This document shows, piece by piece, positions 1-64,000 of a stretch of DNA of 64,000 bases (positions are counted from its first letter, which is position 1; the number at the start of each line of letters is the position of its first letter). The translations under genes and the position numbers were made by a program. This stretch comes from Acidovorax sp. 69. Lineage in GTDB: Bacteria > Pseudomonadota > Gammaproteobacteria > Burkholderiales > Burkholderiaceae_C. The notes under the pieces were generated by a model that saw nothing but the letters and a program-made list of their open reading frames with translations, had not been told where the DNA came from and ran no database searches. The stretch is from the NCBI RefSeq assembly GCF_002797445.1, contig NZ_PGEP01000001.1, positions 3,472,501-3,536,500 on the forward strand, read 5' to 3'.

Positions 1-144
1 GCGGCCCATTCCGGCATGGCGGTCCACACACTCGTGGGCGATGTTGAACGAAGTGCGATCTCCATCAAAAAGCTCCCACAGGCGCTCCGGCGAAAAGTGG
101 GTCTGGGCATCGGCATAACGGGTGTATTCGGTCAGTCGTTTCAT
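1..144 (-). CDS. AMP-binding acyl/acetyl-CoA synthetase, N-terminal fragment
   Basis: This is the first 48 codons of a minus-strand gene that runs off the left edge. The peptide starts MKRLTEYTRYADAQ and carries LWELFDGDRTSFNIAHECVD, which matches the N-terminal region typical of acetyl-CoA-synthetase-like AMP-forming ligases (the 'W..LFDGD...N.A.ECVDRHA' pattern). Such enzymes activate a carboxylic acid with ATP and transfer it to CoA in the cytoplasm. Substrate specificity cannot be judged because the AMP-binding core lies outside the window. The ATG at 144 is the natural start; upstream lies a long noncoding stretch that would hold its promoter. Confidence 0.7.
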   Translation of the reverse strand, partial: MKRLTEYTRYADAQTHFSPERLWELFDGDRTSFNIAHECVDRHAGMGR

Positions 145-725
145 GGCTGCATAGGCTCTGTGTGGCGGTGCATGCAGTCTCAATTTTCCAACTTTAATTG
201 TCAAATACGACTACTAATTGTCTCAATACAATTTTTGGAAAACACATCCCATCAGCCTGTGGCGCTATTCGCGTGCCCGCGCGGGGCAGTGTTCCAACGC
301 CCCGCGCAGCACCTGCGTGGCAGGTCCTTGCTCAGGCACGCTGCACGGCACTCGGGGGGCGATAGCGCGTTGCCCGCAGCGACGTGCGGCCGGTGCACCG
401 GGCCATGGTGCAAGCCGCAACGGGGCGCAATGGATGACGAAAGGGAGACTGAAAGCCGGAGGGCCGTTTGACGGCGCGGGCCTGCTCGATGAGCAGATCG
501 TGCAGGTTGTGCAGGTTGTGCAGGTTGTGCAGGTTGTGCAGGCAGTGCAGATCGTCCCGGTCACGCGGGGCGTGGGCACAGCGCTGTTGCCGCGTCAGAA
601 CAGGCAGCCCGTGCTGTGATTGCAGCTGGAGACCACCTGGGGTGGCATTTTGCGGGGCGGCGCGACGCGACCCCGAGGCCTGGACACAGTGCGGGCCGCA
701 GGGCAGCGCCACACCCACCCACAGA
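145..725. other. intergenic region with a 9-bp tandem repeat
   Basis: No convincing gene lies between the CoA-synthetase start and the DUF2242 lipoprotein. Several frames are open because of high GC content and a 9-bp repeat, but their peptides are low-complexity and resemble no family. The first ~100 bases (about 145-245) are AT-rich for this genome and probably contain the promoter of the left-hand gene. Confidence 0.5.
501..550. repeat. 9-bp tandem repeat (TGCAGGTTG)n
   Basis: Four perfect head-to-tail copies of TGCAGGTTG lie at 501-536, followed by a degenerate copy (TGCAGGCAG) and a partial one. The period is a multiple of three, so all frames stay open through it, for example as HNL-type repeats on the minus strand. 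It looks like a small VNTR in noncoding DNA. Confidence 0.85.
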
Positions 726-1367
726 TCAGTCGGTCAATGCCTGGTCGATGACAAGGTAGCGTTTGACAAGATCAAAAAAACTCTCGTAGAACGTGTCTTT
801 GGCGATGGTTTCGCTGCCCACCTTGACCAGCGACTCGCTGGTGGACGAAAACGGCAACGACACCGAGCCGATGGCCCCCACCCCCAGGCTGGCAGAGTTG
901 TTGGTCTTGCGCAGCGCGTAGGTGTCCTGCGTAGCCGTCACAAAACCCAGGCTCACCTTGCCATCATTGGCCTCAGGCACACACACCACGCGCACCACCA
1001 TCTGCAGGTGCGATTCAGGCTCGGGTTGAAAACTCTTTTTGCCTTCCACCAGATCGATGGCGCTGGAGGAGATGACGTAGCCCTGGCTCAGCAGCGCGCG
1101 GCGCGATGCCTCGCAGGCCTGGGCGGGCGTAGCGTCAAAAAGGCGCGAATAGGTGGCCACCGACCCGAAGCTCTCCTGCACACCAAACGTTTTGGTGCCC
1201 GTGCTCGCACAACCCGCCAGCACGAGGGCCGCGCCAGCAGCCACTGCGGCAACAGCGAAGGCCCGCACAGCGCGGCGCGCAGCACAGCCGGTGGGTGAAG
1301 GCCGGGGCAGGCAAATCCAGGAAACAGGCAAAACCAGGCACTCCTTATTGATGGCGGCAGGATTCAA
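726..1367 (-). CDS. DUF2242-type lipoprotein
   Basis: The product (213 aa from this start) is a predicted lipoprotein. A hydrophobic Ala-rich segment ends in the lipobox LAGC at about residues 50-53, so the Cys would be lipidated after export. The mature part has SFGSVATYSRLFDATPAQAC and RRALLSQGYVI, which fit the DUF2242 family of uncharacterised betaproteobacterial lipoproteins. The function is unknown. About 30 residues precede a normal signal peptide, so the true start may be an internal codon such as the GTG near 1268. Confidence 0.7.
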   Translation of the reverse strand: MNPAAINKECLVLPVSWICLPRPSPTGCAARRAVRAFAVAAVAAGAALVLAGCASTGTKTFGVQESFGSVATYSRLFDATPAQACEASRRALLSQGYVISSSAIDLVEGKKSFQPEPESHLQMVVRVVCVPEANDGKVSLGFVTATQDTYALRKTNNSASLGVGAIGSVSLPFSSTSESLVKVGSETIAKDTFYESFFDLVKRYLVIDQALTD

Positions 1368-1744
1368 ACAGGTCCCTATTCTCTATAGTCTGTAGTGGGT
1401 CAGAGAGTCCATCGGGCACTCGGTTCCCCGCATTCTCAAAATGCCCAGGTTTCACGGCCAGCGCGGGGGCGGATCGGACACCCCGAACCGACCAGTTATG
1501 CCCACAGCATGTGCACCAACCTGTGGATAAATCGTGGGACAAGCCGCACAACCCGCGCCACGGCTGGGCTGCACCAGTGTGCCCAAAATGGCAGCAACCA
1601 AGAACAGCCCCGGGGGCGCCGCCTGAGGCGGTTAAAGCTACACTATTGATAGCTTCCTGCGCAAGTAAATAAAGCGCTAGCAGCCGAAACCACATCAACT
1701 TTGCAGACCCGCCCAGGCGGCGCCAGCCCATCCGCCCCCTCACC
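1368..1744. other. intergenic region between divergent genes
   Basis: No gene is apparent. The stretch holds the promoter side of the lipoprotein gene, a perfect DnaA-box-like TGTGGATAA at 1522-1530, and a copy of the dispersed palindromic element at about 1649-1687. Confidence 0.5.
1649..1687. repeat. dispersed palindromic element, copy a
   Basis: The copy has TAGCTT, a GCGC core, an AT-rich spacer and AAGCGCTAGCAGCC. It belongs to a family found about ten times in this window, mostly between genes, and lies upstream of the nuclease gene. Confidence 0.6.
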
Positions 1745-2185
1745 GTGCCCCTTGCTTCCCTGCTCTGCCTGGTCGTCGCCATCAGCGACGGCGACACCCT
1801 CACCGCGCGCTGCGGCACACCCGGCGCCTACCAGCAGATCAAGGTGCGCGTGGCCGCCATCGACGCGCCCGAGTCGCGCCAGGCATTTGGCCAAAAATCA
1901 CGGCAAAACCTGGCCCGCCTTTGTTTCCAGCAGCGCGCTACGCTGCGCCCCCTGGACGAGGACAGCTATGGCCGCACCGTGGCCAATGTGCGCTGCGGCG
2001 GCATCGACGTTGCCACGGCCCAGGTGCGGGCCGGGCTGGCCTGGGTGTACACGCCCTATGCCAGCGCACACCCGCACCTGGCGCCGCTGCAGCAGCAGGC
2101 ACGCAGCAGTGGCACGGGCCTGTGGTCACAGCGACGGCCACTGGCACCGTGGGACTACCGGCACCGGCGCAACAAACACCACTGA
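1745..2185 (+). CDS. thermonuclease (SNase) family protein
   Basis: The 146-aa product has the staphylococcal nuclease-like fold signature: VVAISDGDTLTARC near the N-terminus, VRVAAIDAPESRQAFG, DEDSYGRTVANVRCGG, and ALVQ-type QVRAGLAWVYTPYA followed by a final helix. The family hydrolyses phosphodiester bonds in DNA or RNA with Ca2+. The pattern DGDT, the DAPE(S/T) Arg and the D-x-YGR loop are the catalytic surroundings. The start used is a GTG, and no ATG lies in a sensible place. Homologues usually have a longer signal peptide, so export from this start is uncertain. The gene stands alone. Confidence 0.75.
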   Translation: MPLASLLCLVVAISDGDTLTARCGTPGAYQQIKVRVAAIDAPESRQAFGQKSRQNLARLCFQQRATLRPLDEDSYGRTVANVRCGGIDVATAQVRAGLAWVYTPYASAHPHLAPLQQQARSSGTGLWSQRRPLAPWDYRHRRNKHH

Positions 2186-2502
2186 AGGTGGCAGCCGCAG
2201 CCACCCAGGGCGCGCGCCGCCATCACGGCCACCGCAGGTGCCAGGCGGAAGGCGAAACCCGGCACGGCTGTTGCCTTGTTGCCCGGCCAAAATCCGATAG
2301 CGCATATTTCGCGGCATGGCATTGAGATGGATTGACGGCGCCAGGACACGCCCCATCAACGGGTGAACACAAAACCTCACGGTCAAGTCCTGCGGGTCTT
2401 TGCGCAAGCCCCCGGCAGTGGGGTTGCGCAGCCGCTAGCATCCAGGGTCTGCCCGTCCCGCCCTGCAATGCGTGCTGCTCCGGGCCAACCCGCCCCGTTT
2501 TC
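2186..2502. other. intergenic region, nothing recognised
   Basis: The frame of the following MFS gene is open back to an ATG at 2332, but that extension is Pro/Ser/Cys-rich and unlike a transporter N-terminus. I therefore treat the stretch as noncoding. No clear terminator or operator was seen. Confidence 0.4.
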
Positions 2503-3771
2503 ATGACCGTACCCCAATCCCCTCTTGCGGCACCCGATGCCGAAACAGCCAGCGTCTACCGCCACTCCGGCTTCATGTCGTTTCTGATTGCCCGCGTGGT
2601 GGCTGTCGTTGCCACCCAGGTGCAGGCCGTGGTGGTGGCTTGGCAGGTGTATGACCTCACACGCGAACCGTTGGCACTGGCCTATGTGGGCCTGGCGCAG
2701 TTTCTGCCCATGCTGTGCCTGCTGCTGCCAGCGGGTGATCTGATCGACCGCTTTGATCGCAAACGGATCCTGGCATTGAGCTGGTCGGTGGGCGCCCTGT
2801 GCAGCGCACTGCTGTGGGGGCTGGCGGGCCACGGGGCCAGTGGTGTGGCTGGCATTTATGCCGTGCTGGTGCTGTACGGCTGTTCGCGCGCGTTCTCGGG
2901 CCCGGCGATGCAGAGCCTGCTGCCCCAGATCGTGCCGCGTGGCCAGCTGGCGCAGGCGATTGCTGCCAACAGCATGCTGATGCGGGTAGCCAGTATCGGG
3001 GGCCCCCTGCTGGGCGGTTTGCTCTACGCGCTGGGGGGTGGCGAGCTGACATATGCCCTATGCTGCGCCTGCTTTGTGCTGGGTGTGGCACTGCTGTTGC
3101 GCGTGGTGGTGGCGCATGCCACGGCCCCAGGCCCCGCGCAAGGCACCATGTGGCAGCGCTTTGGCGCGGGCATTGCGTTCATCCGCTCGCGGCCCATCAT
3201 CCTGGGCACCATTTCGCTCGACCTGTTTGCCGTGTTGCTGGGCGGCGTGGTGGCCCTGCTGCCCATTTATGCCCAAGAGGTGCTGCATGTGGGCCCGGCG
3301 GGCCTGGGGGCGCTGCGCAGCGCCATGGCCGTGGGCGAGGTCAGTGCGGGGCTGTACCTGAGCATGCGGCCCTTCAACCGCAACGTGGGGCGCACCATGT
3401 TCATCGCTGTGGCGGTGTTTGGCATGGCCAATCTGGTGTTTGCGCTGTCCACACTGTTCTGGCTGTCGTTTGCGGCGCTGATGGTGGCGGGCGCGGCCGA
3501 CATGGTGAGCGTGTACATCCGTGGCGCACTGGTGCAGTTCTCCACGCCCGACACCATGCGCGGGCGCGTGAACGCGGTCAACATGCTGTTCATCGGCTCA
3601 TCCAACGAGCTGGGCGAATTCCGCGCGGGCACCAGCGCCGCGTGGCTGGGCGTGGTGCCAGCGGCCATTGTGGGCGGCCTGTGCACACTGGGTGTGGTGG
3701 GCGGCTGGGCGCTGGCCTTCAAGCCGTTGCGCGAAGTGGACCGGTTTGAAGAGGCGGCCAACGCGCATTGA
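2503..3771 (+). CDS. MFS transporter, EntS-like efflux family
   Basis: The 422-aa protein is a 12-helix major facilitator. The N-terminal half has YRHSGFMSFLIARVVAVVAT and WQVYDLTREPLALAYVGLAQ, followed by GDLIDRFDRKRIL, the MFS motif A loop between helices 2 and 3. This pattern is common in the EntS/MFS_3 subfamily that exports siderophores or drugs. The substrate cannot be inferred from sequence alone. The ATG at 2503 gives a short cytoplasmic N-terminus and is preferred over an upstream in-frame ATG. The gene converges with the DHH phosphoesterase, separated by about 34 bp. Confidence 0.8.
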   Translation: MTVPQSPLAAPDAETASVYRHSGFMSFLIARVVAVVATQVQAVVVAWQVYDLTREPLALAYVGLAQFLPMLCLLLPAGDLIDRFDRKRILALSWSVGALCSALLWGLAGHGASGVAGIYAVLVLYGCSRAFSGPAMQSLLPQIVPRGQLAQAIAANSMLMRVASIGGPLLGGLLYALGGGELTYALCCACFVLGVALLLRVVVAHATAPGPAQGTMWQRFGAGIAFIRSRPIILGTISLDLFAVLLGGVVALLPIYAQEVLHVGPAGLGALRSAMAVGEVSAGLYLSMRPFNRNVGRTMFIAVAVFGMANLVFALSTLFWLSFAALMVAGAADMVSVYIRGALVQFSTPDTMRGRVNAVNMLFIGSSNELGEFRAGTSAAWLGVVPAAIVGGLCTLGVVGGWALAFKPLREVDRFEEAANAH

Positions 3772-3805
3772 CGTTGACCGCACACGACGGCGCGCTCCGC
3801 AGCGT

Positions 3806-4729
3806 TTAAGACGCCGTTGCGTTGAAGGTGCCCGTCAGCAACTCGGGCAGGCGTTCGACACCCATCTTGAAGCCACAGGCCTGTGCATGGCCGCCACCGC
3901 CCATGCTTTCAGCCAGCGCAATGCAATCAAAATTGCGCTGCGCCCGCAGGCCCACTTTGACGCCCTTGGCGCCCGCGCTCCACATCAACGCGAAGGTGCC
4001 GGTCTTGGCCGACAGCAGATCACCCACCAGGCTGTGGAACATGCCGGGCGCGTTGACCATCAGGCCTTCAATGCCGTTGAACAGCAGGGGCTGTGCGCCT
4101 TCGGCGATGTCGGTGGCGAGCTTGCGGTATTTCTCGTCCATGGCGGCGCCACGGGCCATGAACAGCGTGAGCTGTTCGGGCGTGAAGGATGCAATCTCGC
4201 GCCAGCGCGCAAAGCTCTGTGCCTCCATGTCCAGCGCCGACAAGAAGCCTGCGCTCTCGGCAAACTCCCATTTCCAGATGTCGCGGTCTTCCACATACTG
4301 GAGCAGCGGGGGCACTGGCTCATGGGGGTGGAAGAACTCCCACGCCAGGCGCGCGCCTGATTTGTTCATGTCGAAATGCACCACGCCGCAGCGGCAGGCA
4401 AAGCCGGTGAGTTTTTCGGCGGCGCTTTTGTGGTGGTCCAGCATGACCAGCTTGGCGGCGTGTTCGTCGATGGCCCGCAGGATGTCCGCAGAGAACGAAA
4501 AATCTAGGATGTACACCGTGCGGCCCGCCACGGGGGGCAGGTCATCCACCGACTTGATATCACCGTGGTCGAGCCCCAGGTATTCAGCATCGTCGCCGTA
4601 GTAAAGCCATGCGGCCAGCGCAGCGCCAAAACCGTCAGGGCAATTGCGCCCGTGGTACAGCACCAGCGGGGAGGGATCGTTCTTATCGGGGGCAACCAGC
4701 AGTTGCAGGGGGAGAATGGTTTTCTTCAT
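3806..4729 (-). CDS. DHH/DHHA1-family phosphoesterase
   Basis: The 307-aa protein carries YHGRNCPDGFGAA (residues 25-37), ILDFS (74-78), the DHH motif itself (LDHHKS, 97-102) and a C-terminal GGGGHAQACG (about 277-286), the DHHA1-type substrate-binding loop. DHH proteins use Mn2+ to hydrolyse phosphodiester or phosphoanhydride bonds (RecJ, NrnA, c-di-AMP phosphodiesterases). This member lacks RecJ's extra domains, and the exact substrate is unknown. The start at 4729 is favoured because the open frame further upstream lacks family character and runs into the divergent TerB gene. Confidence 0.8.
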   Translation of the reverse strand: MKKTILPLQLLVAPDKNDPSPLVLYHGRNCPDGFGAALAAWLYYGDDAEYLGLDHGDIKSVDDLPPVAGRTVYILDFSFSADILRAIDEHAAKLVMLDHHKSAAEKLTGFACRCGVVHFDMNKSGARLAWEFFHPHEPVPPLLQYVEDRDIWKWEFAESAGFLSALDMEAQSFARWREIASFTPEQLTLFMARGAAMDEKYRKLATDIAEGAQPLLFNGIEGLMVNAPGMFHSLVGDLLSAKTGTFALMWSAGAKGVKVGLRAQRNFDCIALAESMGGGGHAQACGFKMGVERLPELLTGTFNATAS

Positions 4730-4899
4730 GGCCCCCGATTGTCGCGTGCCGCCCGACTGTGGGCGAACAAAACATGGCACCTGCTGCCAGCAAACTCCAC
4801 GCTGGCCCGGTTCGCGCCCCGTCCGGGTCCTGTACGCGCCAGGGAACCAACGCTGCACCGCTGCCCTCCACCCTTCCTGTTTGCACCACAAGCCGCACC

Positions 4900-5364
4900 A
4901 TGCTCAAAACAATCAAAGACCTGTTTGACAGCTTTATCCAGCCCACCCCCAGCCAAACGCTTGCACAACGCGAGCACGCCTTGCAATTGGCTACGGCCGT
5001 GCTGCTGGTCGAGGTGGTTCGGTCCGAATCCTCCATGGACGAAGCCGAGCGCACCACCATGGTCGCCGCCCTTCGCAGCAAGTTTGCGCTGACCGATGAC
5101 GAACTGGAACGCCTGCTGGAACTGGCCGTGACCACCTCCCAAACGGCCTACGACTACCAGCGTTTCACCGGCAGCCTGAACGATCACTTCACGCAAGACC
5201 AGAAAATCCGCCTGGTAGAGGCCATGTGGCAGGTGGCCTATGCCGACGCGCACATCGACGCCAACGAGAACCACACCATCAGCAAAGTGGCGGGCCTGCT
5301 GCATGTGACACATGGCGAATACATCGCCGCCAAGCTCAGGGCTAAAGAAGCAAGCCAACACTGA
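4900..5364 (+). CDS. TerB-family (tellurite resistance-like) protein
   Basis: The 154-aa product is all-helical with acidic metal-site signatures: an early helix with QLATAVLLVEVVRSE, then MDEAERTTMVAALRSKFALTDDE, and later AMWQVAYADAHIDANENHTI. These match the two EF-hand-like halves of the TerB/DjlA-like domain. TerB proteins bind metal ions and are associated with stress and tellurite phenotypes. A stand-alone TerB domain of this kind has no established biochemical role. The ATG at 4900 gives a typical N-terminus (MLKTIKDLFDSF). It is divergent from the DHH gene. Confidence 0.75.
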   Translation: MLKTIKDLFDSFIQPTPSQTLAQREHALQLATAVLLVEVVRSESSMDEAERTTMVAALRSKFALTDDELERLLELAVTTSQTAYDYQRFTGSLNDHFTQDQKIRLVEAMWQVAYADAHIDANENHTISKVAGLLHVTHGEYIAAKLRAKEASQH

Positions 5365-5484
5365 GTCGCCTTCGACGCCGCCCCTAAAGGGAAGATGCCG
5401 CCCGTGCGGCGGGGGTGGCCATTGCACGGCGGCCGATGGCCTGGGCCGCGCGGGCTCTATGGATGGTGCGCCCGCGCCTCGCTT

Positions 5485-5820
5485 CTACACGGACAGCCAG
5501 CGCCACCAGAACGGCTTGCGCTCGTCCTTCGCGCCCCGTGCCTGCAGCAGCGTCACAAGCTCCGTGCGCCGGTGGCGGCGTGCAGCTTCCAGCGGGGTCA
5601 TGTCGTCAAAGTCAGACCGCAACTGCGGGTCCGCACCCTGCTCCAGAAGGTAGCGCGCAATCTCGTCGTGCCCGTGGATGAGGCTGGCGACCAGCGGCGT
5701 GCACAAAATCTCGGGGGGCTGGTAGTTGGGGTTCACGCCCGCATCAATATGGTGGCGCACCAGTGCCAGGTCGCCGTCTACCGCAGCGCCGTACATTTCC
5801 TTCCAGTCGCCTCCCGACAT
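5485..5820 (-). CDS. small ankyrin-repeat protein
   Basis: The 111-aa protein consists of about three ankyrin repeats: WKEMYGAAVDGDLALVRHHIDAG, TPLVASLIHGHDEIARYLLEQGAD and TPLEAARRHRRTELVTLLQARGA are recognisable as the helix-loop-helix units. Ankyrin repeats mediate protein binding, and the partner is unknown. The ATG at 5820 starts directly before the first repeat. No signal peptide is visible, so it is probably cytoplasmic. Confidence 0.75.
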   Translation of the reverse strand: MSGGDWKEMYGAAVDGDLALVRHHIDAGVNPNYQPPEILCTPLVASLIHGHDEIARYLLEQGADPQLRSDFDDMTPLEAARRHRRTELVTLLQARGAKDERKPFWWRWLSV

Positions 5821-5960
5821 AGGCCTGTTCCTTGAGTGCATTGCAACAAATGGCCGCCTCAGTGTAGGCAGGCCGGTGTGCTGCACAATGCGCGCCTTCC
5901 CTACCCCACCGAAGAACGAAGGGGCATGGCGCTGCCGGTGCGCCTGCGCCCCACCCTGCC

Positions 5961-6752
5961 ATGCCCCATCCCTTGCACATCCTCTGGCGCGATGAGCACC
6001 TGGTCGCCGTCTACAAGCCTGCAGGCTGGCTGGTGCATCGCACCGGGCTGGATGCAGGCGAAACGCGGTTTGTGATGCAGACCCTGCGCGACCAGTTGGG
6101 CCAGCATGTGTACCCCGTGCACCGGCTGGACAAGGGCACCTGCGGCGTTCTGGTGATGGCGCTACACAGCGATGCAGCGCGCGCGCTGTCGCAGGCGTTT
6201 GAGCGCCACGCCACCCACAAGCGCTACCTGGCCCTCGTGCGCGGCTGGGCGCCCGAACAGATCGATGTAGACCACGCTTTGAGGCCTGATGACGCGCCCC
6301 CGGACGCGGCGGTGCAGGATGCCCACACCCGTTTTCAAAGGCTGGCGCAGGTCACATTGCCCGAGCCCAGCGATCCGCGTTTTGCGACCACGCGCGCCTC
6401 GCTGGTGGAGGCCACCCCCACCACCGGGCGGCGCCACCAGATTCGCCGCCACCTCAAGCACCTGGCGCACCCCATCCTTGGCGACGCCACACACGGCAAA
6501 GGCCCCCTCAACCGCTGGTGGGCCGAGCGGCTGGGGCAGCAAAGACTGTGGTTGCATGCGTGGCAACTGACCGTGCCGCACCCGGTATCGGGTGTTGAGA
6601 TGACGTTTGACAGTGGGCTGCAATGGCCTGGACCCGCAGACTGGGGCTTTGGGTTGGGCACCGCAACAGATGCAGAGGCCAGCCCCGCCTCCGACTGGCA
6701 GCGCCTGTTTGCACAGCTGCCCTGGGAAGCTACGCCTACCTTGGCCCCGTAA
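5961..6752 (+). CDS. truC: tRNA pseudouridine(65) synthase-like, RluA family
   Basis: The 263-aa protein belongs to the RluA/TruC branch of pseudouridine synthases. It has LVAVYKPAGWLVHRTGLDAG, VMQTLRDQLGQHVYPVHRLD and the catalytic loop HRLDKGTCGV with the conserved Asp at residue 57. RHQIRRHLKHLAHPILGD is the family's second conserved block. E. coli TruC isomerises U65 in tRNA(Ile) and tRNA(Asp), and the N-terminal 'GWLVHR....VMQT.RDQ' pattern resembles TruC more than RluA or RluC. The protein ends with a short low-conservation tail. Confidence 0.8.
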   Translation: MPHPLHILWRDEHLVAVYKPAGWLVHRTGLDAGETRFVMQTLRDQLGQHVYPVHRLDKGTCGVLVMALHSDAARALSQAFERHATHKRYLALVRGWAPEQIDVDHALRPDDAPPDAAVQDAHTRFQRLAQVTLPEPSDPRFATTRASLVEATPTTGRRHQIRRHLKHLAHPILGDATHGKGPLNRWWAERLGQQRLWLHAWQLTVPHPVSGVEMTFDSGLQWPGPADWGFGLGTATDAEASPASDWQRLFAQLPWEATPTLAP

Positions 6753-6820
6753 CGCGGGCGACACGGCGACGGCGTGCCCGTCGAAATAATGGGCGCTCCA
6801 ACAACCAGGAGACTCCGTCC

Positions 6821-7771
6821 ATGACCGCACCCGCCGCCAACCGCGTCCTCGCCCACACCGGTGCGCGCTACCCCATCATCCAGGCACCCATGGGCTGGAT
6901 CGCGCGCACGCAACTGGCGTCAGCGGTGTCCCGTGCGGGCGGGCTGGGCGTCATCGAGACGTCCTCTGGCGAGACCGCCAACTGCCAAGCCGAGATCACC
7001 AAGATGAGCGCGCTGGGCCTGCCGTTTGGCGTGAACCTGCCCATCCGCTTTCTCAAAGACGACGCCATGCTGCGTTTTGTGTGCGCATCGGGTGTGAAGT
7101 TTGTGACCACCTCGGCCGGCAGCCCAGCCAAGTTCATTGCACCACTGAAAGACGCGGGCATCACCGTGTACCACGCAGTGCCAACGGTGGACGCCGCGCT
7201 GAAATGTGTGGATGCAGGCATCGACGGCCTGGTGGTGGAAGGCGGTGAAGGCGGCGGCTTCAAGAACCCCGAAGAGGTCTCCACCCTGGTGCTGCTGCAA
7301 GCGATACGCGCCCGAACGGATGTGCCGCTGGTGGCTGCTGGCGGCATCTGCGACGGGCGTGGCATGGCCGCAGCCTTTGCATTGGGCGCCGAGGCTGTGC
7401 AGATGGGTACGCGTTTTGTGAGCTGCGCCGAGAGCCCGGTGCACGCCAACTACAAAAATGCCATCGTTGATGCGGGTGTGACCGGCACCTGGATGCTCAA
7501 CACCAAGGCCAGCCCCTGTATCCGCGCGCTCAAATCGCAGCGCACCCAGCAGATTCATGAAGCGGGGCTGATGCCAGCCGACAGCTTTGCGGGCATCCAG
7601 CGCGTGTACTTTGATGGCGATATGGAGGCCGCCCCCGCACTCGCGGGGCAGACGGTGGGGCTGATCGACTCAATCAAGACAGCGCAACAGATCATTGACG
7701 ACACGGTGTCGGAATTTTTTGCCATCAGCCGGCGCATGGGCGCCATGGAGGCGGCACGATCCTTCGGCTGA
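6821..7771 (+). CDS. nitronate monooxygenase (2-nitropropane dioxygenase family)
   Basis: The 316-aa TIM-barrel flavoprotein starts with YPIIQAPMGWIA and continues with AGGLGVIETSSG. It contains DGLVVEGGEGGGF, PLVAAGGICDGRGMAAAFALGA and VQMGTRFVSCAES, the FMN-phosphate-binding stretches of the 2-nitropropane dioxygenase/FabK family. Such enzymes oxidise alkyl nitronates or act as enoyl reductases. The His usually linked with nitronate monooxygenase catalysis is not clearly assignable by eye, so the substrate is uncertain. The ATG at 6821 follows an AGGAGA ribosome-binding site. Confidence 0.8.
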   Translation: MTAPAANRVLAHTGARYPIIQAPMGWIARTQLASAVSRAGGLGVIETSSGETANCQAEITKMSALGLPFGVNLPIRFLKDDAMLRFVCASGVKFVTTSAGSPAKFIAPLKDAGITVYHAVPTVDAALKCVDAGIDGLVVEGGEGGGFKNPEEVSTLVLLQAIRARTDVPLVAAGGICDGRGMAAAFALGAEAVQMGTRFVSCAESPVHANYKNAIVDAGVTGTWMLNTKASPCIRALKSQRTQQIHEAGLMPADSFAGIQRVYFDGDMEAAPALAGQTVGLIDSIKTAQQIIDDTVSEFFAISRRMGAMEAARSFG

Positions 7772-7924
7772 AAAGAGCCAGTGCGCGATGCAAAGCTGAC
7801 GAGGCAGCGGATCGCAAACAAAAGCGCCATTGAGCCATTGGGCCAATGCCACTACGCGCTTATCAGTCCAAAGAAGGCCGGTAACATGCGGTTACTTCCG
7901 CACTGAGACGAAAGTCCCATACCC

Positions 7925-9097
7925 ATGTTTCTTCAAACCGATGGCCAAGCCCCGCTCAGCACTGTGCTGGTGGTGGACGACACTCGCGAAAACCTGACGG
8001 TGATCGGGCAGTTGCTGCGCCCGCAGTACCAGGTGCGGGTGGCCAACTCCGGCCAACGGGCGCTGCAAGTTGCCCAAACCGAGCCGATCCCCGACATCAT
8101 CCTGCTCGATGTGATGATGCCGGAGATGGACGGCTACGCGGTGCTGGCGTCGCTGCGCGCGCATCCACAGACGCGCGACATTCCAGTGATCTTCGTGACC
8201 GCACTTGACGCAGTGGCCGATGAGGAAAGGGGTTTACAGGCGGGGGCGGTGGACTACGTGGCCAAGCCCATCAAACCAGCGGTGCTACTGGCCCGTGTGC
8301 GGACGCACCTGGAACTCAAGGCCGCACGCGACTGGCTGGCCGACCAGAACAGCTACCTCGACGCCGAAGTGCAGCGCCGGATGGCCGAAAACGAACTCAT
8401 CAAGGACTTCAGCCTGCATGCCATGGCCACATTGGCCGAGAAGCGCGATAACGAAACAGGCAACCACCTGCACCGCACCCAGGCCTATATCGAGGCACTG
8501 ATGGAGCATCTCAAGGACCACCCCCGATTCCACGCGCTGCTGGGAGCCCCCCACCAGCGCCATCAGATCGCCAAGGCAGCACCGCTGCATGACATTGGCA
8601 AGGTGGGTATTCCGGACGCCATCCTGCTCAAGCCGGGGCGACTCACCCCCGAAGAATTCGAGGTGATGAAGACCCATGCTCGCATTGGCGCCGACGCCAT
8701 TGAGGAGGCCATTCGCAGCGTGCTCGACATGAGCCGCGGCAAGCAACAGTTGCCGTCCCCCGATCTGATGAAGCCGGCGCTGCAGTTCCTCGAAACAGCC
8801 CGCCAAATTGCAGCGGGTCACCACGAAAAATGGGATGGCTCCGGCTACCCCAGTGGCCTGCAGGGTGACGCTATCCCAATGTCGGCCCGGTTGATGGCCA
8901 TTGCCGATGTCTTTGACGCGCTGATCTCGCGACGGCACTACAAGCTGGCCTTTACCCTGGATGACGCCGTGGACATCATCCGCAAGGGTCGCGGCCAGCA
9001 CTTTGACCCAGACATTTGCGACGCCTTTTTGATTCTGGTGCCACAATTCGCAGCGATTGCCGAGCGTTTCTCAGACCACCCCAGCGTTGCGCATTAG
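7925..9097 (+). CDS. response regulator with HD-GYP c-di-GMP phosphodiesterase domain
   Basis: The 390-aa protein has an N-terminal receiver (VLVVDDTREN, phospho-acceptor Asp at about residue 62 in IILLDVMMPEMDG, conserved Lys in AKPIKP). A linker leads to an HD-GYP output domain with LHDIGKVGIPD (His222-Asp223) and HHEKWDGSGYP (from about 299), followed by ALISRRHYK. HD-GYP domains hydrolyse cyclic di-GMP, and the RpfG-like layout suggests phosphorylation-controlled turnover. Metal-site residues look intact, so activity is likely. The next two genes are a histidine phosphatase and a multidomain hybrid kinase, which may supply the phosphoryl input. Confidence 0.88.
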   Translation: MFLQTDGQAPLSTVLVVDDTRENLTVIGQLLRPQYQVRVANSGQRALQVAQTEPIPDIILLDVMMPEMDGYAVLASLRAHPQTRDIPVIFVTALDAVADEERGLQAGAVDYVAKPIKPAVLLARVRTHLELKAARDWLADQNSYLDAEVQRRMAENELIKDFSLHAMATLAEKRDNETGNHLHRTQAYIEALMEHLKDHPRFHALLGAPHQRHQIAKAAPLHDIGKVGIPDAILLKPGRLTPEEFEVMKTHARIGADAIEEAIRSVLDMSRGKQQLPSPDLMKPALQFLETARQIAAGHHEKWDGSGYPSGLQGDAIPMSARLMAIADVFDALISRRHYKLAFTLDDAVDIIRKGRGQHFDPDICDAFLILVPQFAAIAERFSDHPSVAH

Positions 9098-9106
9098 GAC
9101 TAAGCC

Positions 9107-9795
9107 TTGACCCCCCACACAGCAAACCGAGCACACCGCCGCAGCGGGGCCTGGGTTTTGCCTGCGTGTCTGACCATGGTGCTATGGGGAGACGCTGCAG
9201 CGGCGCAGGCCCCTGCAGTCTTTGAGGAGAAACTGGTCGATGCCGCTTTACTCACCCAAGTGCAGGGCGGTGGTTTTGTGCTGTACCTGCGCCACGGTGC
9301 TACCGACAGCAGCAGGGCCGACCGAGCCCCCAGCGTGGATTTGCACGACTGCACCACCCAGCGCGTGCTCAGCGATGCCGGACGCAAACAAGCCAGCGCG
9401 CTGGGCCAGATCCTGCAGCGCGCGCGCATCCCGGTGGGCGAGGTAATTCACAGCCCGCTGTGCCGGGCCAGGGAGAGCGCACAACTCACCTTTGCCAACC
9501 AGCCCCAACTGCTGCGTTCCGAGCCACTGCTGGCTTATACAGCCAACCTCACCACGGATGAAAAAAACCGGTGATTGCAGCCACACGGACACTGGTGTCC
9601 GCGCCGGTGGCAGCGGGCACCAACCGAGTCATCGTGGCGCACGCGCCCAACATGGCAGACCTGATGGGCTACTTCGTCAAGCCGGAGGGCACCATGGTCG
9701 TTCTCAAACCCTTGGGGCAGTCTCAGTTCAAGTACTTGGGGAGCATTCCCCCCACCCACTGGAACACCCTGCTCGCCCCTGCAGAAAAACGCTGA
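9107..9795 (+). pseudogene. histidine phosphatase family protein, split by a -1 frameshift
   Basis: A TTG start at 9107 gives a signal-peptide-like segment (WVLPACLTMVLWGDAAAAQA) and the catalytic motif YLRHGATDSS. The frame stops at 9574 after TTDEKNR. The rest of the domain, including the second catalytic His in VIVAHAPNMADLMGY, continues in the -1 frame from about 9571 to 9795. The switch lies at a run of seven A (9561-9567). One extra A would restore one open frame of about 230 aa. The bases A_AAA_AAC (9562-9568), in the zero frame, are a classical -1 slippery heptamer, so a read-through product is possible. Alternatives are sequencing undercall or true inactivation. It follows the HD-GYP gene by 9 bp. 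Confidence 0.75.
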
Positions 9796-9822
9796 CGCTC
9801 CTGCGGCCTTGCGCCTCCCACC

Positions 9823-11946
9823 ATGCTCCAATTGCTCACGCGACAACGTTTTTTTCTGAGTTTTTTTTTCCCGGTTGCAGTGGCGTTGATTCTGGGAGCA
9901 GGGTTTGGCTACGCCGTGCAACACCACACCAATACGGTGCAACGGCATGCCTTTCAAAGCCAGGAAGAAGATATCCGGGTCGCCATGCAGGCCGAAAACA
10001 TCACCCGCAAGCTGCTAGAGGTCAAATTGCGCCTCGCAAAGGCACTGGCAGCCAGCAAGGCCCAGCAAATTGATGAAGGCCAGGCGTACCAGTTGCACAC
10101 CCTGATCGTGGACGAAACTGCAGCGCTTGAGAAAAGCCTGACGGATCTGACCTCATCCCAAGACTTCCGGCATATCAGATCGGCTTATCCAGATGCCCTG
10201 AGCGCGTTCAAGGAGTTCCGCCAGTTTGCACTGATGAGCACCGACCAGATGTCCATCGACCAGTCGCTGGCGGGTGAACACCTGATCAGCGCCACCACTT
10301 ACTACGGCACCTTTGCACTGCGCATGGGCGATATCGCCAAGGCCTTCATGTTCCACGCCGGCGAGAACGCCGCGCAGACGCGCAGCGAGTTGCAGGACTT
10401 CAGTGCCCGGATGACGCTTTACAGCGCCCTGGCTGTGACTGCCTTTCTGGCGGTGTGGTTCGGACTTTCGCTCTCCACATCCCGGCAACTGGACCGGCTC
10501 AACAGTATTCTGCAAAAACTCTCGCGGGGAGAAAACGGACTCGGTAACTACCGTACCTTTTCCCAGATCAAGGCAATGGCAGAGCGCAAGGGCACCCTTA
10601 TTGGCGACATGGCCGACGCAGTGCTGGCTTTTCAGAAGACCCAGGACGAGCGGCGCATGGCATTGGCCGATCTGCATGACCGGGAAGAACTGCACGCCAG
10701 CATAATCAGCCAGGCCCCCATTGGCATCGTGGTGGTCGACTCGCAGACCCTGCAGTTCATCAGTTTCAATGACGCCACCTTTGAGTCACTGGGCTACACC
10801 CGCGAGGAGTTCTCCGCACTGAGCCTGTACAACCTTCAAGCGCAACTGAATCCCGAACAGGTGGACGCCAAGGTGCGCAATATCGTTGCACTGGGGGGGC
10901 TGGATTTTGAAACCCAGCGCTTGGACAAACACGGCAACACAAGGGACTTCTGGGTGTCGATGCGCCCCCTGCATCTGCAAGACCGCGACTGCATGACTGG
11001 CATCTGGATGGATATCACCACCCGCAAGCAGGCCGAGCGCGAGCTGACGCGCTACCGCGACGAGCTGGAACAACTGGTCGGCGAACGCACCCTTGATCTG
11101 GAGAAAACCAGCCAGGCCCTGGCCCAGCAAACCCTGGAGCTGCAACATACCAACGCCCAGTTGCGCAGCGCCAAAGCCATGGCCGATGACGCCAACCTAG
11201 CCAAAAGCGCGTTCCTGGCCAATATGAGCCACGAAATTCGCACGCCCATGAACGCCATCATCGGGCTCACTCACCTGATCCGGCGCGACGCGACCAACCA
11301 TCACCAGCGCCAACAGTTGGACAAGGTGTCTGGCGCTGCCATGCACTTGCTGTCCGTGATCAACGACATCCTGGATTTCTCGAAGATCGAAGCGGGCAAG
11401 ATGACGCTGGACCCTACCGACTTCGAGCTGGAGAAGGTCATCACCAACGTGTTCACCATCACGGGTGACAAGGCCGAATCCAAGGGGCTGGAGGTGACGG
11501 CAGAACTGGGCAACGTGCCGCCCACGCTCCATGGGGACGGCGTGCGGTTAGGGCAGATCCTCACCAACTTCATGGGCAATGCCGTCAAATTCACAGAAAA
11601 CGGCAGCGTTTCGCTGCGCGCCTTTGTGACCCACAGCGAAGACAACCAGGTGACCGTGCGTTTTGAGGTGCGTGACACCGGCATCGGGCTGAGCCCTGAA
11701 CAGCAGAACAAGCTCTTTGTTGCGTTTCAGCAAGCTGATGTATCCACCACCCGCACCCATGGAGGAACGGGCTTGGGGCTCGCCATTTCACGCCGCCTGG
11801 CCGACCTGATGGGCGGGCAGGTAGGCATACGCAGTGAGCCGGGCAAGGGCAGCACCTTCTGGTTTGAGGCTCCTTTTGGCGTCGGAGCCAATGCGGTGCC
11901 CGCCCCCCTGAACAAGCCCTGCCCCCCAAAACCCGCGTGCTGGTGA
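9823..11946 (+). CDS. hybrid sensor histidine kinase, N-terminal part (PAS-HisKA-HATPase)
   Basis: The 707-aa product has a first membrane helix at about residues 6-27, a periplasmic region of about 170 aa, a second helix near 200-220, a linker, and a PAS domain (about 290-400; [20 protein letters not shown]). A coiled coil precedes the HisKA box [12 protein letters not shown] (His470), and the HATPase has N ([13 protein letters not shown]), G1 (DTGIGL) and G2 ([10 protein letters not shown]) boxes. The frame ends just where a receiver domain should begin; that domain is open in the -1 frame from 11937. A C6A4 run (11922-11931) marks the switch. The protein probably senses an envelope signal and feeds the downstream receivers. 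Confidence 0.85.
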
Positions 11947-13427
11947 TCGATGACATGGAGGAAGCACGCGAACTGCTGGCCGACATGCTCACCCACCTGG
12001 GCGCCCGTGCCGATGCTGTCTCGTCCGGCGCCCTGGCGCTGAAGGCCGTGGCGCAAGCTGATGAAATCGGTGACCCCTACGAGCTGTTGCTGACCGATTG
12101 GTTAATGCCCGGTCTGAATGGCACCCAGACCTGGCAACAGATCTGTGGGCTGCCGTTGAAGCACCGGCCTGCATGCATTCTGGTCAGCGGCAGTCTCAGT
12201 TGTCCCGCCGACGAATTAGACGCAGGCCCCTTCGCCGCCTTTTTGCCCAAACCGGTGCTTCCCAAAGCGCTGCAGGAAGTCCTTGCACGTGTCTGGGGCC
12301 AATCCCAGGCACGCGATACCGTGCAGAATGCCTCCCCAGCGCCTGCGAGGTTCGCCCCCGGTATGCGATTGCTGCTGGCCGAAGACAACGCGCTCAACCA
12401 AGAGGTGGCAGGAGAACTCCTGCGCCAACTGGGCTTTGCGGTGGAGATGGCAGGAGACGGTCTCATCGCCATAGAACAGGCCCGCAGACAACGCTACGAC
12501 CTGATCCTTATGGACGTTCAAATGCCCCACATGGACGGACTGGAGGCCACACGCCAGATCCGCGCCTTGCCCGGCTACGAACACACCCCCATCGTAGCCA
12601 TGACGGCCAACGCCTTCGCCGAAGACCGCGCTGCCGCCCTGGGTGCGGGCATGAATGACCACCTGCCCAAGCCCGTAGACCCCGAACAGCTCAGACGGGT
12701 ACTGGCGCAGCAGCTTCCACATGCCGTGCAGACAGCAGACCCGCCCACCCCTTCTGCGCGGCCAGCCACAACAATGGACAACGAAGCCGAACTGCGCTCT
12801 AAGCTGGAGGCGATCGATGGGATGGACCTCACACAGGGGCTGCGTTCGCTGGGCAACAACTTCGCCGCACTGGTGCGACTTCTGCACCGCATCACCGTGC
12901 AGCACACCCAGGACGCGCAGCAGGCCCTGCACGCCCTGCGGACAGGCGATCTGGAGGAAGCCCAGCGCATTCTGCACACCCTCAAGGGGTTGGCGGGCAC
13001 TGCTGGCCTGCCAGGCCTGCAGGTGGCTGCCCAGCGTGCCGAGGCTGTGGTGGAGGCGTCGCGTTCCCGACCGGGCACCGACACGTCCAGCCCGTTGATG
13101 GAAGTTAGTGAGCTACTTGCGCGGCTGGCGTGTTCGTTCGACTTCCTGCCAAACGATACGCACCCATCAACAACTGCACTGGATCAACGTGGACTGCAGG
13201 CCGCCCTGCTGCGGCTGCGTCCCCTTTTGGCCAGTGACGATATCGATGCCAGTGCCGCCTATGCAGATCTGCATATGGCGATGCTGAAGCACTATCCACA
13301 ACAGGCCCAGGCGCTGGCCCAGACCATCGACGACTTCGACTTTGTGCAGGCGCTGCACCTGCTCGACACCATCATGGCCTCAGCCAGCAGCCCCCTGGAC
13401 GCACTGCCTGCTTCAGACACGCCCTGA
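11937..13427 (+). CDS. REC-REC-Hpt half of the hybrid kinase
   Basis: The 496-aa product contains a first receiver (LVIDDMEEA, Asp54 in [10 protein letters not shown]), a second receiver ([12 protein letters not shown], Asp193 in [34 protein letters not shown]) and a C-terminal Hpt domain with [12 protein letters not shown] (His about 347). Its first residues, VLVIDD, are the opening strand of a receiver domain. This suggests it is the continuation of the upstream kinase rather than a free-standing gene. One extra base in the C6 or A4 run upstream would join both parts into one protein of about 1,200 aa. If the split is real, the GTG start overlaps the kinase stop by 10 bp and translation could be coupled. 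Confidence 0.8.
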
Positions 13428-13789
13428 GAATCAGCCCTCTGATCTCTCTGCGCAGGCTGAAAACCCCGGCGAGATCGCAAAAAGCCGTCATACCCAACGG
13501 CCTTCAACGAAACTGTGGCACCCACGCTGTGCTCGCGGGGGTACCTTGCATTAGCAAAGCACGCGGCTTCGCTGCATGGGCACACCCAACCCGAGCGGTA
13601 TCGGACGATCGAAAGCGAGCCCGCTGGTGAGGACTATGGCCCCTGCCTCACACCACCTACGCTGCACTTTTTTGAATTCAGCGCGCGCAAGACAAGGTTG
13701 TGCATCGAGAATGGCCCATCCCTTCAGGCACCATCCACCGGACTCCCTTCGCGGATGTCTATGCCCCGCAACGCCTGGCCATAACCCCC
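13428..13789. other. intergenic region, nothing recognised
   Basis: This 362-bp gap between the hybrid kinase and the EamA transporter shows no clear hairpin-T-tract terminator or known RNA. The transporter frame is open upstream to 13700, but the extra residues do not look like a membrane protein. A promoter for the transporter is expected here. Confidence 0.4.
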
Positions 13790-14713
13790 ATGACACAGAC
13801 CCAGCCACAAACCGGCAGCGCACCAGCAGCCTTCCCCAACCCATCACACGGCAACCTGCGCGGCATCCTTGCCATGGTTGCCGCTGTGGGATGTTTCTCC
13901 ATGATGGACGCGCTGCTCAAGACCCTGTCGGCCAACTACCCGGCCATGCAGGTGGCCGCATTGCGCGGCTGGGGAGCCTTGCCACTGGTGGCCCTGTATG
14001 TACTGTGGCGCAAGGAGGGGGGTGGACTGCTGCGGGTGCGGTGGCCACTGCACCTGCTGCGCGGAGGGCTCAACGTGACCATGCTGGCACTGTTCACCTA
14101 CGCACTCAAGGAACTGGGTCTGGCCGAAGCCTACACCTTGTTCTTCATCGCCCCGCTGCTCATCACCGCGCTGTCCACGGTGGTGTTGCGCGAAAAAGTG
14201 CGTGCCGCCCACTGGGTGGCCATTGCGCTCGGCATGGTGGGCGTGCTGGTGGCCCTGCGGCCCAACCAGGAGGCTTTTTTTACCCTGGGCGCGCTGGCCG
14301 TGCTGGCGGCTGCCATCTGTTATGCGGTGTCAGCCATCACGGGCCGCATGCTCACGCGCACCGACTCCAGCGCCAGCCTGGTGTTCTGGACGACCACACT
14401 GCTGGCACTGGGTGCAGGCACGCTGGCCTGGCCGCAATGGGTGGGCGTGGCGCAGGCGCACTGGCCTTTGGTGGCGGGGCTCGCCGTCACGGGTTTTGCG
14501 GGCCAGCTGGCGATCACCGAGGCATTTCGCCACGGACAGGCGTCGGTAGTAGCCCCGTTTGAATACACGGCCCTGGCCTGGGGCATGGGTCTCGATTGGG
14601 TGTTGTGGCAAGCTGTTCCGGGCTATTCCACGTTGCTCGGAGGCGCCATCATCATCGCCAGCGGCCTGTATCTGGTGCGCCAGGAACGCACGCAGGCCGT
14701 GGTCCCGCCCTGA
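13790..14713 (+). CDS. DMT-superfamily (EamA) transporter
   Basis: The 307-aa protein has about ten hydrophobic helices arranged as two EamA repeats. The first begins LRGILAMVAAVGCFSMMDAL and includes QVAALRGWGALPLV. The second contains AICYAVSAITGRML and QLAITEAFRHGQASVVAPFEY, a typical end-of-repeat pattern. EamA proteins export amino acids or other metabolites; the substrate is unknown. The ATG at 13790 leaves a short cytoplasmic N-terminus of about 20 residues before helix 1. Confidence 0.82.
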   Translation: MTQTQPQTGSAPAAFPNPSHGNLRGILAMVAAVGCFSMMDALLKTLSANYPAMQVAALRGWGALPLVALYVLWRKEGGGLLRVRWPLHLLRGGLNVTMLALFTYALKELGLAEAYTLFFIAPLLITALSTVVLREKVRAAHWVAIALGMVGVLVALRPNQEAFFTLGALAVLAAAICYAVSAITGRMLTRTDSSASLVFWTTTLLALGAGTLAWPQWVGVAQAHWPLVAGLAVTGFAGQLAITEAFRHGQASVVAPFEYTALAWGMGLDWVLWQAVPGYSTLLGGAIIIASGLYLVRQERTQAVVPP

Positions 14714-14751
14714 TGCGCGCTTGCCCCTCTCAGCACGCCGGGCTAGGCCGG

Positions 14752-14785
14752 CAAGCTATCAATTAAGTAGCGCTTCAAGGCCTTT
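14752..14785. repeat. dispersed palindromic element, copy b
   Basis: It contains AGCTATCAATTAAGTAGC, which differs at two positions from AGCTATTGATTAAGTAGC in copy g, followed by GCTTCAAGG. It lies between the EamA and DUF924 genes. Confidence 0.6.
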
Positions 14786-14842
14786 TCTCAAGCGACAGCG
14801 ATCCGTTTCACCTCACAGCACAAGCACCCGCACCCACGCCCC

Positions 14843-15382
14843 ATGCAAGCCGACGACATCCTTTATTTCTGGTTCGAAGAACTCTCACCCGCACAGCACT
14901 TTGCCCAAGACGATGCCCTTGACGCGATGATCCGGGCCCGCTTTGGCGCCACGTGCCAGGCTGCACAGCAGTGCGAGCTGTGGGCCTGGCGTACCACAGC
15001 CCAGGGGCGCCTGGCAGAAATTTTGGTGCTGGACCAGTTCACGCGCAACATCCACCGTGGCACTGCGGCGGCATTTGCCCAGGATGCCCAGGCGCTGGCA
15101 CTGGCCCAGGAGCTGGTGGCGGGGCACCACGATGCGGCACTGGCGCCCACACAGCGCGCATTTGCCTACATGCCTTACATGCACAGCGAATCGCTGGTGG
15201 TCCACAACCAGGCCATGGTGCTGTTTGACCAGCCTGGGCTTGAAAACAACCTGCAGTTTGAAGTGCGGCACCGCGACATCATTGCGCGCTTTGGGCGCTA
15301 CCCGCACCGCAATGCTGCACTGGGGCGCACCTCCACAGCACAAGAGGTGGCTTTCCTTGCACAACCCGGTTCGTCGTTCTGA
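14843..15382 (+). CDS. DUF924 family protein
   Basis: The 179-aa protein matches the DUF924 family. It starts ADDILYFWFEEL and has RLAEILVLDQFTRNIHRGTA, AFAYMPYMHSESLVVHNQAM, FEVRHRDIIARFGRYPHRNA and the closing TAQEVAFL. The fold is alpha-helical and TPR-like; no biochemical function is established. It is a cytoplasmic protein without signal peptide or membrane helix. Confidence 0.85.
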   Translation: MQADDILYFWFEELSPAQHFAQDDALDAMIRARFGATCQAAQQCELWAWRTTAQGRLAEILVLDQFTRNIHRGTAAAFAQDAQALALAQELVAGHHDAALAPTQRAFAYMPYMHSESLVVHNQAMVLFDQPGLENNLQFEVRHRDIIARFGRYPHRNAALGRTSTAQEVAFLAQPGSSF

Positions 15383-15415
15383 CGCACGGGCCACGCAGCC
15401 AACACAGCCGTCGGC

Positions 15416-16351
15416 TTACAGTGGTCGCGTGAGGTACACCGCCTCACGCCCCACGATGGGCTCGCGGGTCGGCATGAGGATGGTGCAGTCGTCACACAGT
15501 GCTCGGATCTCATGCGGGCCATCGGTGGCAATCAGATCGCCCTTGGCAAACACTTCAAAACCTTGCACAGGCCGTATGAAGCGGAAATCTGCCGTGCGCA
15601 CCATGCAGGTTTCCAGCAGCTCGTAGCGCCGCTGCGCACCTGGCGCAGGCCGGTCGGCGGCAGGGGCCACCAGACCAAAATGCGCCAGAAAGTCCAACGC
15701 CACCGCCGTGGCCATATCGGCGGCCGACTGGCGGAAATGCTGGCCACACTCCACCACCAGCGCCACGCCCTTGCCATCGGCCTGCCCGTGGCGGCCATGC
15801 TGGATGAGCGGCGTGCCCGAACCCAACCCGCTGGGCATCACCAGGTGCACGGGTGGACGGCCGATGGCCAGCGCCACATCCGCATTGCGTTGGTAGGCCG
15901 GGTACACCCAGAAAGGCTGCACATCCTGGCTGGTGGAGTGGATGTCCAGGATGTGATCGGCAGCCGCTACCACCGGGCGCAGAACGCGGGCGCGTTGCAG
16001 CTCGGGGCTGTCGGCGGTTCCATCCAGCTCGCCCGCTGACCAGATGCGGTTGAGGTTATGCACCAGCTGGCGGCTTTCAAACGGGCGGCTCTGGTCAAAC
16101 GACGCGTAGGCGGCCACGTTGGCAAAGCTGACGGTCAGTGTGCCGACCAGGGGGCGCACGCCGGTGTCGAGCAGGTGCGTGGCAGCCACCATGCCGCAAA
16201 TCTCGTTGCCATGCGTGAGTGCATTGATCAGCACATGGGGGCCTGGTTTGCCCGACTCGAAACGATGCACGTAGTCGATGCCGACATTGCCCTGGCGGTA
16301 GGCCGAGAGATCGCGGGGAAGGACTTCGAAAACGGGAGGATTCTGTGTCAT
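15416..16351 (-). CDS. succinylglutamate desuccinylase/aspartoacylase (M14-like) family protein
   Basis: The 311-aa protein has the zinc-carboxypeptidase fold signatures of the AstE/AspA group: HVLINALTHGNEICG (zinc ligands His and Glu), HNLNRIW, and HILDIHSTSQD (third ligand His), with a Glu in VALVVECGQH as candidate catalytic base. The family removes acyl groups from amino acids. The gene is not in an ast operon, so succinylarginine degradation is not supported, and the substrate is open. The ATG at 16351 is divergent from the next gene, and the ~105-bp gap should hold both promoters. Confidence 0.78.
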   Translation of the reverse strand: MTQNPPVFEVLPRDLSAYRQGNVGIDYVHRFESGKPGPHVLINALTHGNEICGMVAATHLLDTGVRPLVGTLTVSFANVAAYASFDQSRPFESRQLVHNLNRIWSAGELDGTADSPELQRARVLRPVVAAADHILDIHSTSQDVQPFWVYPAYQRNADVALAIGRPPVHLVMPSGLGSGTPLIQHGRHGQADGKGVALVVECGQHFRQSAADMATAVALDFLAHFGLVAPAADRPAPGAQRRYELLETCMVRTADFRFIRPVQGFEVFAKGDLIATDGPHEIRALCDDCTILMPTREPIVGREAVYLTRPL

Positions 16352-16456
16352 GGCGGTTGATTGATAAGACAACACATCATTGTCTGCGCAAAGCCCGAAA
16401 ATTGCTGACTGCGGTGTACGATGCCCGCCGGTTTCGCTCCAACGCCACGCTGTCCC

Positions 16457-19400
16457 ATGCCCACCGCCCGACTTTGCCCGCTGGCCGATGTAGCCCACCT
16501 GATCCCCCGGACGGCTGGATCGCAGCACGACTGACCCAGGACCCCGGGGCGCTGGCCGATGAAACCGCGCTCTGGATCACCGGCGACATGCGGTGGCCCG
16601 AGCTTCACCTCGATGACCCTCTGGCCAGCGGTAGCCCACTGCACACCTGGCTGCAAGGCCTGCCCGGCGACAGGGGGAGCACTCCCACGCCCCGCTCGCC
16701 CTTTCTGATCCTCATTGACGGGCATTTGCAGCTGGACGGTGCGCTCACCTGCCACAGCACCCAGGGCACCACCCACCTGATCGTGAGAGGGAATGCGCAC
16801 CTGCACAACGCCGTGATCGGCGGGCAGTGGGTCTGCGTGCTGGGTGCGCTGCGCGTGGACGAGCTGTTGTGGGGCCACGACAACCATGGCGAGTTGCGCG
16901 TGCACGGCGGGTTGCAAGCCCGTGTGGCGCTGTTCACTGATGGGTACCAGGTTCACATCGAAGGCCCCGAGCAGGTAGAGTTTTTGATGGACGAGGTGCG
17001 GGCGGTAGCCCACCGGGCCGAGTTCTCCAACGAAATTCTGGGCGCCGTCTTTGCACCTGAGTTCCACGACGGAATGGATGCCGGGGAGGACAGTCTGGCG
17101 GCCATGCTGGACCGCCACCAGGTGGTCACCACCGTGCGGGCAGGTCACAGCGCCGTGCACAGCAGTGCAGACATTCGCGCCGCCCAGCCACTGGCCCCCG
17201 ACCTGTGCGCAGACGGCACCATCCGCATCGAGAACATCTTGGCCGTGGTGCGCACGCCGGTGATAGCGCACAAGGAGCACAAGGCCTACGGCTGGTTCGG
17301 ACAGACCGACTTCTCACTGTGCCAGCGGCATGTGGACAACGAAGGCGACCAGCGCGACGACAACGTCTTCATCACCGTCTGGAAAACCTGGGACTTCTAC
17401 CTGTCGGTCGAGCAGGTGCCCGCCGCTCGGAACCTGCTGGAGCGGCTTGCCGCCGCCATGCTGCGCCGCACCGTGCCCACCACCCCGCAGCTCACGTTGC
17501 TGTACCGCCGCTACAGCCAGGGCGAACCCGGCGACTGGCAGGTCCTGAAGCCCAACACCGACACCCCCCTTGATGCCTGGAACGCCTGCCGACACGCATG
17601 GCGCGGCGTGCTGGACTACGTGCGCAAGGCTGTGGGCCAGCACCGTGCCCGCTACCCGCTCTACCAGCGCCTGCAGGCCGCCCTGACGGCCGAAAACGTC
17701 GAATCCTTCACCAGCCTGCCTGTGTTCACCGAGCAATACAACGACTGGTGGGACAGCGACCGCAATGGCTACTGGGAGGGCGAGGTCTGGGTGGGCGCAC
17801 GCCAGCCCTGCATGCACGAGGGCGAGCCCTGGGGACGCGCGCTCAAGTTCAGCTGGCAGAACGGCGCCGAGGCACCCGGCGACGACGAAGACAACGCCCA
17901 CAGCGCCTACCAGATCAACGTGGACGAGGCCCGTGAAGGGCCTGCAGCGCTGGATTTCACCTACACCCAGCGCCAGAGTGACAGCCGCACGCCCCTGCCC
18001 CGCTGCGCAGCCGACCACATCGCGCGCCTGCTGCGTTTTTATGGCCTGATCGACGCCCGCATTCGGACCCAGGCCCAACAGGAAGCGGATCGCGCGATCG
18101 AAGCCCGGCGCATCGAAGCCACCGTGCACTTGCTCGCCACACCCCCGCTGGCCGCCGATGCGCCCGACGCCACCGTCTTCCCGGTGGAACTGATGCTTCT
18201 GTCGGAACAATGGCAAACCGATGGGCACGCTTACGTGGCGGCCGTCCGCGCGCAACAGTGGGCCAGGGGTGACGCCAACGCATCAGCAACCAAGGCAGCG
18301 CAAGACGCAGGGGACGAAGCCACGACCGACACACGCCCTGATGACCCGCGCAAGGCCGTCGCACCCACCGTGCTGCAACTGGCGCGCGTGGTCAGCGCAT
18401 GGGCCGACGAAGACCTGTCCGAACGATTTCGCCAGCGTTTCGCGTTCGCGCCCGACGCTTACGCAGCGCATGCGGCCAGGGCCGGGGATTTCATCGGGCC
18501 CGTCTTCGCGCTCGACGATGGCCGCGTGATCGCCCGCATTGGCGCTGCAGGCCACGATGCTGCCCGTTGGGTCGCGCTGCAGGGTGCGCGGCAGACGCTG
18601 CTGCCCACACTGCAAGGCCTGGGCCGCTCGCCCAACCGGCACTGTTTTGCGCAAAGCGACGGCCAGTACATCACCACACACCAGGGTTTTGGTGGCCCCC
18701 TGATTGCGCGCTTTGCAATGCCCCAGGGCCACGAGGCCGTGCCAGCCAATGTGCGCGCAGTGGCAGGCCCGCTGGGCCAACGGTGTGACACCCTCATTCC
18801 CTTCAACGACGGCCAACGTGTGCTGCTGGCCAACCCCACGGGGGTGTACCTGTTGCGCGCTGGCGGTGGTGCGGATGTGCAACGCATCCACCCCCAGACC
18901 TTCGACGAAGACGGCCCCTACACCTGGCCCAAGAACCAGCTGGAGACCGCTGGCGGCACAGTGCTGGCACTCGGAATGCTCCATGTGGCCCTGTCCCCCG
19001 ACGAGCGCCATATGGCCGTGGGCGACCAGGACAGCACACACCTTCTGCTCAATGCCGAAGGCCTGCTACTGCGCCACTACGAGCCGCTGTCGTCCTACCC
19101 ACACCACGCCGCCTTCTCACACAATGGCGCTCAGCTGTTTGCCAATGCCTGTCATTTCTACGGAGGCCGCACACTGGCGGTGCCCCTGGCCCCCAGCGAC
19201 GACGGTGCAGAGGAACCTTCTGCCCTCAACACCCCATGGCGTATACATGCCTCGGCCACGCAGCCGGGCCAGTGGATCGTGGGCGATGCCAACGGGTATC
19301 TGCATGCCTTGGACGACACCGGGCATCCCCTGTGGCACCACCATATCGGCAGCACCGTGAGCGCCATCGACATCACCCCGGATGGCCACACGGTGTGGGC

Positions 19401-19539
19401 GGCCAGCTGCGGCGGCTACCTCGTACAGCTGAGGCTGGAGGAGACCGGCATGGACCCCTACTCCATCGGCACCTCGCCGTATGTCGAGGCGCAGCGGTGG
19501 ATCTTCTGGAGCGACGAGGCCATGCCCCTGCACTGGTAG
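16457..19539 (+). CDS. large protein with beta-helix-like N-terminus and WD40/PQQ-like C-terminus; apparent frameshift near start
   Basis: I do not recognise a named family for this ~1,030-aa protein. The N-terminal region has short repeats such as HLQLDGAL, HLIVRGNAHLHNAVIGGQ, VLGALRVDELLWG and ELRVHGGLQ, resembling the beta-helix of polymer-forming (bactofilin-like) proteins. The middle is Trp- and acid-rich (YNDWWDSDRNGYWEG). The last ~370 residues look like propeller blades, for example LHALDDTGHPLWHHHIG. The main frame is open from 16345, but the best N-terminus (MPTARLCPLADVAHLIP) starts in another frame at 16457. One extra C in the C5 run at 16504-16508 would join it to PDGWIAARLTQDPGAL. 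No signal peptide is obvious. Confidence 0.6.
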
Positions 19540-19662
19540 GACTGGTAGGGCTGGCGTGGCCTTTTGGGCCCCCGTTCTGCACCAACGGGGGGATGCCACG
19601 CACTGCGGCGGCGGTGCAGGCATGACCTGTGCATGCCCCCCGTAAAACCGCCCTCCCCACCC

Positions 19663-20907
19663 ATGACCACACGACCGGACACGACCATGCCCACCACGCC
19701 CAACGCACCGGGTCTGAGCACCCCGGTGCTGCTGCTCATGGCCGTGGCCTGCGGGCTGTGCGCGGGCAGCAACTATTTCAATCAACCCCTGCTGCATTCG
19801 ATCGCCACCCAGCTGCAGGTGCGCGATGCTTCGGCGGCGCTCATCGTCACGTTGGCGCAGGTGGCCTATGCAGCCGGGTTGCTGCTCCTGGTGCCACTGG
19901 GCGACATGCTGGAACGGCGCGCACTCGTCACCACGCTGATGCTGCTCGCCGCACTGGGGCTGTTTGTCAGTGGGTTTTCGGGCAGCTACGGCATGCTGGC
20001 GCTGGGCACGCTGCTCACGGGCATGTTTTCGGTGGCAGCGCAGGTGCTGGTGCCCTTGGCGGCCACACTGGCGGCGCCCGGCCGCAGCGGACGGGCGGTG
20101 GGGCTGGTGATGAGCGGCCTGCTCACCGGCATCCTTGCGGCACGCAGCGTGGCGGGCCTGCTGTCGGAAGTGGGTGGATGGACGCTGGTGTACCGCGCCG
20201 CGGGCGTGGCCATGGTCGCTGTGGCACTGGCCCTGTGGTGGGTGATGCCACGCTCGCGCAACACGCCCCAGGCACATGCCCCGGCGCAAGGGTATGGCCA
20301 GGTCCTGCGGTCCATGGGCACCCTGGCCATGCGCCATCCACGGCTGCGCAGCCGGGCCTTGCTGGGTGGGCTGTCATTCGCATCGGTCAGCGTGTTGTTC
20401 TCGACCATGGCCCTGCTGCTGGCGGGACCCGTGCACCGCTTGGGCGATGCGGGCATCGGGCTGGTGGGGCTGGCAGGTGTGGCCGGTGCGCTCATGGCCA
20501 ATGTGGCGGGCCGCATGGCCGACCGTGGACAGGCGCAGGTGGCCACCACGGCGTCGGTGGCCTTGTTGCTGCTGAGCTGGGGCGCGCTGTGGCTGGGCGC
20601 CAGCGGCCTGGTGTGGTTTGTGGTGGGCATGCTGATGGCAGACCTCGCGCTACAGGGGGTGCACATCAGTAACCAGAACGTGATCTACCGGCTGGACACC
20701 ACGGCACGGGCGCGGATCAACGCGGTGTACATGACCAGCTACTTCACCGGTGCGGCCACGGGCTCGGCGCTCGGGTCGGTGGCCTGGCTGTGGGGCGGCT
20801 GGGGCGCCGCTTGCACGCTGGGCGGGAGTATTGCTGTGCTCAACGCGCTGGCACTCGCCCATGACCAACGGCTGGCCATACAGTCCCGCAACGCGGCACC
20901 GGCATAG
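19663..20907 (+). CDS. MFS transporter
   Basis: The 414-aa product is a 12-helix major facilitator. It has GLCAGSNYFNQPLLHSIA at the start of helix 1, VPLGDMLERR as the motif A-like loop between helices 2 and 3, and SGRAVGLVMSGLLTGILAAR as the helix 5 motif C region. The 'NYFNQPLL' signature occurs in a broad group of putative efflux permeases; the substrate is unknown. Two ATGs (19663, 19687) are possible, and the first is used. It follows the large orphan gene by about 120 bp. Confidence 0.8.
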   Translation: MTTRPDTTMPTTPNAPGLSTPVLLLMAVACGLCAGSNYFNQPLLHSIATQLQVRDASAALIVTLAQVAYAAGLLLLVPLGDMLERRALVTTLMLLAALGLFVSGFSGSYGMLALGTLLTGMFSVAAQVLVPLAATLAAPGRSGRAVGLVMSGLLTGILAARSVAGLLSEVGGWTLVYRAAGVAMVAVALALWWVMPRSRNTPQAHAPAQGYGQVLRSMGTLAMRHPRLRSRALLGGLSFASVSVLFSTMALLLAGPVHRLGDAGIGLVGLAGVAGALMANVAGRMADRGQAQVATTASVALLLLSWGALWLGASGLVWFVVGMLMADLALQGVHISNQNVIYRLDTTARARINAVYMTSYFTGAATGSALGSVAWLWGGWGAACTLGGSIAVLNALALAHDQRLAIQSRNAAPA

Positions 20908-20913
20908 CACCAC

Positions 20914-20936
20914 ACCGGCAAAAAAAGGCCGGTTTG
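20914..20936 (+). terminator. weak hairpin after the MFS gene
   Basis: ACCGGC and GCCGGT form a 6-bp stem around an A-rich loop, followed by TTTG. The T-tract is short, so termination is only a possibility. Confidence 0.3.
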
Positions 20937-20987
20937 TGACGTACCATGCCGGCACGGTCCCATCCCGAGACCTTTCAAGGAGGCCCC

Positions 20988-21131
20988 ATGGCCAAAGGCG
21001 AACAACGCAGCAACAAGATGGCGAAGAAACCCAAAAAGGACACTTCGCTGCCCAAAGAACACAGCGGATCTGACCGGCCCATGCCGCCAATGACCGCAGT
21101 CCTCCCCAAGGGCAAAGAGAAGAACAAGTAG
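20988..21131 (+). CDS. small lysine-rich basic protein (47 aa)
   Basis: A strong ribosome-binding site (AAGGAGG at 20977-20983) sits 4 bases before the ATG. The 47-aa peptide begins MAKGEQRSNKMAKKPKKD and ends PKGKEKNK. It is almost entirely Lys, Pro and polar residues, with no hydrophobic core, and is probably disordered. I recall similar short MAKGxQRSN..KKPKK proteins in related bacteria, but that is memory rather than a search. A role in binding nucleic acid is only a guess from the charge. Confidence 0.65.
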   Translation: MAKGEQRSNKMAKKPKKDTSLPKEHSGSDRPMPPMTAVLPKGKEKNK

Positions 21132-21161
21132 CCTGCCGCCTGCGGTGGCATTGACCGCACA

Positions 21162-21225
21162 GAAGCTACTAAAAACATAGCTGCCAGCGCAGATGGAACA
21201 AGCGCTGGTGGCTATTTTTATGCCC
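21162..21225 (+). repeat. dispersed palindromic element, copy c; possible terminator
   Basis: TAGCTGCCAGCGC (from 21178) pairs imperfectly with GCGCTGGTGGCTA, followed by a short run of T. It sits between the small basic gene and the convergent GGDEF/EAL gene, where it could act as a bidirectional terminator. AGAAGCTACT precedes it. Confidence 0.6.
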
Positions 21226-21256
21226 AAACGCCGTCACAACACCCGGCGCCCCTGCG

Positions 21257-23554
21257 CTACGGCTCCACCTGCGCGGGCACCAGGCGGCTGAGCCATTGCT
21301 CGCTGGGCTCGGGCCGGCCAAACAGGTAGCCCTGGTAAACGATGTCCGGCGCGCGCTGGCTCAGAAAATCAGCCTGGGCCTGGGTCTCGACCCCCTCTGC
21401 CACGACGCGCAAACCGAAGTGGCGGGCGACCGACAGGATGCCCTCGACCAACACACCATCGTCGGCGTTGGTGGGTGCTTCGTGCACAAAAGACCGGTCA
21501 ATCTTGATCTCCTGGATGGGCAGGCGCTTGAGGTAGGCCAGCGATGAATACCCTGTGCCAAAGTCGTCGAGCGAGATGTCCACCCCCAGTGCGGCCAGCT
21601 CACGCATCTTGGCCACAGCGTCATCAAAATCGTCAATCACCAGGCCTTCTGTGACCTCCAGCGTCAGCAGCTGCGGGTCGGCGCCACTGGCGGCCAGCAG
21701 CGCACACAACTGCGGCACAAAACGCGCCTGACGAAACTGCCGCGCACTGAGATTGACCGACAGCCGCAGCCGCCGCGCAGCAAACGCAGGCTGTGCCAGC
21801 ACCGCGCAGGAGTGAGCCAGCACCCAGCCGCCCACGCTGACGATGAGATCGGATTCCTCGGCAATGGGGATGAACATCCCTGGCGGCACCAGGCCGTCGC
21901 GCGGGTGTTGCCAGCGCACCAGCACCTCGGCCCCCGTGAGCTGCCCCTGCACATCCACCTGCGACTGCAGGTACAGCCGCAGCTCGCCCGCGCTCACGGC
22001 CTGGCGCAGCTCACGCTCCACCCGGAACCGCTGTTCGGCAGCTTCGCCCATGCCCTGCTCGAAAAATGCGGCACGCCCGCCGCCCGCCTGTTTGGCACGG
22101 TGCAGCGCAGTGCCCGCGCGGCGCAGGGCATCGTGGGCACTATCGCTGGCGTTTTGCGGGTACAGCGTGATACCCACGCTGGCGCCGAGTTGGGCTTCCT
22201 CTGCATCGCCATCCAGCAGCAAGGGACGCAGCAGCGCGGCCTGCAGCTTCTCGGCAAACACCAGGGCATGGGTGCCCGCCAGCGACACGTCGGCGCCCAA
22301 GCCATGCAGCACCACCGCAAACTCGTCGCCAGCCACGCGCACCAGAAGGCCCTGCGGCGGCAAGATTTCGGACAGGCGCAGCGCCACGGCACACAACAGG
22401 CGGTCGCCCATCTCGCTGCCGCGTGCATCGTTGAAGGTGGTGAAGCGATCCAGGTCCAGCAAGAGCAACGCATGTTGCAAGGCCGGCAGTCGGGCCGCGC
22501 GCCCCTGCAATACCTGCAGCCGCTCCATCAGCGTGGAGCGGTTGGGCAGGCTGGTGAGGCTGTCGAAATGCGCGAGACGATGGATTTCCTCGGCCGCGCG
22601 CTTGCGCTCGGTGATGTCCTGCTTCAGCTCCACATAGTGGCTCACGCGGCCGTCGGGCTGGCGAATGGGGGCCACCACCACCGACTCGATCAGCGCCTGC
22701 CCATCCTTGCGGTAGTTGACCTGCTCTCCCGCCCAGTTCTCGCCCCGTGCGAGGGTCGCGCGCAGGCCCTCGCGCTGTGCGGGTGCCAGGCCATTGCTCG
22801 AAAAACTGGCCGATGCCCCGCCCACCACTTCGTCGCGCCCATAGCCCGTGCGCTGCACGAAGGCATCGTTCACGTACTCGATGCCCTCGTGCAGGTCGGT
22901 GATGACAATGCTCTCCGGACTCTGCTCCACGGCCCGCAGCAGCTTGCGCAGCGCTGCCTCGCTGGTGGCCAGATTGGCGGCCGTGTGCTGTGCCTCCAAC
23001 ACCCGGTTCATGTAATTGCGACGCGAGAGCAGCGTGGCAGCCGCCGTGAGCACCAGGATACCCGCCAGGTACACCGCCCCCGCCACGCGGTTGGCCACCT
23101 GCAAGGGCTTGAACATGCCCTGGATGTCAGCCCAGATGAACCCCATGAACAGCAGCGCCGTCAGCCCCACCAGCGTGAGCGTGGCCCGCACCCCCAGCAG
23201 CCAGCCGGCCAGCACGATGATCACAGGGTAGTTGAGCAGGTTGGGGCCGTTGACACCGCCATTGCGCGCCGCCACCAGCGACACCGACACCCACACACCC
23301 CACACCAGCAGGTGGGCCGCCTGGGTCCAACGCTGCTGACGCGCCAGCAGCAGCGCCAACGCGCCCACCAGGCCCGCCACAAAATTGAGTGCCACACGGG
23401 CAGGCTGCACTGGCGCATCAAACATCAGCAGCACACCGATTACACCGCCAATCAGCACCACGGCCCAGCCCGCCACGCGCACCAGATGGCGTGTGGTGGC
23501 ATCTTCGTGGTCAGGCAGCGGAACAGCAGGAGCTTCGGCCATGGCAACGGACAT
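21257..23554 (-). CDS. membrane-bound PAS-GGDEF-EAL protein
   Basis: The 765-aa protein has five to six membrane helices in the first ~185 residues, a PAS domain (about 205-320; SPESIVITDLHEGIEYVNDAF, ending ELKQDITERK), a GGDEF domain and an EAL domain. The cyclase signature reads AGDEF (408-412), with the first Gly replaced by Ala, which some active cyclases tolerate. The EAL signature reads EVL (543-545), a common active variant, and downstream motifs DDFGTGYSSLAYLKRLP and KIDRSFV are intact. Phosphodiesterase activity on cyclic di-GMP is therefore likely. Net direction of activity needs experiment. The gene is convergent with the small basic gene. Confidence 0.88.
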   Translation of the reverse strand: MSVAMAEAPAVPLPDHEDATTRHLVRVAGWAVVLIGGVIGVLLMFDAPVQPARVALNFVAGLVGALALLLARQQRWTQAAHLLVWGVWVSVSLVAARNGGVNGPNLLNYPVIIVLAGWLLGVRATLTLVGLTALLFMGFIWADIQGMFKPLQVANRVAGAVYLAGILVLTAAATLLSRRNYMNRVLEAQHTAANLATSEAALRKLLRAVEQSPESIVITDLHEGIEYVNDAFVQRTGYGRDEVVGGASASFSSNGLAPAQREGLRATLARGENWAGEQVNYRKDGQALIESVVVAPIRQPDGRVSHYVELKQDITERKRAAEEIHRLAHFDSLTSLPNRSTLMERLQVLQGRAARLPALQHALLLLDLDRFTTFNDARGSEMGDRLLCAVALRLSEILPPQGLLVRVAGDEFAVVLHGLGADVSLAGTHALVFAEKLQAALLRPLLLDGDAEEAQLGASVGITLYPQNASDSAHDALRRAGTALHRAKQAGGGRAAFFEQGMGEAAEQRFRVERELRQAVSAGELRLYLQSQVDVQGQLTGAEVLVRWQHPRDGLVPPGMFIPIAEESDLIVSVGGWVLAHSCAVLAQPAFAARRLRLSVNLSARQFRQARFVPQLCALLAASGADPQLLTLEVTEGLVIDDFDDAVAKMRELAALGVDISLDDFGTGYSSLAYLKRLPIQEIKIDRSFVHEAPTNADDGVLVEGILSVARHFGLRVVAEGVETQAQADFLSQRAPDIVYQGYLFGRPEPSEQWLSRLVPAQVEP

Positions 23555-23671
23555 TGGGGGGAGGAAACCATCCTAACCGCTGCCATCCCAAACGCCTACG
23601 CACAAAATGCCAGCCGCTGCGGGCGCACAACAGCGACTCTGGCACCCACTGGCGGGCGGCTCGAAGGCGGA

Positions 23672-24646
23672 TCAGTCCGCGTCGTCGCTGCCCGGAGCGG
23701 GCTCGCGCACGCCAGAGCCCTTGCCCTTGGCCTTGGTGCGGGCGTCCTTCTTGGCCTGGCGTTTGGCGTCCTCGGCCAGGCCGGCGGCGCGCCATGCCTC
23801 GAACTCGGCCGGCGTCTCCAGCGTGATGCGGCCCAGGATGGCGGTGCGAAAGTCCGTCATCACGATTTCGGCCGTTTTTTGCAGGTTCACGCGGCCGCCG
23901 CCCAGCATGGCGCCGCGTTTGCGACCAATGGCTTCGAGCAGTTCTTCGTCGTGCATGGCGGCCATGGCACCGGCGGGCAGGCCCAGCTTGTAGCGCGCCT
24001 CCAGCAAGGGCGCGTAGTTCTTTTGCAGGCGGCGCAGCAGCTCCAGCGCCACCAGCTCTTCGTCGTACGCATTGCGGCCTACGGCGCCGCTGGCGGCCAG
24101 GTTGTAGCCGCTTTCGGGCACCACAATGCGCGGCCACAGCATGCCGGGCGTGTCCCACAGGTAGAAGTCGTCGGCCAGCGTGATGCGCTGCTCCAGCTTG
24201 GTGATGCCCGCCTCGTCGCCCGTTTTGGCCTGGCGCTTGTTGGAGAGGGTGTTGATGAGCGTGGACTTGCCCACGTTGGGCACACCGCAGATCAGCACGC
24301 GCATGGGTTTGGCCATGCCGCCCCGGTTGGGCGACAGCAGGTGGCAGGCGTCGATCAGCTTGCGCGTGGGGGCCGGGTCCGACGCATCCAGCGGCAGGGC
24401 GCGCGTGTCGCTCTGGGCGTTGTACCAGTCCACCCACAGCGCCGTGCGGTCAGCGTCGGCCACGTCCTGCTTGTTGAGCACTTTGAGCGTGGGTTTGTGG
24501 CCGGTGATCTCGGCCAGCAGCGGGTTGGCGCTGGAGCCGGGCAGGCGCGCGTCCAGCACCTCGATCACCACGTCAATGTCCTTGATGCGTTCGGTGATGG
24601 CTTTTCGGGTCAGGTGCATGTGACCGGGGAACCACTGGATGGCCAT
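23672..24646 (-). CDS. rbgA: ribosome biogenesis GTPase YlqF/RbgA
   Basis: The 324-aa protein is a circularly permuted GTPase. It starts IQWFPGHMHLTRKAI and places G4 (NKQD, 58-61) before G1 (GVPNVGKS, about 119-126) and G3 (DTPG, about 159), the order typical of the YlqF/YawG family. It binds the large ribosomal subunit precursor and helps late assembly in the cytoplasm. The C-terminal tail is Lys-rich (KRQAKKDARTKAKGKG), plausible for rRNA contact. A divergent promoter region of about 100 bp separates it from the small membrane-protein gene. Confidence 0.9.
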   Translation of the reverse strand: MAIQWFPGHMHLTRKAITERIKDIDVVIEVLDARLPGSSANPLLAEITGHKPTLKVLNKQDVADADRTALWVDWYNAQSDTRALPLDASDPAPTRKLIDACHLLSPNRGGMAKPMRVLICGVPNVGKSTLINTLSNKRQAKTGDEAGITKLEQRITLADDFYLWDTPGMLWPRIVVPESGYNLAASGAVGRNAYDEELVALELLRRLQKNYAPLLEARYKLGLPAGAMAAMHDEELLEAIGRKRGAMLGGGRVNLQKTAEIVMTDFRTAILGRITLETPAEFEAWRAAGLAEDAKRQAKKDARTKAKGKGSGVREPAPGSDDAD

Positions 24647-24752
24647 GCGGGGGGTACTTTCTTGTGTTTTCGGAACTGTCCAAGGGTGGCAAGGATAATC
24701 GCGGTCTCATCTTTCCCTGATCTGGCGTGTTTTTGCACCGCCCCGCCCCACC

Positions 24753-25001
24753 ATGCCACTGCCCGCACCCTCGTCCTCCAAGTCCACCCGCAAGGCCGAC
24801 AAGGAAGTGCTGTTCAAGGGCGTGACCTGCGCCCTGATCGGCCTGGTCATCCTGCTGGCGCCCTACGTGGCCCGCTCCACCAGCGTGCGCGAGCTGATGG
24901 GCCAGGCCGCCCTGGTGGGCTGGTTTGCGCTGGCGCTGGGCATTGCGTTTGTGGTGCAGTACGCCATGCGTCGCTCCAAGGCAGCGCGCCGCCAGCCGTG
25001 A
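24753..25001 (+). CDS. small two-helix membrane protein
   Basis: The 82-aa product has a basic N-terminus (SSSKSTRKADKEVLFKG), one hydrophobic helix (VTCALIGLVILLAPYVA), a short loop with SVRELMGQ, and a second helix (ALVGWFALALGIAFVV) ending in a basic tail. It has no recognised family. Its stop overlaps the start of the next small gene (GTGA), so the two are probably co-translated. Confidence 0.65.
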   Translation: MPLPAPSSSKSTRKADKEVLFKGVTCALIGLVILLAPYVARSTSVRELMGQAALVGWFALALGIAFVVQYAMRRSKAARRQP

Positions 25002-25228
25002 CCTCGCTCATCGCCACCACCCCGGCCCGCGCGGTCGATAGTGTCTCGGCCCAAGCCATGTTCCTGGCCTTGCAGCAGCGCGCGGCCCATGCCGACATCG
25101 CGCTGCGCAAGCCGCCGCCCGAGCCCACCACCTGTTGCGGCCGGGGCTGCAACGGTTGTGTGTGGGAGGGTTTTCTGGACGCCGCCGAATACTGGCGGCA
25201 AGAGGCGCTGCTGCAGCTGGAGGCCTGA
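24998..25228 (+). CDS. oxidoreductase-like (OXLD1-type) Cys-rich small protein
   Basis: This 76-aa gene starts at a GTG that overlaps the preceding stop by 4 bp. The C-terminal half reads PPPEPTTCCGRGCNGCVWEG followed by FLDAAEYWRQEALL, which matches the oxidoreductase-like domain (CCG.GC..CVW...). Four clustered cysteines suggest a metal or redox site. The domain occurs widely as a short stand-alone protein, with no proven activity. The upstream frame stays open, but the overlap and the reading of the motif favour this start. Confidence 0.72.
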   Translation: MTSLIATTPARAVDSVSAQAMFLALQQRAAHADIALRKPPPEPTTCCGRGCNGCVWEGFLDAAEYWRQEALLQLEA

Positions 25229-25244
25229 ATATCAAGCCAAATCG

Positions 25245-25287
25245 GCCTCTAGCGCATTACCAATAAGCGCCAGCAGCTATCAAATCA
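25245..25287. repeat. dispersed palindromic element, copy d
   Basis: GGCCTCTAGCGC, an AT-rich spacer and AAGCGCCAGCAGCTAT form the element between the convergent OXLD1-like gene and gshA. Confidence 0.65.
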
Positions 25288-25313
25288 GGATCGTTTGCCG
25301 CCAGCAGGTGGTG

Positions 25314-26840
25314 TCAGCCCAACTCTTTCACCGACATGTACTGCTCGCGCCACGCCTCAAACGGCAGTGTGTCTGCCGCCTCAATGGCCTTTTGGGCGGC
25401 GATGGACTCGTCGGCCATGACCAGGTAACGCGCCTGCTGCTCGGCCGTCCAGGGCAAGCCCAGCAACGCGTCGCGGGCGGCGATGGACTGCTGGCGGGCA
25501 AACCCTTCAAAACTGTGGGCATGCTGCTGCACGATGCGGTCCAGGACACGGGCCGATGGCGTCCTGGCAGGTGCGGCCATCAGTGCGCGGGCATCACGCA
25601 GCGCGGCGCTGTAGTCATCCGTGCCATGGGTGGCGTCCAGCGCCGCCGCCAGGGGCTCGCAGGCAGCCAGAACCTCGGAACCCCAATCGGTCAGCAGCAC
25701 ACTCTGGCCGTTGCGCGAAAGCTGAAGGCCACTCTCGCGGCCCCGCTCCGCCGTGAGGTGCTGGTTGCGCTTGAGTTCTGCAATCTCGGCCGGTGTGTCG
25801 GGCGGGCTGTCGGACAGCAAACAGTGCAGCAAAAATACGTCCAGCAGGCGCATGGTGGGCGCGGTGATGCCCACGGGCACAAACGGATCCAGGTCCATCA
25901 GGCGCACCTCGACGTATTCGACACCGCGCTCGCGCAGGGCATGCAGCGGGCGCTCGCCCGTTCGCACGGTGCGCTTGGGGCGGATGGTGCCGTAGAACTC
26001 GTTTTCGATCTGCAGCAGGCTGGTGCCCAGCTGGTTGTAGTCACCGCCGGGGTTGCGCACGCCCACGGTTTCGTAGGCAGGGTAAGGCTTGGTCAACGCC
26101 TCGTGCAGCGAATTGGCGTAGCCCGTGAGGCCGTTGTAGCTCACAGCCAGCGTGGACTGTGCATCGCTCTGGTAGCCCAGGCGCCCCATGCGCAGCGAGG
26201 TGGCGTGGGGCAGGTACAGCGCACTGCCGCCCTCCATCTGCTGCAGGCCGTGTTCCCGGCCTTCCACAAAACAGGGGCACAGCGCGGGCGAGGCGCCAAA
26301 CAGGTACAGCAGTACAAACGCATGGCGGCGGAAATTGCGGATCAGCGAAAAATACTGCTCGCTGTCCACGCCCGGCAACGACCAGTTGTAGTGGATGCCC
26401 GAAATGGTCTGCATGCGCCGGCCATATCGGTGGCCCAGGCCCATGCGGTACACACTTTTGGCGCGGCCCACGTTGGAGCTGCCGTAGCGGCCAATCGGAA
26501 TCGTCTCGTCCGTAGGCAGGCCGCACGGCATGCTGGAGGCCCACAGCAGCTCGCCGCCGCTGTCTTTCAAGGTGTGGTGCACAAACTGGTGCACCTCGGT
26601 CAGCTCATCCAGGCATTCCTGCACCCCTTTGCGGGCGCCAGTGATCAGCTCCAGCTGCGACTCGCTGTAGTCCGTGGTGATCAGCGGGTGTGTGAGGGCC
26701 GAGCCCAGCGCCAGCGGGTGGGGCGTAAGGGCCAGGCCGCCCGTGGGCAACACCCGCAACCCTTCCTTTTCAATGCCGCGGCGAATCCCTCCCAGGGCAT
26801 CCGCCGGGTAGGCGGCCAGTCTCTCGTGCAATTTGCTCAT
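25314..26840 (-). CDS. gshA: glutamate-cysteine ligase
   Basis: The 508-aa protein matches the E. coli-type (about 518 aa) gamma-glutamylcysteine synthetase. It has GIEKEGLRVL (ATP/Mg site Glu residues), TTDYSESQLELITG, YRMGLGHRYGRRMQTISGIH, NEFYGTIRPKR and VEYVEVRLMDLDPF. It makes gamma-glutamylcysteine from glutamate and cysteine with ATP, the first step of glutathione synthesis in the cytoplasm. Glutathione is also the cofactor for the formaldehyde-detoxifying genes at 57-59 kb. The start at 26840 gives the expected N-terminus. Confidence 0.95.
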   Translation of the reverse strand: MSKLHERLAAYPADALGGIRRGIEKEGLRVLPTGGLALTPHPLALGSALTHPLITTDYSESQLELITGARKGVQECLDELTEVHQFVHHTLKDSGGELLWASSMPCGLPTDETIPIGRYGSSNVGRAKSVYRMGLGHRYGRRMQTISGIHYNWSLPGVDSEQYFSLIRNFRRHAFVLLYLFGASPALCPCFVEGREHGLQQMEGGSALYLPHATSLRMGRLGYQSDAQSTLAVSYNGLTGYANSLHEALTKPYPAYETVGVRNPGGDYNQLGTSLLQIENEFYGTIRPKRTVRTGERPLHALRERGVEYVEVRLMDLDPFVPVGITAPTMRLLDVFLLHCLLSDSPPDTPAEIAELKRNQHLTAERGRESGLQLSRNGQSVLLTDWGSEVLAACEPLAAALDATHGTDDYSAALRDARALMAAPARTPSARVLDRIVQQHAHSFEGFARQQSIAARDALLGLPWTAEQQARYLVMADESIAAQKAIEAADTLPFEAWREQYMSVKELG

Positions 26841-26911
26841 ATCTTTATACCGATCCAGCTTCTGTCGGCCCGGAACTTAGCACGGAGCACGATTGCACGT
26901 ACGGACTTGGC

Positions 26912-27820
26912 TTAAACCCTGGCCGCCATGGCCTTTCCAACTTCGTTGGTTCCCTGCGCTGCACCGCTTTGTGGTACCTGCTCTCCCGCACGCTCGGTCA
27001 CCTGGGCCAGGTGGGCGGCCAACTGCTCGGGCACATCCGCGCCAATCCCCAAATGGACACCCTGCGTGAGCGTGATGTGCGCCGCTTCGAACGTGCCCGC
27101 GCCCGCACACAGGATGGTGCGCGTGGGGGCGGATTCGTGTGCCAGCACCAGCATGGCGGGCACCACGGCTTCGGGCTTGAGGGCGTCCAGCACCTCCTGG
27201 GGCATCAGGCCCTCGGTCATTCGGGTGGCGGCCGTGGGCGCCAGCGCGTTCACATGGATGTTGTACTTGGCGCCTTCAATGGCCAGGGTCTGCATCAGCC
27301 CCACCTGGGCCAGCTTGGCCGCGCCATAGTTGCTTTGGCCAAAGTTGCCGTACAGGCCGGTGGACGATGTGGTCATCACGATACGGCCGTACTGCTGGGC
27401 CACCATGTGGGGCCACACGGCCTTGCAGCAATGAGCGGCGCCCATCAAATGCACATCCACCACCAGCTTGAAGTCGTCCATGCTCATCTTGGTAAACGAT
27501 TTGTCGCGCAGGATGCCCGCGTTGTTGACCAGGATGTCCACGCGGCCCCAAGCATCGATGGCCTGCTGCACCATGGCCTCGACCGCCGCAAAGTCGGTGA
27601 CCGATGCGCCATTGGCCAGCGCCTCGCCGCCCGCTGCGCGGATTTCGTCGACCACCGCCTGGGCCGCGCCCACCGTGGCGCCACTGCCGTCGACCGCGCC
27701 GCCCAGATCATTGACCAGCACCTTGGCACCGCGCGCAGCCAAAGCCAGCGCATGCTGGCGGCCCAGACCGCCGCCCGCGCCCGTCACGATGGCCACACGG
27801 CCTTGGAAGTCGATACCCAT
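26912..27820 (-). CDS. short-chain dehydrogenase (MFE-2/HSD17B4-like 3-hydroxyacyl-CoA dehydrogenase type)
   Basis: The 302-aa SDR has a nucleotide-binding TGAGGGLG (13-20), VLVNDLGGA, DILVNNAGILRD and the catalytic SNYGAAK. The 'NDLGG...VVDEI...GG' and 'GILRDKSF.KM..DD' stretches resemble the dehydrogenase domain of peroxisomal multifunctional enzyme type 2, which oxidises (3R)-hydroxyacyl-CoA. A role in fatty-acid or related acyl-CoA degradation is therefore likely but not proven. The final ~80 residues extend the basic SDR core. The ATG at 27820 is directly before the Rossmann strand. Confidence 0.82.
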   Translation of the reverse strand: MGIDFQGRVAIVTGAGGGLGRQHALALAARGAKVLVNDLGGAVDGSGATVGAAQAVVDEIRAAGGEALANGASVTDFAAVEAMVQQAIDAWGRVDILVNNAGILRDKSFTKMSMDDFKLVVDVHLMGAAHCCKAVWPHMVAQQYGRIVMTTSSTGLYGNFGQSNYGAAKLAQVGLMQTLAIEGAKYNIHVNALAPTAATRMTEGLMPQEVLDALKPEAVVPAMLVLAHESAPTRTILCAGAGTFEAAHITLTQGVHLGIGADVPEQLAAHLAQVTERAGEQVPQSGAAQGTNEVGKAMAARV

Positions 27821-28048
27821 GGATGCTTCTCCTGTTGGTTGTCTAGAAAAAATAGAGAAAAAGAACTGGCAAGCACCCTGCACCGGCGCATACCGTGCGT
27901 GGCACTGTAAGCCACACGGCTCGGACTGGGCGTTGCGCACGCGACTGGGCGAGATGCCTTGGGATAATGCAACGCGCATTGCATGATGGGCACGCAACGC
28001 CACCCCCAACGGACTGGCGACGCATGCCCTGCAAAGCCAATGACTCAC

Positions 28049-28094
28049 CAATTAATAGCATCACGCGCATGATTTCAAAGCGCTACAGGCACTT
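28049..28094. repeat. dispersed palindromic element, copy e
   Basis: AATTAATAGCATCACGCGCA, an AT-rich spacer and AAAGCGCTACAGGC lie just upstream of the DUF427 gene. Confidence 0.55.
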
Positions 28095-28112
28095 TTAACC
28101 CAAGGATCTCCC

Positions 28113-28394
28113 ATGAAGGCAGTTTGGAACAATGTGGTTGTTGCCGAGAGCGACGACACCGTAGTGGTCGAAGGCAATCACTACTTTCCCGAAAGCGCGC
28201 TCAACCGCGACTACTTCACTTTCAGCAACCACAAGACCACCTGCCACTGGAAGGGCCAGGCCAGCTATCTGTCTTTGCTGGTCAACGGCGAGATGAACTC
28301 CGACGCCGCCTGGTTCTATGCCGACCCCAAGCCCGAAGCCGAAGAGATCAAGGGCCGCGTGGCGTTCTGGAAGGGTGTGAAGGTTGCACCTTGA
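28113..28394 (+). CDS. DUF427 family protein
   Basis: The 93-aa protein is a single DUF427 domain. MKAVWNNVVVAESDDTVVVE, NHYFPESALNRDYF, TTCHWKGQASYLSL and AAWFYADPKPEAEEIKGRVA are its conserved blocks. It is a small cytoplasmic beta-rich protein of unknown function. The ATG at 28113 follows an AGGATCT-type ribosome-binding site. Downstream begins the repeat-rich noncoding region. Confidence 0.88.
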   Translation: MKAVWNNVVVAESDDTVVVEGNHYFPESALNRDYFTFSNHKTTCHWKGQASYLSLLVNGEMNSDAAWFYADPKPEAEEIKGRVAFWKGVKVAP

Positions 28395-28405
28395 CCCCCC
28401 GTGCG

Positions 28406-28519
28406 GGTTATCCCTGCCAGCGCTGGACAATCATGTGGATAAGTTTTGACAAGCCCTGTATGACCGTGCCAAGTGCTTGATTTGTAAGGAAACACACTGC
28501 ACCGCCTTATTTTTAAGCA
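28406..28519 (+). repeat. 114-bp direct repeat, unit 1
   Basis: The unit starts GGTTATCCCTGCCAGCGC and contains GGACAATCATGTGGATAAG, with a perfect DnaA box at 28434-28442. It is the most diverged unit: its right-hand hairpin is lost, and the second inverted GGATAACC arm reads GGATAAGT. Confidence 0.85.
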
Positions 28520-28539
28520 ACATGGAAAATCATGGCGCC

Positions 28540-28653
28540 GGTTATCCCGTCCTGCACTGGACAATCTTGTGGATAACCTTGGATAAGCCTTGTATGGCAG
28601 CTTTAAGTGTTTGATTTACAAGGAATATCCTTGTGAAGCTTAAAAAACAGGCA
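28540..28653 (+). repeat. 114-bp direct repeat, unit 2
   Basis: Unit 2 has inverted arms GGTTATCC (28540-28547) and GGATAACC (28571-28578), a DnaA box at 28568-28576, and a hairpin ACAAGGA-ATA-TCCTTGT. It ends GCTTAAAAAACAGGCA. By hand alignment it differs from unit 3 at about 14 of 114 positions without gaps. Confidence 0.88.
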
Positions 28654-28711
28654 CATTTGATTCACTTTGCACGCCAGCCGCCAACACCCCAGAGATGGCC
28701 ACAAAGCCCCC

Positions 28712-28825
28712 GGTTATCCCTGCCTGCACTGGACAATTCTGTGGATAACCTTGAACAAGCCTTGTATGACAGGCTTAAGTGCTTGATTTACAAGGATTAT
28801 CCTTGTGTCGCTTAAAAAATAGGCA
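28712..28825 (+). repeat. 114-bp direct repeat, unit 3
   Basis: Unit 3 has inverted arms GGTTATCC (28712-28719) and GGATAACC (28743-28750), a DnaA box at 28740-28748, and a hairpin ACAAGGA-TTA-TCCTTGT whose loop differs from unit 2 while the stem is kept. It ends GCTTAAAAAATAGGCA. Confidence 0.88.
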
Positions 28826-28886
28826 ACCCACCAGGACCAACCTTCTGCGGTACATTGCACGTCGGCGCACGCCCTAACGCTCTCAA

Positions 28887-28926
28887 TTCAATAGCTTCTA
28901 ACGCTTGATATACAAGCGCTGGAAGC
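28887..28926. repeat. dispersed palindromic element, copy f
   Basis: TTCAATAGCTTCTAACGCTT, ATACAAGCGCT and GGAAGCC form the clearest copy of the family, ending 12 bases before the methyltransferase ATG, so it lies in that gene's leader. Confidence 0.7.
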
Positions 28927-28937
28927 CAAAATCATCC

Positions 28938-29603
28938 ATGTCCCTTCCAGCCCTTCAGCACAGCCCCGCCGCAGAACGCAACCAGGCCCCCATCCTGGCC
29001 CAGCTGCTGGCGCTGCTGACACCCACAGGCGCGGCCCTGGAGATTGCCAGCGGCACCGGCCAGCACGCGGCGCACTTCGCCGCCGCCTTTCCCGGCTGGA
29101 CTTGGCAGCCCACGGACCAACAGGCCACCCACTTTGCATCGATCACCGGTTGGGCCGCCCAGGCCGGCGCTGCCAACGTGCGGGCGCCGCTGCGGTTGGA
29201 TGTGCTGCAAAGCCCCTGGCCCAGCGAGGGCCCGGCGTTTGGCGAGTCATCGTTTGACCTGATCTACTGCGCCAACATGCTGCACATCGCCCCCTGGGCC
29301 TGCTGCGCCGGGCTGATGCAGGGCGCGGCGCGGCACCTGGCGCCGGGGGGTTGCCTGGTCACCTACGGGCCCTACCTGGAAGACGGCGTGCCCACAGCCC
29401 CGGGCAACCTCGCCTTTGACGCCAGCCTGCGCGCGCAGGACGCCGCCTGGGGAATCCGCCGCCTGGAGGACGTGACCACGGTGGCCACCCAGGCGGGCCT
29501 GCGCCTGACCGCGCGGCACGCCTTGCCCGCGAACAACCTGCTGCTGGTGTGGACCAGCGCCCAGCCAGCCACTGCACAACCTCTGACGGAAGCGACCCCA
29601 TGA
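28938..29603 (+). CDS. DUF938-type SAM-dependent methyltransferase
   Basis: The 221-aa protein resembles the DUF938 class I methyltransferases. It begins LQHSPAAERNQAPILAQL, then ALEIASGTGQHAAHFAAAFP (SAM-binding loop), WQPTDQQATHFASI, DLIYCANMLHIAPWACCAGL and GGCLVTYGPYLEDG. The methylated substrate is unknown. Its stop overlaps the start of the ferredoxin gene (ATGA), so the two are a translationally coupled pair. Confidence 0.82.
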   Translation: MSLPALQHSPAAERNQAPILAQLLALLTPTGAALEIASGTGQHAAHFAAAFPGWTWQPTDQQATHFASITGWAAQAGAANVRAPLRLDVLQSPWPSEGPAFGESSFDLIYCANMLHIAPWACCAGLMQGAARHLAPGGCLVTYGPYLEDGVPTAPGNLAFDASLRAQDAAWGIRRLEDVTTVATQAGLRLTARHALPANNLLLVWTSAQPATAQPLTEATP

Positions 29604-29896
29604 CCACCCCGACCGCCGCGCCCTTTTTCATCGCCAAGGTGGAGCCCGACGGCCAGCAATGCGACGCCTGGCCCGAGCAGCCCCTGCTGTTGTCGCTGGA
29701 GCAAGGCGGCATCGACTGGCCCAGCTCCTGCCGCAATGGCACCTGTCGCACCTGCATCGGCCAGTTGGTGGAGGGCACGGTGCGCTATGCCATCGAATGG
29801 CCAGGCCTGACCGCTGAAGAAAGAGCCGAGGGCTGCGTGTTGCCCTGCGTGGCCTACCCCGCATCGGACGTGGTGCTGCAGGGCAGCGCTATCTGA
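29600..29896 (+). CDS. [2Fe-2S] ferredoxin
   Basis: The 98-aa protein is a plant-type ferredoxin domain. The cluster loop SSCRNGTCRTCIG supplies Cys in C-x4-C-x2-C spacing, and a fourth Cys lies in GCVLPCVAYP. It carries single electrons in the cytoplasm; its redox partner is unknown. The 4-bp overlap with the methyltransferase suggests a shared transcript, but the link between both activities is unclear. Confidence 0.85.
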   Translation: MTTPTAAPFFIAKVEPDGQQCDAWPEQPLLLSLEQGGIDWPSSCRNGTCRTCIGQLVEGTVRYAIEWPGLTAEERAEGCVLPCVAYPASDVVLQGSAI

Positions 29897-30120
29897 TCTG
29901 CATCAGGCACATGCGTGCTCAAAGACGAACGCGAGCCGGGTGCACTAAAATCCATCGCTTCTGGGGCAAGATGCCCCTTTGACGTGCGGCAGCGCCGCAT
30001 CGCATGTTCTTTGGGGCGGTTTCTTGGAGGCACCACTGCCTTCGGCCACGGGAACCTGTGCTGCAGCACACCGCCAGCAGGTATCTCACCTGCGGCCCCC
30101 ACAGAAAGCCCCGACCTTCC

Positions 30121-31242
30121 ATGAACACCCCTCTCACCCCCGTGCCGATCTCGCCCGTCGAGGACATCGTGGCCGAGATGCGCGCCGGGCGCATCGTCAT
30201 CCTGGTGGATGAAGAAGACCGCGAAAACGAAGGCGACCTCGTCCTGGCCGCCGACCATGTGACGCCCGAGGCCATCAACTTCATGGCCCGCTTTGGCCGG
30301 GGTCTGATCTGCCTCACACTCACCCGCGAGCGCTGTGAGTTCCTGAAGCTCCCGCCCATGGCCGCGCGCAACGGCACGGTGTACAGCACGGCCTTCACCG
30401 TCTCCATCGAAGCCGCCGAGGGCGTGACCACCGGCATCTCTGCCGCCGACCGCGCCCGCACCGTGCAGGTGGCCGTGGACCGCAACAGCCAGCCCACCGA
30501 CCTGGTGCAGCCTGGCCACATCTTTCCGCTGCAGGCCGTGGATGGCGGGGTGCTGATGCGCGCAGGCCATACCGAAGCCGGTTGCGACCTGGCCGCCATG
30601 GCGGGCTGCAGCCCTGCATCGGTGATCTGCGAGATCATGAAGGACGACGGCACCATGGCCCGCCTGCCCGATCTGCAGCTGTTTGCCGCCGAGCACGGCC
30701 TCAAGATCGGCACCATCGCCGACCTGATCGAGCACCGCAGTCGCAACGAATCGCTGGTCGAAAAGGTCGGCACGCGCACACTGCAAACCGCCTACGGCGA
30801 ATTCACCGCCCACGCTTTCCGCGACAAACCCAGCCAGGCCGTGCACCTGGCGCTGGTCAAGGGCCAATGGAGCGCTGACGATGTGGTGCCTGTGCGCGTG
30901 CACGAGCCGCTGTCGGTGTTCGACGCGCTCGAAGTCAACCGCTCCATGCACTCGTGGGGGCTCGACACCAGCCTGCAATACCTGGTCAAACAAGGCAAGG
31001 GCGTGGCCGTACTGCTCAACTGCGGTGAAAGCGCCAGCCAATTGCTGGCGCAGTTTGAAGGCACCGCCCGCGCCGCCCAGGCGCCCGAACGCGGTCGCAT
31101 GGACCTGCGCACCTATGGCGTCGGCGCACAAATTTTGCGCGAATGTGGCGTGCACAAGATGGCGCTCATGGGCCAGCCCCGCCGCATGCCCAGCATGGCC
31201 GGTTATGGCCTCGAAATCACCGGCTTCATCCCCAAGGAATAA
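30121..31242 (+). CDS. ribBA: RibBA-like: DHBP synthase with degenerate GTP cyclohydrolase II domain
   Basis: The first ~205 residues are 3,4-dihydroxy-2-butanone-4-phosphate synthase: [20 protein letters not shown] holds the acidic metal site, followed by [21 protein letters not shown] and [12 protein letters not shown]. This makes the four-carbon unit for riboflavin from ribulose 5-phosphate. The C-terminal ~165 residues align with GTP cyclohydrolase II only in outline. The zinc cysteines (CLTGD...RCDCG) are missing: the equivalent stretch reads [12 protein letters not shown]. The terminal fold ([17 protein letters not shown]) is kept. The second half is therefore probably not catalytic, as known for RibBX-type proteins. 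It precedes ribH by 5 bp. No FMN riboswitch was recognised in the 220-bp leader. Confidence 0.9.
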
Positions 31243-31247
31243 CAACT

Positions 31248-31712
31248 ATGTTTGGCGCAGAAAAAGGAACAGCGGACAAGCTGGACGGCAAGAAGCTGCA
31301 CATCGGCATCGTGCAGGCCCGCTTCAATGAAAGCATCACCAACACGCTGGCGGGGGCCTGCCGCGCCGAGCTGTTGGCCCTGGGTGTGCAGGAAAAGCAC
31401 ATCAAGCATGTGCTGGTGCCCGGCGCGCTGGAAGTACCGGTGGCCTTGCAGGCCATGGCCGAAAGCGATGAGTTCGACGCGCTGATCGCGCTGGGCTGCA
31501 TCATCCGTGGCGAGACCTACCACTTCGAGCTGGTGGCCAACGAATCCGGTGCAGGTGTGACCCGCCTGTCGCTGGACTACCAGATACCGATCGCCAACGC
31601 CATCATCACCACCGAGAACCTCGATCAGGCCATTGCCCGCCAGACCGAAAAAGGCACCGATGCGGCCCGCGTTGCGGTGGAAATGGCCAACCTGCTGGAC
31701 GAACTGTCATGA
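31248..31712 (+). CDS. ribH: 6,7-dimethyl-8-ribityllumazine synthase
   Basis: The 154-aa protein has the lumazine synthase motifs [46 protein letters not shown] (catalytic His) and [11 protein letters not shown]. It condenses the ribBA product with 5-amino-6-ribitylaminouracil in the penultimate riboflavin step, usually as a 60-mer or decamer. It sits 5 bp after ribBA and overlaps nusB by 4 bp (ATGA), a standard proteobacterial order. Confidence 0.95.
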
Positions 31713-32248
31713 GCGAAAACACCCCCACCCCCTCTTCCGAACGCCCGCCCAAACAAGTCCGCACCGGGCTCAAGAGCACGGGCACGCGCAAGGCCGCATC
31801 CAAGTCCAACCGCAGCCGCGCACGCGAGTTCGCGCTGCAGGCGCTCTACCAGCACCTGGTGGGCGGCAACGACGCGTCGGCCATCGATGCCTTCACGCGG
31901 GATCTGGCGGGCTTTCACAAAGCCGACTCGGTGCACTACGACGCGCTGCTGCACGGCTGTATCGGCAACGCCGCCGAACTGGACGCGCTGATCACCCCAC
32001 TGCTGGACCGCAAGATGGCCGAGATCTCGCCCATCGAGCACGCCACGATGTGGATCGGCGTGTATGAGTTCCAGCACTGCCTGGACGTGCCATGGCGCGT
32101 AGTGCTCAATGAATGTATCGAGCTGACCAAGGAATTTGGCGGCACCGACGGCCACAAGTACGTGAACGCCGTGCTCAACGGCCTGGCCCCGCAACTGCGC
32201 GCGCTGGAAGTGGCCGCCGACAAGGCCTCGGGGGCAGCAGCCACCTGA
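31709..32248 (+). CDS. nusB: transcription antitermination factor NusB
   Basis: The 179-aa protein has the NusB signatures [18 protein letters not shown] and, near the end, [20 protein letters not shown] followed by [12 protein letters not shown]. NusB with NusE (S10) binds boxA RNA and supports rRNA antitermination. A Ser/Pro/Lys-rich N-terminal extension of about 35 residues precedes the core; the start is fixed by the ATGA overlap with ribH. Confidence 0.93.
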
Positions 32249-32383
32249 CCAGGGCACGGGCAGGCGCCGGAGAGCGCCTCTCCCCGAGCCACGAAGTCTC
32301 CGTCCCGTCTTGCCAAAGACGGCGACCAAGCCCCCCCAGCAATCTTGAGCAACGCCCGGCCAACGCGGGCAGGATGCCTTTCC

Positions 32384-33568
32384 ATGAAGTTTTCCACGCG
32401 CGCCGAGCGCATTGAACCGTTCTATGTGATGGAAGTCGCCAAGGCCGCACAAGCCCTGGCCCGCGAGGTGGCGGGTACGCGCGAGCCCATGATTTTCCTG
32501 AACATTGGCGAACCCGACTTCACCGCCCCCCCGCTGGTGCAGGAAGCCGCGGCCCGCGCCGTACACAGTGGCGCCACGCAGTACACCAACGCCCTGGGCC
32601 TCGATGCCCTGCGCGAGCGCATCAGCGGCTGGTACCAGAGCCGATTTGGCGTTCAGGTGCCCGCGCGCCGCATCGTGGTGACGGCCGGTGCATCGGCCGC
32701 ACTGCAACTGGCGTGCCTGGCGCTCATCGAGTCGGGCGACGAGATCCTGATGCCCGACCCCAGCTACCCCTGCAACCGCCACTTCGTGAGCGCCGCAGAA
32801 GGCCGGGCCGTGCTGCTGCCCACCACGGCGGCCGAGCGCTATCAGCTCAGCGCCGACAAGGTGCGCGCCGCCTGGACGGAGAAAACCCGGGGCGTGCTGC
32901 TGGCCTCGCCCTCCAACCCCACGGGCACCTCCATCGCGCCCGACGAGCTGCGCCGCATCCACGACGTGGTGCGCGCGCACGACGGCATCACGATGATCGA
33001 TGAGATCTACCTGGGCCTGTCATACGAAGAAGAGTTCGGCCACACGGCACTGGCCATCGACAACCACATCATCAGCATCAACAGCTTCAGCAAATACTTC
33101 AACATGACCGGCTGGCGCCTGGGCTGGATGGTGGTGCCCGAGGCCATGGTGCCTGTGGTCGAGCGCCTGGCACAGAACCTCTTCATCTGCGCCAGCACCG
33201 TGTCGCAACACGCGGCGCTGGCCTGCTTCGAGGCCGAGAGCATCGCCGAATACGAACGCCGCCGCGCCGAGTTCAAGGCCCGGCGCGACTTCTTCATCCC
33301 GGCGCTGCAGTCGCTGGGCCTCACGGTGCCCGTGATGCCCGACGGCGCGTTCTACGCCTGGGCCGACTGCACGCAGGCCGCACAGCAGCTCGGCGTGAAC
33401 GGCAGCTGGGACTTCGCCTTTGAAGTCATGCGCCGCGCCCACATCGCTGTGACGCCAGGGCGCGACTTTGGCACGGCAGAACCTGAGCGCTTCATCCGCT
33501 TCTCCACCGCCAACTCCATGGCGCAACTGGAGGAGTCGGTGGCGCGGCTGCGCAAGCTCCTCGGGTAA
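32384..33568 (+). CDS. PLP-dependent aminotransferase, class I/II
   Basis: The 394-aa fold-type I aminotransferase has IFLNIGEPDFTAPP, TQYTNALGLDALRERISGWY, VTAGASAALQLACLAL, SPSNPTGTS and the PLP lysine region SFSKYFNMTGWRLGW, with FIRFS near the C-terminus. It transfers amino groups between an amino acid and a 2-oxo acid; specificity (aspartate, alanine or aromatic) cannot be read from the sequence. The ATG at 32384 is used. It stands 6 bp before ybgC. Confidence 0.87.
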   Translation: MKFSTRAERIEPFYVMEVAKAAQALAREVAGTREPMIFLNIGEPDFTAPPLVQEAAARAVHSGATQYTNALGLDALRERISGWYQSRFGVQVPARRIVVTAGASAALQLACLALIESGDEILMPDPSYPCNRHFVSAAEGRAVLLPTTAAERYQLSADKVRAAWTEKTRGVLLASPSNPTGTSIAPDELRRIHDVVRAHDGITMIDEIYLGLSYEEEFGHTALAIDNHIISINSFSKYFNMTGWRLGWMVVPEAMVPVVERLAQNLFICASTVSQHAALACFEAESIAEYERRRAEFKARRDFFIPALQSLGLTVPVMPDGAFYAWADCTQAAQQLGVNGSWDFAFEVMRRAHIAVTPGRDFGTAEPERFIRFSTANSMAQLEESVARLRKLLG

Positions 33569-33574
33569 CGCGGC

Positions 33575-33994
33575 ATGGCGTTTGAGTTTCCGATCCGCGT
33601 TTATTGGGAAGACACCGATGCTGGCGGCATCGTGTTCTATGCCAACTACCTCAAGTTCTTTGAGCGCGCCCGCACCGAATGGCTGCGCTCACTGGGCGTG
33701 GGCCAGCAGCGATTGCGGGAACAAACCGGCGGCATGTTTGTCGTAACCGATGCCCAGCTGCGCTACCACCGGCCCGCACGGCTGGATGACGAACTGATTG
33801 TTACCGCCGCCCTGCAGGCCTCGGGACGCGCATCGTTGACAATAGTGCAGCGCGCGCTCCTGAAACCAGAGCAGACAACCGAAAAAGCCCCGTTGCTGCT
33901 GACCGAAGGCACCATCCGCATCGGATGGGTTGATGCCACCACCATGCGCCCTGCAAGAATTCCGAGCCCTCTTCTGGAACAACTCACACCATGA
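33575..33994 (+). CDS. ybgC: tol-pal system acyl-CoA thioesterase
   Basis: The 139-aa hotdog-fold protein has FPIRVYWEDTDAGGIVFYAN with the catalytic Asp, followed by YLKFFERARTEWLR. YbgC hydrolyses short acyl-CoA and accompanies tolQRA in most proteobacteria. Its stop overlaps the tolQ start by 4 bp (ATGA), so it is in the same operon. Confidence 0.93.
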   Translation: MAFEFPIRVYWEDTDAGGIVFYANYLKFFERARTEWLRSLGVGQQRLREQTGGMFVVTDAQLRYHRPARLDDELIVTAALQASGRASLTIVQRALLKPEQTTEKAPLLLTEGTIRIGWVDATTMRPARIPSPLLEQLTP

Positions 33995-34692
33995 ACTCCC
34001 AAAACATGTCCATCATCTCCCTGGTGCTGCACGCCAGCTGGGTGGTGCAACTCGTCATGCTGCTGCTCTTGGGTGTGTCGGTGGCCAGCTGGGCGGCGAT
34101 CTTCCGCAAGCTGTTCGCCCTGAAGCGCGTGAAGACCCTGAACGAAGATTTCGAACGCGAGTTCTGGTCGGGCACCAGCCTCAACGACCTGTATGCCAGC
34201 GCCGCCCAAAACGCCAAGCAGGCCGGTCCCATGGAACGCATCTTTGCCAGTGGCATGCGCGAATACCAGAAGCTGCGCGAGCGCCGCATCGCAGACCCCG
34301 GCACCCTGCTCGACGGCGCCCGCCGTGCCATGCGCGCGAGCTTCCAGCGCGAGATGGATGTGGTCGAGTCCAGCCTGTCTTTCCTCGCTTCGGTGGGCTC
34401 GGTATCACCCTATGTGGGCCTGTTCGGCACCGTGTGGGGCATCATGCACGCGTTCACCGGTTTTGCGGGCATGGAGCAGGTCACGCTGGCCACCGTGGCC
34501 CCCGGCATTGCCGAAGCGCTGGTCGCTACCGCCATCGGCCTGTTTTCCGCCATCCCCGCCGTGATCGCCTACAACCGCTTTGCCCGCGACATCGACCGCG
34601 TGGCCACACACCAGGAGACCTTCATCGAGGAGTTCTCCAACATCCTGCAGCGCAACCTGGGCGCTCAGGCCAATTCCGCCTCGGGGCACTGA
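33991..34692 (+). CDS. tolQ: Tol-Pal proton channel protein TolQ
   Basis: The 233-aa protein has three membrane helices: one near residues 15-40 (WVVQLVMLLLLGVSVASWAA) and two in the C-terminal half (SPYVGLFGTVWGIMHAFTGF and EALVATAIGLFSAIPAVIAY). With TolR it forms the proton-driven stator that powers TolA and keeps the outer membrane constricted at division. TolR follows after 4 bp. Confidence 0.95.
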   Translation: MNSQNMSIISLVLHASWVVQLVMLLLLGVSVASWAAIFRKLFALKRVKTLNEDFEREFWSGTSLNDLYASAAQNAKQAGPMERIFASGMREYQKLRERRIADPGTLLDGARRAMRASFQREMDVVESSLSFLASVGSVSPYVGLFGTVWGIMHAFTGFAGMEQVTLATVAPGIAEALVATAIGLFSAIPAVIAYNRFARDIDRVATHQETFIEEFSNILQRNLGAQANSASGH

Positions 34693-34696
34693 CACC

Positions 34697-35125
34697 ATGC
34701 CCGCCATGGCATCCCGCGGCCGGGGCCGCCGCACCATCAACGAGATCAATATGGTGCCCTTCATTGATGTGATGCTGGTGCTGCTCATCATCTTCATGGT
34801 GACCGCACCCATGCTCACACCCGGTGCCATCAACATGCCAAGCGCAGGGGTTTCACAAAAACCCCCAGCCAATATTGCCCGCGTCATCCTCAACAAAGAC
34901 GGCTCGATTCAACTGAAGACGCGCGACGCAACCGTCACTTTGAGATCGACCGAGGTGGGTCCCGCAGCGCTCCGTTGGCAGCAAGCGCAAAGCAAGGACA
35001 AAGACAGCGGCATTCTCTTGAGCGCCGACAAAGATCTCTCCTATGAAACCGTGATGAAGACGCTTGGCGTGTTGAAGAAAGCTGGAGTCGATAGGGTTGC
35101 GCTTGAAGTCAAGCAGAGCAGTTGA
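34697..35125 (+). CDS. tolR: Tol-Pal stator protein TolR
   Basis: The 142-aa protein has a short cytoplasmic N-terminus (RRTINEINMVPFID), one membrane helix with the essential proton-pathway Asp24 (FIDVMLVLLIIFMVTAPML), and a periplasmic domain ending VDRVALEVKQSS. The helix Asp matches that of ExbD/TolR. The gene is between tolQ and tolA. Confidence 0.94.
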   Translation: MPAMASRGRGRRTINEINMVPFIDVMLVLLIIFMVTAPMLTPGAINMPSAGVSQKPPANIARVILNKDGSIQLKTRDATVTLRSTEVGPAALRWQQAQSKDKDSGILLSADKDLSYETVMKTLGVLKKAGVDRVALEVKQSS

Positions 35126-35145
35126 AGACTCGCTTTACTGAACCC

Positions 35146-36108
35146 ATGCAAGCCCACAACGACCGCGAACAGTTTGCCCCTCCGCGCCCTCCGGCACGGC
35201 TGCGCGCCATCACGCTGGCGGTGCTCGTGCATGCGGCGCTGATCGGTGCGCTGACCTGGGGCGTGAACTGGAAGAACACTGCCGACCAGCCTGCCGTAGA
35301 GGCTGAACTGTGGGCCGCCGTGCCGACCCAGGCGGCCCCGCGCGCCGTGGAGCCCCCACCGCCACCGCCGGTGCAGCAGGTCACCCCTCCCCCGCCCCCT
35401 ACGCCCCCCATCCGCGCCGCGCAGCCGCCCGACACGCGCGAGGCCGACATCGCCATCGAGCGCGAGAAGAAGCGCCTGGAGCAGGAAAAGAAGACCCGCG
35501 AGCAGCAGCAGGAGCGTGAAAAGCGCGAACGCGAGCGCAAGGAAGACGAACGCCGCGACCGCCTGGAGCAAGAGAAGAAAGAACGCCTGCAAAAGGAAAA
35601 AGAAAAAGAGAAGGACCTGCGAGAGAAACAACTGGCCGAGCAGAAGAAGGCGGAGCAGGACAAGCAGAAGAAGCTGGCAGATGACAAGCGCAAGGCGGAA
35701 GAAACCGCCAAGCGCAAATCCGAGACCGAGGCCAAGCAGTTGGCCGAGCAGCGCGAGGCCAACCTGCGCCGCATCCAGGGCATGGCGGGGGCCACAGGAG
35801 GCGAGAACGCCACAGGGACAGCCCAACGCAGCGCCGGCCCCTCGGGCAGCTACGGTGGCAAGGTGGCGGCCAAGGTCAAGCCCAACATCGTGTACCCCGA
35901 TGCGATCTCGGGCAACCCACGTGCGGAGGTGGAGGTGCGCCTCTCACCCGACGGCACCATCGTGGGCAAGCGCCTTGTGCAGTCAAGCGGCAACAAGTCC
36001 TGGGACGACGCTGTACTGCGCGCCCTGGACAAAACCGAGACCCTGCCGCGCGATGTGGATGGGCGCGTGCCGTCTTCACTGACCATCGGCTTCAGGCCAC
36101 AGGACTGA
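35146..36108 (+). CDS. tolA: TolA, periplasm-spanning Tol-Pal protein
   Basis: The 320-aa protein has an inner-membrane anchor at about residues 21-41 (AITLAVLVHAALIGALTWGV), a Pro-rich stretch (EPPPPPPVQQVTPPPPPTPP), a long Lys/Glu/Arg coiled coil over about 130 residues, and a C-terminal TonB-like domain (VKPNIVYPDAISGNPRAEVE; PDGTIVGKRLVQSSG). It links the TolQR motor to Pal at the outer membrane. A TTG start at 35122 overlapping the tolR stop is also possible, but the ATG at 35146 is preferred. Confidence 0.93.
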   Translation: MQAHNDREQFAPPRPPARLRAITLAVLVHAALIGALTWGVNWKNTADQPAVEAELWAAVPTQAAPRAVEPPPPPPVQQVTPPPPPTPPIRAAQPPDTREADIAIEREKKRLEQEKKTREQQQEREKRERERKEDERRDRLEQEKKERLQKEKEKEKDLREKQLAEQKKAEQDKQKKLADDKRKAEETAKRKSETEAKQLAEQREANLRRIQGMAGATGGENATGTAQRSAGPSGSYGGKVAAKVKPNIVYPDAISGNPRAEVEVRLSPDGTIVGKRLVQSSGNKSWDDAVLRALDKTETLPRDVDGRVPSSLTIGFRPQD

Positions 36109-36120
36109 TCCCCAAAAACA

Positions 36121-36152
36121 AAGCGCCCGGCAATACCGGGCGCTTGTTTTTT
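36121..36152 (+). terminator. rho-independent terminator after tolA
   Basis: A perfect 10-bp GC-rich stem (AAGCGCCCGG and CCGGGCGCTT) with a CAATA loop is followed by GTTTTTT. It ends the ybgC-tolQRA operon. Confidence 0.9.
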
Positions 36153-36164
36153 AGTCTTTTTGGC

Positions 36165-36214
36165 CTCTAGCGCTTGAGAAACATGCGCAAGCAGCTATTG
36201 ATTAAGTAGCAAAA
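36165..36214. repeat. dispersed palindromic element, copy g
   Basis: GGCCTCTAGCGCTTGAGAAA, GCGCAAGCAGCTATTGATT and AAGTAGC lie between the tolA terminator and the convergent MFS gene. Confidence 0.65.
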
Positions 36215-36225
36215 CCCAACCATGC

Positions 36226-37566
36226 TTACCGATCACGCCGCTCCATGCGGCGGTTCAGGTTCAGCGCACCCAGTGTGCAGGCGACGCCGGACAACAGGTA
36301 CACCGTTACCGCCAGCAACCCGAACTGGGACGACAGGTACAGGGCCACCAGGGGCGCAAACGCGGCACCGATGATCCACGCCAGGTCGGCCGACAGGGCG
36401 GCGCCTGTGTAGCGGTATTGGGGCGAGAAATTGGCCGTCACCGTGCCAGATGCCTGGCCATACGACAGGCCCAGCAGCACAAAACCCAGCAGCAGGAACA
36501 TGGTGCTGCCCACTTCGCCGGAGTTAAGCAGCACCGGTGCCATGAAGCTGAACAACCCGATCAGCACCGCCATACCACCCAGCAGCTTGCGGCGTCCCAA
36601 ATGGTCTGACAGCCAGCCGGACACCATGATAGCGCCCGCCGCCAGGAAGGCCCCCACAATCTGTACGCCCAGAACCTGCGTCACGGGTTGGTCTGAATAC
36701 AAAGTGATCCACGACAGCGGAAACACAGTGACGAGGTGAAACAGCGCAAAGCTCGCCAAAGCCGCAAATGCGCCCAGCAGCACATTGCTGCCTTCGTCCC
36801 GCACCACGCGGCTGACCGGCACCGGTTGCAGTTCACGGTCCTGCAGCAACTCGGAATACGACTGCCCCACCACCAGCCTCAGGCGGGCGAAAAGCGCCAC
36901 CACATTCACGGCAAAAGCCACGAAGAAGGGGTAACGCCAGCCCCAGGCCAGAAACTCCTGCACCGTGAGGCTGCTGTACAGATAAGCAAACAGGCTCGCT
37001 GCCAACACAAAACCGACCGGTGCGCCCAACTGGCCGATCATGGCGTACCAGCCTCGGCGATCTTTGGGGGCCGACATGGCCAACAGCGACGGCAACCCGT
37101 CCCACGACCCGCCCAATGCCAGCCCCTGCCCGATGCGCAGAATCAGCAGCGCCACCACTGCGGTCAGGCCCACGTCCTTGTAGCTGGGCAAAAAGGCCAT
37201 TCCCACCGTGCACACACCCAGCAAGAAGAGCGCAATCGTCAGCTTGGTGCCACGCCCCCAGCTGCGCTGAATGGCCATGGACACGGCAGTGCCCACGGGC
37301 CGGACCACGAAGGCCACGGCCAGCAGCGCAAATGACATCAGCGTTCCATCCAGGCGCGACAGGAACGGAAACAGGAGAGACGGGAAGACGAGAACACAGG
37401 CGATCCCGAAAACGAAGAAGTCGAAATACTCGGACGAGCGTCCGATGATCACACCCACAGCGATTTCGCTGGGGGTCACATCTTCATGCGTGTCAGCCCG
37501 CGAGAGAGAGGCGGGGCTTTCTTCAAAACCGACCGCAGGGTAAGTGGCAGAGGCGGGGCTGCTCAT
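36226..37566 (-). CDS. MHS-type MFS transporter (metabolite:H+ symporter family)
   Basis: The 446-aa protein has 12 predicted helices and the layout of the metabolite-proton symporter branch: IGRSSEYFDFFVFGIACVLV in helix 1, VRPVGTAVSMAIQRSWGRGT for motif A, RIGQGLALGGSWDGLP (in place of the usual GGE..GA) and SGWLSDHLGRRKLL in the second half. The substrate is probably an organic acid or similar metabolite but is unassigned. The N-terminus has a ~35-residue cytoplasmic tail. It is divergent from cyoA. Confidence 0.82.
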   Translation of the reverse strand: MSSPASATYPAVGFEESPASLSRADTHEDVTPSEIAVGVIIGRSSEYFDFFVFGIACVLVFPSLLFPFLSRLDGTLMSFALLAVAFVVRPVGTAVSMAIQRSWGRGTKLTIALFLLGVCTVGMAFLPSYKDVGLTAVVALLILRIGQGLALGGSWDGLPSLLAMSAPKDRRGWYAMIGQLGAPVGFVLAASLFAYLYSSLTVQEFLAWGWRYPFFVAFAVNVVALFARLRLVVGQSYSELLQDRELQPVPVSRVVRDEGSNVLLGAFAALASFALFHLVTVFPLSWITLYSDQPVTQVLGVQIVGAFLAAGAIMVSGWLSDHLGRRKLLGGMAVLIGLFSFMAPVLLNSGEVGSTMFLLLGFVLLGLSYGQASGTVTANFSPQYRYTGAALSADLAWIIGAAFAPLVALYLSSQFGLLAVTVYLLSGVACTLGALNLNRRMERRDR

Positions 37567-37715
37567 GAACAGGGCTCCTTGTCGTTGTGTAGATAAGACA
37601 ACTTCGTTCTACACGCAAGTGCACGCGGCGACAAGTGCGCTTTCACTAGGTCGATGGCAGGACAAACCCTGCTTTTCCCCTGAATTGCACCCCTTCAGGG
37701 CATTCCTCTTTGACC

Positions 37716-37740
37716 TTGGACAAAATGTCCAATGGACAAA
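37716..37740. promoter_or_regulatory. perfect inverted repeat upstream of cyoA (candidate operator)
   Basis: TTGGACAAAATGTCCAA is a perfect 7-3-7 palindrome at 37716-37732, and a third half-site TGGACAAA follows at once. It lies about 80 bp before the cyoA ATG in the region shared with the divergent MFS gene. The binding protein is unknown; it does not match the FNR box (TTGAT-N4-ATCAA). Confidence 0.55.
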
Positions 37741-37819
37741 AAAGCTAGCCATATTACATTCTCTGGCATTCTGTTATTCGCGTTTACCCTCGACCAAACG
37801 CTCTGCTTGCGCTCTCCAC

Positions 37820-38887
37820 ATGCTCAAACTCCCCCACTTCCGCGGGCCCACCTGGCTGGCCGCTATCGCCGCCCTGGGCAGCCTTGCCGGCTGTAGCAAG
37901 GCTGTCGTACTCAACCCGGCCGGTGACATTGCCGCCCAACAGGGCCAGATGGTCATCACCGCCACGCTGTTGATGCTCATCATCATCGTGCCGGTGATCG
38001 CCCTCACCCTGTTCTTCGCCTGGAAGTACCGCCAGTCGAACACCGCCAACACCGAGGCCGACTACGACCCCGAGTGGCACCACTCCACCACCCTGGAGCT
38101 GGTGATCTGGACGGTGCCACTGCTCATCATCATTGCCCTGGGTGCCCTGACCTGGATCGGCACCCACAAGCTCGACCCCTACCGTCCCCTGGACCGCATC
38201 GACGCCCAGCGCCCCCTGGACGCCAACGTCAAGCCCCTGGAGGTGCAGGTGGTGGCGATGGACTGGAAGTGGCTGTTCTTCTACCCAGAGCAAGGCATTG
38301 CCACGGTGAACGAACTGGCAGCACCAGTGGACCGCCCCATCCTGTTCAAGCTCACTGCCACATCCACGATGAACGCGTTCTACGTGCCCGACCTGGCCGG
38401 CATGATCTACGCCATGCCCGGCATGCAGACCGAGCTGAACGCCGTGATCAACAAGCCTGGCGTGTTCAATGGCATGTCGTCGCACTACAGCGGCGCGGGC
38501 TTCTCGGGCATGACGTTCAAGTTCCACGGCCTGAGCAACGCGGACTTTGCCCAGTGGGTTCAAAAAGCCAAGACCGAGGGCAAGCCCCTGAACAAGGGCT
38601 CCTACCTGAACCTCGTCAAGCCCAGCGAACGTGATCCCGTGCAGCGCTTTGCGTCGGTGGAAGAGGGCCTGTACGACAAGGTGCTCAACCGCTGCGTGGA
38701 AGACGGAAAGATGTGCATGCACCACATGATGGCCATCGACGCCCAGGGCGGCGACGCCTATGTGCGCGCTGCGGGCCTGAACCTGCCACAGGACGTGTGC
38801 AACGCACAAAACGCAGCCCAAGTGGTGGCAGCGCTTGAAACCCGTAACGCACCGGCACCAACCTCCGGCGCCAGCATCCGCCAATGA
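37820..38887 (+). CDS. cyoA: cytochrome bo3 ubiquinol oxidase subunit II
   Basis: The 355-aa lipoprotein has a lipobox LAGC (Cys25), then the CyoA-type [14 protein letters not shown], and two membrane helices ([40 protein letters not shown]). The periplasmic cupredoxin domain has [20 protein letters not shown] and [16 protein letters not shown]. The CuA ligand cysteines of cytochrome c oxidase subunit II are absent, as in quinol oxidases. It is the first gene of the cyo operon and overlaps cyoB by 4 bp. Confidence 0.93.
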
Positions 38888-40899
38888 GCCTCGCTATGAC
38901 CTCCGAAAACGTAACTCCCGCCCACTGGGCGCTGGGCCGCCTGAGCTGGGACGTTGTGCCCATGGCACATGAGCCCATCGTGCTGTGGACCTTCATCGCC
39001 GTCGTGCTGGGCGGTCTTGCTGTTGTCGCTGGCATCACCAAGTTCCGCCTGTGGGGCCCCTTGTGGCGCGACTGGATCTGCAGCATTGACCACAAAAAGA
39101 TCGGGATCATGTACATGATCCTGGGCATCGTGATGCTGCTGCGTGGCTTTGCCGACGCTGCCATGATGCGGCTGCAGCAGGCCATGGCCTTTGGCGACAA
39201 CATGGGTTACCTGCCGCCGCACCACTACGACCAGATCTTCACCGCCCACGGCGTGATCATGATTTTCTTCGTGGCCATGCCTCTGGTCACCGGGCTGATG
39301 AACTACCTGGTGCCGCTGCAAATCGGCGCGCGCGATGTGTCCTTCCCGTTCCTGAACAACTTCAGCTTCTGGATGACCACGGCCGGCGCGGTGCTGGTGA
39401 TGGTGTCGCTGTTCCTGGGTGAGTTCTCCACCTCAGGCTGGCTGGCGCTGTCCAACCTGGGGGCGCAGAGCCCCAGCACCGGGCTCGATTACTACATCTG
39501 GGCGCTGCAGATCGCGGGGGTGGGCACCACGCTCTCGGGCATCAACCTGATCGTCACCATCATCAAGATGCGTGCGCCGGGCATGAGCCTGATGAAGATG
39601 CCCGTCTTCACCTGGACCGCTCTGTGCACCAACGCGCTGATCGTCGCTTCCTTCCCGGTGCTGACGGCCGCCCTGGTATTGATGTCGCTGGACCGCTACG
39701 TGGGTACCAACTTCTTCACCAACGAGCTGGGCGGCAACCCCATGCTCTACGTGAACCTGATCTGGATCTGGGGTCACCCGGAGGTGTACATCCTGGTGCT
39801 GCCCGCCTTCGGCGTGTTCTCCGAAGTGGTTGCCACGTTCAGCAAGAAGCGCCTGTTTGGCTACACCTCCATGGTGTACGCCACGGTGTGTATCACCATC
39901 CTGTCGTACCTGGTGTGGCTGCACCACTTCTTCACCATGGGCTCAGGTGCGAGCGTGAATACCTTCTTCGGTATCACGACCATGATCATCTCGATCCCGA
40001 CGGGCGCGAAGATCTTCAACTGGCTGTTCACCATGTACAAGGGCCGCATCCGCTTTGAGCTGCCCATGATGTGGACCGTGGCCTTCATGGTGACGTTCGC
40101 CATCGGCGGCATGACCGGCGTGCTGCTGGCGGTGCCCCCGGCCGACTTCGTGCTGCACAACAGCCTGTTCCTGATCGCCCACTTCCACAACGTGATCATC
40201 GGCGGCGTGGTGTTTGCCATGTTCGCGGGCATCAACTACTGGTTCCCCAAGGCGTTTGGCTACAAGCTGGACCGCACCTGGGGCGTGTACTCCTTCTGGC
40301 TGTGGCTGGTCGGCTTCTGGGTGGCGTTCACGCCGCTGTATGTGCTGGGCCTGATGGGTGTCACCCGCCGTGCCAACCACTTTGAAGACCAGTCGCTGCA
40401 GATCTGGTTCGTCATCGCCGCGCTGGGCGCGGCGATGATCGCTGCCGGTATTGGCTGTTTCATCATTCAGCTGGTGGTGAGCTACTTGAAGCGCGAGCAG
40501 CTGCGCGACTGGACCGGCGACCCCTGGGGTGGCCGCACGCTGGAATGGGCCACCTCTTCACCCCCACCCGACTACAACTTTGCAATCACCCCCGTGGTGC
40601 ACGAAATCGACGCCTGGTGGGACATGAAGAAGCACCGCTACCAGCGGCCGCTCACTGGCTTTACGCCCATCCACATGCCTGCCAACACAGGCGCGGGGGT
40701 GGTCATCTCGGCCCTGTCGCTGGTGTTCGGCTTTGCGCTGATCTGGCACATGTGGCTGCTGGCAGGCGTGTCGTTTGCGGCGGTGGTGCTCGCCGCCATC
40801 ATCCACACCTTCAACTACAAGCGTGACTTCTACATCCCTGCCTCCGAAGTGATTGCCACCGAAGAAGCCCGCACACTCCAACTCGCACGCCATGTCTGA
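38884..40899 (+). CDS. cyoB: cytochrome bo3 ubiquinol oxidase subunit I
   Basis: The 671-aa heme-copper oxidase subunit has [16 protein letters not shown], with Arg and Asp of the ubiquinol site, [19 protein letters not shown] with heme and quinone-site His, and [20 protein letters not shown], the His-Tyr cross-link and CuB site. WLHHFFTMG supplies the other CuB ligands, and [17 protein letters not shown] the heme ligands. It oxidises ubiquinol, reduces O2 to water and pumps protons. It overlaps cyoC by 8 bp. Confidence 0.96.
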
Positions 40900-41524
40900 T
40901 ATCCGCATCCAAGCGGGCGCCGCAGGCGCCCTGGCCCCGCGCGAGTACCACCTCGCGCACGAGCCCCATCCCGAAAACGGCACCGCCCTGGGCTTCTGGC
41001 TGTACCTGATGAGCGACTGCCTCATCTTTGCCGCCCTGTTTGCCACTTACGGCGTGCTGGGCCGCAGCTATGCAGCCGGCCCCACCGGCGCCCAGCTGTT
41101 TGACCTGCCTCTGGTGGCCATCAACACGGCCTTCCTGCTGTTGTCGTCCATCACCTTCGGCTTTGCCATGCTGCGCAAACAGCTGGGCGACGTCAAAGGC
41201 ACACTGCTGTGGCTGGGCATCACGGGCCTGTTTGGTCTGTGCTTTCTGGGGCTGGAGCTGTACGAGTTCCAGCATCTGATCCACCAGGGCGCAGGCCCTC
41301 AGCGCAGCGCCTTCCTGTCGGCCTTCTTCACGCTGGTGGGCACCCACGGCTTGCACGTCACCTTCGGCCTGGTCTGGCTGGTGGTGCTGATGCTGCAGAT
41401 CAACAAGCACGGCCTGATCCCCGAGAACAACCGCCGCCTTATGTGCCTGTCCATGTTCTGGCACTTCTTGGATGTGGTCTGGATCGGCGTATTCACCTTT
41501 GTGTACCTGATGGGGGTGCTGTAA
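40892..41524 (+). CDS. cyoC: cytochrome bo3 ubiquinol oxidase subunit III
   Basis: The 210-aa protein has five membrane helices, with [53 protein letters not shown] and [19 protein letters not shown], as in CyoC. It supports assembly and proton pumping of the oxidase and carries no cofactor. It starts inside the end of cyoB and abuts cyoD (TAA then ATG). Confidence 0.94.
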
Positions 41525-41965
41525 ATGAGCGCACAACACACAACACACGCCCACGCAGCCCATGGGCATGGCGGGCACGATGACCACCACGACCACCACA
41601 GCGACAGCGGCCCGCACAGCACCTTCTCGGGCTACATGGTCGGCTTCGTACTGTCCATCATCCTCACGGCCATTCCCTTCTGGCTGGTCATGTCCAAGGT
41701 GATAGCCGATCGCAACACCGCCGTGCTGGTGCTCGGTGGCTTTGCCGTGGTGCAGATCCTGGTGCACATGGTGTGCTTCCTGCACATGAACGGCAAGGTG
41801 GAAGGCGGCTGGACGTTGTTGTCCACCATCTTCACCGTGGTGTTTGTCGCCATCGCCATCACCGGCACGCTGTGGGTGATGTTCCACATGAACGCCAACA
41901 TGATGCCGGAGCACCCCACCCCGACACCACCGGTGCATGAAGCACCGGGGCACTCCACGCCTTGA
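41525..41965 (+). CDS. cyoD: cytochrome bo3 oxidase subunit IV with His-rich N-terminus
   Basis: The 146-aa protein has the three CyoD helices (GYMVGFVLSIILTAIPFWLV; AVLVLGGFAVVQILVHMVCF; LLSTIFTVVFVAIAITGTLW). Its first ~32 residues contain more than ten His (THAHAAHGHGGHDDHHDHHS), which the usual ~110-aa CyoD lacks. The His tail could bind Cu, Ni or Zn; this is inference. The C-terminus (about 125-146) is Pro- and His-rich. A TTGA overlap joins it to the SURF1 gene. Confidence 0.9.
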   Translation: MSAQHTTHAHAAHGHGGHDDHHDHHSDSGPHSTFSGYMVGFVLSIILTAIPFWLVMSKVIADRNTAVLVLGGFAVVQILVHMVCFLHMNGKVEGGWTLLSTIFTVVFVAIAITGTLWVMFHMNANMMPEHPTPTPPVHEAPGHSTP

Positions 41966-42783
41966 CACCGGTCACGCCACCCCCTGCCACAGGCGCACCT
42001 GCCACCGCCACCCATTGGCGACACCAAGGGGTGCTTGTGGTGGTGGGCATCGCTCTGTTTTTGGGTTTTCTAGCGCTGGGAACCTGGCAGGTTCAGCGCC
42101 GTGCCTGGAAGCTGGCGCTCGTCGAGCGGGTGGAGCAGCGCGTACACGCGACTCCGCTAGCCCCTCCCCCACCCCACCGCTGGGGCGAGGTCAATGCTGT
42201 CGATCATGAATACCTGCCCATCCGCCTGCAAGGGCGCTGGCTCGGCGACAAGACCGTGCTCACACAGGCGGTCACAGATCTCGGCGCTGGTTTTTGGGTC
42301 ATCACTGCGCTGCAACAGGACAACGGCACCCAAATACTTGTGAACCGTGGCTTTGTACCGCAGGAGCAGCGCCTGCAATGGATGGCGAGCCCCACTCCCA
42401 CAGACCTTCCGATAGAAGTGCTGGGGCTGTTGCGCATGACGGAGCCGGACGGAGGCTTTCTTCGCACCAACGCGCCCGCACAGCAACGCTGGTACTCCCG
42501 CGACGTAGCGGCCATCAGCCAGACACTGCGGCTATCCAATGCAGCCCCCTTCTTCGTGGACGCGGGTCTTCCCGGCACCTCGGATGGCACCGGTTCCGCC
42601 ACCACCTGGCCCCGCCCGGGCCTGACGGTCATCCGATTTCACAACAGCCATCTGGTGTACGCCCTGACCTGGTACGGCCTGGCCCTCATGGTTGCGGGGG
42701 CGGGCTGGTATGTGGCACGCTACGAGCGCCGCCAGAGCGGCCTTGCCAGCCAGACCACTCCCGATGACCACCCTTCGCACTGA
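41962..42783 (+). CDS. SURF1-family oxidase assembly protein
   Basis: The 273-aa protein has the SURF1 layout: an N-terminal membrane helix (VLVVVGIALFLGFLALGTWQ) followed by VQRRAWKLALVERVEQR, a soluble domain with LPIRLQGRWL and ILVNRGFVP, and a C-terminal helix (LVYALTWYGLALMVAGAGWY). SURF1 helps insert heme A/O into oxidases. Here it follows cyoABCD, while no heme O synthase (cyoE) gene lies in the cluster. The TTG start overlaps the cyoD stop by 4 bp. Confidence 0.85.
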   Translation: MTPVTPPPATGAPATATHWRHQGVLVVVGIALFLGFLALGTWQVQRRAWKLALVERVEQRVHATPLAPPPPHRWGEVNAVDHEYLPIRLQGRWLGDKTVLTQAVTDLGAGFWVITALQQDNGTQILVNRGFVPQEQRLQWMASPTPTDLPIEVLGLLRMTEPDGGFLRTNAPAQQRWYSRDVAAISQTLRLSNAAPFFVDAGLPGTSDGTGSATTWPRPGLTVIRFHNSHLVYALTWYGLALMVAGAGWYVARYERRQSGLASQTTPDDHPSH

Positions 42784-44092
42784 GACCCCCTTACCCGCAC
42801 CGCAGCGCAATACGCGCTCAGCCGACGCTGCGGCAGGTATCAAGAATCTGCAGCAACTCATTGAACTGCGCTGGATTGCCGTGGTTGGACAAGTGTTCAC
42901 CATCGAGATGGCTCACTACAGCCTGGGCCTGAAGTTGCCGCTGCGCGAAATGTTGCTGGTGGTGGGTTGCCTGGCGGTGTTCAACGTGGTGAGCCTGCTG
43001 CGACTGCGCACGGGCCGTGCGGTGCGCAATGTGGAGCTATTCCTGGCGCTGCTGATCGACGTGGCTGTACTCACAGTGCAGCTCTATCTGAGTGGCGGCA
43101 CCAGCAACCCGTTTGTGTTTCTGTATCTTTTGCAGATCACGCTGGGCGCCGTCCTGCTGCGCGGTGCCTACATCTGGTCGATTGTGATCATCACGATCTT
43201 GTGCTTTGGAGCGTTGGCAACACATCACCTGCCCTTGCCGCTCCCCCAGGACCTGCACCAGGGCCTGTCGAGCCTGTATGTGCTCGGATTGCTGGTCTGT
43301 TTTGTGCTCAACGCCACGCTGGTGATGGTCTTCATCACACGCATCAACCTCAACCTGCGCGAGCGCGATGCACGCCTGGCCGCAGCACGCAGGCGCCGCG
43401 TGGAAGAGGAGCATATTGTGCGGATGGGCCTGCTGGCCTCGGGCGCCGCGCACGAATTGGGCACCCCCCTGTCCACACTGGCCGTGATCCTGGGGGACTG
43501 GCAGCACGACAAGCACCTTGCCGCGAGCGCCTCACTCCAAGAAGACATTGGCGAAATGCAAACGCAGGTGCAACGCTGCAAAAGCATCGTGAGCGGCATT
43601 CTGCTATCGGCTGGGGAGACGCGCGGAGAAGCTTCGGTACAAACCACTGTATGCACCTTTGTAGATGCATTGGCCAACGAGTGGCACAACACCCGTTCCA
43701 TGCCGCAGTTTGTCTACGACAACGATTTTGGCAGTGATACCCCCATGGTGTCTGACACCACGCTCAAGCAGATGATTTTCAATGTGCTGGACAATGCACG
43801 CGATGCCTCTCCCCGCTGGGTGCGCCTGGCCATCACCCGCAACGCCGACGCACTGCGCATCACCGTCACCGACGCAGGGCCCGGCTTTGCAGCCGAGATG
43901 CTGGCCAAACTGGGTACCCCCTACCAGTCCTCCAAGAACCGCCCAGGGGGTGGACTGGGCCTGTACCTTGTGCTCAACGTAGCGCGCACGCTGGGGGGTA
44001 ATGTGGTCGCGCGCAATCGCCCAGAAGGGGGCGCAGAGGTCGTCATCGAGCTGCCTTTGGCCGCAATCACCTTGCCTGAAACCAGCGTCTGA
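42764..44092 (+). CDS. regB: RegB/PrrB/ActS-type redox sensor histidine kinase
   Basis: The 442-aa kinase has six predicted membrane helices in residues 30-195. The quinone-site heptapeptide GGTSNPF is at 111-117, the phosphorylated His230 lies in ASGAAHELGTPLSTLA, and Cys272 (QRCKSIVSGIL) sits where RegB's redox-active Cys is expected. The ATPase boxes are MIFNVLDNARDASP, TDAGPGF and GGGLGLYL. RegB senses the ubiquinone pool and controls respiratory and energy genes. Being in the cyo operon suggests feedback on the quinol oxidase. It overlaps the SURF1 gene by 20 bp. Confidence 0.9.
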   Translation: MTTLRTETPLPAPQRNTRSADAAAGIKNLQQLIELRWIAVVGQVFTIEMAHYSLGLKLPLREMLLVVGCLAVFNVVSLLRLRTGRAVRNVELFLALLIDVAVLTVQLYLSGGTSNPFVFLYLLQITLGAVLLRGAYIWSIVIITILCFGALATHHLPLPLPQDLHQGLSSLYVLGLLVCFVLNATLVMVFITRINLNLRERDARLAAARRRRVEEEHIVRMGLLASGAAHELGTPLSTLAVILGDWQHDKHLAASASLQEDIGEMQTQVQRCKSIVSGILLSAGETRGEASVQTTVCTFVDALANEWHNTRSMPQFVYDNDFGSDTPMVSDTTLKQMIFNVLDNARDASPRWVRLAITRNADALRITVTDAGPGFAAEMLAKLGTPYQSSKNRPGGGLGLYLVLNVARTLGGNVVARNRPEGGAEVVIELPLAAITLPETSV

Positions 44093-44096
44093 CCCC

Positions 44097-44642
44097 ATGG
44101 ATACCGAAGAAGAACAACGCCTGCTGTTGATCGTGGAAGACGACGAGGCCTTCGCCCGCACGCTGACGCGCTCTTTCGAACGCCGCGGCTACAGCGTGCT
44201 GCAAGCTGCAAGCCTGCCTGAGGTCGAAATCTTGCTCGCCCAGCACACCCCAGGCTATGCCGTGGTGGACCTCAAACTCAAAGGTGAAGCCTCCGGCCTT
44301 GCCTGCGTACAGAAGCTGCAAGCGGCCAGCGACGAGATGCTGATCGTGGTGCTCACCGGCTTTGCCAGCATTGCCACCGCCGTAGAGGCCGTGAAGCTGG
44401 GCGCCTGTCACTACCTCGCAAAGCCTTCCAACACCGACGACATTGAAGCGGCTTTTGGGCTGAAGGCGGGCAGCACCGACGTGGAACTGACGAATCGGCC
44501 CAGCTCAATCAAAACGCTGGAATGGGAGCGCATCAACGAGGTTCTCGCCGAAACCGGCTTCAACCTCTCTGAAGCGGCACGCCGCCTGGGCATGCACCGT
44601 CGCACCCTCATGCGCAAGCTGGAGAAGAAGCAGGTGCGCTGA
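44097..44642 (+). CDS. regA: RegA/PrrA/ActR-type response regulator
   Basis: The 181-aa regulator has a receiver (LLIVEDDEAFARTLTRSFER; Asp58 in YAVVDLKLKG; Lys109 in LAKPS) and a C-terminal Fis-like helix-turn-helix (ERINEVLAETGFNLSEAARR followed by LGMHRRTLMRKL). The LGMHRRTLMRKL end is nearly invariant in RegA/PrrA proteins. It starts 4 bp after regB and closes the operon. Likely targets include the cyo genes. Confidence 0.92.
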   Translation: MDTEEEQRLLLIVEDDEAFARTLTRSFERRGYSVLQAASLPEVEILLAQHTPGYAVVDLKLKGEASGLACVQKLQAASDEMLIVVLTGFASIATAVEAVKLGACHYLAKPSNTDDIEAAFGLKAGSTDVELTNRPSSIKTLEWERINEVLAETGFNLSEAARRLGMHRRTLMRKLEKKQVR

Positions 44643-44794
44643 CGGCGCAGAGGCCATGGCATTCCTTCGCCGTCGCCCTGAGGTTTGCCGAATCCGTCCC
44701 TTGCAAGCACGTGAGCGATCTCGCGGAGCAGCGCCTTGATGTCGCCGCGAAGGGCGCCTTGCTTGTTGGCAACACGGTGGCCTTGGTCCCATAA

Positions 44795-44825
44795 AAAAAG
44801 GGAGCGTGACACACGCTCCCTTTTT
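44795..44825. terminator. bidirectional terminator between regA and acnB
   Basis: A perfect GGGAGCGTG/CACGCTCCC stem with an ACA loop is flanked by A and T tracts on both sides, fitting the end of both convergent genes. Confidence 0.9.
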
Positions 44826-44907
44826 GGTTTGCCCTGAGAGACCACGGCGCTTTGAGGATCAACCTCGCACCGAGGCCGTCTCTCGCAGCACAGAGAATCG
44901 GGACAAA

Positions 44908-47502
44908 TTACGCGGCCACGCCCTTGGCCACTTCTGCGTACTCTTCGATCTGGTCAAAGTTCAGGTACTTGTAGATCGAGGCACCGTCCTTGTTCACGAT
45001 GCCCATGGCGTCGTGGTACTCCGCCACCGTGGGGATCTTGCCCAGCTTGGACGCAATGGCGGCCAGCTCGGCAGAGGCCAGGAACACGTTGGTGTTCTTG
45101 CCCAGTCGGTTGGGGAAGTTGCGGGTGGAGGTAGACACCACCGTGGCACCTTCACGCACTTGGGCCTGGTTGCCCATGCACAGCGAGCAGCCGGGCATTT
45201 CGGTGCGGGCACCAGCGGCACCAAAATTGGCGTAGTGGCCTTCCTTGATCAGCTCGCTCTCGTCCATCTTGGTCGGTGGTGCCACCCACAGCTTGACAGG
45301 GATGTCACGGCTGCCACCCAGCAACTTGGCTGCAGCGCGGAAGTGGCCGATGTTGGTCATGCACGAGCCGATGAAGGCTTCGTCGATCTTGGTGCCAGCC
45401 ACATCCGACAGGGTCTTGGCATCATCAGGGTCATTCGGGCAGCACAGGATGGGTTCCTTGATGTCGGCCAGATCGATCTCGATGACGGCTGCGTATTCGG
45501 CATCCTTGTCGGCTTCGAGCAGGTTGGGGTTGGCCAACCATGCTTCCACCTTTTCGATACGGCGCTGCAGTGTGCGTGCATCGGCGTAGCCGTCGGCAAT
45601 CATGTTCTTCATCAGCACGACGTTGCTGGTGAGGTATTCCTTGACGGGCGCTGGGTTGAGCTTGATGGTGCAACCGGCAGCAGAACGCTCTGCGGATGCA
45701 TCAGACAGTTCAAACGCTTGCTCGACCTTCAGGTCTGGCAGGCCTTCGATTTCAAGGATGCGGCCCGAGAAGACGTTCTTCTTGCCAGCCTTGGCCACAG
45801 TCAGAAGGCCCGCCTTGATGGCGTACAGCGGAATGGCGTGCACGAGGTCGCGCAGCGTCACACCGGGCTGCATTTCGCCCTTGAAGCGAACCAGCACCGA
45901 TTCGGGCATATCCAGAGGCATCACACCCGTAGCGGCACCAAACGCCACCAGGCCGGAACCTGCAGGGAAGGAAATACCGATGGGGAAACGGGTGTGCGAG
46001 TCGCCGCCGGTACCAACGGTGTCAGGCAGCAGCAGACGGTTGAGCCAGCTGTGGATCACACCATCGCCGGGACGCAGTGCCACGCCGCCACGATTGCTGA
46101 TGAACGCGGGTAGTTCGCGGTGGGTCTTCACGTCCACAGGCTTGGGGTAAGCCGCAGTGTGGCAGAACGATTGCATGACCAGATCGGCCGAGAAGCCCAG
46201 ACAGGCCAGGTCCTTCAACTCGTCGCGGGTCATGGGGCCGGTGGTGTCTTGCGAGCCCACGGTGGTCATCTTGGGTTCGCAATAGGTACCGGGGCGCACG
46301 CCCTGGCCTTCTGGCAGACCCACGGCGCGGCCCACCATCTTCTGCGCCAGCGTGAAGCCCGCATTGGTCGCCACAGGCGCTGTAGGCAGGCGGAATAGTG
46401 CGGAAACAGGCAGACCCAGGAATTCACGGGCCTTGGCGGTCAGCGAGCGGCCAATGATCAGGTTGATACGACCGCCAGCGCGCACTTCGTCAAACAGCAC
46501 ATCGCTCTTGAGCTTGAACTCGACCACGGTTGCGCCGTCTTTCACGATCTTGCCGTCGTAGGGCAGGATGTCGACCACATCGCCCATTTCGAGCTTGGAC
46601 ACATCCACCTCGATAGGCAACGAACCCGAGTCTTCTTGCGTGTTGAAGAAGATGGGGGCGATCTTGCCGCCCAGCGTCACGCCACCGAAGCGCTTGTTGG
46701 GCACAAATGGAATGTCTTGGCCCGTGGCCCAGATCACACTGTTGGTGGCCGACTTGCGGCTGGAGCCCGTGCCCACCACGTCGCCCACATAGGCCACGAG
46801 GTTGCCCTTCTTCTTCAGGTCTTCAATGAACTGCATGGGGCCGCGTTTGCCGTCTTCTTCGGGCTTGAACGCCGCGCCTTCGCGGGTGTTCTTGAGCATG
46901 GCCAGGTAGTGCAGCGGAATGTCAGGACGGCTCCAGGCGTCGGGCGCGGGCGACAGGTCGTCGGTATTGGTTTCGCCAGGCACTTTGAACACCGTGACGG
47001 TGATCTTCTTTTCGACTTCAGGACGGGTGGTGAACCACTCGGCATCAGCCCAGCTCTTGATCACTTCCTGCGCCTTGGCATTGCCCGCCTTGGCCTTGAT
47101 GGCGACGTCGTTGAAGAAGTCGAACATCAGCAGGGTCTTCTTCAGGCCCTCTGCGGCCACACCGGCCACATCAGCATCGTCCAGCAATTCAATCAGCGGG
47201 TGCACGTTGTAGCCACCTACCATGGTGCCCAGCAGCTCCGTGGCCTTGGCTTTGGAGATCAGGCCCACCTTGATGTCACCGTGCGCGACGGCTGCCAGGA
47301 AGCTGGCCTTGACCTTGGCCGCATCGTCCACGCCCGGAGGCACGCGGTGCGTGAGCAAGTCCAGCAGAAAGGCATCTTCACCAGCGGGTGGGCTCTTGAT
47401 CAGCTCGATCAATTCGGCGACTTGCTTGGCTTCCAGCGGCAGAGGCGGGATGCCCAGGGCGGCGCGCTCGGCCACATGGTCACGGTAGGCTTTCAACATC
47501 AT
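44908..47502 (-). CDS. acnB: aconitate hydratase B
   Basis: The 864-aa protein has the AcnB architecture: an N-terminal HEAT-like domain first ([20 protein letters not shown]), then the swivel domain, then the catalytic core. The [4Fe-4S] ligands are in [19 protein letters not shown] and [11 protein letters not shown]. It interconverts citrate and isocitrate in the TCA cycle. Two Met codons lie at the start (47502 and 47499). The gene converges with regA. Confidence 0.95.
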
Positions 47503-47638
47503 TTTTCTCCGGTTGCGTTCTAAAGTGGGGCGGCATGCCTGTTTGCAAGGGCCTCAAGGGCCATCACGCGGCACGCACAAAGGGGTTCGGGTTCGTGGAT
47601 CTGAAGAGGCTTTGCCAAGGCTGGCCCATGACCATGAA

Positions 47639-48277
47639 TTACTTGGCGACTGGCAGGGGCTCCAGAACGCTCGCAGGTGGATTCTTCTTGATGGCTTCGG
47701 CCACCACCACCTGCTCGGCGCTCATGCACTCGTCCGCCAGACGCTGACCCAGGCGCTGGTTCATCAACATGGATTTGTTGACGATCTGCAGCCAGACGGC
47801 GCCGCCCTTCTGGTCTTCCAGACGCACAGTGCCTGTGGAGGTGACCACAGGCGACATGAAATACTTGAAGCCCTTGCCTTCTACATGGAAGTGGCCTGGA
47901 ACAGCCGAATCGGCTGTCACCGTGACAAACGCACCCAGCTCGCAGGGCATGCGGCCCACGTGCACACGCTCGGCAATGGCCAGCTCTGCAGGCGAGAGCG
48001 CCGCTTCTGCGGCGATGATGCCGGCCGCCACCTGGTTGGTGGCGCTCTTGAGTTGGGCGCGACTGCTGGTGGGCTCGGACTTGGCCACGGTTGTCTTTTT
48101 GGCTGCTGGCGCCTTGGCGGCCGACTTGCTCGGCTTCGCATCAGATTTGACCGCGGTCTTGGCCACAGGCTTCGCTGCTGCCTTGGTTTCGGACTTGGCG
48201 GCGGGTTGCGCAGGCGTTTGCGCCAGAACTACGGCCGGAGCCAACAGCATGAGGGCAGAAGCAATGAAGGATTTCAT
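47639..48277 (-). CDS. exported protein with Lys/Ala-rich segment
   Basis: The 212-aa product has a signal peptide (KSFIASALMLLAPAVVLAQ), then about 55 residues of Lys/Ala/Pro repeats reminiscent of histone H1 (KPVAKTAVKSDAKPSKSAAK), then a C-terminal domain of about 140 residues. That domain has ERVHVGRMPCELGAFVTVTA, FKYFMSPVVTSTGTVRLED and VWLQIVNKSMLMN. I do not recognise the family. The export signal argues against a chromatin role. It lies between acnB and the CitE-like gene on the same strand. Confidence 0.65.
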   Translation of the reverse strand: MKSFIASALMLLAPAVVLAQTPAQPAAKSETKAAAKPVAKTAVKSDAKPSKSAAKAPAAKKTTVAKSEPTSSRAQLKSATNQVAAGIIAAEAALSPAELAIAERVHVGRMPCELGAFVTVTADSAVPGHFHVEGKGFKYFMSPVVTSTGTVRLEDQKGGAVWLQIVNKSMLMNQRLGQRLADECMSAEQVVVAEAIKKNPPASVLEPLPVAK

Positions 48278-48309
48278 GGGAGGTCCCGCGTAGAAGTAAT
48301 GCGAAATGT

Positions 48310-49398
48310 TCACGATGGAACGAAGGTCAGTGCGTCAAACCAGGGACGCACAGAGGGGGGAAGCGCACGCCCGGTGCTATGGGCGCGCTCCAAAATTTGC
48401 CAATAAAAACGGTAACTGGCCCGGTCATGCAAGACCCCCTCAAAACTGATGGGTGCCCAGTCAGCAAGTGCAGCAGCTGCTATTATTTTTGAAGCATTTT
48501 CGATATCATCCTGCTGCGGCGCAAAGGCCTGCAGGATGGGGCGTATCTGCGCAGGATGAATGCTCCACATGCGGGTATAGCCCAACTCACGCGCGGCGCG
48601 GCCTGCCGCGCCCTGCATGGCTGCGACATCGGAGAATTCAGTCACCACACAATGCGACGGCACCTTGCCATGGGCGTGGCAGGCAGCGGCAATTTCGAGC
48701 TTGGCCCGCACCACGAGCGGGTGCGAGAACTGCCCCGCCGACGTCATGCCCTCTGCGGGAATCGCGCCACCATGGGCCGATACAAAATCCATGAGGCCAA
48801 AGCTCAGACTTTGCACCCTGGGGTGAGACGCGATGTCAAAGGCCCGATGCACGGCCGCAGGAGACTCGATCAACACATGAATGGGGAGCTGGGCGGCCGA
48901 AACGCGCTCCAGCGCGCGCTCCACCCGCAGCACGTCATCCACGGACTCGACCTTGGGCACCATGATGTGGCAGAGCCTGTGCCCTGCCTCGCCAGCAATC
49001 GTGGCGACATCATTGGCAAACGCCGGATGGTCCACCGCATGCACGCGGGCAGCAACGCGGGCCGTGGGCGCTGCATCCAACGCAAGGCGGGCCACCAGCC
49101 GTGCGTGTTCGGACTCAAAACCGACCGGGGCGCCATCCTCGCAGTCGAGGGTGACATCAAAGACGCAAGTACCGAATTCCTGCGTCATCTCGGCCTGCAG
49201 CTGCAGGCTTTTGCGCATGCGTGCGTCCACACCGCTGTAGTGGTCGCACACCGGCAGGAAGCCTGTTTGCGCCTGTGCCCCCAACAGCACGTCACGAGGG
49301 TGCGAACGGGAGGGCTGCGCGGAAGAAAACGCAGCGCCCTGCCCCTGCGCGGGGGCCTGGGCGACCCGGAGGCCCGATGCCAATGGCGTCGGCTGCAT
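48310..49398 (-). CDS. HpcH/HpaI aldolase, citrate-lyase-beta-like (CitE family)
   Basis: The 362-aa protein belongs to the CitE/malyl-CoA lyase group: FDVTLDCEDGAPVG, ARVHAVDHPAFANDV, IMVPKVESVDDVLRVERAL, IHVLIESPAAVHRAFDI and MWSIHPAQIRPILQAF. The acidic residues bind Mg2+. Family members cleave citryl-, malyl- or methylmalyl-CoA; this one is not next to citDF and the substrate is open. Between mdh and acnB, a malyl-CoA-type role is plausible. Residues encoded near 48468-48497 (ASKIIAAAA) overlap a fragment of the dispersed palindromic element. Confidence 0.8.
   Translation of the reverse strand: MQPTPLASGLRVAQAPAQGQGAAFSSAQPSRSHPRDVLLGAQAQTGFLPVCDHYSGVDARMRKSLQLQAEMTQEFGTCVFDVTLDCEDGAPVGFESEHARLVARLALDAAPTARVAARVHAVDHPAFANDVATIAGEAGHRLCHIMVPKVESVDDVLRVERALERVSAAQLPIHVLIESPAAVHRAFDIASHPRVQSLSFGLMDFVSAHGGAIPAEGMTSAGQFSHPLVVRAKLEIAAACHAHGKVPSHCVVTEFSDVAAMQGAAGRAARELGYTRMWSIHPAQIRPILQAFAPQQDDIENASKIIAAAALADWAPISFEGVLHDRASYRFYWQILERAHSTGRALPPSVRPWFDALTFVPS
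48468..48497. repeat. dispersed palindromic element fragment, copy h, inside a CDS
   Basis: GTGCAGCAGCTGCTATTATT and GAAGC resemble the AGCTATTATTT arm of the family (compare copy i). Here it is translated in frame within the CitE-like gene. It may be a chance match. Confidence 0.4.
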
Positions 49399-49412
49399 GT
49401 TGTGCGCCTGGT

Positions 49413-50399
49413 TTACAGCAGGTGCTTGACGCCGTCTTGCTCGCCTTGCAGCTCGGCCAGCGTGATGTTGATGCGCTCTTGCGAGAACGCATCGATAGCC
49501 AGGCCTTCAACGATCTTGTACTCGCCGTTTTCGCAAGTCACAGGGAAGCCAAACATCGTGTCCTTGGGGATACCGTACTGGCCGTCCGAAGGAATACCCA
49601 TGGTGACCCACTTGCCGTTGGTGCCCAGGGCCCAGTCGCGCATGTGATCAATGGCAGCGTTGGCAGCCGAAGCAGCCGACGACAGACCACGGGCTTCGAT
49701 GATGGCCGCGCCGCGCTTGCCCACGGTGGGCAGGAAGGTATTGGCATTCCATTCCTGGTCGTTGATCATCGTCGCGACGCTTTCGCCGTTGATGGTGGCG
49801 AAACGGTAGTCGGCGTACATCGTGGGCGAGTGGTTGCCCCAGACGGTCAGCTTTTCGATGTCGGCCACGGCCTTGCCGGTCTTGGCAGCGATCTGGCTGG
49901 CAGCGCGGTTGTGGTCCAGGCGCAGCATGGCGGTGAAGTTCTTGCGTGGCAGGTCAGGGGCCGACTTCATGGCGATGTAGGCGTTGGTATTGGCAGGGTT
50001 GCCCACCACCAGCACCTTCACGTTGCGCGAGGCCACGGCGTTCAGTGCCTTGCCTTGTGCCGTGAAGATGGCGCCGTTGACGGCCAGCAGTTCTGCGCGT
50101 TCCATGCCTGGGCCACGGGGACGCGAGCCGACCAGCAGTGCGTAGTCGGCATCCTTGAAAGCGGTCATCGGGTCGCTGTGCGCGGTCATTTCCACCAGCA
50201 GGGGGAATGCACAGTCGTCCAGTTCCATCATCACGCCCTTGAGCGCCTTCTGAGGGCCTTCGACAGGGACTTCGAGCAATTGCAGGATGACCGGCTGGTC
50301 CTTGCCCAGCATTTCGCCGGAGGCGATACGGAACAGCAGGGCGTAACCGATTTGACCAGCGGCACCGGTGACGGCTACGCGAACAGGCTTCTTGCTCAT
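49413..50399 (-). CDS. mdh: malate dehydrogenase
   Basis: The 328-aa NAD-dependent enzyme starts [20 protein letters not shown], then [26 protein letters not shown] (substrate Arg region), [12 protein letters not shown] (catalytic His) and [14 protein letters not shown]. It oxidises malate to oxaloacetate in the TCA cycle. It is divergent from a GntR regulator, with about 230 bp between the two starts that contain a TCTTATATAAGA palindrome. Confidence 0.95.
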
Positions 50400-50535
50400 G
50401 GTGAAAACTCCAGGAAGTGAGGAAAACAGGTGTGAGTGCAACGCAAGCACCAGCGCCTGTTACCAGCAGCCCGTGCCCCGCAAAACAGCCTTGGAGTTTA
50501 CCCCCGATTGGGCACCCCGGTCAATTTGTCTTATG

Positions 50536-50547
50536 TCTTATATAAGA
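50536..50547. promoter_or_regulatory. palindrome between mdh and the GntR regulator (candidate operator)
   Basis: TCTTATATAAGA is a perfect 12-bp palindrome, preceded by CTTATG and followed by TATGATT. Its position between the divergent mdh and gntR starts suits an operator for the GntR protein acting on both promoters. Binding is inferred only. Confidence 0.6.
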
Positions 50548-50626
50548 TATGATTGCAACCCGTTTGTCGTTCGATTGTCATGGGGCAACCGCACTGCCGC
50601 ACCACAGCCCACGCACACCATTCGCC

Positions 50627-51415
50627 ATGTCATCCCTTCCGTTCGCCGCCGACAACCCTGCCGCATCCTTGGGCGCGGCGGGTGCCGCCACGCCGGCGTT
50701 CAGTCCGCTGTACCAACAGATCAAGGGCCTGATACTGCAAAGCCTGCAACAGGGCGAATGGAAACCCGGTGAAGCAATCCCCAGCGAGATGGAGCTGGCC
50801 GCGCGCTTTCGCGTGAGCCAGGGCACGGTACGCAAGGCCATTGACGAGTTGGCGGCCGAGAACCTCGTGATGCGTCGGCAGGGCAAAGGTACGTTTGTAG
50901 CCACCCACGCCGAGCAGCATGTGCAGTACCGCTTCCTGAAGTTGCTGCCCAACACCGGAGACGCCAGGGTGGAGGGCCCGGCCCAGCGCCGCGTGATCGA
51001 ATGCCGCCGAGTGCGTGCGAGCGCTGATGTCGCTCGCGCTCTGGCGTTGCGCAGTGGCGATGCCGTGATGCAGGCCAGGCGCATTTTGTCGTTTGCCGGC
51101 ACCCCCACCATCCTCGAAGACATCTGGCTGCCCGGACAAGCCTTCAAAGGCCTCACAGCAGAACAGCTCGCCAACTACCAGGGGCCTACCTACGCGATGT
51201 TCGAACTGGATTTCGGCGTGCGCATGGTGCGCGCAGAAGAAAGAATCCGTGCCGTACTCCCTGACGAGGAACAGGCGCAATTGCTGCAGATCACCCCGGT
51301 CACTCCGCTTCTGAGCGTAGAGCGGGTGGCTTACACCTACAACGACGTTCCCATGGAGTTACGCCGCGGGCTCTACCTCACCGACACCCACCATTACCGT
51401 AACGAATTGAGCTGA
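50627..51415 (+). CDS. GntR-family regulator (HutC/FarR subfamily, UTRA domain)
   Basis: The 262-aa regulator has an N-terminal winged helix (PLYQQIKGLILQSLQQGEW; LAARFRVSQGTVRKAIDELA; RRQGKGTFV) and a C-terminal UTRA ligand domain (VIECRRVRASADVARALALR; ILSFAGTPTILEDIWLPGQ; VERVAYTYNDVPMELRRGLY). It sits between divergent mdh and the sdhCDAB-gltA genes, so control of TCA-cycle expression by an organic acid is likely. The ATG at 50627 gives a short N-terminal tail. Confidence 0.85.
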   Translation: MSSLPFAADNPAASLGAAGAATPAFSPLYQQIKGLILQSLQQGEWKPGEAIPSEMELAARFRVSQGTVRKAIDELAAENLVMRRQGKGTFVATHAEQHVQYRFLKLLPNTGDARVEGPAQRRVIECRRVRASADVARALALRSGDAVMQARRILSFAGTPTILEDIWLPGQAFKGLTAEQLANYQGPTYAMFELDFGVRMVRAEERIRAVLPDEEQAQLLQITPVTPLLSVERVAYTYNDVPMELRRGLYLTDTHHYRNELS

Positions 51416-51475
51416 CAACAGGCTGGCACCTGAGCATTAACGTCGAATATTCCGACAGGATCAAAACCCTGATTG

Positions 51476-51486
51476 TTGCATTGCAA
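51476..51486. promoter_or_regulatory. short inverted repeat upstream of sdhC
   Basis: TTGCA-T-TGCAA lies 64 bp before the sdhC ATG in an AT-rich leader. It may be part of a promoter or operator, but the match is short. Confidence 0.3.
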
Positions 51487-51549
51487 TAGAATTTTGCGTT
51501 CTTTGCATCTTCAAATTACAAAGCAGTTACATCCACGAAAGCACCAGAC

Positions 51550-51984
51550 ATGACCGAACTAGCCAAAAAACGGCCTGAATTCCGCAACATCAATGCCTTC
51601 AAGGACCTGACCACCTACCGCATGACACCTGCAGCGTGGGTTTCTATCCTGCACCGCGGCAGCGGGCTGATCATGTTCCTGCTGCTGCCTTTCATCATCT
51701 GGATGTTCGACACCTCGGTGTCGTCTGAAATCTCGTTCGCCAAGTTCACCGCGGCATTCAGCATCGGCATCGGCTTTGTCCCCGGCTGGTTCATCAAATT
51801 GGTGGCACTGGCACTGATCTGGTCGTACCTGCACCACTTCACCGCCGGTCTGCGCCACCTGTGGATGGACGTGAGCCACAGCGCCGTGAACAAGGAATTT
51901 GGCAAGACCTCGGCACTGGCCGTGCTCGCGATCAGCATCCCGTTGGCCCTGGTGCTGGGCGCCAAGCTCTTCGGCCTGTACTGA
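51550..51984 (+). CDS. sdhC: succinate dehydrogenase cytochrome b556 subunit
   Basis: The 144-aa protein has three membrane helices and the SdhC signature KKRPEFRNINAFKDL near the N-terminus, HRGSGLIMFLLLPFIIWMF, and YLHHFTAGLRHLWMDVS with the heme His. It anchors the catalytic subunits and binds heme b and ubiquinone. It begins the sdhCDAB operon. Confidence 0.93.
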   Translation: MTELAKKRPEFRNINAFKDLTTYRMTPAAWVSILHRGSGLIMFLLLPFIIWMFDTSVSSEISFAKFTAAFSIGIGFVPGWFIKLVALALIWSYLHHFTAGLRHLWMDVSHSAVNKEFGKTSALAVLAISIPLALVLGAKLFGLY

Positions 51985-52047
51985 TCAATCCATATAACGG
52001 CGGCTGCTGCCAAACAGCGCCCGCCAAAGAACGAGAGGAAACTACCC

Positions 52048-52413
52048 ATGTCCGTCAATTACGGTTCCAAACGCGTCGTCGTCGGCGCCCACTACGGCCT
52101 GCGCGACTGGCTGAGCCAGCGTGTGACAGCCATCCTGATGGCACTGTTCACCCTGGCCTTGCTGGCCCAGGTGATCTTCAGCAAAGGCCCCATCGGCTAC
52201 GACAAATGGGCCGGCATCTTTTCGGCCCAATGGATGAAGGTACTGACCTTCTCCGTGATCATTTCGCTGGCCTGGCACGCATGGATCGGTCTTCGCGAAG
52301 TCTTGATGGACTACGTCAAGCCCGTGGTCCTGCGCCTGGCACTCCAAGTGTTCAGCATCGTCTGGCTGGTCAGCTGCGCTGGCTGGGGCATCCAGGTTCT
52401 GTGGCGTCTCTGA
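52048..52413 (+). CDS. sdhD: succinate dehydrogenase membrane anchor subunit
   Basis: The 121-aa protein has three helices. YGLRDWLSQRVTAILMALFT, and later IISLAWHAWIGLREVLMDYV with the heme-ligand-type His, identify SdhD. With SdhC it forms the quinone site. It lies 63 bp after sdhC and 25 bp before sdhA. Confidence 0.92.
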   Translation: MSVNYGSKRVVVGAHYGLRDWLSQRVTAILMALFTLALLAQVIFSKGPIGYDKWAGIFSAQWMKVLTFSVIISLAWHAWIGLREVLMDYVKPVVLRLALQVFSIVWLVSCAGWGIQVLWRL

Positions 52414-52438
52414 TTCCCGCGACTGAAGGCAAAAAATA

Positions 52439-54244
52439 ATGAGCTATACCAACGCTAACATCACCAAGCGCAAGTTCGATGTCGTCATCGTCGGCGCAGG
52501 CGGCTCCGGCATGCGTGCCGCGCTTGAACTCTCCCGCGCGGGCCTGAACGTGGCCTCGCTGTCCAAAGTGTTCCCCACCCGCTCGCACACCGTGGCAGCA
52601 CAAGGCGGCGTGAGCGCATCGCTGGGCAACATGTCCGAGGACAACTGGCACTACCACTTCTACGACACCATCAAGGGTTCGGACTGGCTGGGCGACCAGG
52701 ATGCCATCGAGTTCATGTGCCGCGAAGCACCCAACGTGGTGTATGAGCTGGAACACTTCGGCATGCCGTTCGACCGCAACCCCGACGGCACGATTTACCA
52801 GCGTCCGTTTGGTGGCCACACCGCCAACTACGGCGAAAAGCCCGTGCAACGCGCTTGCGCCGCAGCGGACCGCACCGGCCACGCCATGCTGCACACGCTG
52901 TACCAGCAGAACGTCAAGGCCAAGACCAACTTCTTTGTGGAGTGGATGGCTCTGGACCTGATCCGCGACGCCGACGGCGACGTAGTGGGCGTGACCGCCC
53001 TGGAAATGGAAACCGGTGACCTGTACATCCTGGAAGCCAAGACGGTGCTGCTGGCCACCGGTGGCGCCGGCCGCATCTTCGCCGCCTCCACCAACGCCTT
53101 CATCAACACCGGCGACGGCCTGGGCATGGCGGCACGTGCCGGCATCCCGCTGCAGGACATGGAATTCTGGCAGTTCCACCCCACCGGAGTGGCGGGTGCA
53201 GGCGTGCTGCTGACCGAAGGTTGCCGCGGCGAAGGCGCCATCCTGCTCAACAGCAATGGAGAACGTTTCATGGAGCGCTATGCGCCTACCCTGAAGGATC
53301 TGGCTCCGCGTGACTTCGTGTCCCGCTCGATGGACCAGGAAATCAAGGAAGGCCGAGGCTGCGGTCCCAACAAGGACTACGTGCTGCTCAAGCTCGACCA
53401 CCTGGGCGCAGAAACGATCCACAAGCGCCTGCCCTCGGTGTACGAAATCGGCGTCAACTTCGCCAACGTGGACATCACCAAGGAACCCATCCCTGTGGTG
53501 CCCACCATCCACTACCAGATGGGTGGCGTACCGACCAACATCAACGGCCAGGTCGTGACCCACGACGGCACCAGCAACAAGGTCGTCAACGGCCTGTATG
53601 CGGTGGGCGAATGCTCCTGCGTGAGCGTGCACGGCGCCAACCGCCTGGGCACCAACTCGCTGCTGGATCTGCTGGTGTTTGGCAAGGCCGCCGGTCGCCA
53701 CATCGTCGAGTTCAACAACAAGAACAAGGAGCACAAGCCCCTGCCAGCCGATGCAGCTGACCGCACACTGGAACGCTTGAATCAGCTCGACAACTCCGCA
53801 GGCGGCACCTACTCGCAGACCTTGGCTGGCGACATCCGCTCGGCCATGCAGCAACACGCTGGCGTGTTCCGCACCCAGGTCAGCATGGACGAAGGCGTCA
53901 AGAAGATTGCCGAACTGCGCAGCCGCGTGTCGGGCATCACCCTGCAAGACAAGTCCAAGGTATTCAACACCGCGCGCATCGAAGCACTGGAAGTCGACAA
54001 CCTGATCGAAGTGGCGCAAGCCACCATGGTGTCTGCCGCAGCCCGCAAGGAATGCCGTGGCGCCCACACGGTGTACGACTACGAGCAGCCTGCAGACCAC
54101 CCCACGGCGCCGCTGGGCCGCAACGACGCCGAGTGGATGAAACACACCCTCTGGCACAGCGCCAACAACAGCCTGACCTACAAGCCGGTGAACCTCAAGC
54201 CCCTGACGGTGGACAGCGTTCCACCCAAGGTCCGGACGTTCTAA
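52439..54244 (+). CDS. sdhA: succinate dehydrogenase flavoprotein subunit
   Basis: The 601-aa protein has the FAD-binding IVGAGGSGMRAALELS, RSHTVAAQGGVSASLG with the His that binds FAD covalently, and HPTGVAGAGVLLTEGCRGEG near the substrate site. VHGANRLGTNSLLDLLVFG and the C-terminal RKECRGAHTVYDY are also present. It oxidises succinate to fumarate at the cytoplasmic side of the membrane. Confidence 0.96.
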   Translation: MSYTNANITKRKFDVVIVGAGGSGMRAALELSRAGLNVASLSKVFPTRSHTVAAQGGVSASLGNMSEDNWHYHFYDTIKGSDWLGDQDAIEFMCREAPNVVYELEHFGMPFDRNPDGTIYQRPFGGHTANYGEKPVQRACAAADRTGHAMLHTLYQQNVKAKTNFFVEWMALDLIRDADGDVVGVTALEMETGDLYILEAKTVLLATGGAGRIFAASTNAFINTGDGLGMAARAGIPLQDMEFWQFHPTGVAGAGVLLTEGCRGEGAILLNSNGERFMERYAPTLKDLAPRDFVSRSMDQEIKEGRGCGPNKDYVLLKLDHLGAETIHKRLPSVYEIGVNFANVDITKEPIPVVPTIHYQMGGVPTNINGQVVTHDGTSNKVVNGLYAVGECSCVSVHGANRLGTNSLLDLLVFGKAAGRHIVEFNNKNKEHKPLPADAADRTLERLNQLDNSAGGTYSQTLAGDIRSAMQQHAGVFRTQVSMDEGVKKIAELRSRVSGITLQDKSKVFNTARIEALEVDNLIEVAQATMVSAAARKECRGAHTVYDYEQPADHPTAPLGRNDAEWMKHTLWHSANNSLTYKPVNLKPLTVDSVPPKVRTF

Positions 54245-54269
54245 ACAGTAGCCCCACGAGAGCAGAACC

Positions 54270-54974
54270 ATGCAAAAGCGCACATTCCAAATCTACCGCT
54301 ACGATCCGGACAAGGACGCCAAGCCCTACATGCAGACCATCGAGATCGAACTCGACGGCCACGAACGCATGCTGCTGGATGCCCTGGTCAAACTCAAGGA
54401 ACAAGACCCCACGCTGTCGTTCCGCCGCTCCTGCCGCGAAGGCGTGTGTGGTTCGGACGCCATGAACATCAACGGCAAAAATGGCCTGGCGTGCCTGACC
54501 AACATGAACACGCTCAAGGGCGTGATCACGCTCAAGCCGCTGCCGGGCCTGCCCGTGATCCGCGACCTGATCGTGGACATGACGCAGTTCTTCAAGCAGT
54601 ACAACTCGATCAAGCCGTACCTGATCAACGAAGGCCTGCTTCCCGAGAAAGAACGCCTGCAAAGCCCCGAAGAGCGCGACGAACTGAACGGCCTGTACGA
54701 GTGCATTCTGTGCGCCAGCTGCTCCACGAGCTGCCCCAGCTTCTGGTGGAACCCCGACAAGTTCGTGGGCCCCGCCGGTTTGCTGCAGGCGTATCGCTTC
54801 ATCGCCGATAGCCGCGACGACGCCACAGCCGAACGCCTGGACAACCTGGAAGACCCCTACCGCCTCTTCCGTTGCCACACCATCATGAACTGCGTGGACG
54901 TGTGCCCCAAGGGCCTGAACCCTACCAAGGCCATTGGCAAGATCAAGGAACTGATGGTGCGTCGCGCCATCTGA
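54270..54974 (+). CDS. sdhB: succinate dehydrogenase iron-sulfur subunit
   Basis: The 234-aa protein carries three cluster motifs: [2Fe-2S] in [20 protein letters not shown] plus a further Cys, [4Fe-4S] in [11 protein letters not shown], and the remaining Cys ligands including the [3Fe-4S] set in [17 protein letters not shown]. It passes electrons from SdhA to ubiquinone. Confidence 0.96.
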
Positions 54975-55000
54975 CCGTGAATCCTCCCACGGTGCAGGCC

Positions 55001-55327
55001 ATGCCATCACAGTCCCCCACATCCGTCACGCCAGCCGCGGCCTCACCGCTGCTGGACGAGCGTGAGTTGAGCAAGCTGCACTGGCGCTGCCGGCGCGGCC
55101 TGCTGGAGAACGATCTGTTCATCGAACAGTTCTTTACCCGCTACGAATCGACGCTGACCCAGCGGCATGCGCAGGGCATGCGCGCACTGATGGATTTGGC
55201 GGACAACGACCTCCTGGACCTGCTGCTGCGAAGGCGCGAGCCCGCAGGTGAGCAAGACACAGAAGAAGCGCGCGAAGTGCTTGGCATGCTGCGACAAGGC
55301 AGTGGCGCCATGGCGCTTCAAGCCTGA
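55001..55327 (+). CDS. sdhE: FAD assembly factor SdhE
   Basis: The 108-aa protein has the SdhE signature: [17 protein letters not shown] carries the RGxxE motif (residues 32-36) needed to flavinylate SdhA, followed by [16 protein letters not shown]. It has a ~20-residue N-terminal extension. Position between sdhB and gltA supports the call. The ATG at 55001 is used; an open frame upstream overlaps the sdhB end. Confidence 0.88.
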
Positions 55328-55386
55328 CGTGGCGGCCACGCCTCAAGACCGGATCAATATCGGCAACCTACCCAAGGAAAGTAACA

Positions 55387-56697
55387 ATGAAGCTAGCTGA
55401 CAACAAAGCCACCCTGTCCTTCAGCAATGGCAGCCCCAGCGTGGACCTGCCGGTCTACCAGGGCACCATTGGCCCGGATGTCATCGACATCCGCAAGCTG
55501 TATGCGCAGACGGGCATGTTCACCTATGACCCGGGCTTCCTGTCGACGGCTGCCACCCAGTCGGCCATCACCTACATTGATGGCGACAAGGGCGAACTGC
55601 TGTACCGCGGCTACCCCATTGAGCAGTTGGCCCAGAACTGCGACTTCCTGGAAACCTGCCACCTGTTGCTGTACGGTGACCTGCCCAACGAAGCGCAAAA
55701 GACCGACTTCACCAGCCGCGTGACCAACCACACCATGGTCAACGAGCAGATGCAGTTCTTCCTGCGTGGCTTCCGCCGCGACGCGCACCCCATGGCGGTT
55801 CTGACCGGCCTGGTGGGCGCCCTGTCGGCCTTCTACCATGACAGCACGGACATCAACAACCCTCAGCACCGCGACATCTCGGCGATCCGCCTGATTGCCA
55901 AGCTGCCGACACTGGTGGCCATGTCGTACAAGTACGGCATGGGCCAGCCCTACATGTACCCGCAGAACAACCTCTCTTACGCAGGCAACTTCCTGCGCAT
56001 GATGTTCGGCACGCCGTGCGAAGAGTACAAGGTCAACCCCGTGCTGGAACGCGCGCTCGACCGTATCTTCATCTTGCATGCAGACCACGAGCAGAACGCC
56101 TCGACCTCCACCGTGCGCCTGTGCGGTTCGTCGGGCACCAACCCGTTTGCAGCCATCGCTGCGGGCGTGGCCTGCCTGTGGGGCCCTGCCCACGGTGGCG
56201 CCAACGAAGCTGCGCTGAACATGCTGTACGACATCCAGGCCCAGGGCGGCGTGGAAAAGATCGGTGAGTTCATCAAGCAGGTCAAGGACAAGAACTCCGG
56301 CGTCAAGCTGATGGGCTTTGGCCACCGCGTGTACAAGAACTACGACCCGCGCGCCAAGCTCATGCAAGAGACTTGCAACGAAGTGCTGGCTGAACTGGGC
56401 CTGGAAAATGACCCGCTGTTCAAGCTGGCCAAGGAACTGGAAAAGATCGCCCTGGAAGACGACTACTTCGTGCAGCGCAAGCTCTACCCGAACGTGGACT
56501 TCTACTCCGGCATCGTGCAGCGCGCCATCGGCATCCCGGTGAACCTGTTCACCGGCATCTTCAGCCTGGCCCGCACCGTGGGCTGGATCGCCCAGCTGAA
56601 CGAAATGATCGGCGACCCCGAGTACAAGATCGGCCGTCCACGCCAGCTGTTCACCGGCTCCGTGCGCCGCGACGTGCCTCCCCTGGCCAACCGTTGA
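55387..56697 (+). CDS. gltA: citrate synthase
   Basis: The 436-aa protein is a type II citrate synthase: [51 protein letters not shown] with the catalytic His, [24 protein letters not shown] and the C-terminal [15 protein letters not shown]. It condenses oxaloacetate and acetyl-CoA. It is the last gene of the sdh group and is followed by a strong terminator. Confidence 0.96.
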
Positions 56698-56730
56698 TCG
56701 GTACGGCGCCCCGCGCCGTCCCCAACCCTC

Positions 56731-56762
56731 AAAGCCCGCAGGCAGTGCCTGCGGGCTTTTTT
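56731..56762 (+). terminator. rho-independent terminator after gltA
   Basis: AAAGCCCGCAGGC pairs perfectly with GCCTGCGGGCTTT around an AGT loop, followed by more T. This is a strong intrinsic terminator. Confidence 0.92.
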
Positions 56763-56869
56763 CATGGCGGTTCGACCCAAGGCGAGCGACTGGCACTGGC
56801 ACATCAGTGCCCAGGCGGCCAACAACGGAAGGCGGCCCAAGATCAGGGGCTGATGGCCCCTCTAGCTGA

Positions 56870-56883
56870 TACTACCCCTAGTA
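56870..56883. promoter_or_regulatory. FrmR/RcnR-type operator candidate 1
   Basis: TACT-ACCCCT-AGTA has the inverted TACT/AGTA ends and C-rich centre described for RcnR-family sites (TACT-G6-N-AGTA). It lies 120 bp before frmR. Confidence 0.6.
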
Positions 56884-56899
56884 AATGGGTGTTTATCGG

Positions 56900-56928
56900 C
56901 CATAGCGCCTTATCCATAAGCGCTATGG
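56900..56928. promoter_or_regulatory. inverted repeat between the two FrmR site candidates
   Basis: CCATAGCGC and GCGCTATGG are perfect 9-bp arms around CTTATCCATAA, which itself can pair (TTAT/ATAA). It may be an operator or fold in the transcript leader. Confidence 0.55.
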
Positions 56929-56933
56929 TTTTA

Positions 56934-56948
56934 TACTGCACCCCAGTA
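56934..56948. promoter_or_regulatory. FrmR/RcnR-type operator candidate 2
   Basis: TACT-GCACCCC-AGTA has the same inverted ends and C-rich centre as the first site, 51 bases further on and 54 bases before the frmR ATG. Confidence 0.6.
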
Positions 56949-57002
56949 CAACCCATCAACCTTGGCACCGACTGCCACCACCGCCTGCCACCGGTCCTGT
57001 CC

Positions 57003-58437
<1,435 letters not shown>

Positions 58438-58522
58438 CGGGGGGCAGGTGCAGTGCGGGGTCATCCTCCCGCCCGCGCCCACTGCCCTCCTTTCGGTCAA
58501 AGCGCTGCATAGCCAAAAATGC

Positions 58523-58572
58523 CCGTAGTGCTTTCACATAAAGCGCTGACAGCTATTATTTCAGGAGCAATT
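58523..58572. repeat. dispersed palindromic element, copy i
   Basis: GTAGTGCTTTCAC, ATAAAGCGCTGACAGCTAT and TATTTCAGGAG lie just before fghA. The right edge contributes the purine-rich AGGAG that probably serves as the fghA ribosome-binding site. Confidence 0.65.
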
Positions 58573-58577
58573 TCTCC

Positions 58578-59438
58578 ATGTCCGATGTGATCGAACTTTT
58601 GAGCAGCCACGCTTGTTTTGGCGGCGAGCAGCGCTTCTATCGCCACGACTCCACCGCCATTGGCCTGCCGATGAAGTTCTCGGTGTATCTGCCGCCCCAG
58701 GCGAGCCAGGGCCCTGTGCCCGCGCTGCTCTACCTGGCGGGCCTGACCTGCACGGAGGAAACCTTCATGACCAAAGCGGGCGCCCAGCGCCTGGCGTCGG
58801 AGCGGGGCCTGGCCCTCATCGCGCCAGACACCAGCCCGCGCGGTGCAGCGGTGGAAGCCCTCGAAGGCGCTACCGCCAGCTGGGATTTCGGCGTGGGTGC
58901 GGGCTTCTACCTCGATGCCACTCAGGCGCCGTGGCGCGCACATTGGCGCATGGAAAGCTACCTGATTCAGGAACTGCTGCCGCTGGTGCAACAGCATCTG
59001 CCCATCGCCCCAGAGCGCCTGGGCATCTTCGGCCATTCCATGGGCGGACATGGCGCCCTCACCCTGGCGCTGCGGCACCCCGGACGATTCAAGACGGTCT
59101 CTGCCTTTGCCCCTATCTGCGCCCCCACCCAGTGCCCCTGGGGCGAGAAGGCCTTCACCGGCTACCTCGGCCCCGACCGCTCAGCCTGGCTGGAGCACGA
59201 TGCCACGGCGTTGATGCAGCACCAGCCCATCGCGCCCTACCCGGCAGGCATCCTGATCGACCAGGGTCTGGCCGACAAATTCCTGGCCGACCAGTTGCAC
59301 CCGCAGTTGTTCGAAGAAGCCTGCGCTCACATCGGCCAGCCGCTTACGCTGCGGCGCCATGCGGGATATGACCACGGCTACTACTTCATACAGAGCTTCA
59401 TGGCAGACCATTTGGCCCACCATGCACAAGGTCTCTGA
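58578..59438 (+). CDS. fghA: S-formylglutathione hydrolase
   Basis: The 286-aa alpha/beta-hydrolase has MKFSVYLPPQAS, LTCTEETFMTKAGAQRLASE, LIAPDTSPRG and the nucleophile motif GHSMGGHGALTLAL (Ser154). Asp and His follow in DQGLADKFL and GYDHGYYFIQSFMADH. It releases formate and glutathione, completing the pathway begun by frmA. Confidence 0.94.
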   Translation: MSDVIELLSSHACFGGEQRFYRHDSTAIGLPMKFSVYLPPQASQGPVPALLYLAGLTCTEETFMTKAGAQRLASERGLALIAPDTSPRGAAVEALEGATASWDFGVGAGFYLDATQAPWRAHWRMESYLIQELLPLVQQHLPIAPERLGIFGHSMGGHGALTLALRHPGRFKTVSAFAPICAPTQCPWGEKAFTGYLGPDRSAWLEHDATALMQHQPIAPYPAGILIDQGLADKFLADQLHPQLFEEACAHIGQPLTLRRHAGYDHGYYFIQSFMADHLAHHAQGL

Positions 59439-59484
59439 CAGATTATTAATGCGATCTTAAGCATCGGGCGTCACACTGCCCGCC

Positions 59485-61241
59485 ATGCTTTTGACTCTGC
59501 GGCACCTGCTGCCCTTCGCCTTTGCTCCCCGCGTGGAGCCTCAGCCAGCCTCTCAACCACCCCGTCCGCTGCACCCCGCGTGGGTCGTGGTGCTTGTCAG
59601 CACCTGGCTGGCCACCGCCTGCAATGTGCCGCTGTGGCAGGAAGTGGCCCAATTGCCCGGTCAGGGCAGCCTGCGCGGCTGGGGCTTCGCGCTGGCCTTT
59701 GCAGCCATTGTTGCGGCAGGCAACGCGGCCCTGCTGAGCCTGCTGGCCTGGCGCTGGACACTCAAGCCCGTGGTGCTTGTGCTGGTGCTGATGGCGGCAT
59801 TTGGCGCCTATTTCATGCTCGCATACGGCATTGCGATCGACGCCAGCATGCTGGTCAACGTGATGCAGACCGATGTGAAAGAGGCAGGGGATCTTCTGAA
59901 CGTGCGCATGCTGGGCACCGTGCTGGTGCTGGCCGCACCGCCCCTGCTGTGGCTGTACCGGCGCCCGGTGCTGCGCCTGAGCGCGCTGCGCCATGTGGCG
60001 CACAACGGCCTGCTGCTGGCGGGCTCCATGGCCGTCATGGTGGTATGCCTGCTGCTGGTGTTTCAGGACTTCGCCTCCACCATGCGCAACCACACCAAGC
60101 TGCGCTACCTGATCAATCCGCTCAACAGCGTTTATGCGCTGGGTAACATCGCCACCAAGCCGCTGCGCATGGACACCACCCAGCTGCTCCCCCTGGGCCG
60201 CGATGCCCAGTTGGGTGCCAGCTACACGGGCCAGGCCAAACCCCCACTGCTGGTGCTGGTGCTGGGCGAAACCGGCCGCAGCGGCAACTTTGGCATCAAC
60301 GGCTACGAGCGCGCGACAACGCCCCTGCTGTCCGCACGCAGCCAAGACCTCGTGAGCGCCCGCAACGCCTGGTCCTGCGGCACCAGCACCGCGGCATCGG
60401 TGCCCTGCATGTTCTCGCACCTGGGGCGCACGGGCTATGAAGGGCGATCGGCCAATTTCGAAAGCCTGATCGACGTGCTGCACCATGCAGGCCTGGGTGT
60501 GCTGTGGGTGGACAACCAGTCCGGCTGCAAAGGCGTATGCGACCGCGTGGGCGAGACCAGCACCACGGCCCTGAAGGACCCCGTGCTGTGCGCGGGCAGC
60601 GAGTGCCTGGACCGTGTGATGCTCAAGGACCTGGATGCCCAGATCGCAGCCCTCTCTCCCGAACAACGCCAGCGCGGCACCGTCGTGGTACTTCACCAGA
60701 TGGGTAGCCATGGCCCCGCGTACTACAAACGCTCCGCCCCGAGAACAAGAAATTTGGCCCCGAATGCACTTCCACGTCATTGCAGGAATGCGAGCGTCAG
60801 CAAGTGGTGAACGCCTACGACAACAGCATCGTCGAAACGGATCAGTTCCTGGATTCAGTGCTCAAATGGCTGACAGCGCATGAAAATCAAGCGCAGACAG
60901 CTATGATTTACGTAGCAGACCACGGTGAATCCCTGGGTGAAAAAAACATCTACCTGCATGGGCTGCCTTATGCCGTGGCACCCGACGTGCAAAAACATGT
61001 GCCCTGGATCACCTGGCTATCGCCCGCCATGCAAGCGCGCACGCAAACCACCACCGGTTGCCTCCAAAAAGACCTGGCAGACCGGCGCATCACCCACGAC
61101 CACTACTTCCATTCGGTACTGGGTTTGATGGATGTCACAACGAGCGCCTACAACCCCGAGCTGGACATGTTCGCCCCCTGCCGCAACGCCACGCCCGCCA
61201 AGTTGGCGAGCCCTTCGCCCACGACAGCGCCAAAAGGGTAA
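59485..61241 (+). pseudogene. phosphoethanolamine transferase (EptA family), interrupted by a -1 frameshift
   Basis: The first frame (59485-60810) has about five membrane helices and then the catalytic domain: LGETGRSGNFGINGYERATT, the nucleophile Thr302 in CGTSTAASVPCMFSHLGRTG, and VVLHQMGSHGPAYYKR. It then leaves the family. The remainder (VVNAYDNSIVETDQFLD, AMIYVADHGESLGEKNIYLH) is in the -1 frame from about 60741 to 61241. One extra C in GCCCCG (60736-60741) restores a ~585-aa protein. EptA enzymes add phosphoethanolamine to lipid A and can raise polymyxin resistance. The nucleotides at 60868-60912 resemble the dispersed palindrome. Confidence 0.85.
60868..60912. repeat. dispersed palindromic element-like segment, copy j, inside a CDS
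   Basis: ACAGCGCATGAAAATCAAGC followed by GCAGACAGCTATGATTT resembles the AGCGC...AAGCGC-AGCTAT pattern of the family and is translated as TAHENQAQTAMIY in the EptA-like gene. The match may partly be coincidence. Confidence 0.45.
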
Positions 61242-61421
61242 AACGGGGCGGCACCAGCGGGTCGGTCCGCCAGTGAGCCAGGCCGCGCTGGGCGCTTTGG
61301 GCCAGCGCATGGGCCCCACCAGAGCCCGAGCGCAACCCCATAGCGCGGTACCCCGTTCAGACCCGGCTGATGGCCCTGCGCACCCGGCAATGGCCAGGGC
61401 CGCCGGTCGCCCGGGTACTTG

Positions 61422-62198
61422 TCACCCTCGCCCCACAAACGGCATCCTGGTCGCCATGACGGTGTGGAACAGCACATTGGCTTCCAGAGGCAGGTTGGCC
61501 ATGTACAGCACCGACTGCGCCACGATGTTTGCATCCATCAGGGGCTCGATGGCCACTTCTCCGTTGGCCTGCGGTACACCCTTGGCCATGCGCGATGCCA
61601 GGTCTGTCATGGCATTGCCGATATCAATCTGACCGACTGCGATGTTGAACGCACGCCCGTCGAGGGCGGCGGTTTTGGTCAACCCCATCACGGCATGTTT
61701 GGTGGCGGTGTAGGCGGCCGAGTTGGGTCGGGGTGCGTGTGCAGAAATCGAGCCGTTGTTGATGACACGACCGCCCTGCGGACTCTGATCGCGCATGACC
61801 CGGAAGGCCTGCTGAAGGCAATAGAACATGCCGTTCAGGTTCACATCCACCACTTCGCGCCACTGCTGCGGCGTCCAGTCCAGAAAGGAGCCGGGTGGGT
61901 TGCCCCGACCTGCATTGTTGAACAACAGATCCACGCGCCCAAAACGGGCAACCGCTTGTGCAAACAGGCTTTCTACCGCAGCCGCATCGCACACATCGGT
62001 GGGCACACACAGCAAGCGCTCGGCAGCACCCGAAAGGGTTTGGGCTTGCGCGCTCACTTCCTCCAGAAGTGCAGCGCGGCGCCCCGCCAGAACCACACAA
62101 TAGCCGTCGCCGGCCAAGGCGAGTGCGACCGCCTTGCCAATGCCAGAGCCGGCGCCGGTGACAACGGCTACTTTCTGGGTTTTCACGGGTGTGTTCAT
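61422..62198 (-). CDS. short-chain dehydrogenase/reductase
   Basis: The 258-aa SDR has the cofactor loop [19 protein letters not shown], the NADP-favouring [40 protein letters not shown] and the YxxxK catalytic pair (YTATKHAV). The substrate is unknown. The ATG at 62198 is close to the first strand. Confidence 0.85.
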
Positions 62199-62280
62199 TC
62201 AAATGGTTCCTGATGTCATACGCAGAGAGGTTGAGACTTGCGGCACCGCTTCGCCAACGTGCCATGAAGCACAGTATCGA

Positions 62281-62487
62281 TCAGGGGGTCGCGGCAGGGG
62301 TTGCATCGACCTCGGGGCGGGTCCCACGCCAGGCGTTCAGGCTGGGGAATTCGCGGGTGCAGCCCATGCAGCGCAGCCTCTCAGCGTAGCGCATGACTCC
62401 CGCAGCATCCCGCGCAACCACGCGGTGGTAGCTGGTCGCGCCGCAGAAACTGCAGCAGTTGGTGGACGTTAGCTTGACGGGCTGCAT
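62281..62487 (-). CDS. small zinc-ribbon-like protein
   Basis: The 68-aa peptide begins MQPVKLTSTNCCSFCGATSY and has CMGCTREF 25 residues later, giving a CxxC-CxxC zinc-ribbon arrangement. The ORF is open upstream to 62547, but the inner ATG at 62487 is a better start. I recall similar short proteins in related bacteria, without function. Confidence 0.6.
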   Translation of the reverse strand: MQPVKLTSTNCCSFCGATSYHRVVARDAAGVMRYAERLRCMGCTREFPSLNAWRGTRPEVDATPAATP

Positions 62488-62704
62488 GGGGTGGAATGGG
62501 TACATCGGCTTCAGAAGGGCCGCGCATCCGAAGGATTTTGGGTCCATTCAACGCAGCGGGTGTGGGGGGGCCACGGTCGTTGCGACCTGAAAGCAGTGGG
62601 CTGATGATAGGCGCGTGCATTGTCGAACAGCCTTGGCGAGGCTTGCGTGTGCGGGGGCACCCATCCGTCAACACATCTGCACCCCTGCAGCGACAGCCAC
62701 GGAA

Positions 62705-63604
62705 TCAACGTGCCACCATCCAGCCCTGAGCCTCCCCCATCAAATGCTCCCGAAACACTTGCGCAATGGGCGACAGCTGTTTGCCTTTGGGCCAGACCAG
62801 ATGCCACTGCGACTGGATGGGAAAGCCTTGCACGTTGAGGATGGCAAGACCCTCGTGGTGGGCGCCCAACGCGTGGCGCGAGACGATGGACACGCCCAAT
62901 TGGCCTTCTACCGACTCTTTGATGGCTTCGTTGCTGCCCAGCTCCAGCATAGCGCCGGGGGCAAAGCCCATCTGGCTCAGGTGAGCGTCGGTGGCCATGC
63001 GGGTGCCTGAGCCTTTTTCGCGCAGGATGAAGCGCTCGGCCTGCAATTGATCGAGTTGGACGCGCTTTTTGGCGGCGAGCTTATGGCCTGCAGGGACCAC
63101 AACCACCAGCGGGTTGGGCATGAGGATGTGATCCTCCAGCGGCAAGTCAGCGGGCGGCATCGACATCACGTAAAGGTCGTCCAGATTGCTGCGCAGGCGC
63201 GTGATGACATGGTCGCGATTGAGCACCTCCAGCGAGATATCAATCTGCGGGTGCAGCTTGCAGAAGCTGCCCAGCAAGCGTGGCACAAAGTATTTGGCGG
63301 TGCTCACCACGGCGACCTTGAGCCGCCCGCTGGTGAGGCCTTTGGTGCCAGAGATGCGCTGCTCAAACGCATCCCACTCGCCAGCGACGGCACGCGCAGT
63401 GCGGGCCAGGGCGTGCCCGGCATCGGTGAGGTGCACGCGGCGCGAAACGACTTCATACAGCGGCAGGCCCACGGCCAGCGTTACTTCTCGCAGCTGCATG
63501 GAGGCAGTGGGCTGGGTCACATGCATGACCTTGGCGGCGGCGCTCACACTGCCGGTTTCGGCCAGCGCCAAAAAGAGGCGCAGCTGGCGAAAGGTAATGT
63601 TCAT
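62705..63604 (-). CDS. LysR-family regulator (CbbR-like)
   Basis: The 299-aa protein has an N-terminal helix-turn-helix (FRQLRLFLALAETGSVSAAA followed by KVMHVTQPTASMQLREV) and a C-terminal co-inducer domain (RLKVAVVSTAKYFVPRLLGS; GVSIVSRHALGAHH). The HTH resembles CbbR, the carbon-fixation regulator. It is divergent from an sbtA-type bicarbonate permease, which it probably controls. Confidence 0.87.
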   Translation of the reverse strand: MNITFRQLRLFLALAETGSVSAAAKVMHVTQPTASMQLREVTLAVGLPLYEVVSRRVHLTDAGHALARTARAVAGEWDAFEQRISGTKGLTSGRLKVAVVSTAKYFVPRLLGSFCKLHPQIDISLEVLNRDHVITRLRSNLDDLYVMSMPPADLPLEDHILMPNPLVVVVPAGHKLAAKKRVQLDQLQAERFILREKGSGTRMATDAHLSQMGFAPGAMLELGSNEAIKESVEGQLGVSIVSRHALGAHHEGLAILNVQGFPIQSQWHLVWPKGKQLSPIAQVFREHLMGEAQGWMVAR

Positions 63605-63618
63605 AGATTTTTATCTAT
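63603..63618. promoter_or_regulatory. inverted repeat at the LysR start (candidate operator)
   Basis: ATAGAT-TTTT-ATCTAT is a perfect 6-4-6 repeat that overlaps the LysR start codon, in the ~90-bp gap to the divergent sbtA gene. A second short palindrome, ATTCGAAT, follows at 63629-63636. LysR proteins bind inverted repeats in such gaps. Confidence 0.6.
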
Positions 63619-63693
63619 AGGTAGTCGCATTCGAATCGATTTTACTTTGCAGATGGCCACCCCTAGCATCGGGCCCCAACAAGGAGTTGAACG

Positions 63694-64000
63694 ATGCAAA
63701 GCCTGCTGGACCCTGCGATTTTGTTTTTTGCCCTGGGGGTGTTTGCATGCCTGGTGCGATCAAACCTCGAGATGCCTGTAGCCATCTCGAAATTTTTGTC
63801 CATTTACCTGCTGATGGCGCTGGGCCTCAAAGGCGGGTTTGCGCTGGCGGCCTCGGGCATGACGCCCAGCGTGGTCAGCAGCCTGGGTTTGGCCGTGCTG
63901 CTGGCGGTAGTGGTGCCCCTGGTGGGCTTTGCGCTGCTGAGGCGGTTTTTGTCAGGCTTTGACGCGGCAGCGGTGGCGGCGACGTATGGCTCGGTCAGTG
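63694..64000 (+). CDS. SbtA-type sodium-dependent bicarbonate permease, N-terminal fragment
   Basis: The first 102 codons of a membrane protein run off the right edge. It starts QSLLDPAILFFALGVFACLV, then RSNLEMPVAISKFLSIYLLM and ALGLKGGFALAASGM, the N-terminal block of the SbtA/DUF897 family. A GGAG ribosome-binding site precedes the ATG. These permeases import bicarbonate with sodium; in non-autotrophs the role is less clear. Confidence 0.82.
   Translation, partial: MQSLLDPAILFFALGVFACLVRSNLEMPVAISKFLSIYLLMALGLKGGFALAASGMTPSVVSSLGLAVLLAVVVPLVGFALLRRFLSGFDAAAVAATYGSVS

Follow-up and report, generated by a model that had tools for sequence, protein, structure and literature searches.

The window, the 64,000-nt stretch of the Acidovorax sp. 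69 genome analyzed here (positions 3,472,501–3,536,500), contains a 543-bp noncoding region (28395–28937) between a DUF427 gene (PF04248; 28113–28394, + strand, stop at 28394) and a DUF938 methyltransferase gene (PF06080; 28938–29603, + strand, start at 28938). Both neighbors were assigned with Pfam and lie outside the repeat array that fills much of the region; ribBA starts 1.1 kb past the start of the DUF938 gene. Repeat search and profile matches locate three gapless 116-nt direct repeats, all on the + strand: unit 1 at 28404–28519, unit 2 at 28538–28653, and unit 3 at 28710–28825, with start spacings of 134 and 172. The initial annotation had recognized three direct repeats here, and we confirm them with the adjustment that its 114-bp units begin two bases further in. 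Identity to the reference copy is 68% for unit 1, 100% for unit 2, and 88% for unit 3. Counted over the 116 positions, units 2 and 3 differ at 14, in agreement with the earlier gap-free estimate of about 14, units 1 and 2 at 37, and units 1 and 3 at 33. The region was also correctly described as AT-rich, with a G+C content of 47.9% (44.3% within the units) versus 63.3% for the window.

Each unit contains one perfect DnaA box, as previously observed: TTATCCACA (as TGTGGATAA) is exact in all three, starting at 28434, 28568, and 28740. Exact boxes occur 20 times in the 4,966,379 bases of this single-contig genome, a rate that predicts 0.0022 boxes in 543 bp versus the three observed (P ~2e-9, with sites treated as independent). 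Three exact boxes are therefore not a product of chance.

We note that the tail of the region (28876–28940) is a dispersed short repeat, unrelated to the units and present in several to many places in most Acidovorax genomes searched. Two exact TTATCCACA boxes between AGCGCTT...AAGCGCT arms are seen in L001 and L008 (~1501), in a repeat that resembles this tail repeat.

Each unit combines putative DnaA boxes with IHF- and Fis-type sites

Alignment of 111 units from 44 loci reveals a fixed layout: putative boxes I (+), II (−), and III (−) are followed by an IHF consensus site and then by a Fis-type site. These units were collected at a profile limit of E ≤ 0.001, so that more diverged units may be left out, and 15 of the 126 profile matches were dropped as belonging to five loci that repeat others (L032–L036). 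Conservation sets in and ends sharply at the unit edges, and a length change is found in none of the 126 profile matches and in none of 69 units collected through DUF427 loci. The boxes start at unit positions 5 (+), 19 (−), and 31 (−), and are thus 14 and 12 bp apart. Conserved blocks comprise TTATCC (positions 5–10; 102/111 units), GGACAA (22–27; 105/111), TGTGGATAA (31–39; 90/111), a TGGACAA-like site (41–49), TGTATG (54–59), YAAGTG-N-TTGATT (67–79), and GC-N2-A/T run-GGCA (101–116). The initial annotation missed boxes I and II as well as the IHF and Fis sites; its broader impression, of a control locus bound by DnaA in which box position is under selection, appears to be right.

In unit 1, the box I-like site TTATCCCTG (28408–28416, +) and the box II-like site (28422–28430, −; GCTGGACAA on the + strand) each match 5 of the 8 informative bases of TTWTNCACA, and the perfect box III TTATCCACA lies at 28434–28442 (−). 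It is followed by an extra weak box, box D (28444–28452, −; TTTTGACAA on the + strand), which may be a further DnaA site, by an IHF site recognized by pattern match, CAAGTGCTTGATT (YAANNNNTTGATW; 28470–28482, +), and by a Fis-type site, GCCTTATTTTTAAGC (28504–28518, +), identified by eye with one departure from the strict consensus. Unit 2 repeats this order, box comparison giving a box I-like site TTATCCCGT (28542–28550, +) and a box II-like site (28556–28564, −; ACTGGACAA on the + strand) ahead of the perfect box III TTATCCACA (28568–28576, −), a putative box D (28578–28586, −; CTTGGATAA on the + strand), an exact-consensus IHF site TAAGTGTTTGATT (28604–28616, +), and a relaxed Fis-type site, again found by eye, GCTTAAAAAACAGGC (28638–28652, +). 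In unit 3, the box I-like site is again TTATCCCTG (28714–28722, +) and the box II-like site again ACTGGACAA on the + strand (28728–28736, −), both by box comparison; the perfect box III TTATCCACA (28740–28748, −), the candidate box D (28750–28758, −; CTTGAACAA on the + strand), and IHF and Fis sites that both match their consensus exactly (TAAGTGCTTGATT, 28776–28788, +; GCTTAAAAAATAGGC, 28810–28824, +) complete the unit. Boxes I, II, and III of the window hence match 5, 5, and 8 of the 8 informative bases, compared with 7, 7, and 7 in E. coli DARS2 and 7, 8, and 7 in DARS1, and the boxes of other Burkholderiales families are nearer to TTWTNCACA than those of the window. The low agreement of boxes I and II counts against a DARS2-type reading.

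The IHF consensus is quoted as WATCAANNNNTTR (PMC4585315) and as TAAnnnnTTGATW (PMC4245941). At unit positions 67–79, the form with Y as its first base is present in 101/111 units versus 0 expected from shuffles, and the stricter form with T first in 44/111 versus none expected. For Fis, the consensus GnnYAnnnnnTRnnC (PMC4245941), a permissive motif, is matched at positions 101–115 in its strict form by 25/111 units and with YR at both places by 57/111 (expected 0.12 and 0.4, respectively), while all 111 units have G at position 101 and C at position 115. Within the window, only unit 3 carries the exact consensus. The putative Fis site is the least certain of the site assignments, and its loose matches likewise count against a DARS2-type reading.

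A fixed length, strong conservation, and a hairpin in units 2 and 3 could also point to tandem small RNAs or another structured transcript. The hairpin in question, ACAAGGA-N3-TCCTTGT, was reported by the initial annotation; it is confined to units 2 and 3, and 61 aligned units do not preserve it as a structure, its cells being paired in 54.3% of cases versus 52.7% in shuffles, with no excess of two-sided changes and thus no excess of covariation. The consensus fold consists of two pairs (−0.07 kcal/mol) with no compensatory pair, and an Rfam search of the region returned nothing at E up to 1. We consider a structured transcript very unlikely.

The array is old in Acidovorax, and unit matches recur in the family

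In a search of 40 genomes, unit matches were found in 19 of the 23 other genomes of the genus; two of the remaining four have the tail repeat only and two have neither. Among 20 Acidovorax loci (own included), the DUF427 and DUF938 genes were each found in 19. Three exact boxes spaced 134–135 and 172–184 are present in 12 of these loci and three spaced 137 and 138 in one, and the other seven have two. Absence from close relatives, which the initial annotation named as a refuting outcome, is thus not what these genomes show.

In the 16 three-unit Acidovorax loci, units at the same position share a mean identity of 0.821 between species; for units at different positions, the mean is 0.727 across species and 0.729 inside one genome. 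For 44 of the 48 units, the closest unit is the one at the same position in another species. This positional retention indicates that the triplication is old in the genus and that its copies have not been homogenized.

Direct repeats with DnaA boxes also recall iterons, an origin remnant, or a mobile repeat, the first two having been raised by the initial annotation. We found no support for iterons, an origin remnant, or a mobile element: the array has no match at E ≤ 1e-5 in 72,556 plasmid and 50,697 phage records, which likewise does not refute the initial annotation, the same locus is present in 19/23 relatives of the genus, and no fourth unit is matched by our unit model in the genome itself at E ≤ 0.01 (stricter filters, nine candidates scored). 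This whole group of explanations is, in our view, the least credible of those considered.

A family-wide DNA search yielded matches in 57/399 genomes. The unit model is a sequence-only model built from 61 of the 111 units, hand-picked for diversity. At E ≤ 0.01 it matches 234/399 family genomes and 100/141 genera, chance matches included, and at E ≤ 1e-6 about 115/399 (hand count); no match is found in 165/399. A few of the weaker family matches (e.g., G062, G055, and G168) show one-base length changes. We count these, the genomes with no match, and the chance matches against a DARS2-type reading of the units. Class-wide, the model matches 24/369 genomes at E ≤ 0.01, 22 of them outside the order and all weak, with a best value outside the order of 3.3e-4.

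Related box geometry in other Burkholderiales

At the level of the order, the model matches 64/300 genomes, five of which are family members, and the matches are individually weak. Since the class-wide search gives a rough chance level, single weak order-level matches are leads rather than members. We scanned for box triplets in 26 loci of other Burkholderiales families (78,854 bp), which were picked with the model and thus do not sample the order at random, although in many cases the stretch that the model matched left box I out. The 14/12 spacing is by far the commonest, with 31 triplets; the runner-up has 8, and the average over spacing pairs is 0.15. These triplets occur in 15/26 loci, with 20 of the 31 in L096, L098, L100, and L121, all of family f8; in a looser scan, these four loci hold six or seven sets each, a few of them on the other strand. 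In the loci of the family, scanned with lowered thresholds, 14/12 also comes first (89), followed among the same boxes by 26/10 (72) and 26/21 (60), a result that also counts against a DARS2-type reading.

Twenty cores with a correctly placed IHF site resemble TTNTNCACA-N5-TGTGGANAA-N3-TGTGNNNAA, close to the E. coli cores. In these other families, the distance from box I is 51 or 52 bp to the IHF site and, in most cases, 84 or 86 bp to the Fis site, compared with 62 and 96 bp in the family of the window. The offsets of the window family are therefore longer by about one helical turn, and box D lies there. The occurrence of related arrays in many Burkholderiales suggests a conserved candidate switch for replication timing.

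Gene neighborhoods

Copy number varies among the best 80 of 575 DUF427 loci: 31 have units and 49 have none in the stretch fetched, which contig ends shorten in some cases. All 69 units from these best 80 are gapless and run in the same direction as DUF427. In four of the best 80 (three of them Hydrogenophaga), a unit lies ~2.9 kb downstream of DUF427, and the Polaromonas, Ramlibacter, and Variovorax loci among them have no unit near DUF427. In L038, L052, and L059, a search for DUF427 came up empty and ribBA adjoins the array, which in L038 has an SDR gene at its other end; the array in L051 has an IclR gene and an outer-membrane efflux gene as neighbors. In L096, L098, L100, and L121, the array is bordered by xseA at one end and by an ExbB or ExbD gene at the other. 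In L099 (family f32), one neighbor is xseA, and the reading frame tried on the opposite flank has no Pfam match.

These neighborhoods bear on the idea that the array is a DnaA-, IHF-, and Fis-controlled regulatory region for its neighbors (DUF427, SDR, DUF938, or ribBA). Such a role would suit the many loci in which the array directly follows DUF427, and those in which its neighbor is SDR or ribBA. The same unit type is, however, found by exbB/exbD and xseA in the four f8 loci, by the IclR and efflux genes in L051, and at ~2.9 kb from DUF427 in the four loci above, which makes neighbor regulation improbable.

Chromosomal position

In the genome under study, dnaA is at 154 kb and the array 1.62 Mb away. 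We sought dnaA in 25 genomes: 16 were placed first, followed by six with several arrays or scattered units and one of another family (three of these seven with rounded genome lengths), and G046 and G095 were left out of placement. A dif terminus pattern of the E. coli type matched 0/25 genomes, so that dnaA is the sole reference for all positions. Coarse skew sampling (20 samples) was noisy, one sample having 5000 N in 8000 bases. In the 16 genomes, the array lies at 0.59–0.95 of the half genome, counted from dnaA, and its Fis end faces the incoming fork in 15/16, with dnaA taken as the origin. In the further genomes, units lie at 0.53–0.98 of the half genome. Genus g35 has a second, nearer array in 3/3 genomes placed, at 0.16 (G185), 0.27 (G336), and 0.40 (G395), and the far position is consequently not a rule. 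Since the neighboring genes travel with the array, its position is weak support. Two separate unit groups each are seen in five genomes of genus g35 (G057, G185, G268, G336, and G395; L051, L091, and L092).

Two further stretches of the same genome were observed. Between priA and hemE (L006/L222; G000:C1:688746-689326), a strongly conserved noncoding stretch has two copies of the IHF consensus followed by TGTGGATAACTTTGTTGA; it is matched in 29/30 Acidovorax genomes (own included), in one over 39 bases only, and lies 0.50–0.62 Mb from dnaA in 6/6 genomes placed, which makes it origin-near like datA by position alone. The other stretch (L002–L004; G000:C1, ~86.1–86.8 kb), ~68 kb from dnaA, combines DnaA boxes, A+T-rich stretches, and CTACTACTAC runs, which we take to be DnaA-trio-like, in two blocks, and is possibly the true oriC.

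A probable array of DnaA-reactivating elements

Judging from the order, spacing, and conservation of its sites, the region probably consists of three compact DnaA-reactivating elements of the DARS2 type, arranged in tandem. In E. coli, ADP is released through the head-to-head arrangement of ADP-DnaA on boxes I and II together with DNA bending by IHF and the action of Fis (PMC5742627, PMC4245941, PMC8682772). By analogy, ADP-DnaA would bind boxes I, II, and III of each unit, and as box I faces box II, we propose that two DnaA molecules meet head to head. IHF, at the site starting 28 bp past the end of box III, would bend the DNA, and Fis at the far end would join the complex, whereupon DnaA would drop its ADP as at E. 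coli DARS2, and the freed protein could bind ATP and start replication at oriC. Repetition of the unit may raise the capacity of the locus or make recharging graded.

The genome encodes the three proteins that this mechanism would require. Besides the DnaA gene, three IHF-like genes are present: two are 51% and 42% identical to E. coli IhfB, and the third is a weaker match. The single Fis relative (41%) immediately follows dusB, an arrangement shared with E. coli. Binding of DnaA, IHF, and Fis, release of ADP, and an effect on the timing of initiation are predicted for the Acidovorax array, in which the tandem units would presumably add up.

Most of what is understood about how DNA elements recharge DnaA comes from E. 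coli. If the arrays recharge DnaA, the mechanism extends deep into Burkholderiales, a strongly conserved noncoding stretch gains a testable role, and the natural differences among arrays in unit number, spacing, and box strength offer ready variants for tests of DnaA, IHF, and Fis cooperation. More tentatively, and with slightly less than even confidence, we propose that Burkholderiales use tandem DARS2-type arrays of two to six units, with unit number setting DnaA-recharging capacity, instead of single DARS loci, and that a separate origin-near DnaA/IHF element (the priA-hemE stretch in Acidovorax) may act oppositely, in a datA-like manner.

Sequences similar to DARS1 and DARS2 are described as conserved in many proteobacteria (review PMC10380432), and DARS-like conservation is noted for beta- and gamma-proteobacteria (PMC5742627). 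DARS-like sites are therefore nothing new in themselves outside E. coli. Tandem DARS arrays, or DARS in Acidovorax or Comamonadaceae, are not reported in the literature searched, which included few subscription papers and no supplements.

Comparison with datA, DARS1, and DARS2

Clustered DnaA boxes with IHF sites would also suit a datA-like locus, which with IHF would assemble ATP-DnaA and promote ATP hydrolysis, or would titrate DnaA, and would in either case hold initiation back. Like the array, datA is intergenic and combines DnaA boxes with IHF binding, in its case at one exact consensus site, and genus g35, in which three genomes have an array only 0.16–0.40 of the half genome away from dnaA, would be in keeping with such a role. 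However, the essential datA boxes all have the same orientation, the IHF site lying between the second and third of them, and datA is close to oriC (PMC5742627), whereas in Acidovorax box I is opposed, the IHF site lies outside the core, and the array is 1.62 Mb from dnaA. The scanned E. coli datA stretch also has no match to the Fis consensus. A datA-like function is thus unlikely, and we rejected datA identity on box and IHF geometry: the initial annotation's datA-like reading was right in its theme, and the geometry is that of a DARS core, with box I inverted and a 14/12 spacing. The datA-like DnaA-box clusters of Bacillus subtilis and Streptomyces coelicolor are likewise among the closest known systems.

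DARS1 and DARS2 cores share one common spacing, with box I opposite to boxes II and III (PMC5742627; opposed boxes I and II also in PMC8682772), and both loci lie between oriC and the terminus in E. coli (PMC5742627). Our core scan covered two MG1655 stretches (L061 and L062; 19.0 kb), from which the 14/12 figures are taken, and returned three places: DARS1 (L062:5108/5122/5134), DARS2 (L061:3136/3150/3162), and a second set in the DARS2 region (L061:3452/3466/3478). This second 14/12 set (L061:3452-3486) is perhaps the trace of an older repeat, or chance. DARS1 is identical to the Acidovorax units in core spacing and orientation; it differs in having one core rather than an array and no IHF pattern within one mismatch in the scanned stretch.

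The DARS2-type reading of the Acidovorax array finds its closest counterpart in DARS2 itself, which is activated through IHF and Fis sites (PMC4245941). Both are intergenic, with an inverted box I, the 14/12 start spacing in the core, and an IHF and then a Fis site, the latter putative in Acidovorax, on the box III side; past box III, DARS2 has two one-mismatch IHF patterns (L061:3229 and 3245, the latter on the other strand) and an exact Fis pattern at 3281. In DARS2, a 5-bp shift of the Fis site is more harmful than a 10-bp shift, the IHF site moved towards Fis tolerates 5 bp worse than 10 bp, and moving it 5 or 10 bp towards the core leaves it only partly effective (PMC4245941). Spacing therefore matters, which fits the fixed-length units found here.

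The two systems are nevertheless distinct. DARS2 measures 455 bp (PMC5742627) versus a repeated unit of 116 bp here, and in the Acidovorax units the perfect box is box III and an extra weak box D follows the core. The IHF site starts 93 bp from box I in E. coli (IBS1), 62 bp here, and 51 or 52 bp elsewhere in the order, differences that are near whole helical turns. The Fis offset, in contrast, differs by 49 bp (145 in E. coli versus 96 here), which is not a whole number of turns and counts against the DARS2-type reading. In overall sequence, the E. coli DARS cores score −27 and lower on the unit PWM versus 92–98 for the units, and the link between the Acidovorax array and DARS consequently lies in geometry and site order.
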